Assembly: GCA_947471905.1 (NCBI GenBank)
Contig: CANIZT010000006.1
Coordinates: 1 to 37,299, forward strand
From: Verrucomicrobiaceae bacterium
Lineage (GTDB): Bacteria; Verrucomicrobiota; Verrucomicrobiia; Verrucomicrobiales; Verrucomicrobiaceae
Direction of reading: 5' to 3'
Length of the DNA stretch: 37,299 nucleotides
Shown here: positions 1 through 37,299 of the stretch, in pieces
How positions within the stretch are numbered: the stretch's first letter is position 1
Layout: every line of letters starts with the position of its first letter
The notes under the pieces: generated by a model
Database searches by the model: none
Seen by the model: the letters and a program-made list of their open reading frames with translations, nothing else
Told to the model about the DNA's origin: nothing
Program-made: the position numbers and the translations under genes

Positions 1-1088
1 CTCAGCGTGCCTTCGGTGTCGCGCAGCACGATGGCCTCGGTGTTGCTGAGCTTGTCCACCTGCACGGCACCGAATAGCGCATCAACAATCTCGATGCCTT
101 GGGGGCCAGCGTGTTCTTTTTCATCGCGACGCGCGGCGTTCTCATTCGTTTTGTCGGGTGCCTTGGCGTCGAGGTAGTCCATACTGATGCGCGCACCCCA
201 CATCTTGCTAGGGCCGAAGGCGTTCTGCTTGAAGCGCTGGGTATGGACGACGAGCCACTCCTTGCCGCTCTTGTCCTCGTAGCTGAACAGATCGAGCGGA
301 CGGTTGCCGCTGCCAAGCTCCACCATGCTGACGCCTTTGACCTGTGCGCCGCTTTGAATGTCATCGACTTTGAACTTCGCCACCGGCGTGCAGGCGAACG
401 CACCGACTACAAAGGTGCCTTCCTTCGACGAGTACGGGATGAAGCTCTGAATCGGCGCCTTCGTCTCCCACTTGCGATGCGCGACGTGATACGTCTCCGC
501 ACTGAACACGCTGGCCGTGGCACCGTTTTTGATCGGCACGGGAATGGTGAAGATGCGGCTGGCGAATTCTTCGTTGCAGGTGCCGGTGGCAAACACGCGG
601 TCCTTGTCGAAGGCGACGTCGGTGATGTTGGTGACCTTGCTCGTCGTGCCGCCGGGCAGCGTGATGCGCACCCAGGACAGCGGCGCGAGATTCAGCGGGG
701 CGATTTTGCCCGCCGCATCGACGCTCACAATGAGCACCGCATTATCCGGACGACGCTGCACTGCCAGATAGATGCGGCCGCTGGCCGGATTCACCGCGAG
801 ATCTTTGACGGTGATGTCCTCCTTCTTCGCGCCGAGGCCGTCGGCAATCGCTCCGCCGACGTCAGCCACGGTTTTCTTGAGCACGGCCTTCGTCGCTCCA
901 GTGTCACCGGTTTGAATGGCGAGAATGCTGGCGGTGCCCGGTTCGGCCACGAGCAGCAGCCCCTCGGGGCCGAAGCTGATCGAACTGAGCGAGGCCAGCT
1001 TCAAACCGCCTTTCTGCGGCGATTCGATGAGCGCGGCGGACGCACTGAAGGTGGTGGCAAACACGAGGGAGAGGCAGAGTGCTTTCAT
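1..1088 (-). CDS. Secreted propeller-like protein, 3' end cut by window
   Basis: An open frame runs from an ATG at 1088 to the left edge with no stop, giving 362 codons of a longer protein. The N-terminus (MKALCLSLVFATTFSASAA) is a clear Sec signal peptide, so the product is exported. The mature part has short strand-like stretches such as GPEGLLLVAEPGT, VKDLAVNPASGRIYLAV and VAFDKDRVFATGT, spaced like beta-propeller blades. That recalls YncE or lactonase-like propellers, but I see no catalytic motif and do not recognise the family. It is divergent from the penicillin-binding protein gene across a 139-base spacer. Codon use resembles the neighbouring genes. The competing plus-strand frame at 99-1184 is a compositional shadow, because it has neither a signal peptide nor a recognisable domain. 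The existence of the gene is fairly certain; its function is unknown. Confidence 0.8.
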   Translation of the reverse strand, partial: MKALCLSLVFATTFSASAALIESPQKGGLKLASLSSISFGPEGLLLVAEPGTASILAIQTGDTGATKAVLKKTVADVGGAIADGLGAKKEDITVKDLAVNPASGRIYLAVQRRPDNAVLIVSVDAAGKIAPLNLAPLSWVRITLPGGTTSKVTNITDVAFDKDRVFATGTCNEEFASRIFTIPVPIKNGATASVFSAETYHVAHRKWETKAPIQSFIPYSSKEGTFVVGAFACTPVAKFKVDDIQSGAQVKGVSMVELGSGNRPLDLFSYEDKSGKEWLVVHTQRFKQNAFGPSKMWGARISMDYLDAKAPDKTNENAARRDEKEHAGPQGIEIVDALFGAVQVDKLSNTEAIVLRDTEGTL

Positions 1089-1227
1089 GGCAGTTGGGTT
1101 GAGGTTCGCGGGATGGTACGGGAATCGACGGACGAATGTCACGCACAATATGAAATCGAAGTTCACACCGAGTTCATCGTCTGAGGCTTGATCTTTGGCC
1201 TAAAACCAGCGACCCGATGCCTGTCCC

Positions 1228-3405
1228 ATGAAAAAAGTGTCTCCTGAAGCCCGCAAGCCGGCGAAACCAACCCTGTCGCGCTGGCAGTCGTTCAAACGGC
1301 TGGCGATGATTTCCGTCATGGGTGCTTCGCTGCTCTGCACGGTGACGGCGGCAGTGGTCATCGGCGTTTATAGTCATCTGGCGAAGGCCTACGATCTCAC
1401 CCAGCTCGGCCAGATGCCGGAGCGCACGATCGTGATGGACTACAAAGGCGAGATCCTCGGCCGCATGCACGGCGAGAACCGCATCATCGTGCCGCTCAGT
1501 GAAATCTCCCCCTGGTTCGTCAAGGCGCTGCTTGCGCGCGAGGATGCGCGCTTCTACGACCACGGCGGCATTGACTACAAAGGCGTCGCACGTGCGATGG
1601 TGCGCAACATCAAAGACATGCGCGTGGTGCAGGGCGCGAGCACGCTGACGATGCAACTCGCACGCAACAGCTTCCCCGATCTCGACGACCGCAGCATCCA
1701 CCGCAAGCTGGTGGAGATGATGCTGGCCCGTCGCATCGAAAAAGCCTGCACCAAGGACCAGATTATCGAGCATTACGTGAACCGCATCTTCTATGGCCCC
1801 GGCATCTACGGCGTGCAGCGTGCCAGTCAGGTGTATTTTGGTAAACATGCCAGCCAACTCAATTTAAGCGAAGCGGCGATGATCGCGGGCATCATTCGCA
1901 GCCCGGTGCGCTTCTCGCCCTTCCGCAATTACGACGGCGCACTCAAAGAGCGCGATGATGTGCTCAAGCGCATGCTCGTCACCAAAGCCATCACGCCGGA
2001 GGAGGAACTGGCCGCACGCTATGCCGACATCGCCCTGCACGCGCAGCCCGCGTTTCAAAATCAGGGTGGCTATGCGCTTGATGCCGTGCGGCGTGATCTT
2101 GATTTGATTTTGGAACAGCAGGAGATCGAAGACGGCGGCCTGCAGGTATTCACAACTTTGAATAAAGAGCTACAGGACGCCGCCGATGAGTCGGTGGAAA
2201 AACGTTTGAGCGCGGTGGAGAAACAGAGCGGCTACCAGCACCCAAAGAAGGCCGATTTTGACAAGACTTGGGATGGCACTCACGAGATCACCTCCACGCC
2301 TTACCTTCAGAGCGCGCTCATGATGCTCGACAACACCACCGGCGGCATCCTCGCCGTCGTTGGTGGTCGTGACTATCACCACAGCAAATACAACCGCGCC
2401 ACCCAAGGTGAGCGCCAGATCGGTTCGACGGTGAAACCCTTTGTGTATGCCGCTGGTGTCGCCGCAGGCTTTATGCCGGGCACTTTCATCAATGACGCTC
2501 CGATTCAGCCGGGTGAAATCGATGGCTCTGATCCCGGCTGGAGTCCGCAGAACTCAGACGGCAAGTTCCTCGGCCCCGCCACGCTCACCGACGGCCTCGT
2601 CAAAAGCCGCAACACAATGACTGTCCGCCTCGGCAACTACGCCGGCCTCGACCGTGTGCTCGATCTGCTCACCAACGCCGGCTTTGCCAGACCTGCCGAA
2701 CGCACGCCGCAGATTTTCATCGGCAACATCGGCGGCAATCCGCGCCAGCTCACCAGCGCGATCAGCATCTTCCCGAATCAAGGCCTGCGCAGGCGGCCAT
2801 TCCTCATCGACCGCATTGTCGATAAAGCAGGCAACGTCATTTATCGGACGCCCGTGCTCGAATCCGAGGTCATCACGCCCAGTGTGGCCTACATGATGCG
2901 CAACATTCTGGCGCAGGTGCTGGATCGGGGCACGGCGGCATCCTTGCGCAGCACCTACGGCTTCAAGGAACCCGGCGGTGGCAAGACCGGCACCACCAAC
3001 GATTACAAGGACGCGTGGTTTGCCGGTTACACGGATCGTGTGAGCTGCGGTGTGTGGGTGGGCCTCGACAAACCGCAGACGATTGTCGAGGAAGGCTACG
3101 GTGGCACGCTCGCACTGCCGATCTGGGCCGACGTGATGAAAAAAGCCCTCGCCCTTGGCTACAAGACGGAGGTGCAGAAGGCTACACTGCCGCTGTCACG
3201 TGTATCGTTGTGCCGCGTCACCAGCCAGCTTGCCACGGATGGCTGCGGCCGTGCCGGCACCGCGTATGAAGAAGCGTTGCCGTATGATCTCGTCCCCAAA
3301 GGCTTCTGCATGGAGCATCAAGGTTACGCCGCTCCACCACAGCAGATGCAGTCACCGGGCCAGGAACGCGGCCTGTTTGACCGGATTCGTGGTTGGTTTA
3401 GGTGA
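1228..3405 (+). CDS. Class A penicillin-binding protein (PBP1A-like)
   Basis: Bifunctional peptidoglycan synthase of 725 residues that polymerises glycan strands from lipid II and cross-links the stem peptides in the periplasm. Residues 24-50 form the single membrane anchor after a basic cytoplasmic tail. The GT51 glycosyltransferase domain follows, with the EDxxFxxHxG motif at 105-114 (catalytic Glu105) and the GASTLTMQLARN motif near 136-147. The transpeptidase domain carries all three active-site boxes: STVK with nucleophile Ser400, SRN at 460-462 and KTG at 586-588. Length and domain order fit the PBP1A family, and all catalytic residues are present, so it should be active. The start at 1228 places the basic tail directly before the anchor; no strong ribosome binding site is visible. 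It stands alone as an envelope gene, with a small membrane protein 64 bases downstream. Confidence 0.95.
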   Translation: MKKVSPEARKPAKPTLSRWQSFKRLAMISVMGASLLCTVTAAVVIGVYSHLAKAYDLTQLGQMPERTIVMDYKGEILGRMHGENRIIVPLSEISPWFVKALLAREDARFYDHGGIDYKGVARAMVRNIKDMRVVQGASTLTMQLARNSFPDLDDRSIHRKLVEMMLARRIEKACTKDQIIEHYVNRIFYGPGIYGVQRASQVYFGKHASQLNLSEAAMIAGIIRSPVRFSPFRNYDGALKERDDVLKRMLVTKAITPEEELAARYADIALHAQPAFQNQGGYALDAVRRDLDLILEQQEIEDGGLQVFTTLNKELQDAADESVEKRLSAVEKQSGYQHPKKADFDKTWDGTHEITSTPYLQSALMMLDNTTGGILAVVGGRDYHHSKYNRATQGERQIGSTVKPFVYAAGVAAGFMPGTFINDAPIQPGEIDGSDPGWSPQNSDGKFLGPATLTDGLVKSRNTMTVRLGNYAGLDRVLDLLTNAGFARPAERTPQIFIGNIGGNPRQLTSAISIFPNQGLRRRPFLIDRIVDKAGNVIYRTPVLESEVITPSVAYMMRNILAQVLDRGTAASLRSTYGFKEPGGGKTGTTNDYKDAWFAGYTDRVSCGVWVGLDKPQTIVEEGYGGTLALPIWADVMKKALALGYKTEVQKATLPLSRVSLCRVTSQLATDGCGRAGTAYEEALPYDLVPKGFCMEHQGYAAPPQQMQSPGQERGLFDRIRGWFR

Positions 3406-3469
3406 TCGCATCTTTTTTGGTATCGATCTGAGATGTCCGCTCCCCACCGGCGTTTCATCATCATATCGC

Positions 3470-4045
3470 ATGAACCCCATCCTCCGCTCCACACTGCATG
3501 GCAGCCTTGGTTTTGCCGCTGTCAGCATCGCCGCCTACTCGATTTGGGCCTTTGTGCCGCGAATCGCGGGCAGCGAGGTCGGCATGTATGCGCTAATCGC
3601 GCTGGTTTATCTCGGCGGTGCTGGTCTGGCGCTCTGCGGCCTGCTTCACGGTCAAAATCGCCTGCCTCGATTTTACCGACTGTTTCTGCCGGCGTTCTTT
3701 GGTTACGCCTTGTTGTGGAGTTTGGCGTGGTTTGTGATTAAAGGTCGGCCCGGCGAATGGATTGGCGCAATAGCAGGCACACTCTTCTTTGCTTTCGTGG
3801 CATGGAATTCCCTTGGCCGTGCCCGAGGATTTTGGATCGCGGCACTGATGCTGTTCGTCCTGCACACAGTGGGCTATTTTATCGGTGGTAAATGGATGTA
3901 TGGCATGCTGGCCTCGGGCATCGAGGGTTGGGCGAAGCCACAGGTCGCCATCGTGGCCAAACTGGGCTGGGGATTGTTCTACGGGCTGGGTTTCGGAGCC
4001 GGGATAGGATTTGCGCTCGGATGGTGGCAGCGCATCGCAAAATGA
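3470..4045 (+). CDS. Hypothetical membrane protein, 191 aa
   Basis: Small integral membrane protein of unknown function. I set the start at the ATG at 3470 because the protein then opens with MNPILRSTLHG followed at once by a hydrophobic segment; the frame is open further upstream but overlaps the 3' end of the PBP gene there. About five to six hydrophobic segments are visible, for example near residues 12-32, 38-58, 70-90, 98-112, 117-137 and 160-185, the last glycine-rich. There is no catalytic or ligand-binding motif that I recognise. It lies 64 bases after the PBP gene on the same strand and 61 bases before the PurF-like gene, so it may be co-transcribed, but nothing ties it functionally to either. 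Confidence 0.75.
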   Translation: MNPILRSTLHGSLGFAAVSIAAYSIWAFVPRIAGSEVGMYALIALVYLGGAGLALCGLLHGQNRLPRFYRLFLPAFFGYALLWSLAWFVIKGRPGEWIGAIAGTLFFAFVAWNSLGRARGFWIAALMLFVLHTVGYFIGGKWMYGMLASGIEGWAKPQVAIVAKLGWGLFYGLGFGAGIGFALGWWQRIAK

Positions 4046-4106
4046 GAAACTTTTTCCACCGGTTGCACTCCTTCCTTCACCTGCCAAAGATGGGTGCTCC
4101 TTACCA

Positions 4107-6080
4107 ATGAGCGACCCAATCAGTCACGAGTGCGGCATAGCAGTAGTGCGGCTGAAAAAGCCGCTGGGATACTACTATCAAAAATACGGCAACGCGCTAT
4201 ACGGACTCGATGCGTTGCAGGCGCTCATGACCAAGCAGCGCAACCGCGGCCAGGACGGCATCGGCATCGGCTGCAGCAAGCTGGGCATGCCCGCCGGTCT
4301 GCCCTACATGTTCCGCGTTCGCAGCACGGAGAGTGTGGAACGCATCGCCCAGGTCTTCGATGACGAGCGCAAGGAGTTCAAACGCATCGCCCGCCGCATC
4401 GACAAGCAGCGCAAGGATGAGCGCGACCAGGAAGGTCGCGAGTTTGTGTCCTTTGAGGACGACCCTGAAGCCATCAAACGTGAATTCGAAATGGCCGGCG
4501 AGATTTACATCGGCCACCTGCGCTACGGCACCAGTGGCGACTTTGGCAAAGGCGCGCTGCATCCCTACATGCGCCGCACCACCTGGCCCACGCGCACGCT
4601 CATGGTGATGGGCAACTTCAACCTCACCAACACCCGCGAACTCAACGATGTCATGATGAAGCGCGGGCAGCACCCCGTCTTCGGCACTGACACACAGAGC
4701 GTGCTCGAAGAGATCGGCTTCCAGCTCGATGAGGCACACACGAAGCTCTACCACGTCCTGCGTGACTCCGGTATGCCGGGGCAGGACATCCCCGCACGCA
4801 TCAGCGCGGAGCTGGATGTGACCGCGGTCGTCAAAGAGTCCGCCAAACGTTGGGATGGTGGCTACAGCATCGTCGGCGTCATCGGCAACGGCGATCTCTT
4901 CGCCATGCGCGACCCCAGTGGCATCCGCCCTTGTCACTACTACGAGAACGACGAAATCTTTGCCCTCGCCTCCGAACGCGTCGCGCTGATGTCCGTCTTC
5001 GGCGTCGGTGAAGATGACACCCGCGAAATCCCGCCCGCCCATGTGGCCGTGATTAAGGCCGACGGCAGCATGAGCATTCAGCAATTCACTGAGCCGCGCG
5101 AATTCAAGCCTTGCTCCTTCGAGTGCATCTACTTCTCACGCGGCAACGACTCCGCCATCTACAGCCAGCGCAAGGCACTCGGTGAGCAGCTTGTGCCGCA
5201 GGTCGTGAAGGCCATCGACAACGACTTCGAGCACACTGTACTCAGTTTCATCCCAAACACCGCCGAGACGGCCTACTTCGGCTTCCTCGACGGCCTGCGC
5301 AAAAGCCGGCGTGGAGTCGTCAAAGAGGCGCTCATGGACATGCTCAAGCGTGGCGAATTTGATGAAGCCAAGCTCGACGATCTTGTGCTGCGCAACTGGC
5401 CGCGGGCCGAAAAAATCGCCCTCAAGGACATCAAGATGCGTACTTTCATCGCGCAGGAGACCGGACGTGACCAACTCGTCTCCGGCAGCTACGACATAAC
5501 CTATGGCGTCGTCACTCCGAAGGACAATCTCGTCGTCATCGACGATTCCATCGTGCGCGGCACCACCTTGAAGAAAAGTTTACTCCGCATCCTCGCACGC
5601 ACCAATCCGCGCCGCATCATCGTCTGCTCCACCGCCCCGCAGATTCGTTATCCCGACTGCTACGGCATCGACATGGCCGAACTCGGTAAGTTCATCGCCT
5701 TCCAGGCCGCCGTCGGCCTGCTGCGTTCGCGCGGCATGGCGCACATCGTGCGCGAGACATACTTCGCCTGCCAGGCCGAAATGAAAAAGCCCAAGGAAGA
5801 AATGCGCAACGCCGTAAAGGCCATCTACGCACCCTTCACTGACGAAGAAATCTCCGCCAAGGTCGCCCAATTGATCCGCCCCGAGGATACGCCGTGGCAT
5901 GGCGATGTGGAGGTCATTTACCAAAACATTCCCAATCTCCACCGTGCCCTCGGTGCCGAATACGGCGACTGGTACTTCAGCGGTGACTATCCGACACCCG
6001 GCGGCTACTCCGTCGTGAACCAGTCGTTCATTCTCTACTGCGAGGCCAAGGATGGCCGTGCGCACGAAGCGCTGCTGTAG
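4107..6080 (+). CDS. purF: Amidophosphoribosyltransferase, long PurF-type
   Basis: Glutamine PRPP amidotransferase of 657 residues, the first step of purine synthesis: it makes 5-phosphoribosylamine from PRPP and glutamine in the cytosol. The class II (Ntn) glutaminase domain has the conserved ECGI sequence with nucleophile Cys9, the QHNRGQDG-like signature KQRNRGQDGIGIG near residues 44-56, and DPSGIRPC in the middle. The phosphoribosyltransferase domain carries the PRPP loop VVIDDSIVRGTT at about 476-487. The protein is longer than classical PurF (about 500 residues) because of a charged insertion near residues 85-130 and a C-terminal extension, as in the Bacteroidetes/Verrucomicrobia form. 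Cys9 sits behind MSDPISHE, so a short propeptide must be removed for an Ntn mechanism. The true start is the ATG at 4107; an upstream extension would overlap the preceding gene. Some genomes carry this form beside a standard PurF, so its exact role is less certain than its family. Confidence 0.88.
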   Translation: MSDPISHECGIAVVRLKKPLGYYYQKYGNALYGLDALQALMTKQRNRGQDGIGIGCSKLGMPAGLPYMFRVRSTESVERIAQVFDDERKEFKRIARRIDKQRKDERDQEGREFVSFEDDPEAIKREFEMAGEIYIGHLRYGTSGDFGKGALHPYMRRTTWPTRTLMVMGNFNLTNTRELNDVMMKRGQHPVFGTDTQSVLEEIGFQLDEAHTKLYHVLRDSGMPGQDIPARISAELDVTAVVKESAKRWDGGYSIVGVIGNGDLFAMRDPSGIRPCHYYENDEIFALASERVALMSVFGVGEDDTREIPPAHVAVIKADGSMSIQQFTEPREFKPCSFECIYFSRGNDSAIYSQRKALGEQLVPQVVKAIDNDFEHTVLSFIPNTAETAYFGFLDGLRKSRRGVVKEALMDMLKRGEFDEAKLDDLVLRNWPRAEKIALKDIKMRTFIAQETGRDQLVSGSYDITYGVVTPKDNLVVIDDSIVRGTTLKKSLLRILARTNPRRIIVCSTAPQIRYPDCYGIDMAELGKFIAFQAAVGLLRSRGMAHIVRETYFACQAEMKKPKEEMRNAVKAIYAPFTDEEISAKVAQLIRPEDTPWHGDVEVIYQNIPNLHRALGAEYGDWYFSGDYPTPGGYSVVNQSFILYCEAKDGRAHEALL

Positions 6081-6084
6081 GCCG

Positions 6085-7119
6085 CTACACCACGCCAAAC
6101 GCGCACACCTCGTTCTTGTTCGCGCATAGCCGCGTGAGACGAAACTCTGCGCACAACGGTGAAGCGTCGCGCTTGAGTGTTTCAAGCAACGCATACTCGT
6201 CATGTCCTTTGAATTTGATCGTCACGATGAAGTTACGCATGCGCTTTTCACGCAGCCATTCCAGTAGCAGATCAATGCTGCGTTGTGGTGCGGCGATGAC
6301 ATCGCAGACGAGCCAGTCCACCGTCTGCGGCGGCTGATACTTGAAGGCGTCGGCAGCTTCAAAGCGCAAACGCGGGCTACGCATCAAATCCTCGCGCAGT
6401 TCGGAGCGATCCACGGCGATGACGTGAGCACCACGCTGGATCGCCACATAGCTCCAGCTTCCAGGTGAGGCGCCGAGATCAACGCAGGTCTCACCACGCT
6501 CGATGCGTTTGCCAAGACGCTGCTCTGCCTCCACCAGCTTGGTAAAAGCGCGTGAAGGAGCGCTCTTGTCATCCGCCAGCGGCACTTCGCCAAATGGGTA
6601 ACTCGAAACCAAACTGCGCAGAGCAAAAGCACGCGGTGCAATCGTTGTAGAGAGCCAACCGGTTTCAGGAGAGGTAAGGATGCACTGCACGAGCGAGGTT
6701 TGCGCATCAAACACGGCATCGGAGTCGATAAGCGCGCGCAGCAGATGCCTGCGACGTTTCTTCAGGCGTTCCAACAGCGTGGCGTAAATTAATTCGCAGC
6801 GATGCAATCCAGCACGACCTTCGCCGTACTGCGGCCAAAGGTGCAAGTGCCAGGGCTGGTCATCAGGCAAAACACCAGCGACAGCATCAATAATGCGGTC
6901 AGCCCACGCATTGATCGAAGCGGCCTGAACTTCCGCAGCATCAGGCAGTGTTTGACGCGCAAAGGCGAGCAGCAGGCCATCAAGATTCACTGCCTCAGCA
7001 ATGCCGAGACCTTCGATTTCATGCACACTCGCTTCCGGCGCAGCACGCCGTAGTTCATCCGCGAGAAACGGAACTGTGTCGGGATCAGCGAGAAAAAGAT
7101 GCACGCTCGTCTCGAACAA
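6085..7119 (-). CDS. RlmM-like SAM-dependent rRNA 2'-O-methyltransferase
   Basis: Predicted S-adenosylmethionine-dependent RNA ribose methyltransferase of 344 residues, related to RlmM, which methylates C2498 of 23S rRNA in E. coli. The C-terminal half is an FtsJ/RrmJ-type Rossmann fold: SAM loop VDLGASPGSW at about 213-222, acidic residue in IAVDRSE near 237, and VCDVIAAP at 271-278. The K-D-K-E catalytic set of this superfamily can be placed at Lys194 (SRAFTKLVEAE), Asp273, Lys302 and Glu337. The N-terminal half would hold the THUMP-like RNA-binding part. The gene has no ATG near its 5' end. Its first codon appears to be TTG at 7119, directly after the TGA of the esterase gene and in the same frame, or else a GTG at 7104. 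It converges on purF with only 4 bases between the stops. The specific target base is inferred from family only. Confidence 0.85.
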   Translation of the reverse strand: MFETSVHLFLADPDTVPFLADELRRAAPEASVHEIEGLGIAEAVNLDGLLLAFARQTLPDAAEVQAASINAWADRIIDAVAGVLPDDQPWHLHLWPQYGEGRAGLHRCELIYATLLERLKKRRRHLLRALIDSDAVFDAQTSLVQCILTSPETGWLSTTIAPRAFALRSLVSSYPFGEVPLADDKSAPSRAFTKLVEAEQRLGKRIERGETCVDLGASPGSWSYVAIQRGAHVIAVDRSELREDLMRSPRLRFEAADAFKYQPPQTVDWLVCDVIAAPQRSIDLLLEWLREKRMRNFIVTIKFKGHDEYALLETLKRDASPLCAEFRLTRLCANKNEVCAFGVV

Positions 7120-8742
7120 TCACGGTTTGGCGGTCTTCACAGGTGTGGCTTCCTTGAAGGGTGATACCACTCCGATCGTGGACGGTAAAAAATCATCCGT
7201 GCGGAAGCACGAAGCGGGCAGGCCCTCGGCATTGATGAGATTCGCGCCTTCGGGCCAGCTTACCCACGCATAGCGCACACCAACAGGCTGTGGCACCCCT
7301 TCGCTCCAGACGATCACTTCATTGCCTTCGATTTTGGCCTTGGCCCAGACCCACTTCTGATCGGCCCCGGTGATCTGAAATTGCTTCAGTTCACCTCCAT
7401 CGCGAGTTTTCAAACCGGTGCCGGTGTGATCGAACTGAATGCGCACTTTGTCGCCCTGCACCACGGAGGAGACATACAGCGGGCCACTGAACTCGACGCC
7501 CGTCTTGCCGTAGTCCTTCGCCAGCGCCCATAACGCGAGCCGCCGACCTACCTCCTGCTTGTTCTTCGGATGAATGTCGTTCTGCTCGCCAATGTCGTTG
7601 ATGATGGCGATGCCGCATTTGTCCAAAGTCTGCGCCGTGAGTGTCTGCGCTTCCTGAAGCTCGACCCAGGTATCGGCGATGCCGGGATCTTTTGCCACAG
7701 GCTTGCCGTTTCCAAAATTGGCGAGTTGCACGATGTAGAACGAGAACGCATCTACCCACTGCTTGCGCCAGTCATTGATCATCGTGGGCAGTAGTTCCTG
7801 ATACTGGAAAGCGCGGCGCTGGTTCGATTCACCCTGATACCAGATTGCACCCTTGATGGCGTAGGGGACAAGCGGTGCGACCATGCCGTTGAACAGCACG
7901 CTGGGGTGATGCGGTGTCTTGGTCGGATCTTCGGGCGGACGCGGCGCTTGTGGCTTCGGCTGCTTTTTGTCGGCGGGCAGTTTTACGTTTCCTTCGTCGA
8001 TCTTCTTCACCTGTGCCTGCCATTCAGCTTTGCGCTTTTCAAACGCAGCTTGTTCTTTGGCGGCATCCCACTTGCTGACGTGATCTTTCCAGTCAGCGAG
8101 CATTTCCTTCGCACAGGGACGTTCATCCAGCGCCTCATTACTAGTCCAGGCTTCGATTCGTGTGCCGCCCCATGAGGTGTTGATCAGCCCGACCGGCACT
8201 TTCAGCACTTGATGCAGATGACGACCAAAGAAGTAACCCACGGCGGAAAAATCGCCCACGTTAGCGCTGGTGGCCTCCTTCCACGCACCTTTGCAATCGC
8301 TCTGCGGCGTCATGCTCGGTGTGCGCTCGACATTGAACATGCGAATCTGCGGATGATTCGCGGCGGCGATTTCTTCCTCGGCTTTGCCAGCCTGCTTCAC
8401 CGTCCACTGCATGTTTGACTGCCCGGAACAGATCCACACCTCGCCAACGAGCACGTTTTTGAGCGTTATCGTGTTTTTGCCCGCCACGACGAGATCTGCC
8501 GGTTTGGCGTTTGCATTCATCGGATTCAGAATGATCGACCATTTGCCCGTCGGGTCCGTCACCGAACTGTGTTTTTGATCGCCAAAGGTCACCTTCACAT
8601 CCTCACCGACTTCGCCAGTGCCCCAAACGCGCACAAGCTGTGCCTGCTGCAGCACCATGCCATCGGAAAAAATCGTGGGCAGTTTGACCTCGGCATGCAG
8701 GCTGGCAGTGAGCAAAAAGCAGAAGAAGAGACGGCGTTTCAT
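7120..8742 (-). CDS. Sialate O-acetylesterase (SASA family), secreted
   Basis: Secreted carbohydrate esterase of 540 residues that would remove O-acetyl groups from sialic acids or other acetylated sugars. The signal peptide is MKRRLFFCFLLTASLHA; the ATG at 8742 is chosen because this peptide starts there, while an upstream ATG adds 14 residues that spoil it. After an N-terminal beta domain (FSDGMVLQQ, typical of the family) come the nucleophile motif CSGQSNMQW with Ser109, the GAIWYQGESN block near the middle, and the DIHP motif that supplies the catalytic Asp/His late in the protein. A Lys/Pro-rich insertion lies in the middle, near residues 255-285. The gene is in a minus-strand run after a small protein and an ion channel, and its TGA directly abuts the RlmM-like gene. 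Many SASA proteins act on acetylated xylan or pectin instead, so the substrate is uncertain. Confidence 0.92.
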   Translation of the reverse strand: MKRRLFFCFLLTASLHAEVKLPTIFSDGMVLQQAQLVRVWGTGEVGEDVKVTFGDQKHSSVTDPTGKWSIILNPMNANAKPADLVVAGKNTITLKNVLVGEVWICSGQSNMQWTVKQAGKAEEEIAAANHPQIRMFNVERTPSMTPQSDCKGAWKEATSANVGDFSAVGYFFGRHLHQVLKVPVGLINTSWGGTRIEAWTSNEALDERPCAKEMLADWKDHVSKWDAAKEQAAFEKRKAEWQAQVKKIDEGNVKLPADKKQPKPQAPRPPEDPTKTPHHPSVLFNGMVAPLVPYAIKGAIWYQGESNQRRAFQYQELLPTMINDWRKQWVDAFSFYIVQLANFGNGKPVAKDPGIADTWVELQEAQTLTAQTLDKCGIAIINDIGEQNDIHPKNKQEVGRRLALWALAKDYGKTGVEFSGPLYVSSVVQGDKVRIQFDHTGTGLKTRDGGELKQFQITGADQKWVWAKAKIEGNEVIVWSEGVPQPVGVRYAWVSWPEGANLINAEGLPASCFRTDDFLPSTIGVVSPFKEATPVKTAKP

Positions 8743-8787
8743 GGCAGAATGTCGTTGAAGGGCTGGTTGGAGCAAGTAAGCCAAATG

Positions 8788-9000
8788 TCACAGAAGTGTG
8801 CTGTCGTCCGCACGTTCGAGGCGGCCGATCTTCTTTTTAATCGTCTCCAGCAGCACGGTCATCTCATGCACGGAGCGGAAGCATTCCTTCTGCGTCTCCT
8901 CATCCGCCAGACCGGGCACGGCGGGATGAATCTTCATGAATTGCAGGGCGATGTTTTTGCAGGCTTCGCGAATTTGAGCGATGGCGGCGGGGCGTTCCAT
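8788..9000 (-). CDS. Small hypothetical protein, 70 aa
   Basis: Short frame of 70 residues beginning at the ATG at 9000; a GTG nine codons upstream is possible but less likely. It starts MERPAAIAQIREACKNIAL and contains two probable amphipathic helices, the second (HEMTVLLETIKKKIGRLER) coiled-coil-like. No signal peptide or membrane segment is seen, so it should be cytosolic. It fits neatly between the ion-channel gene (42 bases upstream) and the esterase gene (45 bases downstream) on the same strand, which supports it as real. I do not recognise the family. Confidence 0.6.
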   Translation of the reverse strand: MERPAAIAQIREACKNIALQFMKIHPAVPGLADEETQKECFRSVHEMTVLLETIKKKIGRLERADDSTLL

Positions 9001-9042
9001 GTTGGTAGCGTAGAGCGTCCCGCGCACCGTGCAAGACGCGGA

Positions 9043-9597
9043 TCAGTCCTCGTGCCGCTTCCTCGCGCTCAGCGAGTCCTTGAGGCTCACGAAATCGGAC
9101 AGCAAGAAGATCACGGTGAAAAAGGCCAGCAGTACCTCCATCATCGTGACCAGCTTGGCCGGCACCGTCTGCGGCGTCACATCACCGAACCCGAAGAAGG
9201 AGAAGTTCAGCACGCTAAAAAAGAAGAACTCAAAAATCTGCTCTGCCTGGCTCCAAGCAGCATCAATCGAACTGAAACTGGCCGGTTCCGCCGTCTCTAG
9301 GCACCAGAAATCCAACGCGAATGACAGCGTGATCTGCGCCATATTCACTCCCATGAGACCGAGCACGCGGTGATAGGGCATGTTGTCCCGCGTCGCCATC
9401 AGGATGTGCTGAAGGTTCTCCACGAAGAAAAAAGTCGTCTTCGCAAACGCCACCGCCAGCACCACAAGGCAAAAAGCATGCCCACTCATCCACCCACGCC
9501 CCCACACCGCCTGTAAACCCAGTGCCATGGCAATGATGACCACGACTTCCCCGCCTTGGCGGACGATTTGACCTGCGTTGCCCGATTCGTTGCTCAT
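9043..9597 (-). CDS. Potassium-channel-like pore-loop membrane protein
   Basis: Membrane protein of 184 residues with about four transmembrane segments (near 17-33, 41-60, 80-100 and 146-168). A pore-loop-like stretch before the last helix reads NFSFFGFGDVTP at 131-142. In K+ channels this position holds T-V-G-Y-G-D; GFGD is also found in some true K+ channels, so a cation channel is plausible. Between helix 3 and the pore is a loop containing SSIDAAWSQAEQIFEFF, which resembles a pore helix. The start is placed at the ATG at 9597 (MSNESGNAGQ), since the upstream extension is non-hydrophobic and runs into the promoter region shared with the HlyD gene. There is no ligand-binding RCK domain; the C-terminus is short and basic. 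Ion selectivity cannot be told from sequence. Confidence 0.8.
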   Translation of the reverse strand: MSNESGNAGQIVRQGGEVVVIIAMALGLQAVWGRGWMSGHAFCLVVLAVAFAKTTFFFVENLQHILMATRDNMPYHRVLGLMGVNMAQITLSFALDFWCLETAEPASFSSIDAAWSQAEQIFEFFFFSVLNFSFFGFGDVTPQTVPAKLVTMMEVLLAFFTVIFLLSDFVSLKDSLSARKRHED

Positions 9598-9705
9598 GCA
9601 CCCGATTTGAAACCGCCAGACGCATCCTGTCGAGCACGGAATCCCAGTTTGACCCACCGTCGTAATCCTCGACACATTGATCATTCGTTATTTACTCTAG
9701 GAAAC

Positions 9706-10659
9706 ATGAATCTCGTCTCCACCTCCATCCGCTACTTCACCTTCATTCTTGCCGCAGCTGGTGTGATCGCCATGGGATTCGTGCTTCAGGCGATCCGTAG
9801 CCAGGAGGTCACTATTCCGCCGCCGCCCGTCGCCCCACCGCAAAAGAATGCCCCCAATGACATTGCCGCCACCGGCATTCTCGAAGCGCAGGGCGAAAAC
9901 GTCGCCATCGGCGTCCCTTTGCCAGGCTTAGTCGAATCCGTCAAAGTCGAGGTCAATCAAGTCGTCAAAACAGGCGATCCTCTGCTCATCCTCGACAACA
10001 TTGAACTGCGTGCCGCTTTGATCAAGCAAGAGGCCGCCATTGCCGTCGCACAGGCCAATCTTGAGGTTTCCCGCGCACAACTCGCCAAGGTTCAGGACAT
10101 GCTCGATCGGCTCAAATCCGTGACCGATCAGCGTGCCATCAGCCAGGATGACCTGCGCAACCGCAGCAATGATGTTCTCGTTGCCAAAGCCCAGCAACAG
10201 GCTGCCGTGGCCCAACTCACTGCCGCACAAGCCGATGTAAAGCAGACCCAGCTCCTCATCGACCGCCTCACCGTCAAAGCACCGCGCAACGGCACCATCC
10301 TCCAAGTCAACATCCGCGCCGGCGAATACGCCTCCCCACAGAACAAACAGCCCGCGCTCGTGCTGGGCGACATCTCCACGCTGCACGTGCGTGCCGATGT
10401 CGATGAACAAAACGCCATGGGCGTCGCCCCCGGCCTCGACGCCACCTTCTCCCTCAAGAGCGATTCATCACGGCAGTTCAAAGTGCAGTTCGTCCGCATT
10501 GAACCCTACGTCATACCCAAAATCTCCCTCACCGGTGCCAGCACCGAACGCGTGGACACCCGCGTTCTGCAGGTCATCTACAAGCTCGACAAGCCCAAGG
10601 ATCAAAACCTCTACGTCGGCCAGCAGGTGGATGTGTTTATTGCACGAAAAAAGCAGTGA
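9706..10659 (+). CDS. HlyD/RND-type periplasmic adaptor (membrane fusion protein)
   Basis: Membrane fusion protein of 317 residues, the periplasmic link in tripartite efflux or secretion systems. Residues 9-30 form an uncleaved membrane anchor, followed by a proline-rich linker near 37-50. The biotinyl-lipoyl half-motif GLVESVKVEVNQVVKTGDPLL is at about 74-94. A long helical hairpin spans about 100-187, rich in Ala, Gln and Lys. The second lipoyl half, VKAPRNGTILQVNIRAGEYAS, is at 190-210, and a beta-barrel domain follows to the end. The ATG at 9706 is preceded by AGGA seven bases upstream, and the anchor begins there. No ABC or RND permease or outer-membrane factor gene adjoins it: the next gene is thrC 37 bases away. 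Its partners must be encoded elsewhere. Confidence 0.9.
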   Translation: MNLVSTSIRYFTFILAAAGVIAMGFVLQAIRSQEVTIPPPPVAPPQKNAPNDIAATGILEAQGENVAIGVPLPGLVESVKVEVNQVVKTGDPLLILDNIELRAALIKQEAAIAVAQANLEVSRAQLAKVQDMLDRLKSVTDQRAISQDDLRNRSNDVLVAKAQQQAAVAQLTAAQADVKQTQLLIDRLTVKAPRNGTILQVNIRAGEYASPQNKQPALVLGDISTLHVRADVDEQNAMGVAPGLDATFSLKSDSSRQFKVQFVRIEPYVIPKISLTGASTERVDTRVLQVIYKLDKPKDQNLYVGQQVDVFIARKKQ

Positions 10660-10696
10660 CTAGAGCCAAACTCTGGTCATGTGATTGATCTGATTC

Positions 10697-12067
10697 ATGC
10701 ATTACATCTCCACCCGCGGACAAACGAAGCCGCACACGTTCTCTGAAGCTCTCGAAGCCGGTCTAGCACCGGATGGCGGGCTGTTTTTGCCGGAGAAGCT
10801 GCCCAGCATCGCCGATAAGCTGCCTGCGTGGTCGAAGCTGACCTATCCGCAGCTTGCAGCGGAGTTTTTCACGCTGTTTGCGCCGGAGATCAGCAACGAG
10901 GAGTGGCACCAGCTCACGGCGGAGGCGTATCGACGCTTCGATTCGCCGGATGTCGCGCCGCTGCGCAAGGTCACGGAAAAAACCTATGTGCTGGAGCTGT
11001 TTCACGGGCCGACACTCGCGTTCAAGGACTTCGCGCTTCAACTGCTCGGCCTGCTATATAAGCGTCAGGTGGAAAAGACCGGCAAACGCCTGTCTGTGCT
11101 CGGCGCGACCTCGGGCGACACGGGTTCAGCGGCAATTCATGGCTGCCTGGGCCGCGATGGCATCACGATTTTCATTCTCTATCCGAATGGCCGTGTGGCA
11201 CCGCTGCAAGAGCGCCAAATGGCCTGCACGGGTGCGGACAACGTCTTCGCTATTCCTGTGCCTGGCACCTTTGACGATGCTCAGCGCGTGGTGAAGGACA
11301 CATTTGGCGATACGGCCTTCGCGAACTCGGTGAATCTATCCGCCGTGAACTCGATCAACATCGCGCGAGTGCTGGCACAGTGCGTTTATTACATCTGGGC
11401 CTGCTTGAAACTGCCGGAGCGCGCCCGAGCCACCGCCGAATACGTCGTGCCCACTGGGAATTTTGGCAATGTTTTGGCGGGCTGGCTGGCGCAGCAGATG
11501 GGCATGCCTGCGGGCGGATTCCGCGTGGCGACGAACCAGAACGACATCCTGCACCGCTTCTTCACCAGCGGTGATTACCACCAGAGCGAGGTGCACCCGA
11601 GCCATGCGCCAAGCATGGACATCCAGGCCGCGTCGAACTTCGAGCGTTTCCTCTATTACATCCTCGGCCAAAACGCCGATCGCGTGCGCGAGGTCATGGC
11701 ACAGATCAAATCGGGTGCGCCATTCAAGATCGACCTGCCAAAGACCAGTCTGCGCTCCACGCGCATGGATGACGTGCAGATCGAGCGCGTCATCACCCAA
11801 ATGTGGCAAGACTGGCAGTATGTGCTCGATCCGCACACTGCTTGTGCCTTCACCGACATGGCGCAGGATCGCGTGAGCGTCGTGCTCGCCACCGCCAGTC
11901 CGGCGAAGTTCCCTGAAGTGGTGAAACAGGCCACCGGCACCGAACCGACGCACCCAACGCTCGAAGCGTTGAAATCGAAACCATTACAAACTTGGCCGCT
12001 GAATGCGGACGTTGCAGGGGTGAAGGCTTTCATTCGGAAACACACCGGTCACGGAACGAGTGCTTGA
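10697..12067 (+). CDS. thrC: Threonine synthase
   Basis: Pyridoxal-phosphate enzyme of 456 residues that converts O-phosphohomoserine to threonine in the cytosol. The N-terminus MHYISTRGQ and the block LAPDGGLFLPE near 23-33 are typical. The PLP-binding lysine is Lys110 in HGPTLAFKDFALQ. The phosphate-binding ATSGDTGSAAI lies near 136-146, and NFGN appears in the second half (VPTGNFGNVLAGW). Length matches the bacterial/fungal-like ThrC class rather than the shorter archaeal form. It follows the HlyD adaptor by 37 bases and precedes a small membrane protein by 39 bases on the same strand; neither neighbour is a threonine-pathway gene. No attenuator or leader peptide is visible. No clear Shine-Dalgarno sequence precedes the ATG. 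Confidence 0.97.
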   Translation: MHYISTRGQTKPHTFSEALEAGLAPDGGLFLPEKLPSIADKLPAWSKLTYPQLAAEFFTLFAPEISNEEWHQLTAEAYRRFDSPDVAPLRKVTEKTYVLELFHGPTLAFKDFALQLLGLLYKRQVEKTGKRLSVLGATSGDTGSAAIHGCLGRDGITIFILYPNGRVAPLQERQMACTGADNVFAIPVPGTFDDAQRVVKDTFGDTAFANSVNLSAVNSINIARVLAQCVYYIWACLKLPERARATAEYVVPTGNFGNVLAGWLAQQMGMPAGGFRVATNQNDILHRFFTSGDYHQSEVHPSHAPSMDIQAASNFERFLYYILGQNADRVREVMAQIKSGAPFKIDLPKTSLRSTRMDDVQIERVITQMWQDWQYVLDPHTACAFTDMAQDRVSVVLATASPAKFPEVVKQATGTEPTHPTLEALKSKPLQTWPLNADVAGVKAFIRKHTGHGTSA

Positions 12068-12106
12068 GTTCCTGACGACCGCTTGGTTTAATCAATTGCC
12101 GCTGTC

Positions 12107-12682
12107 ATGAATTCATTCTCCCCCCTCCTCGCCGCGACCTTCACCATGCCGGATATCTCCCCGTTGCTGACCAAGGGCAGCGACGCTGGCAATGGCGTTA
12201 CACTCATGATCGGTGATCTTTATACTTGGGGTCTTCTTGGGGGCGGTCCGCTGTTGATCCTTGCGGGCTTAGCCATGGTGAAGATCATGTTTGCACGCGT
12301 GAAGTTCTTCGCGCTGGAATACGGCAACGGCGGATTTTGGGACCGTGCAAAGATCATCACACCATTCATCACACTCGGCTCGCTGCTATTGCTGATCGGT
12401 GCCACGGCCATCGTTCTCGGCTGGCTGGGCCTTGGCTACTCTGTGACGCTCAACCCCACAGGCCTGACCGAGGTGGCACGATTCCAAACAACTCGCTATA
12501 CTTGGACCGATGCCAGCGCGGCCGCAGAACGAATCAAATCGACCGAGTTCTGGATTGCCTTCGCCAAGGATGATCGCAAATGCCGCGTGGATTTTCAGCA
12601 ACGTTACATCGGCGAAAAACTCCAGGACAAGGCCATCGCAATCACGGAAAATGCCCTGAGTTCCAAGGTGCCGAGACAATAG
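12107..12682 (+). CDS. Hypothetical membrane protein, 191 aa
   Basis: Protein of 191 residues that I do not recognise. It has two strong transmembrane segments, near residues 40-62 (WGLLGGGPLLILAGLAMVKI) and 84-110 (ITLGSLLLLIGATAIVLGW), separated by a short basic/aromatic loop. A soluble C-terminal region of about 75 residues ends in a helix-forming stretch. The N-terminal 35 residues are mildly hydrophobic at first; an internal ATG at residue 14 could also be the start. It is 39 bases after thrC and converges with the N-acetylglutamate synthase gene, with only 5 bases between stops. No function is suggested by context. Confidence 0.7.
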   Translation: MNSFSPLLAATFTMPDISPLLTKGSDAGNGVTLMIGDLYTWGLLGGGPLLILAGLAMVKIMFARVKFFALEYGNGGFWDRAKIITPFITLGSLLLLIGATAIVLGWLGLGYSVTLNPTGLTEVARFQTTRYTWTDASAAAERIKSTEFWIAFAKDDRKCRVDFQQRYIGEKLQDKAIAITENALSSKVPRQ

Positions 12683-12687
12683 CCGCG

Positions 12688-14013
12688 TTATTTCAGCGCC
12701 TTGACGAGCACCTTCGAGTTCCGACCGCTCTTGTCATATTTTTCGCGGCGGCTTGAAGGCAGCGCATCAGGTTCGGTGACGGTGTAGCCCATCTTCTCCT
12801 CGAAGAAGCGGAACGCCTGCGTGCTGAGAGCCACGATGACTTCACAGCCGCGCTGTTTCGCCGTTTCCTCGGCAAAGGCGACGAGTTTACGACCATGATT
12901 CTTGTTCTTGTGCGAGCGACGGACAAAGAGGCAGGCTAGTTCGGCAATTTTCCGTCCTTCTTCCTCATACGTATGAATGGCCACGGAGCCGATCGGGTGA
13001 CCGTCGAGTTCAAGCACGAAGAAATCTTTAATCTTGGACTGAATCTGATCGCGTGTGCGCGGCACGAGAGCCGCCTCGTCCACACTCTGCTGCATCATGG
13101 AAAGCAGTGCGGGCACGTCACTGGCGCGCGCTTTGCGGATCTGCTGGTATTCGTCGCCATGAATCATGGTGCCAACACCTTCATTCGAGAACAATTCGGC
13201 CAGTAGCGCCTCATCTTGCGTGCCATCGACGATATGCACACGCGGCACGCCTTCCTGACAGGCCAGTGCGGCGTAGCGCAATTTCGAGAGCATGCTCACA
13301 TCATGCTTGGGGTCTTTGGCTTTGTACATTTCCTTGGCATCAGCCACGGAAATCTGAGCCAACCGCGTGCCATCAGCGGCGGTGATGCCAGCTTCGGCCA
13401 CAAAGATGACTTTGGCAGCTTGCAGAGCGATGGCGACCTCCACCGCGACAGCATCGGAGTTCAAGCGCAGTGTCGCACCCTTCCCATCGTAGCCGAGCGG
13501 CGGCAAAATGGGGATGATGTCGGCTTTGAGTAAGGCGCGCAGTGTTTCTTCATCCACACGCTCGATGCGGCCCGTGAATTCCTGATCCACGCCATCAATA
13601 ACCCCGGCCGGATGCACCGCGAGCGCATTGGAAACAGCCACGGGCATCTCTAGCGCGGTCAAATCGGCCACGAGGTCGTTGCACTGCCGCATGATGGCGT
13701 CCACAGCGATCTCGATGCCGGCAGCATCCGTGCGGCCCATGCCGTCGTCATTGTAAAGCGTGATGCCGCGTTTCACCGCCAGCGCACGCACCTGCGCCCG
13801 CGCACCAAAGACGAGCACGACTTCGATGTTCAGCGATTGCAGCACCGCCACGTCTTGCAGAATGCTGGCAAAACCCGGCTGCGTCATGAGCGCACCATCA
13901 AACGCGATCACGAATACCTTCTGCCGGAACTGCGGCACGTAATGCAGGATACCACGCAGGTCTTCGAAGCGTTGCTGGGGTTTGGCGGGGTCGTTGTTCA
14001 CTGTTTGAGCCAT
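12688..14013 (-). CDS. argA: N-acetylglutamate synthase (AAK + GNAT)
   Basis: Amino-acid N-acetyltransferase of 441 residues that makes N-acetylglutamate from glutamate and acetyl-CoA, the entry step of arginine synthesis. Residues 1 to about 280 form an amino-acid-kinase-like domain (VFVIAFDGALM near 33-43, VVLVFGARAQV near 65-75, GRIERVDEETLRALLKADIIPILPPLG in the middle), which in this family binds the regulatory arginine. Residues from about 290 form a GNAT domain with the acetyl-CoA loop in VRRSHKNKNHGRKLV and the ALSTQAFRFFEEKMGY block. The domain order and length match E. coli-type ArgA. Its ATG overlaps the TAA of the upstream 94-residue gene by one base (TAATG), so translation is probably coupled. 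argC is also in the window but 22 kb away. Confidence 0.94.
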   Translation of the reverse strand: MAQTVNNDPAKPQQRFEDLRGILHYVPQFRQKVFVIAFDGALMTQPGFASILQDVAVLQSLNIEVVLVFGARAQVRALAVKRGITLYNDDGMGRTDAAGIEIAVDAIMRQCNDLVADLTALEMPVAVSNALAVHPAGVIDGVDQEFTGRIERVDEETLRALLKADIIPILPPLGYDGKGATLRLNSDAVAVEVAIALQAAKVIFVAEAGITAADGTRLAQISVADAKEMYKAKDPKHDVSMLSKLRYAALACQEGVPRVHIVDGTQDEALLAELFSNEGVGTMIHGDEYQQIRKARASDVPALLSMMQQSVDEAALVPRTRDQIQSKIKDFFVLELDGHPIGSVAIHTYEEEGRKIAELACLFVRRSHKNKNHGRKLVAFAEETAKQRGCEVIVALSTQAFRFFEEKMGYTVTEPDALPSSRREKYDKSGRNSKVLVKALK

Positions 14014-14297
14014 TAAGATAGCACAACTGTGGCGATCTCATCCCAAAGTTTGTCGATCTCTTTTGGCCCATGCGAGGGTTTGCCCGCCTTCGCGAACCAG
14101 TAGTCCGCATTCCATTGATCGCCCTCGATCACATGGAGCAGCGCATGAATCCACGAACCCATTTTGGAGGAAATATCCTGCGCGATGTTGTGCGCCGCAT
14201 CCCAATTTCCTTGCTTGGCATGCCATAACGCGAGCGCTTCGGGTGAAACGGCCTCCGCCGCGGCCTGCGCAGTTTTTTGCAATTCAGCAGCAGTCAT
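14013..14297 (-). CDS. Small conserved hypothetical protein, 94 aa
   Basis: Soluble protein of 94 residues. I place the start at the ATG at 14297 because a GAGGA sequence lies about nine bases upstream; a TTG at 14306 would overlap the MFS stop codon. The central pattern LWHAKQGNWDAAHNIAQ, then WIHALLHVIEGD, then NADYWFAKAGKP resembles a widespread family of uncharacterised short proteins with two TPR-like helices. No signal peptide or membrane segment is seen. It is packed between the MFS transporter (stop to start 5 bases) and argA (1-base overlap), so the three are almost surely co-transcribed. Its role is unknown. Confidence 0.8.
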   Translation of the reverse strand: MTAAELQKTAQAAAEAVSPEALALWHAKQGNWDAAHNIAQDISSKMGSWIHALLHVIEGDQWNADYWFAKAGKPSHGPKEIDKLWDEIATVVLS

Positions 14298-14302
14298 TTG
14301 GC

Positions 14303-15685
14303 TCAATCCTCAGGCAGCGGCTTGCCCTTCGTTTCAGGAGCAAACGGCAGAATAAAAATACCCATGAGGAAGATGACGCACATCGTCATCGCCGCATAGC
14401 GCAGCGGTAGCGCAGGATCCTGAGCGGCGTATTTGCCATACACGCCCGCAGTAAGCGTGGCAGAGAAGAAACTTCCGCCAGCGGCTGCAAAACGGCCGAG
14501 ATTGTAGCAGAAACTCGTGCCCGTACTGCGCAGCTTGCTGGGGAATAACTCTGGCAAATAGATGGCAAAACCGGCAAACACGCTGAGTTGAGCCATTCCC
14601 ATCAGGAACATCATCCAGCGTGCTGAGATGGGATCACTCATCTTCCAATAGACGAGGAAAGTCGCCACGAGTGCGGCACTAAAGCCGATGAAGAAGGCCA
14701 GGCGGCGACCCAGTTTGGCAATGTTGGTAAAGAGAGTCATGCCCACGGCGGCACCTAGCATGTTGAAGAGATAGGCCACCGAGATGGCGCTGTTCACTTC
14801 TCCTGTAATCTTATCTGCCGCCACACCGGCTTTCTCGAAGTACTGCTTGAAGACGACCTTCTGCAAATCCACCGCATATTCGCCGATGGCCCAGAGGCCG
14901 ATCACACCCGTGCTGGCGATGACGGCGCCGATAAACAGATTTTTTCTCCAGCGGGTGTTGGCAAGGAGGCTGGCGTAAGGTGCAAATATACTGCCTTTAG
15001 GGAGTTGGTTGGTGTCCTTGAGGTGCTGCCAGGAGGCAGGCTCCTTCAGATAACCGCGGGTAAAGATGATCATCAGTGCTGGTGCCGCCCCAATCAGGAA
15101 CATCCAGCGCCAGCCAGATCCAGCAACGATGGTGTGATTCGCCTCGAGCGCATCAATGCCGATTTTGGCAAAGCCAGCTGAGATATTACCGATGGTAGAG
15201 AGAATCTGCAGCAGGCCGAGGCATTGCGTGCGTGCTCCATTGGGCACCGTTTCAGCAATCAGGGCCACTGCGAGTCCGAAGACACCGCCAACGCCCACGC
15301 CAGTGAGAAAGCGGAAGATGGTGAAATCCAATTGCGTGCGGCTGAAATAACTCAGACCTGTGAACGCTGAGTAAATGAGAATCGTCAGCGTTAGCATCTT
15401 CGCACGACCAAATTTATCGCCCAACGCACCAAAGATCAGCCCACCAATCCCCCAGCCGATGAGGAAGCAAGCTGTTACCACTTTACCGAATGCCTGTAGC
15501 TCTGGATTCGACGGCGGAAGCTTCATGAGTTCTGCCAGCGCAGGGACACGCGCCAGTGAAAACAACCGCTGATCCAAACAATCGAAGAACCATGCGGCCG
15601 AGGCAACGATCAGCACAAACCAGTGGTAGCTGTTGAGTTGCTTGTACCATGGTGCGTTTGGATCGATGGGGGCGGTAGTGCTCAT
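14303..15685 (-). CDS. MFS transporter (sugar/organic-acid type)
   Basis: Major facilitator superfamily permease of 460 residues with about 12 transmembrane helices. The cytoplasmic loop between helices 2 and 3 carries the MFS signature GALGDKFGRAKML at about 86-98, and helix 4 has FRFLTGVGVGGVFGLAVALIAE, typical of the sugar/aromatic-acid porter branch. The cytoplasmic N-terminus (MSTTAPIDPNAPWYKQLNSY) leads straight into helix 1, so the ATG at 15685 is well supported. It heads a three-gene unit with a small protein and argA. That placement could hint at amino-acid or organic-acid transport, but sequence alone does not give the substrate; sialate or sugar uptake is equally possible given the lyase and esterase genes nearby. 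Confidence 0.9.
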   Translation of the reverse strand: MSTTAPIDPNAPWYKQLNSYHWFVLIVASAAWFFDCLDQRLFSLARVPALAELMKLPPSNPELQAFGKVVTACFLIGWGIGGLIFGALGDKFGRAKMLTLTILIYSAFTGLSYFSRTQLDFTIFRFLTGVGVGGVFGLAVALIAETVPNGARTQCLGLLQILSTIGNISAGFAKIGIDALEANHTIVAGSGWRWMFLIGAAPALMIIFTRGYLKEPASWQHLKDTNQLPKGSIFAPYASLLANTRWRKNLFIGAVIASTGVIGLWAIGEYAVDLQKVVFKQYFEKAGVAADKITGEVNSAISVAYLFNMLGAAVGMTLFTNIAKLGRRLAFFIGFSAALVATFLVYWKMSDPISARWMMFLMGMAQLSVFAGFAIYLPELFPSKLRSTGTSFCYNLGRFAAAGGSFFSATLTAGVYGKYAAQDPALPLRYAAMTMCVIFLMGIFILPFAPETKGKPLPED

Positions 15686-15753
15686 GAGGGGCGGATGTTG
15701 AATGACGCAGAGGAAGATGACAATCCCGAAATCACAGGAATCATGCCCGCCTC

Positions 15754-16647
15754 ATGGCTGCCGAATCTTTCACCGTCATCGGCGTCGGCGCAGCGACGCT
15801 CGATGCATTCTCCATCGTGCCCGAATTTCGTGCCGACGAGCATGTGACGCAGGCGCTCGCCTATGCCGAGGACGGCGGCGGCCCGGTAGCGACGGCGTTG
15901 TGCGTGCTGGCGGCGGCAGGACACACATGTGTATTGATCGACCGCTGCGGAGATGATGTGACCGGGCAGAAAATCCGCGCCGGGCTGGAAGTGTTTGGCG
16001 TTAGCACCCATCATCTGCGAGTGACGCCAGGTGCGCGCTCCGCCAGCGCCAACATCCTGGTGCGGCAACCTGACGGTGCCAGACAGATTGTTTATGCGCC
16101 TTCCACGGCCGGTGAACTAACGCCCGAGGAGGTGGACGCCGCCCTTTTCAAGAACGCACGGCTGCTGCATCTCAACGGACGCCACGAAAACGCCGCCCGG
16201 CATGCCGTGAAACTGGCCGAAGCGCACGGCGTCACGATTTCCTTCGACGGCGGGGCCGGTCGCTGGCGCGAATCACTGCGCGATCTCGTTGAAGCGAGCC
16301 ATATTCGAATTTTAGCCCGTGAATTCGCGAAACGCTGCACAGGTTTGAGTGATTTGCAGGAGATGGCGGCGGCGCTGTTGCGATCACCGGCGCAAATCGT
16401 CGTCATCACCGGCGGGACAAGCGGCAGTCATGTTTGGACCGCCGATGGCACCTATTTTCATCAACCAGCCTTTGACGCAGACCCGCTCATCGACACGACT
16501 GGCTGCGGGGATGTGTATCATGGGCGGTTTTTACACGGTTGGCTCAACAATTTGCCAGTGGAAATGTGCGCCGAAGCCGCCAGCCGACAGGCGGCGCTGA
16601 ACACACAAGGGTTAGGCGGCCGCTATGCTCTAAGACGGAAACTTTGA
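15754..16647 (+). CDS. PfkB-family carbohydrate kinase
   Basis: Ribokinase-like sugar kinase of 297 residues. The N-terminal glycine-rich part (VIGVGAATLDAF near 8-19, GGGPVATALCVLAAAG near 41-56) and the C-terminal PfkB signature DTTGCGDVYHGRF at 247-259 are present, with Asp253 as catalytic base. The signature has Cys251 where most family members have Ala (DTTGAGD); this should not abolish activity. The substrate cannot be named: ribose, fructose, adenosine and N-acyl-sugar kinases all share these motifs. The gene is divergent from the MFS transporter over 68 bases, which makes a shared role in sugar use possible but unproven. It precedes the amidase gene by 43 bases. Confidence 0.88.
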   Translation: MAAESFTVIGVGAATLDAFSIVPEFRADEHVTQALAYAEDGGGPVATALCVLAAAGHTCVLIDRCGDDVTGQKIRAGLEVFGVSTHHLRVTPGARSASANILVRQPDGARQIVYAPSTAGELTPEEVDAALFKNARLLHLNGRHENAARHAVKLAEAHGVTISFDGGAGRWRESLRDLVEASHIRILAREFAKRCTGLSDLQEMAAALLRSPAQIVVITGGTSGSHVWTADGTYFHQPAFDADPLIDTTGCGDVYHGRFLHGWLNNLPVEMCAEAASRQAALNTQGLGGRYALRRKL

Positions 16648-16690
16648 AGCTTGCACATTGAACTTTACCCCTGAGACGGTAAACAGTCTC

Positions 16691-17419
16691 ATGCGCAAGC
16701 ACGTTGCCCTCCTACTCCCGCTCTCACTCGCCGTCATTGTCGTGGCCTGCGCGACGTATGATGGATCACGCGTGGCTCGCTGGGAGTCACGTTTTCATGA
16801 CAGCTCCCTCGGCCCAGTGACCCCCGATCAATTGCTGGCCGAAGCACGCATCAAGCTCGACCTCATTCCCTCCGGCACCGTAGGGCGCCGTTATTACCGG
16901 CCGATGCAGCCACGCTACATCACCATCCACAGCACACAGAATTACACTGGCAATGCCTACCAGCATGCCCTGGCGCTGAAACGCGGTGCACTGCGTGCAA
17001 CGAAGCGCAAAGGCGGCAACCGCATCGGCTTCCTAACCTGGCACTTCACCGTGCAGGATGACCTCGCCATTCAACATCTCCCATGCCGCGAGCAAGGCGA
17101 GCACGCCGACTTCGACGGCCCCGGCAACAACTACAGCATCGGCATCGAGATGTGCGAACACAACGGCAACGACATCGGCATCACCATCGACCGCACCGCG
17201 CGACTCGCCGCGTATCTCATGCGCGCATATGACATTCCGCTAGATCATGTGGTGCCGCATTACCACTGGGCGCGTATCGGCGTCAGCCCGCCGCACAAGG
17301 ACTGCCCGCATTTTCTGATGGACGGCGGCCGTCCCGGCCAGACATGGCGCTGGTTTCAAAATCGCGTGATGATGCATTACAACCGCATGTTGCCTGGACC
17401 GGCAACGCCACTGGGTTGA
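16691..17419 (+). CDS. N-acetylmuramoyl-L-alanine amidase, lipoprotein
   Basis: Zinc amidase of 242 residues that cleaves the bond between N-acetylmuramic acid and L-alanine in peptidoglycan. The ATG at 16691 gives a lipoprotein signal (MRKHVALLLPLSLAVIVVAC) with the acylated Cys20; the start at 16658 would add 11 residues before it. The Amidase_2 fold shows the expected zinc ligands: His80 in YITIHST, His190 in VVPHYHW and Cys205 in HKDCPH, with Lys203 near the metal as in T7 lysozyme. The block NYSIGIEMCEHNGND at about 147-161 is also conserved. It is probably anchored in the outer membrane facing the periplasm, for cell-wall recycling or remodelling. The next gene starts 3 bases after its stop. 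Confidence 0.92.
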   Translation: MRKHVALLLPLSLAVIVVACATYDGSRVARWESRFHDSSLGPVTPDQLLAEARIKLDLIPSGTVGRRYYRPMQPRYITIHSTQNYTGNAYQHALALKRGALRATKRKGGNRIGFLTWHFTVQDDLAIQHLPCREQGEHADFDGPGNNYSIGIEMCEHNGNDIGITIDRTARLAAYLMRAYDIPLDHVVPHYHWARIGVSPPHKDCPHFLMDGGRPGQTWRWFQNRVMMHYNRMLPGPATPLG

Positions 17420-17422
17420 TTC

Positions 17423-18349
17423 ATGAAAACGCGCGCTTTTTTATTCAGCCTCGGACTGTGCTTCACGGTATTCGCCCGCGCAGAGAATGCACCCAGTTGG
17501 CCGGAGAAACCTGTGCCGAGCACCAGTGAGCGTGTCGCGATCCTCGATGACAAGCGGATCAAGGAAAGTTCAGGTCTCGCTCTGGGAGTGCGCGATCCCT
17601 CAATGTTCTGGACGGTGAACGACTCCGGCGGTGAGCCTTGCGTCTTTGCCATCGACCGCAGCGGCAAGACTCGTGCGAAAGTCCGTGTGCGTGAAGCCGC
17701 CAACTTTGACTGGGAAGATTTGGCCTGCGGCAAGGACGACCAGGGAGCCCCTGCTCTCTTCATCGGCGACATCGGCGACAACTTCCAGATGCGCCCATCG
17801 CTCCAGGTGTATCAAATACCCGAACCAGAAATCAACGCCACTGACAAACCCGTCGCCGAAACCGACAGCCCTGCGCCGCATCTCTGGCGCGCAAGTTATC
17901 CTGACGGCAGCCACAACGCTGAAAGCTTGCTCATTCATCCGCAGACCAACCGCCTTTACATCCTCACCAAGAGCGAAGATGGCAAAAGCGCCCTCTATGC
18001 CTTTCCGCAGCCGTTGCAGGAAAAGGTGAGCATGATGCTGGAAAAAGTCATCGACCTCACCTTCCCCGCTTTGATTCGCGCTGGCAAACGACCACACGAC
18101 AACTGCATGACCACCGGTGCTTGCTTCTCGCCCGATGGCACCCGCATGGTCGTCGCCACCTACAGCAGCCTGTATGAATGGCTGCTGCCAAAGGACAAAC
18201 CAATCGCTGAAGCGCTGCAACAAGCGCCGGTTCGCATCGAACCCGAACTACTGCGGCAGGTGGAGGGCGTCTGCTATGATAGTGACAGCCTCACCTTGTG
18301 GATTACCAGCGAACATCTGCCAACGCCGTTATTGCGAGTGAAACGCTGA
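17423..18349 (+). CDS. Secreted propeller-like protein, 308 aa
   Basis: Exported protein of 308 residues. The signal peptide is MKTRAFLFSLGLCFTVFARA. The mature part has propeller-like blades: ESSGLALGVRDPSMFWTVNDSG, then FAIDRSGK, DWEDLACG, LFIGDIGDN, HNAESLLIHPQTNRLYILTK, TGACFSPDGTRMVVATYSSLYEW and a closing VEGVCYDSDSLTLWITSE. The pattern (SSGLA, DWEDLA, GDIGDN, ESLLxxP) matches secreted proteins often annotated as hypothetical or SdiA-regulated/phytase-like esterase propellers; no catalytic residues are assignable. It is 3 bases downstream of the amidase, so the two are likely translated from one message. It converges with the aldolase gene with 6 bases between stops. Confidence 0.85.
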   Translation: MKTRAFLFSLGLCFTVFARAENAPSWPEKPVPSTSERVAILDDKRIKESSGLALGVRDPSMFWTVNDSGGEPCVFAIDRSGKTRAKVRVREAANFDWEDLACGKDDQGAPALFIGDIGDNFQMRPSLQVYQIPEPEINATDKPVAETDSPAPHLWRASYPDGSHNAESLLIHPQTNRLYILTKSEDGKSALYAFPQPLQEKVSMMLEKVIDLTFPALIRAGKRPHDNCMTTGACFSPDGTRMVVATYSSLYEWLLPKDKPIAEALQQAPVRIEPELLRQVEGVCYDSDSLTLWITSEHLPTPLLRVKR

Positions 18350-18355
18350 GTGGTT

Positions 18356-19279
18356 TCACTTCACCCACTCAAAGAAGCCCATCGCTTCGAGTTCGCCATG
18401 CAGTCTGTCCTTCTGGGCTGCGGTGAGCGTCGTGTTGGGAAGTCTGGCCGGTCCGACATCGACGCCCAGCATCGCCATCACGGCTTTCGCGGCACCCATG
18501 TAGCCATAGCTTGCCAGCATGCTGATGATCTGCACACCACGAAACTGCTCCTCACGAGCAGCGGCAAAGTCATTCTTCGCAAATGCGGCTACAAGACGGT
18601 TATAAATGGGCGCGGCGAAGTTGAAACCGCTGCCGACGGCCCCTTTCGCCCCCATGGCGAGTGCGCCGAGCATGTGCTCATCGAAACCGAACGGGATGTC
18701 CCACATGCCACCATCGGCACGCAGACAGTATTGGTAGGACATTAGGTCCGAGTTGGTGAACTTGATGCCCGCGAGCGTGGGAATGCGGTCTTTGGCCTGC
18801 TTCAGAAATTCCGGCATCGAATGGGACGTCCCCGTTAGCACCGGGATGTCATAGTAATAAAATGGCGTTTCAGGAGCAGCGGCAGCGATCTGCTTCATCG
18901 TCTCGACGAGGATTTCGACGCTCTTGGGTTTGAAATACATCGGCGTCAGTGCCGCGATGGCCTTCGCGCCAAGATCTTCCGCCTGCTCGGCCAGATCTTT
19001 CGCATCCTCGACGCAATTCGCTCCCACATGTACGATCACACGCATCGCCGTGCCTTTGGTGACGGCCACCCAGCACTTCGCGAGCAAGTGACGCTCTTCG
19101 AGAGTCAGCGAGTGGCTTTCGCCGGTGCTACCGCCGATGAAGACAGTCGTCACCTGCTTTGAAAGCAGAAACGCCGCCTGTTTCTCCACAGCTTTAAGGT
19201 TCAGGGAACCGTCAGCATGAAATGGCGTGTGCGTGGCGGTCACGAGACCGTGGAGACGTTGTGAGTCGGGCAGATTCAT
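18356..19279 (-). CDS. N-acetylneuraminate lyase-like (DHDPS family) aldolase
   Basis: Class I aldolase of 307 residues in the dihydrodipicolinate synthase/N-acetylneuraminate lyase family. It has GGSTGES at 49-55 (binds the pyruvate carboxylate), Tyr143 in YYYDIP and the Schiff-base Lys173 in AGIKFTN. The GSTGE and YYYDIP forms favour N-acetylneuraminate lyase (Neu5Ac to ManNAc plus pyruvate) over lysine-pathway DapA. The end GYMGAAKAVMAMLGVDVGPARLP also resembles NanA. I put the start at the ATG at 19279 (MNLPDSQRLHG); three further in-frame ATGs within the preceding 48 bases make it uncertain. The gene stands alone, divergent from the PQQ-like propeller gene. With the O-acetylesterase and the M60 peptidase it could belong to sialoglycan use. 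No ManNAc kinase or epimerase is recognisable here. Confidence 0.85.
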   Translation of the reverse strand: MNLPDSQRLHGLVTATHTPFHADGSLNLKAVEKQAAFLLSKQVTTVFIGGSTGESHSLTLEERHLLAKCWVAVTKGTAMRVIVHVGANCVEDAKDLAEQAEDLGAKAIAALTPMYFKPKSVEILVETMKQIAAAAPETPFYYYDIPVLTGTSHSMPEFLKQAKDRIPTLAGIKFTNSDLMSYQYCLRADGGMWDIPFGFDEHMLGALAMGAKGAVGSGFNFAAPIYNRLVAAFAKNDFAAAREEQFRGVQIISMLASYGYMGAAKAVMAMLGVDVGPARLPNTTLTAAQKDRLHGELEAMGFFEWVK

Positions 19280-19347
19280 CATGTCCATGAACCTGCGAGG
19301 CATGAAATCGTCTGCAACATGATTCACGCTGGTGAGTTTGTTTGACC

Positions 19348-20661
19348 ATGCGCCTGCTCTTTTTACTCCTTCTTAACTCAGCTCTTCATGCCGACGATTG
19401 GCCCCAATGGCTCGGCCCGCAGCGAGACGGCGTATGGCGTGAACCCGGCATCGTCGAAAAGTTCCCTGCGGGCGGGCCAAAGGTGCTCTGGCGCGCGAAG
19501 ATCGGCGGTGGTTACACCGGCCCTGCCGTCGCGAATGGCAAGGTGTATCTCATGGACCGCCAGGTGGCCGCGAATTCGCCAAGACCCGGCAATGCTTTCG
19601 CACGCGGCATCATTCCGGGCAGCGAACGCGTGCTCTGTCTTGATGCCGTCAGCGGCAAACAGCTTTGGGAACATCGCTACGACTGCACTTACACAATGAG
19701 CTACTCCACCGGGCCACGTTGCACGCCCGTGGTAAGCAATGGCAAAGTGTGGACGCTAGGGACTGAAGGAAATCTGCTCTGTCTCGATGCCACCAATGGT
19801 AAAGTGCTGTGGTCGCATGACTTCAAAGCCGACTTCGGTGCCAAAACGCCGCAGTGGGGATTCGCTGGTCATCCGTTGCTCGATGGGCAGCGGCTCATCT
19901 GCCTTGTGGGTGGTCCTGACAGTGTTGCAGTGGCTTTTGACAAGGACTCCGGCAAAGAACTCTGGCGTGCACTGAACGCCCGCGAGCCCGGCTATTGCCC
20001 ACCGACGATGATCGAGCACGCAGGCACCAAACAACTCATCCTATGGCATCCGCAAGCCGTGAACTCGCTCGATTCGGCCACTGGCAAGGTGTTCTGGTCA
20101 CATCCATGGGAAGTGCGTTCAGGCCTCACCGTCGCCACTCCGAGACTTGCGGGTGATTTACTGCTGCTCAGCTCCTTTTACACCAGCTCGAAGTGCTTCA
20201 AGCTCGATGCCACGAAACCCACCGCCACGCTGCAATGGGAAGGCAAGAGCTTCAGCGAGATGAAAACTGACACGCTGCACAGCCTCATCAGCACGCCCTT
20301 CATCGAAAATGGCCACATCTACGGCGTGTGCAGCTACGGCCAGCTTCGCTGCCTCAAGCTCGACACCGGCGAGCGCCTCTGGGAAACCTTCGCTGCCACC
20401 ACTGGCGACAAACCGGTGCGCTGGGCCAACGCCTTCATCATCAAACAAGCCGACCGCTTCTTCCTCGCCAACGAGCAGGGCGACCTCATCATCGCCAAAC
20501 TCACGCCACAAGGCTACGAGGAGATTAGTCGCGCCAAGATCCTCAAACCCACGACTACCGATCCACGCAGAGCGGTGGTGTGGTCACACCCGGCGTTTGC
20601 AAATCAGTGCGTGTTCATGCGCAACGACGAGGAGATCGTGTGCGTCTCGCTGGCGAAGTGA
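19348..20661 (+). CDS. Secreted PQQ-like beta-propeller protein
   Basis: Exported propeller of 437 residues. The signal peptide MRLLFLLLLNSALHA starts at the ATG at 19348. The opening DDWPQWLGPQRDGVW is the standard start of the PQQ-binding-like propellers abundant in Planctomycetota and Verrucomicrobiota. Blade repeats of the type CLDAxxGKxLWxH are visible at least four times: LCLDAVSGKQLWEH, LCLDATNGKVLWSHD, SLDSATGKVFWSH and LKLDTGERLWET. No dehydrogenase haem site or catalytic Asp is evident, so a scaffold or binding role is as likely as an enzyme. It is followed after 39 bases by the DUF1501 gene on the same strand, a frequent pairing of secreted families in these phyla. Confidence 0.9.
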   Translation: MRLLFLLLLNSALHADDWPQWLGPQRDGVWREPGIVEKFPAGGPKVLWRAKIGGGYTGPAVANGKVYLMDRQVAANSPRPGNAFARGIIPGSERVLCLDAVSGKQLWEHRYDCTYTMSYSTGPRCTPVVSNGKVWTLGTEGNLLCLDATNGKVLWSHDFKADFGAKTPQWGFAGHPLLDGQRLICLVGGPDSVAVAFDKDSGKELWRALNAREPGYCPPTMIEHAGTKQLILWHPQAVNSLDSATGKVFWSHPWEVRSGLTVATPRLAGDLLLLSSFYTSSKCFKLDATKPTATLQWEGKSFSEMKTDTLHSLISTPFIENGHIYGVCSYGQLRCLKLDTGERLWETFAATTGDKPVRWANAFIIKQADRFFLANEQGDLIIAKLTPQGYEEISRAKILKPTTTDPRRAVVWSHPAFANQCVFMRNDEEIVCVSLAK

Positions 20662-20700
20662 TCGAAGAATCCAGGGCATGCGCGCGTATCCTCTGCGCTC

Positions 20701-22128
20701 ATGCACTCCGCTCCGCCTCCCATCATCTGCTCCGGCCCTTTGGACCGGCGTGGGTTCATGCGCATCGGCCTCACCGGCTTTGCGAGTTTGAGCTGGCCGG
20801 GATTGCTCAAATTGCGCGCGGAGAATGCCGCAAAACCTACGCGTGAGCGCACGGCGGTGATTTTGGTGTGGCTGCGTGGTGGCTGCTCGCATCTCGATAC
20901 CTACGATCCTAAACCGGACATCGGCAGCGAGTATCGTGGACCGTTCAAGACGATCAAAACGAAGGTGCCCGGCATGCAACTCACTGAGTTGCTGCCGTTG
21001 CAGGCGAAGATCGCGGATAAGTTCACGCTGCTGCGCTCGATGACGCACACCGGCGGCGGACATCCGGCAGGTTCGCTGCAAATGCTGAGCGGAGATCCTG
21101 ATCCACGCGACAAACCGAAGCCACTACTGCCCGACTGGATGACGGTGGCGAATTACCTGCGCTCCAAAAACAAGCGCAGCAGCCCGCTGCCGAACTACGT
21201 CGGCGTGAACCCGATCATCAATTATGACAGCTTCACCATCGCCGGTCCCGGCTTTGTGAACGCCGCCTACTCGCCGCTTTCGATCTTGAGCGACCCCAGC
21301 CGACCCGATTTCGCGGTTCCCAACGTCGGACTCTCCGATCCTTCGAAAGTGGCACGCCTCAATGACCGCATGGCGCTGCTGCACAGTCTCGACAAACTCG
21401 AACGCAACGTCGATGCCGCCGGTGAAATGGGCGCCATGGATCAGTTCGAGTCACAGGCAATGACCTTGCTCACGAATCCGCAGACACGTCATGCGTTTGA
21501 TCTCAACAAAGAGGACAAGCGCACGCGTGAACGCTACGGCATGCATCGCTGGGGCCAGCAGTTGCTGCTGGCACGTCGTCTTGTCGAATCTGGCGTCGAA
21601 ATCATCACCAGTTGCCTCGATGGCCCGCAATGTGGTCGCGTAGGTAATTGGGATGATCACGCAGTGAATCATCACGTCTTTGACGCGCTACGTTTCCGTG
21701 CCGGAGCATTCGATCAGGCCGTTTCAGCCTTGATCGAGGACGTGTATGCCCGTGGTCTCGACAAACGCGTGCTCGTCGTCGTCAGCGGCGAGTTTGGCCG
21801 TACGCCGAAGATCAGCCATGTGGCCAGTTCAGGAGCCGGTGAGGCCAGCGCTGCTGCTGGCATCGTGCAACCGGGCCGCGATCACTGGCCGCGTGCCTTC
21901 ACCAATCTCTGGGCCGGTGGCGGCCTGCAAACCGGCGGCGTCATCGGCGCCAGCGACAAGCGAGGCGAAGACGTAGCCGAACACGCCAACAGCCCTCACG
22001 ATTTCCTCGCCACCATCTACCACCATCTCGGTATCGACTCAGCGAAGGAAACCATCAACGACTTCAGCGGTCGTCCCACGCCCATCGTGCCGAATGGTAG
22101 TCCGATTCGCGAATTGATTCGGGTGTAA
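20701..22128 (+). CDS. DUF1501 protein, Tat-exported
   Basis: Protein of 475 residues in the DUF1501 family, which belongs to the alkaline-phosphatase-like fold. A twin-arginine signal is seen at residues 15-30 (LDRRGFMRIGLTGFASLS), so it is exported folded, probably with bound metal. Fold landmarks are LVWLRGGCSHLDTYDPKP near 55-72, SMTHTGGGHPAGS near 113-125, VVVSGEFGRTPK near 358-369 and RDHWPRAFTNLWAGGG near 391-406. These hold the Asp/His/Glu residues that would bind metal. The activity is unknown; members are common in Planctomycetota and Verrucomicrobiota, often beside DUF1549/DUF1553 cytochrome proteins, which are absent here. Instead it follows the PQQ-like propeller gene. Confidence 0.92.
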   Translation: MHSAPPPIICSGPLDRRGFMRIGLTGFASLSWPGLLKLRAENAAKPTRERTAVILVWLRGGCSHLDTYDPKPDIGSEYRGPFKTIKTKVPGMQLTELLPLQAKIADKFTLLRSMTHTGGGHPAGSLQMLSGDPDPRDKPKPLLPDWMTVANYLRSKNKRSSPLPNYVGVNPIINYDSFTIAGPGFVNAAYSPLSILSDPSRPDFAVPNVGLSDPSKVARLNDRMALLHSLDKLERNVDAAGEMGAMDQFESQAMTLLTNPQTRHAFDLNKEDKRTRERYGMHRWGQQLLLARRLVESGVEIITSCLDGPQCGRVGNWDDHAVNHHVFDALRFRAGAFDQAVSALIEDVYARGLDKRVLVVVSGEFGRTPKISHVASSGAGEASAAAGIVQPGRDHWPRAFTNLWAGGGLQTGGVIGASDKRGEDVAEHANSPHDFLATIYHHLGIDSAKETINDFSGRPTPIVPNGSPIRELIRV

Positions 22129-22134
22129 GCCGCT

Positions 22135-24336
22135 TCACATCCCCTTCGGCATCCAAGTCTCCAGCTTGCTCACTTCCGCCTTCGCGGAAGAACTCACACG
22201 AATGCCCCATGCATCAAAGAAAGGACCGAGGTTCTTTTTCGTGATCTTGGAGTAGCGCACGAGGAACTGGTCGCGACGTTCGTCATCGCCCTTCGGCGCT
22301 GGGCCGCAGGCGGTGTCATCGAAGCTATAGAGATACTTGCGCCAGCTCTCCCAGCCGAATTCCTGAATGAGTTGAATGTACGTTGTGAGGGCCAGGAAGG
22401 GACTGCTTTTCCAGTCCTGCCACTTGTTGGCGGACTTCTTGATCTTCTTCACGTTTTCCTTCCGCTCCTCATCGGTGATCGCCGGATGGCCGATGAGCCA
22501 GTCTTTTTTCAACACGGCCTCATAGCAGTACATGCCGATGACGTTGTTCGTGACTTCGCCCGTGCCATCGAAGGTGAAGTCGCCGCGCTGATGGTTGTGG
22601 CCGATCTCGTGGTAGAAACCCCAGCCGGGAAATTTGAGTTTGCCGAACGTGACCATTTCCGGTGCGGCACTGGTCGGAATCATAATTGGATAGCCGCTGT
22701 GCATGTAACCAGCGCTGATCTGCACATCAGCCACAATGCGCTCGGGCCGCGTGCGCTCAGCGGTTTCATTGGATACATCGTCCTGCGCTTCGACGACCTT
22801 CTTCCAGAAGGTCATGAGTTCGGTGGGGTTGTTCACGAGGCGGCCGACTTCGGTGGGAAAGGAGATGATGAGCTTGTCGCAGGCCATTTCGGCCCATGGA
22901 GCCGGACGCTGGCGGATTTCTTTCCACTTCGCATCATCATCGACGCCCAGCACAAAGAGCGGAGCAGGCACGCCGTTTTGGATTGTCGCGGTGAAGGGTT
23001 CATCATCCTTCGCGCGTCCTGGAACTTCGACATAGATCAAACCACCGAAGGCGCTGGCCGTTTTGGTCGTCGCAGCGGTCAAAGGCACACTGCGCGTGAT
23101 GTCGGGAGCGCGTTCCCACTTGTCGAGATGATACAACGTGTCGCTGTGACAGCCGATGCGCACAGCGTAGCCTTTGTCGGCCAGTTTCTCGGGCAGGATA
23201 ACGGTGATCGTCTCCCCTGCAGCCGCATACAGTCCAGTGCTCGTCCAGCCAGAAATGGAAGGCGTTACTTTGATCTCGCCAGTGATGCGCGGTGCGCCCG
23301 CAGGCACTTTGCCGGGGAAAGTCTCATGTGCCGGATGCGCGGTCACACCTTCACCCGCCGCAAGACGCAACACCCGCGTCTCCATGCCAAGGCGCAGACG
23401 CTGTGCAGCGTTTTTGTCGGCCGTGAGCGGGTTTTGTGGCGTAGGCACGACCGCATCAGCTCCGGCAGTGCCCAGCGCAGCGAGCACGGCGTTCTTCAAA
23501 TTGCTTCGATCCGGCGGTTGCGCTGCCATGGCGATCTGGATCGCGTTGGTGCCCTGTTTCATCGCGGCAGCGTCGAGCGCAGGTCCGCCTTCGCGTTGCT
23601 TTTTGATCGCGGCGATAGCCTCGGAGGCGTTCATCATTTGCGGCAGTTCGATGCGCGCATCAAAACCCCGCAACTGGTCAAACGCGCTCATGTCGGTGAT
23701 TGCCACGCCCGCAGGCATCAGGGCCTGATTGAGTCCATGCGAGACCGCGAGATCCTTCCCGCCGCTAGTCTGGCTGAAAGCCCAACCCGTCATGGCACCG
23801 ATGAATCCGCCGCCGCCTTTGACAAAGTCCGCCACCGCCGCGCCTTCCTCATCACTGACGACACCTTGCATGTTCATGATGACGACATCGTAGTCGTTGA
23901 GATTCTTCTTCGTCACTTCCGTGAAGACCTCGGCGTTAAAGCCATGCTGTTTGTAGAGAGCGGCAGCATTCACACCTTTGAGGCCCACACGTGGCTTCAC
24001 CTTGTTGCCTGCCCACTTCACGCAGTTCTCCATGAGTTTCGCATGATCACCACCCTCGCCGCCCCCGAGGTAACTGTTGTGACCAAACAAGATGATGCGT
24101 CCCTTCGCATACGCCGCCGCTGCTGCGACCGCGATTTCCACGCCGTCCTTGTCCGGTGCCGACAAAATCGGAAACGCTATCTGGCCCCATATACCAATCG
24201 GCCCCGGTGCACCCGCCTTCGGCACTGATTTGACGCCTTCGAGAATTTTGGCGCGCTCCGCGTTCACGAGCGCAGGCGGCATCTGCGCCTGGGCGATGGC
24301 GCAAAACAGGAGGGAGATGAGAATGGTTGGCTTCAT
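22135..24336 (-). CDS. Secreted M60-type metallopeptidase with GATase1-like N-domain
   Basis: Exported zinc peptidase of 733 residues. The signal peptide is MKPTILISLLFCAIAQA. Residues about 65-215 look like a class I amidotransferase/DUF4159-like flavodoxin fold: GRIILFGHNSYLGGG at 79-93, VVIMNMQGVVSDEEG at 151-165 and FVKGGGGFIGAMTGW at 171-185, with no nucleophilic Cys. A beta domain at about 355-460 precedes the M60/enhancin-like catalytic domain. Its zinc motif is HEIGH at 576-580 with the third ligand Glu594 in TGE, fitting HExxH-x(8-28)-E. M60 peptidases of gut and environmental bacteria cut mucin-type glycoproteins. The order GATase1-like then M60 matches animal TCAF/FAM115 proteins. 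The gene starts 17 bases after the XRE-cupin regulator stop, so the two probably form an operon. The substrate is inferred only from family. Confidence 0.88.
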   Translation of the reverse strand: MKPTILISLLFCAIAQAQMPPALVNAERAKILEGVKSVPKAGAPGPIGIWGQIAFPILSAPDKDGVEIAVAAAAAYAKGRIILFGHNSYLGGGEGGDHAKLMENCVKWAGNKVKPRVGLKGVNAAALYKQHGFNAEVFTEVTKKNLNDYDVVIMNMQGVVSDEEGAAVADFVKGGGGFIGAMTGWAFSQTSGGKDLAVSHGLNQALMPAGVAITDMSAFDQLRGFDARIELPQMMNASEAIAAIKKQREGGPALDAAAMKQGTNAIQIAMAAQPPDRSNLKNAVLAALGTAGADAVVPTPQNPLTADKNAAQRLRLGMETRVLRLAAGEGVTAHPAHETFPGKVPAGAPRITGEIKVTPSISGWTSTGLYAAAGETITVILPEKLADKGYAVRIGCHSDTLYHLDKWERAPDITRSVPLTAATTKTASAFGGLIYVEVPGRAKDDEPFTATIQNGVPAPLFVLGVDDDAKWKEIRQRPAPWAEMACDKLIISFPTEVGRLVNNPTELMTFWKKVVEAQDDVSNETAERTRPERIVADVQISAGYMHSGYPIMIPTSAAPEMVTFGKLKFPGWGFYHEIGHNHQRGDFTFDGTGEVTNNVIGMYCYEAVLKKDWLIGHPAITDEERKENVKKIKKSANKWQDWKSSPFLALTTYIQLIQEFGWESWRKYLYSFDDTACGPAPKGDDERRDQFLVRYSKITKKNLGPFFDAWGIRVSSSAKAEVSKLETWMPKGM

Positions 24337-24353
24337 GGTTGGTTGGAAAAAGT

Positions 24354-24953
24354 TTAGCGGTAAATCACGACGAGAAACACCAGCGCATCGGCCTTGCCTG
24401 TGTTGACGATGGCATGAGGCACGTCGGCGCGGTAGGTGCCGGAGTCGCCCTTGGTCAGTTCGTCGGTATCCTGGTCAGATTCAATGCGGACGCTGCCTTC
24501 CTCGACGGTGAGGAACTCGCGCGTGCCTTCAAAGTGCGGCTGCGAGCGCAGTGCGCCACCAGGACGGAGTCGGACTTCGTAGAACTCGACGTCCTTCTCC
24601 AAGTTCAGCGGCGAGAGCGTGCGGATTTCGTGTTGCTTGTCACTGCGAAAGACTTGGGCGCGGTCACTGGCACGGATGACTTGGATTTTTGACGCGCTAG
24701 CTTCTGCACTTTCGATCAGTTCCTGCAACGTCAGCCCAAAGGCGCGTGCGATGCGAAAGGTAACCGTCAGCGTCGGATTCGCCTTCTCACGCTCGATCTC
24801 GCTGAGCATCGACCGGCTTACGCCGCTGGCACTGGCGAGTTCTTCGAGCGACCAGCCGCGATCTCCCCGCAACTTCTTCACCCGCTTGCCGAGGTTCTCA
24901 TTGATGGCCTCGGGGCTGGGTTCGACGGGGACTGTCTTGGGATTAGCGGGCAT
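24354..24953 (-). CDS. XRE-family regulator with C-terminal cupin
   Basis: Transcription factor of 199 residues: an N-terminal HTH_3 domain (about 18-75, with GWSLEELASASGVSRSMLSEIE as the helix-turn-helix and recognition helix) followed by a cupin_2 sensor domain (about 118-199, RPGG near 130 and an H-x-EGT-type block PHFEGTREFLTVEEGS near 138-153). Such regulators bind small carboxylates, sugars or polyamines in the cupin and usually repress their own operon. I chose the ATG at 24953 because the HTH begins at a usual distance; upstream in-frame codons to 25067 would cover the promoter region. The M60 peptidase gene follows after 17 bases. Two inverted repeats and a possible promoter lie directly in front, fitting autoregulation. 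Confidence 0.92.
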   Translation of the reverse strand: MPANPKTVPVEPSPEAINENLGKRVKKLRGDRGWSLEELASASGVSRSMLSEIEREKANPTLTVTFRIARAFGLTLQELIESAEASASKIQVIRASDRAQVFRSDKQHEIRTLSPLNLEKDVEFYEVRLRPGGALRSQPHFEGTREFLTVEEGSVRIESDQDTDELTKGDSGTYRADVPHAIVNTGKADALVFLVVIYR

Positions 24954-24961
24954 GCAGTGTC

Positions 24962-24993
24962 GATATAACGGACGTTCGTCTTGTAAATTAGAA
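24962..24993 (-). promoter_or_regulatory. Candidate promoter of XRE-cupin/M60 unit
   Basis: On the minus strand TTTACA (24987-24982) could act as -35 and TATATC (24967-24962) as -10, but the spacing is only 14 bases, which is short. If it is used, transcription would start about 24955, a base or two before the ATG at 24953, giving a leaderless message. An inverted repeat sits exactly between the two boxes. Weak prediction. Confidence 0.3.
24968..24979. promoter_or_regulatory. Inverted repeat, candidate operator 1
   Basis: ACGGACGTTCGT is palindromic at 10 of 12 positions, centred between 24973 and 24974. It lies 15 bases in front of the XRE-cupin start codon, between the possible -35 and -10 boxes. 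HTH_3 dimers bind short palindromes of this size, so self-repression is a reasonable guess. Confidence 0.4.
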
Positions 24994-24997
24994 TTTA
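24984..24997. promoter_or_regulatory. Inverted repeat, candidate operator 2
   Basis: TAAATT and AATTTA are perfect 6-base arms around AG. The site is AT-rich in an otherwise GC-rich spacer and lies four bases from the first inverted repeat. It overlaps the possible -35 box of the regulator gene. It could also be simply an AT-rich promoter element for either divergent gene. Confidence 0.35.
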
Positions 24998-25005
24998 TTC
25001 GGTAG

Positions 25006-25049
25006 TCCCTCGGCCGCCATGGAACCGGGAGGAAATATGGTCTTTTTTT
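25006..25049 (+). terminator. Weak hairpin plus T-tract upstream of metH
   Basis: TCCC/GGGA and GG/CC can pair (25006-25013 with 25025-25032, imperfect), and GCCAT/ATGGT (25016-25020 with 25037-25041) is an alternative stem. Seven T residues follow at 25043-25049, about 83 bases before the metH start. It could be an attenuator, but the stems are short and I recognise no cobalamin (no B12 box) or SAM riboswitch. Confidence 0.2.
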
Positions 25050-25131
25050 GAAGGCCTCATAATTCACATGCTCAAATCATGATGCGTTCATATGATGGTT
25101 GACCTGCCCAGCTACGGCGCTAGTTTTAGTC

Positions 25132-28911
<3,780 letters not shown>

Positions 28912-28983
28912 AGTGATTCGTGACTGCACTCTGCGGGCCACTATTGCCTTGCAGCCGAGGCCGCATGCTTCAATCCTCGTGCC

Positions 28984-31467
28984 ATGCGCTTTCATCACCT
29001 TCTTCTTGCCGCAGCATTGCTGTCATCCAACACGCTGGCCGACACTTTCGATTGTCGGCACTGTGATAAGCAATTGCTGCCGCAGCCGATCAAGCTCATC
29101 CCAGGTCGCAAGTATGCCCGGGATCGTCGGGTCGATGTGCTGCATCTAAAACTTGATGTGACGCCGGATTTTGCGAAACGCACGGTTTCAGGCACTGCAA
29201 CCATGCGGTTCAAGCCGATCGCACTGCCACTGGCAAAACTGGAACTCGATGCAGTGGATTTGAACATCACTCAAGTGACGGCAGAAGGCGCAAAGGTGGC
29301 AGAACATGAGGTGACGAATGAAAAACTGATCATTACGTTCGCGGCGGCGCTAGCTCCAAATACTGAAACCACGATTACGGTCAAGTATTCGGCGCAGCCT
29401 GAGCATGGACTGTATTTCAGAACGCCGGAAATGGGATATAAAATAGGCGATACACAGGTGTGGAGCCAAGGTGAAGCAGAACTACATCGCTTCTGGTTTC
29501 CGAGTTACGATTATCCAAACGAGCGTTTCACGACGGAAGTGATCTGCCATGCGCCAGAAGGCATGGAGGTTGTTTCCAATGGCACATTGCAAAGTCAGAA
29601 GCCAGAAGCTGGTGGCCTTGTGGCGTGGCACTGGTTGCAGGACAAACCGCATGTGAACTATCTCATCGCGCTGGCCTGCGGTCATTTTCACAAGATGGAG
29701 GACAAGGCAGGCAAGCTGCCGCTGGCCCTGATGGTGCCGCCATCGCTGTCAGCGCAGGCGGTGGGTGCGTTTGCAGACACACGGAAGATCATTGAGTTCT
29801 ACCAGAAGGAAATCGGCGTGCCGTTTGCGTGGGACAAATACTACCAGGTCTATTGCCTCGACTTCGAGGCCGGTGGCATGGAGAACACGAGCTGCACGTT
29901 TGAGCACGCCGGAATGCTGTTTAACGCGGATACGGAGGAGTTGCGCTCATTGCACCAACTCGATGCGCATGAAACCGCGCACCAGTGGTTTGGCGATCTC
30001 GTCACCTGCCGCGACTGGGCACATCTCTGGCTCAATGAGGGCTTCGCCAGCTACTACACCATCCTCTACGAAGAGCAGAAACTCGGCGTGGATGCGATGA
30101 AGTACTCGCTCTGGTTGGAAGCACAGGACGTATTCCAATCCAACGACACACGCCCCATCGTCTGGCGTGATTACGGCGACCCGATGCAGCAGTTTGATTC
30201 GCGAGCGTATCCGAAAGGCGCATGGGTGCTGCACATGCTCCGCAGCCAGCTTGGCGCGGATTTGTATCGTCAATGCATCAAGACTTACCTCGAACGCCAC
30301 CGCAACGGCATCGTGAGCACGGATGACTTGCAGGATGTGGTCGAAGAAGTCAGCGGATTGTCATTCGATCAATTCTTCGATCAATGGCTGCACCACGGTG
30401 GTGTGCCGGAGTTGAAAATCGACTACGCCTGGGATTCAGCCACCAAGCAGGCTAGAATCACCGTGCGCCAAACGCAAAAGCTCACGGAGCAGGTGAGATT
30501 GTGCCGTGTGCCACTGCCATTGAGCTTTGCGGTCGCCGGACAAAAAGAACCGCTGCGTTTCACGATGGATGTAAGCAAGGAAGTCGAAGATTTTCACTTC
30601 GTCGTGCCTGCACAGCCGGAACTCGTGCGCATCGACCCGGATTTCACCGTGCTGACCAAAGTAAGCTTCACGCCGCCCGGCCCGATGCTCGACAAGCAGC
30701 TCCAATCCGACGTTATCGGCCGCCTGCTGGCCGTGCGCACGCTCACCGACAAAAACATCGACAAGCTCGCCAAAATCCTGCGTGAAGATCCTTTCCATGC
30801 CGTGCGTTCCGAGGCCGCCAAAGCACTTGGGAAGATCGCCGAGCCCGAAGCGCGTGCGGCTTTGATCGCGGGCAGCGTGAATCAACCGCAGGCGCAAACT
30901 CGCAAAGCCGTCGTGCAGGCCCTCGCAGCGCTGAACACCGCCGAATCACGCGAGACGTTGTGGAAGATGTCTCAAGCCGAGAAGAACCCCGAGATTCTAA
31001 CCGCCATTATCGAAACGTGGGGTGCAAGGCCCGGCGAACCGCAGATCGCAGAAGCTCTGCGCACACACCTACGCGGCAGCAGCTTCAACAGCACATTGCA
31101 ACTGGCCGCGATCAAATCTCTGCGTGCGCAGGATGATGAATCAGCCGTCGCCGATGTGCTCGCACGTCTTCAAGCACCGCATGATCTGCGTGGCCGTGAT
31201 GCAGGCACCGCATTCGATGCGTTGCCTTCCTCGCACGCCGTCCCACCAATACGAGCCGTGATGCTGTGCGTGATTTTCTCGCCGCCAAACTCAGTGATCC
31301 GCGTCGTGAGTGGCGTGTGGCCGCTGCGAAATCCCTCGGCACGCTGCGGGACCCCAAGGCACTTGGACTGCTCGACCTGCTTCTCACCATCAGCAAAAGT
31401 GACCGGATTGACCCAGTTTACGAAGCAGCCGCCAAATCCGCACAAGACATCCGCGCCGGCCTCGTAG
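28984..31467 (+). CDS. M1-family aminopeptidase, 3' end frameshifted
   Basis: Exported zinc aminopeptidase with a signal peptide (MRFHHLLLAAALLSSNTLA). The M1 catalytic domain is intact: GGMEN exopeptidase motif at 297-301 and HETAH at 329-333 with Glu352 in WLNEGFA as third zinc ligand. After about residue 580 come HEAT-like helical repeats (AVRSEAAKALGKIAEPEARAAL and similar). As it stands the frame gives 827 residues, but codons after residue 747 (position 31224) read as improbable Cys/Pro/Ser-rich sequence, while the repeats continue in another frame to 31583. One missing G at TTGCC (31222-31226) would restore a protein of about 866 residues. Since the catalytic domain lies upstream of the shift, activity may survive. 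It follows metH by 72 bases. Confidence 0.9.
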   Translation: MRFHHLLLAAALLSSNTLADTFDCRHCDKQLLPQPIKLIPGRKYARDRRVDVLHLKLDVTPDFAKRTVSGTATMRFKPIALPLAKLELDAVDLNITQVTAEGAKVAEHEVTNEKLIITFAAALAPNTETTITVKYSAQPEHGLYFRTPEMGYKIGDTQVWSQGEAELHRFWFPSYDYPNERFTTEVICHAPEGMEVVSNGTLQSQKPEAGGLVAWHWLQDKPHVNYLIALACGHFHKMEDKAGKLPLALMVPPSLSAQAVGAFADTRKIIEFYQKEIGVPFAWDKYYQVYCLDFEAGGMENTSCTFEHAGMLFNADTEELRSLHQLDAHETAHQWFGDLVTCRDWAHLWLNEGFASYYTILYEEQKLGVDAMKYSLWLEAQDVFQSNDTRPIVWRDYGDPMQQFDSRAYPKGAWVLHMLRSQLGADLYRQCIKTYLERHRNGIVSTDDLQDVVEEVSGLSFDQFFDQWLHHGGVPELKIDYAWDSATKQARITVRQTQKLTEQVRLCRVPLPLSFAVAGQKEPLRFTMDVSKEVEDFHFVVPAQPELVRIDPDFTVLTKVSFTPPGPMLDKQLQSDVIGRLLAVRTLTDKNIDKLAKILREDPFHAVRSEAAKALGKIAEPEARAALIAGSVNQPQAQTRKAVVQALAALNTAESRETLWKMSQAEKNPEILTAIIETWGARPGEPQIAEALRTHLRGSSFNSTLQLAAIKSLRAQDDESAVADVLARLQAPHDLRGRDAGTAFDALPSSHAVPPIRAVMLCVIFSPPNSVIRVVSGVWPLRNPSARCGTPRHLDCSTCFSPSAKVTGLTQFTKQPPNPHKTSAPAS

Positions 31468-31583
31468 GCCCCGCCGAGCTTAAAAATTTGTGGGATCGCG
31501 TGCAGCAGCTTCAAAAGAAAGCGGAGCAGCAGGAGAAGGAGATCGAAGCACTTCAAAAGAAGCCGCAAACCGCGAAAAAATAG
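31224..31583 (+). pseudogene. Out-of-frame C-terminal end of the M1 peptidase
   Basis: In the frame starting at 31224 the sequence reads AFLARRPTNTSRDAVRDFLA, then a HEAT-like block WRVAAAKSLGTLRDPKALGLLDLL, and ends in a Lys/Gln/Glu-rich coiled coil (LWDRVQQLQKKAEQQEKEIE) before TAG at 31581. It joins the upstream reading frame smoothly if one G is added after the TTG at 31222. There is no good start codon for an independent gene apart from a GTG at 31266. I read it as the natural C-terminus of the M1 protein, cut off by a one-base deletion or a sequencing error. Confidence 0.8.
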
Positions 31584-31588
31584 TCCGC

Positions 31589-31960
31589 ATGCGCTTTGAA
31601 CGTCTTTTATCCGTCGCCGCCAGCGTGGTGAAATCTGCACTGCTCTCGCTGCCGCCCAAACTTCGTGGAGAAGCCACCGACTGTCGCATCGAATTCTGTG
31701 AAATGGATGCACTGATTGACTTCGACGAGGATCTCGACCCCGATTTGCTCGGCCTGTTTGAAGGCAACGCTCGCTGCGATCCCCTGCCCGAAGCGCCCGA
31801 TGAAATGCCACGCATACGTCTCTTTCTCGATAATCTCTGGGATGATTGCGCTGGCGATCTCCAAACCTACCGCCACGAAGTACGGATCACTTTCCTGCAC
31901 GAACTGGGGCACTATCTTGGCCTGGACGAAGATCAAGTCGCAGAGCTGGGACTAGCGTGA
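31589..31960 (+). CDS. Small zincin-like metallopeptidase family protein
   Basis: Protein of 123 residues of the short bacterial metallopeptidase-like family (PF06262 type). The zinc motif HELGHYLGLD at 104-113 has His104, Glu105, His108 and a possible third ligand Asp113. Upstream, LDPDLLGLFEGN near 49-60 and PRIRLFLDNL near 74-83 match the family's LGLYEG and I-x-LF positions. There is no signal peptide, so it is cytosolic. The ATG at 31589 lies 5 bases after the TAG of the frameshifted M1 frame, so the two genes were probably co-translated. The substrate of this family is not established. It converges with the GYF/RDD gene, 16 bases apart. Confidence 0.88.
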   Translation: MRFERLLSVAASVVKSALLSLPPKLRGEATDCRIEFCEMDALIDFDEDLDPDLLGLFEGNARCDPLPEAPDEMPRIRLFLDNLWDDCAGDLQTYRHEVRITFLHELGHYLGLDEDQVAELGLA

Positions 31961-31976
31961 AGCAAACCGGCTATCG

Positions 31977-32678
31977 TCAGCACTTAACCACCACCGTGTC
32001 TGCGATCAGGTCATGCAGGCAGCGCTGATCTTCGCGAAAAATGAAGCAAGCATCGACAATGCTATAAAACGGCACCACTTGGCAGATGATGGTATTGACG
32101 AAGGAACGCAGCAGAAACGCCTTCACAAATCCGGGGTTCTGACCATCGGGCTGATTCACAATGCGAATGCCCAGCCAACGTTTGGCGATGGTTTGGCCGC
32201 TGGTCGTGAGCAAGACGATGTTGTAAATCGTCAGGCCGAGGAAAGCGAGTCCGGCAATGATAAACGAGACAATCGCAGAGACCGGAACTTCATTGTCAGA
32301 CTTTTCCGCACCACTCAACATGGCTATGCCGGCCACAAGTGGCAACCCGACGGTAAACGCTCCCACCAGCACATCAAGCAAGGCAGCCCCAAGCCGACTG
32401 CCACACGACGCCAGCGCGTGCTGCGGCTTCATCGCTGCTGAGACGACGTTTGATAGCGGAGCCGCATACGGATTGAAGCCAGGAATGGTCGGGAACTGGG
32501 GTGTCGCGGAAGCTTGCACAGATGCAAAGCGTGTGGACACAGGCTGCCAGTCCGCCATGCCCTCGGTCCAATACAGGTCATCTCCAACAAACTGGCCTGA
32601 CGTGATTCCGGTTTGAATCTCCTGCTCGGCAAAGACACCAAGCTGTTGGCCGCTACGTGCGATGTGAAACTGAGTCAT
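31977..32678 (-). CDS. GYF_2 plus RDD membrane protein
   Basis: Membrane protein of 233 residues. The first 48 residues form a GYF_2 domain (FHIARSGQQLGVFAEQEI, then LYWTEGMADWQPVS), a small module thought to bind proline-rich peptides. A linker to about 85 leads to an RDD domain with roughly three to four membrane segments (near 95-120, 132-157 and 185-205); the first contains SCGSRLGAALLDVLVGAF, where the family's Arg and Asp appear, and a TIAKRWLGIRIV block follows. RDD proteins are of uncertain function, possibly ion or solute antiport. The gene is the last of a minus-strand run after recR (42 bases), and its ATG at 32678 is unambiguous. Confidence 0.88.
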   Translation of the reverse strand: MTQFHIARSGQQLGVFAEQEIQTGITSGQFVGDDLYWTEGMADWQPVSTRFASVQASATPQFPTIPGFNPYAAPLSNVVSAAMKPQHALASCGSRLGAALLDVLVGAFTVGLPLVAGIAMLSGAEKSDNEVPVSAIVSFIIAGLAFLGLTIYNIVLLTTSGQTIAKRWLGIRIVNQPDGQNPGFVKAFLLRSFVNTIICQVVPFYSIVDACFIFREDQRCLHDLIADTVVVKC

Positions 32679-32720
32679 GCGGATGAATGAAGGTTCAGAA
32701 AGCGACTGTCGAGAAAAAAT

Positions 32721-33329
32721 CTAACTCATATTTCGCCGCCCATGTAGGGCTTGGTAGAGCGTTAATTCATCGACATGATCGAGATTGCCACCCGCAGGCA
32801 TGCCTTGAGCGAGTCGAGTGATGGAGATGCCCGCAGGGCGCAGTAAATCGGCGATGTAGCTGGCGGTGGCCTCGCCTTCGACATCGGAACCGAGGGCAAT
32901 GATGACTTCTTCAGTTTGCAGATCGCGCACACGATGCACGAGCGACTCCATGCGCAGGTCTTCGGGCGTCACGTTATCGAGCGGCGATAACCGACCACCG
33001 AGCACATGATACAAGCCCTGAAATGCGCCACTGCGCTCGAGCCGCAGCACATCGGCGGCCTGCTCGACGACGCAAAGCAGGCGCTGCTGACGGCGTGGAT
33101 CGCGGCAGAGCAGGCAGGCGCCATCGCTTTCAATGAAGAAGCCGCAGTCGGGGCAAGGGACGATGCGATCCTTGGCTTCGTTGAGGGAATTCGAAAGTGA
33201 GGTGATGCGCTCATCGCGCATTTGCAGAAGCCAGATCATCAGACGCTCCGCGCTGCGCGGACCGAGGCCGGGCAGCGACTTCAGCTGGGCAATGAGACGC
33301 TGGATAGCGGGTGGATAGTCGATGCGCAC
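32721..33329 (-). CDS. recR: Recombination mediator RecR
   Basis: DNA-repair protein of 202 residues that works with RecO and RecF to load RecA on single-stranded gaps. Helix-hairpin-helix LPGLGPRSAERL at 19-30, a C4 zinc finger with Cys59, Cys62, Cys72 and Cys75, and a Toprim domain (from about 81: LLCVVEQAADVLRLE, then EEVIIALGSDVEGEATASYI) are all in the usual order and length. The start codon is GTG at 33329; no in-frame ATG lies near. It sits 15 bases after the cyclase-like gene stop, so it is in the ClpX-like operon. dnaX and ybaB, its common partners elsewhere, are not here. Confidence 0.96.
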   Translation of the reverse strand: MRIDYPPAIQRLIAQLKSLPGLGPRSAERLMIWLLQMRDERITSLSNSLNEAKDRIVPCPDCGFFIESDGACLLCRDPRRQQRLLCVVEQAADVLRLERSGAFQGLYHVLGGRLSPLDNVTPEDLRMESLVHRVRDLQTEEVIIALGSDVEGEATASYIADLLRPAGISITRLAQGMPAGGNLDHVDELTLYQALHGRRNMS

Positions 33330-33344
33330 GACGAGAATGACGAA

Positions 33345-34631
33345 TCAGGTGGCGGCGAGTTTGCGCGCGTGTTTCGGCGTTTCCTTTTCAGGAACAGATT
33401 TTTCTTTCAGCGCAACCTCGACACGATCCGTGAAGTATTTAAGCGGCGTATCGTCGCGGCCTTCGATGGTGGCGTTTTTGAAGCTTTCGAGTGCCTGTTT
33501 GAGGTCACCTTTGCGATACTGCACCACGCCCTGCCAGAACGCATCGCGCGCGCGGGTATCCTGCTCGTGCAATGTGCCTTTTTCGGCGAGAAGTTCATAA
33601 ACTTCGCTCATCTGACTGGAGCCGGCCGCGCTGACCATCTCCATCGGTCTTACCTCCGCGTTGTCCTTCACAAGTGCGTAGGTGCGCGCGCTGATGAGAA
33701 CTTTGCTGCCGTATTCAGCATTCAAAGCACAGAGCTGTGCGGAAAAATCGATCACATCGCCAATGGCGCTGAAACTTTCAAAGTGACTGACGCCAAACAG
33801 ACCACACACCGCCGGGCCAGTGCTGAAAGCCACACCGATCTGCGCCTTTTTACCAAAACGTTGCTCAATCTCCCGCGTCACGACGCCTAGCTGAGTGCGG
33901 AGCACTGCCGCCACCTGCACGGCATGCAGCGCGTGATGTTCATCCGATAGCGGGAAACCAAAAAACACGCGCACCTGCCGCGCATCACAGTCATCCAGAT
34001 AAGCACCGCGGGCGATGAGGAATTCGGTGACGCTGCGCTGAAAGTGCGTAGCGAGTTCTTCGAACTGCGGAGCCTCGATGCCAGTGCTAAGCTCAGCGTG
34101 ATTGAGCAGTCGGCAAGTCAGCACGGTGATTTCACGACGCTCGGTCATCTTCGCGGGGTTGTTTTGATCCGCCAGCTCCTCAAACAAGCGTGTTGAAAGC
34201 CTGCCAACAAAATACTCACGCATAACGTGGCAGCGATAACCGCTCACTGAACTACCGACGGCAATGCCCGCAATGCCAGCAAACCACATGGCCAGCGATC
34301 CTGACACTGGCTCAAACAAAATCCCGCTCATCGACATGATGCAGGCAAAGGTGATGGTGAGAAAAGTTCCACCCAATAGGAAGGCCAGACGCCGCCACTG
34401 GGAAATCATCTCGATGCACACCCAGGCACTGACGAAGGCCATGATCGTGTAGTATCCATATTGCAGCCATATGATCTGCTTCAATCCACCTTTCGGCAAA
34501 ACGAAGTCACGAGCAAACAGTCCAGCAAACCAATCGGCGGTGCTGATGAAAAATCCAAAGTGATACAAGGCCAGCAGTGGGATGCAGACCAACACACCAA
34601 TGAACATGGCGGCGGCGTGATTACGGTTCAT
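33345..34631 (-). CDS. Membrane protein with degenerate class III cyclase domain
   Basis: Protein of 428 residues. Four hydrophobic segments (about 9-28, 56-75, 83-103 and 112-132) precede a class III nucleotide-cyclase fold at about 163-325 and a TPR-like helical pair near 362-400 (WQGVVQYRKGDLKQALESF). The fold is recognisable by TVLTCRL at 169-175, RVFFGFPLSDEHHALHAVQVA at 221-241, IGVAFSTGPAVCGLFG at 265-280 and SAIGDVIDFSAQL at 288-300. The catalytic residues are missing: the first metal Asp aligns to Arg174, the second to Arg218, and the transition-state Asn and Arg of GDxVNxAxRL are Asp295 and Gln299. So it is probably not an active cyclase; a sensor or scaffold role is possible. Its ATG at 34631 overlaps the end of the ClpX-like gene by 11 bases, and recR follows after 15 bases. 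Confidence 0.85.
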   Translation of the reverse strand: MNRNHAAAMFIGVLVCIPLLALYHFGFFISTADWFAGLFARDFVLPKGGLKQIIWLQYGYYTIMAFVSAWVCIEMISQWRRLAFLLGGTFLTITFACIMSMSGILFEPVSGSLAMWFAGIAGIAVGSSVSGYRCHVMREYFVGRLSTRLFEELADQNNPAKMTERREITVLTCRLLNHAELSTGIEAPQFEELATHFQRSVTEFLIARGAYLDDCDARQVRVFFGFPLSDEHHALHAVQVAAVLRTQLGVVTREIEQRFGKKAQIGVAFSTGPAVCGLFGVSHFESFSAIGDVIDFSAQLCALNAEYGSKVLISARTYALVKDNAEVRPMEMVSAAGSSQMSEVYELLAEKGTLHEQDTRARDAFWQGVVQYRKGDLKQALESFKNATIEGRDDTPLKYFTDRVEVALKEKSVPEKETPKHARKLAAT

Positions 34632-36303
34632 GGGCAGGAAGATCGGGGGTGATGTCGATGATGTTTGAAACGGATGGTGCTTGCTGGTTGCGGCAGGCGC
34701 TGACGACGAGGTCACTGACAAACCTGTCGGGATTGGCAATCGCATCCGGTGTGATGCGGAAACGTGTCTCGTTCGTGCTGCGAGTGACGAGTTTCAAGCC
34801 AAAGGGATAGTCCTTGAAGAGCTTCACACACAAGGCTTCGACATGCATGCCCTCACGCTGCGCTCTGGCGGCCACGGCAGCGATGGCGGCGCTATCAAAA
34901 TCGAGCGTGAAGCCGTGCTCACGCTGAAAACGCTCGGCAAAAGCACGCACTTCGCCGGCATGTGCCGCGCCGAGTTCCGTGACCATGCTGGCGGCGGCGG
35001 AGCGACAGAGTGCGAGCGTTTGTTCAGGATTTTTGACCAAGGCGCCGTCAATGTGGAGCTCTGGCAGGCCGAGACTGGGCATTTCAAATTTAAAATCACG
35101 CAGCACACGCTCCCAAACGGTGACAAGACCGCGTGCGCCGGTTTTTTCCTCCTCGGCACGGCTGGCGATCTCCCGCAACGCATCGTCTGCAAACAGCGCC
35201 TTCACGCCATAAGCGGCAAACTCGCGCTCATACTGGCGGATGAGGCTGCCTTCGGAGTTTTTCATAATCTGAAACATGTCGTCCGCGCTGAGCGGATCAC
35301 ACACCACACGCACCGGCAAGCGGCCGATGAATTCGGCTTCGAAGCCGTAGTCGATGAAGTCCTTCGTGCGGGCTTCGCGGAACAGATGCTCGGCGGCAGT
35401 GCCTTTCGAGTCGCTGGAGACAAAACCGATGGCTTTGCGATTCGTGCGTTTCTCAATGATTTTGTCGAGGCCGCTGAACGCACCGCTGACAATGAACAAG
35501 ATGTTGCGCGTGTTCACGACCTCGCGGCCTGTGCGGCCTTTGCGTGTATCGAACATCATCTGCATCTGGCTGCGCATGTCATTCGGCGCATAGAGTGGCA
35601 CCTCAGTTTCTTCCATGAGCTTAAGCAGCGTGGTCTGCACGCCACGCCCGCTGACATCGCGCCCACCACGGTCCGGGCCGCTGCTGAGTTTGTCGATTTC
35701 ATCTAGGTAAATGATGCCGTGCTCGGCCAGTCCGATGTCGCCATTCGCTTTGGCCACGAGATCACGCACGAGATCATCCACATCTGCGCCGACGTAGCCT
35801 GTCTCGCTGAATTTGGTCGCATCTGCCTTCACAAACGGCACGCCAATGAGATCGGCGATGTGTTTGACGAGATAGGTCTTTCCGACGCCAGTCGGGCCGA
35901 TAATAATGACGTTCTGCTTCGAAAATTCGAGCCGCGGTCCTTTGGCATCTGCTATGCGATCCTCACGTAGCATCTGCGCGTGATGATAATGATCACACAC
36001 CGCCGTAGCTAACACCTTCTTGGCCTCGTCCTGACGAATCACGAAGCGATCGAGATGGGCCTTAATATCCGCTGGCTTGTAATTGAATTCGAACGCCTCG
36101 CCATCGTCCTCCTTTTTCTCCTCGGCTGGCTTCTCCTCACCATCAGCCGAAGGCCGTGTGCCATGTCCTTCCACACGAGTGAACAGCACCTGACCGCCGA
36201 GCGTGTTTTTGATGAAGTCCTCCAGCTTGCGCGTGATATCCTCCGGACTACCGGGCGCTTTGGGTTTTTCGATCTCTGGGGTTTCTGGCGTGGAGTCGCT
36301 CAT
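34621..36303 (-). CDS. ClpX-like AAA+ unfoldase lacking the zinc-binding domain
   Basis: AAA+ ATPase of 560 residues, closest to ClpX. Walker A GPTGVGKT is at 136-143, the pore loop GYVGAD at 169-174, Walker B IIYLDEID at 197-204, and FIGRLPV near 325-331. An IGF tripeptide at 292-294 is the ClpP-docking signature, and sensor 2 is TGARGL with Arg391. The N-terminal C4 zinc-binding domain of ClpX is absent; in its place is an acidic, low-complexity linker (about 45-72). A C-terminal extension from about 420 to 560 is also unusual. With the IGF loop it may still feed ClpP; HslU is excluded by the lack of an I-domain. The ATG at 36303 (MSDSTPETPE) is taken; an upstream in-frame start adds 13 residues. 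It is first in an operon with the cyclase-like gene, recR and the GYF/RDD gene. Confidence 0.9.
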   Translation of the reverse strand: MSDSTPETPEIEKPKAPGSPEDITRKLEDFIKNTLGGQVLFTRVEGHGTRPSADGEEKPAEEKKEDDGEAFEFNYKPADIKAHLDRFVIRQDEAKKVLATAVCDHYHHAQMLREDRIADAKGPRLEFSKQNVIIIGPTGVGKTYLVKHIADLIGVPFVKADATKFSETGYVGADVDDLVRDLVAKANGDIGLAEHGIIYLDEIDKLSSGPDRGGRDVSGRGVQTTLLKLMEETEVPLYAPNDMRSQMQMMFDTRKGRTGREVVNTRNILFIVSGAFSGLDKIIEKRTNRKAIGFVSSDSKGTAAEHLFREARTKDFIDYGFEAEFIGRLPVRVVCDPLSADDMFQIMKNSEGSLIRQYEREFAAYGVKALFADDALREIASRAEEEKTGARGLVTVWERVLRDFKFEMPSLGLPELHIDGALVKNPEQTLALCRSAAASMVTELGAAHAGEVRAFAERFQREHGFTLDFDSAAIAAVAARAQREGMHVEALCVKLFKDYPFGLKLVTRSTNETRFRITPDAIANPDRFVSDLVVSACRNQQAPSVSNIIDITPDLPAHEP

Positions 36304-36390
36304 GGGGGCGCTGATTGTGCGCGAGGCAACGCCCGCTGACAAGCGGCACGATGTGTGCTGAAAAGGATGCAGAAATGACTTTTTTCAGAG

Positions 36391-36420
36391 TTGCACAGAC
36401 CTTGGCACCCCCCATACTCC
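36391..36420 (+). promoter_or_regulatory. Possible argC promoter
   Basis: TTGCAC (36391-36396) and TACTCC (36415-36420), 18 bases apart, could be -35 and -10 boxes. The -10 box is a poor match and the region is C-rich, so this is tentative. The start codon is at 36434. Confidence 0.2.
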
Positions 36421-36433
36421 GCCCCCCCGCACT

Positions 36434-37299
36434 ATGTCCGCATCTGTCAAAGTCGCCGTCGTTGGAGCCAGTGGTTATTCAGGAGCCGAGCTCCTGCGCT
36501 TGCTGTTGCGGCATCCAAATGCACAACTCGTGGCGGTAACATCCCGCTCACTAGCTGGTAAAGCACTCTCCAAAGAGTTTCCGCGCTTCCGTGGTGTCGG
36601 CGTGGCGGATTCACTGACCTTCACCGCACCTGATGCTGCCGCCTTAAAAGCCGCTGGCGCTGAAATCGCCTTTCTGGCCGTGCCGCATGGTGTCGCATCC
36701 GAATACGCGAAACCACTGCTCGAACTCGGCCTCAAAGTCATCGACTTGAGCGCTGACTTCCGCCTGCGCAGTGCCGCGCTGTATGAAGAGTTTTATGGCC
36801 ACGCTCACCCGGCGCCTGAATTGCTTGATGAAGCGGTCTATGCGCTGCCTGAGGTGCGTGCGGAGCAAATCAAGTCTGCGCGGCTCATTGCGTGCCCTGG
36901 CTGTTATCCCACGAGCATCTTGCTGCCGCTGATTCCGCTGCTCAAAGCGGGGCTGTTGGCAGATTCACCGCTTTCCGTTGCCAGCATGAGCGGCGCGAGT
37001 GGTGCGGGCCGTAAGGAAAGCATTCCGTTGCTCTTTTGCGAGGTTCAAAACAGCGTTCGCAGTTACAGCGTGCCTCTGCATCGGCATTTGAGTGAAATCG
37101 GCCAGGAGTTGGCCATCGCGGCTGGTCGCGAGGTGAAGCTGTCTTTTGTGCCGCACCTCATGCCGACGCACTCGGGCATCTGCACCACGATTTTTGCGCA
37201 GCTGAAGCCCGGCGCGACCGTGGAGCAAGTCGGCAGCGCTTTGCACGCTGCGTATGATGCGCAGCCGTTTGTGCGTTTGCTCGGCGTGAATCAGTCTCC
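36434..37299 (+). CDS. argC: N-acetyl-gamma-glutamyl-phosphate reductase, 3' end cut by window
   Basis: First 288 codons of ArgC, which reduces N-acetylglutamyl phosphate to the semialdehyde with NADPH in arginine synthesis. The Rossmann start VAVVGASGYSGAELLRLL is at 7-24, LAVPHGVASE is near 81-90, and LSADFRLR is at 105-112. The active-site Cys157 lies in the signature ACPGCYPTS. SGASGAGRK and a VPHLMPTHSGI block follow, all in the usual order. Family length is about 340, so about 50 residues lie outside. The ATG at 36434 is divergent from the ClpX-like gene over 130 bases. What follows is unseen; argJ, argB or argD often do. Confidence 0.95.
   Translation, partial: MSASVKVAVVGASGYSGAELLRLLLRHPNAQLVAVTSRSLAGKALSKEFPRFRGVGVADSLTFTAPDAAALKAAGAEIAFLAVPHGVASEYAKPLLELGLKVIDLSADFRLRSAALYEEFYGHAHPAPELLDEAVYALPEVRAEQIKSARLIACPGCYPTSILLPLIPLLKAGLLADSPLSVASMSGASGAGRKESIPLLFCEVQNSVRSYSVPLHRHLSEIGQELAIAAGREVKLSFVPHLMPTHSGICTTIFAQLKPGATVEQVGSALHAAYDAQPFVRLLGVNQS

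Follow-up and report, generated by a model that had tools for sequence, protein, structure and literature searches.

A predicted XRE-cupin regulator of threonine degradation that probably also governs a secreted M60 peptidase in Verrucomicrobiaceae

In E. coli, the threonine degradation genes tdh and kbl are regulated by Lrp, a global regulator that places these enzymes under amino-acid-responsive control. Regulators of an unrelated family, the XRE-cupin proteins, have been described in Pseudomonas, where PauR, PsdR, ErfA and PA0535 combine an XRE helix-turn-helix (HTH) with a cupin domain and act as local repressors of neighbouring metabolic genes through palindromic operators; none of this set is reported there as controlling threonine degradation or a secreted M60 peptidase (PMC7901475). 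At P1', M60 O-glycopeptidases accept only Ser or Thr (PMC13355702), and OgpA, as described in one source, cleaves before O-glycosylated Ser/Thr (PMC7518263). Other enzymes with an M60 catalytic domain are the mucinases AM0627 of Akkermansia and BT_4244 of Bacteroides and the immunomodulating metalloprotease IMPa of Pseudomonas aeruginosa, an O-glycopeptidase of solved structure (PDB 5kdv, 7jtv). O-glycoproteins rich in Ser/Thr are mostly treated as a supply of glycans. The locus described here, from Verrucomicrobiaceae, is one in which, on the best reading of some 60 related genomes, a regulator of threonine degradation appears to have taken a secreted M60 peptidase under control. A paper on such a tdh-kbl/M60 XRE-cupin regulator was not found in the open-access literature searched.

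The window, by which we mean the whole stretch of 37,299 nucleotides that was analysed, carries the two genes on the minus strand, with the regulator 17 bp upstream of the peptidase. Coordinates and Pfam domains bear out the initial annotation, which had placed an XRE-cupin regulator 17 bases from an M60 peptidase. The coding features are as follows.

24354-24953, minus strand: XRE-cupin transcriptional regulator, 199 aa (Pfam HTH_3 and Cupin_2; 39-sequence conservation), with the HTH at ~24717-24881 and the cupin at ~24366-24575
22135-24336, minus strand: secreted M60 metallopeptidase of 733 aa, presumed to be the second gene on a transcript that starts with the regulator (Pfam, structure model, PDB fold matches)
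24286-24336, minus strand: predicted signal peptide, residues 1-17, with the junction AQA/QMPP (by eye)
23620-24285, minus strand: class I GATase-like N-domain without a nucleophile Cys, residues ~18-239 (weak ThuA match, IMPa fold, alignments)
22981-23283, minus strand: M60-like_N, residues 352-452 (PF17291, 80.1 bits)
22204-22974, minus strand: Peptidase_M60 catalytic domain, residues 455-711 (PF13402, 218.7 bits)
22597-22611, minus strand: HEIGH zinc motif, residues 576-580 (alignment)
22555-22557, minus strand: E594 of the M60 motif (alignment)

The regulator has both an N-terminal XRE HTH (HTH_3, 56.6 bits) and a C-terminal cupin (Cupin_2, 39 bits), each above its cut-off, and is likened by domain make-up to the Pseudomonas XRE-cupin repressors. 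Cupin residues H140, E146 and H180 are invariant among 39 sequences. The start is taken to be the ATG at 24953, since orthologs match the protein from its first residue onward and the longer frame, opened by an upstream GTG at 25067, would contain the operator described below. An equivalog test for PuuR (NF007408) failed, at 46.4 bits versus a cut-off of 211.

The peptidase exceeds the curated PF13402 cut-off of 25.8 bits by a wide margin and is a member of family M60. Its HExxH(8,28)E motif is intact, with HEIGH and E594 invariant in an alignment of 16 sequences, and the N-terminus, MKPTILISLLFCAIAQA-QMPP, is by eye that of a typical signal peptide with no lipobox, in accord with its earlier description as a secreted M60 enzyme. 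It is the sole Peptidase_M60 match in its own assembly, which is ~78% complete. A full-length model (pLDDT 83.6) matched the B. anthracis structure 4fca (Z 31), AM0627 (Z 26), BT_4244 (Z 21) and ZmpB (Z 20). The two mucinases have the M60 catalytic domain in common with the peptidase and align only with its C-terminal half (~350-733), leaving the N-domain unmatched, whereas IMPa alone aligns along nearly the whole chain. IMPa also has in common with it the N-domain fold and secretion, yet at 16-17% identity and in another genome context. The peptidase has the IMPa fold and nevertheless lies outside the sequence family NF038322 (ImpA_fam_HExGH; 79.9 bits versus a cut-off of 250). The SslE/AcfD lipoprotein metalloprotease model NF037974 likewise failed (84.2 bits versus 800).

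The GATase-like N-domain without a Cys nucleophile, proposed initially, is supported, and the fold of this region is of the IMPa type. The isolated domain model (pLDDT 89.6) superimposed on IMPa residues 74-302 with Z 16.7 (3.0 A, 204 residues), and ThuA, a class I GATase-like family, matched residues 125-186 at 30.5 bits, just below its cut-off of 33.4. At the presumed elbow, GGGFIGAMTGWAF (GAMTG), neither Cys nor Ser occupies the nucleophile position, and Cys is absent there in family alignments. A GATase identity drawn from PDB matches other than IMPa was set aside, since the class I GATase-like cyanophycinase and peptidase E gave weak matches (Z 5-5.7).

TCAF proteins, to which the peptidase had been compared, carry a GATase-like N-domain. 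TCAF2 has been reported with M60-like_N and Peptidase_M60 domains (PMC11255011), and TCAF/FAM115, compared here through domain names in the literature, thus have both in common with the peptidase, although they are channel-associated factors of animal cells and the protein described here is predicted to be a secreted bacterial enzyme. The peptidase has the order GATase-like N-domain, M60-like_N and M60 of the proposed TCAF-like layout, and this is also the order of IMPa-like bacterial proteins; as nearest known protein, TCAF gave way to the solved bacterial IMPa. The full layout is common in PVC bacteria and others, occurring in Verrucomicrobia, Planctomycetes, Armatimonadetes, Lentisphaerae and other MAGs (34-41% identity in the last four groups). 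The combination of N-domain and M60 is not unusual, and the TCAF angle is ordinary.

What sets the locus apart is the regulator and the DNA immediately ahead of it, where comparison of orthologous loci points to a tandem element.

24958-24994, minus strand: predicted tandem dyad operator, ATTCTAATTTACAAGA-N6-TCCGTTATATCGACA, 37 bp (ortholog footprint, genome scan, PWM)

The element ends 4 bp before the regulator start codon and contains two dyads with centres 21 bp apart. The form common to the genomes compared is TTTCTAATTTACAAGA-N6-TCCGTTATACCGACA, and upstream of tdh, on unrelated contigs, the corresponding element reads TTGCCAATTTACCGGA-N6-TCCAATATACCGACA. A scan of 56 genomes with one degenerate IUPAC pattern (up to 3 mismatches, kbl sites left out of the design) found 59 sites in 28 genomes, versus 0 for the reversed control pattern. 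The regulator accounts for 25 of these upstream sites, tdh for 21 and kbl for 10; all lie on the coding strand, and most end 4-13 bp ahead of start codons; the other three precede a tdh remnant (G010), precede a gene leading into the kbl operon (G004), or stand on a short contig ending in the metH-regulator intergenic region (G020). The own genome has exactly two sites, the one in the window and one before tdh on another contig (C1:28685-28721). In contrast with the Pseudomonas set, with its adjacent targets, the predicted arrangement here is a tandem double dyad with candidate targets both adjacent and distant, in trans.

A PWM gave the same picture. It was trained on genus sites, so that genus scores are partly circular while those of control, kbl and M60 sites are not; the window operator scored 51.6 bits (next best within the window <6), true sites 34-53, and unrelated M60 loci (539 kb) at most 8.0, with none at 9 or above. 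Across 747 kb of related loci, every match of at least 12 bits was at the regulator, tdh/kbl or M60. The operators of diverged genera have drifted too far for the PWM to recognise. No RNA element in the window reached the Rfam gathering score.

Several relatives instead have the regulator back to back with two other genes, one of zinc alcohol dehydrogenase type and one for a PLP enzyme. From a reading of their sequences, these are taken to be tdh (threonine 3-dehydrogenase) and kbl (glycine C-acetyltransferase). In several genera the regulator is a neighbour of tdh-kbl, and it is divergent from them in the most distant holder found, from another family of the phylum. The own genome has kbl at a distance of 1.3 kb downstream of tdh. 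Several genomes, this one among them, encode an uncharacterised, secreted-looking protein (cluster c11; L273 3803-4579, L276 1228-2025) in the interval from tdh to kbl, and this protein may belong to the threonine regulon.

Gene content tells the same story of association. The regulator is present in 46 of 59 family genomes, and tdh in 43 of these 46 and in 0 of the 13 others (Fisher p = 1.4e-10, over genomes that are phylogenetically non-independent); kbl follows the same distribution except in two low-completeness assemblies. At least six lineages of the M60 tree lack the regulator, and each of them lacks tdh as well (G046; G050; G017; the G003/G023/G037/G039 clade; G006; G007); the count is approximate, as the tree follows M60 rather than species and some of the assemblies have gaps. 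Three genomes (G010, G040, G044) have lost tdh/kbl and kept the regulator-M60 pair. Regulator-less G007 is the sister of G044, and a tdh remnant stands behind the operator in G010, which points to loss of tdh as the first step and decay of the regulator as a later one. The regulator has been tied to tdh and kbl for longer, and more closely, than to M60. In G007, at ~5116-5290 of locus L083, a degenerate operator of 13.8 bits and an apparent remnant of the regulator C-terminus lie just before M60.

The pairing with M60 was surveyed across relatives that include Prosthecobacter, Brevifollis and other Verrucomicrobiaceae. Of the 46 regulator-positive family genomes, 39 have M60 downstream of the regulator in the same orientation, so the pairing is not chance, and the earlier proposal of an adjacent ligand-sensing-type regulator, here with its HTH_3 and Cupin_2 domains, holds beyond this one genome. 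Neither of the two findings named at the outset as counting against the initial annotation, an N-terminal region unlike GATase1 folds or a separation of the genes in relatives, therefore applies. Among 49 M60 loci, the regulator was not found beside M60 in more distant bacteria, and the pairing looks restricted to Verrucomicrobiaceae. Measured between aligned ends, the spacing is 21-121 bp in 27 genomes, ~400-700 bp in eight and 1.4-1.5 kb in four, the last with another gene between; in the eight, where the gap is partly repeat sequence, the case for a single transcript is therefore weaker. Gaps of ~550-700 bp occur in L109, L108, L107, L112, L116 and L101, and GCGCCTTTGCG-type repeats in L112 and L116 suggest an inserted repeat element. 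The intervening gene encodes a Gfo/Idh-type oxidoreductase with a twin-arginine-like leader in L079 (5696-6910) and L080 (5758-6972), and a metallophosphoesterase-like protein in L072 and L099.

The reading that we consider probable is that of an autoregulated XRE-cupin repressor of threonine degradation that senses threonine or a metabolite of the pathway and also controls a secreted, Ser/Thr-directed M60 glycopeptidase. The regulator would bind the 37-bp operator, probably as dimers on the two dyads, and the targets would be the regulator with downstream M60, tdh and, in many relatives, kbl; in the own genome kbl would be expressed following tdh. The dyads end just before start codons, likely within the promoter region, which fits repression. 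Because tdh and kbl fall in the predicted regulon, the cupin ligand, left open by the first reading, is most likely L-threonine itself or a compound that arises as it is degraded. With threonine available, the repressor would release the DNA, and both the Tdh/Kbl pathway (threonine to glycine and acetyl-CoA) and the secreted peptidase would be made. As M60 enzymes need Ser/Thr at P1', a secreted M60 under a threonine-degradation switch makes nutritional sense, and extracellular attack on Ser/Thr-rich glycoproteins might thus be coupled to use of the threonine set free. We more tentatively extend this, at somewhat under an even chance, to a dedicated Verrucomicrobiaceae threonine regulon in which O-glycoprotein threonine would induce its own harvesting and catabolism through one XRE-cupin sensor.

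Such a regulon would give an orphan regulator a ligand class and a set of targets, and would provide tdh-kbl with a dedicated, non-Lrp regulator in a phylum with few mapped regulons. It would tie the mucinases of family M60 to the catabolism of amino acids instead of sugars, and the wiring suggests that the peptide backbone, especially threonine, is the prize.

That the peptidase belongs to the regulon at all is the point on which a rival account differs: the regulator may serve threonine degradation only, with M60 a read-through neighbour that has no functional link to threonine. The deeper association with tdh/kbl speaks for this account, as do the nine family genomes, and bacteria of many phyla, that have M60 but no regulator, the three regulator-positive genomes (G055, G009, G038) in which M60 sits at another place with no operator, and a co-occurrence of M60 with the regulator that is by itself only weakly significant (p = 0.06). 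We nevertheless judge it unlikely, given the same-strand adjacency in most holders and the behaviour of M60 where the pair is interrupted. In G018 and G033, close relatives that count as one event, the Gfo/Idh gene intervenes and a separate operator stands ahead of M60 (22 and 26 bits by PWM), while no operator precedes M60 in regulator-less genomes apart from the 13.8-bit remnant in G007. Moreover, G010, G040 and G044 keep the pair when only the regulator and M60 are left as apparent targets. A self-contained inducible mucin or glycoprotein unit answering to a glycan or glycopeptide signal, close to the initial annotation's view of the locus, would agree with the action of M60 relatives on O-glycoproteins and with the habit of XRE-cupin regulators of controlling their neighbours, and is very improbable, as the operator likewise precedes tdh and, in relatives, kbl, the regulator's presence tracks tdh rather than M60, and no third gene was seen conserved beside the pair in the family loci compared.

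The element itself might be bound by another regulator, or mark a special promoter class, with the XRE-cupin gene a mere target. Its position, mostly 4-13 bp before start codons, means that it probably overlaps the promoter, as this would predict; we hold it improbable, since genomes with sites have 1-4 of them, too few for a general promoter, six regulator-less genus genomes scanned have none, and the regulator adjoins tdh-kbl in several genera. Control of the divergent methionine synthase gene metH in the window, whose start is ~110-180 bp from the operator, was considered as the regulator's main role and rejected as extremely improbable: metH adjoins the regulator in one subclade only, and it has a conserved element of its own, kept where the regulator is absent from the locus.

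25064-25094, minus strand: conserved element before metH, CATATSAACGCATCATGATTTGA / CATATSAACGCATCATGATTTGAGCATGTGA (conservation)

Of 28 genomes scanned, 11 have this metH element, possibly a methionine-related operator, with no more than one copy each. It lies upstream of metH also in L286, L287 and L289, loci that have no XRE gene.
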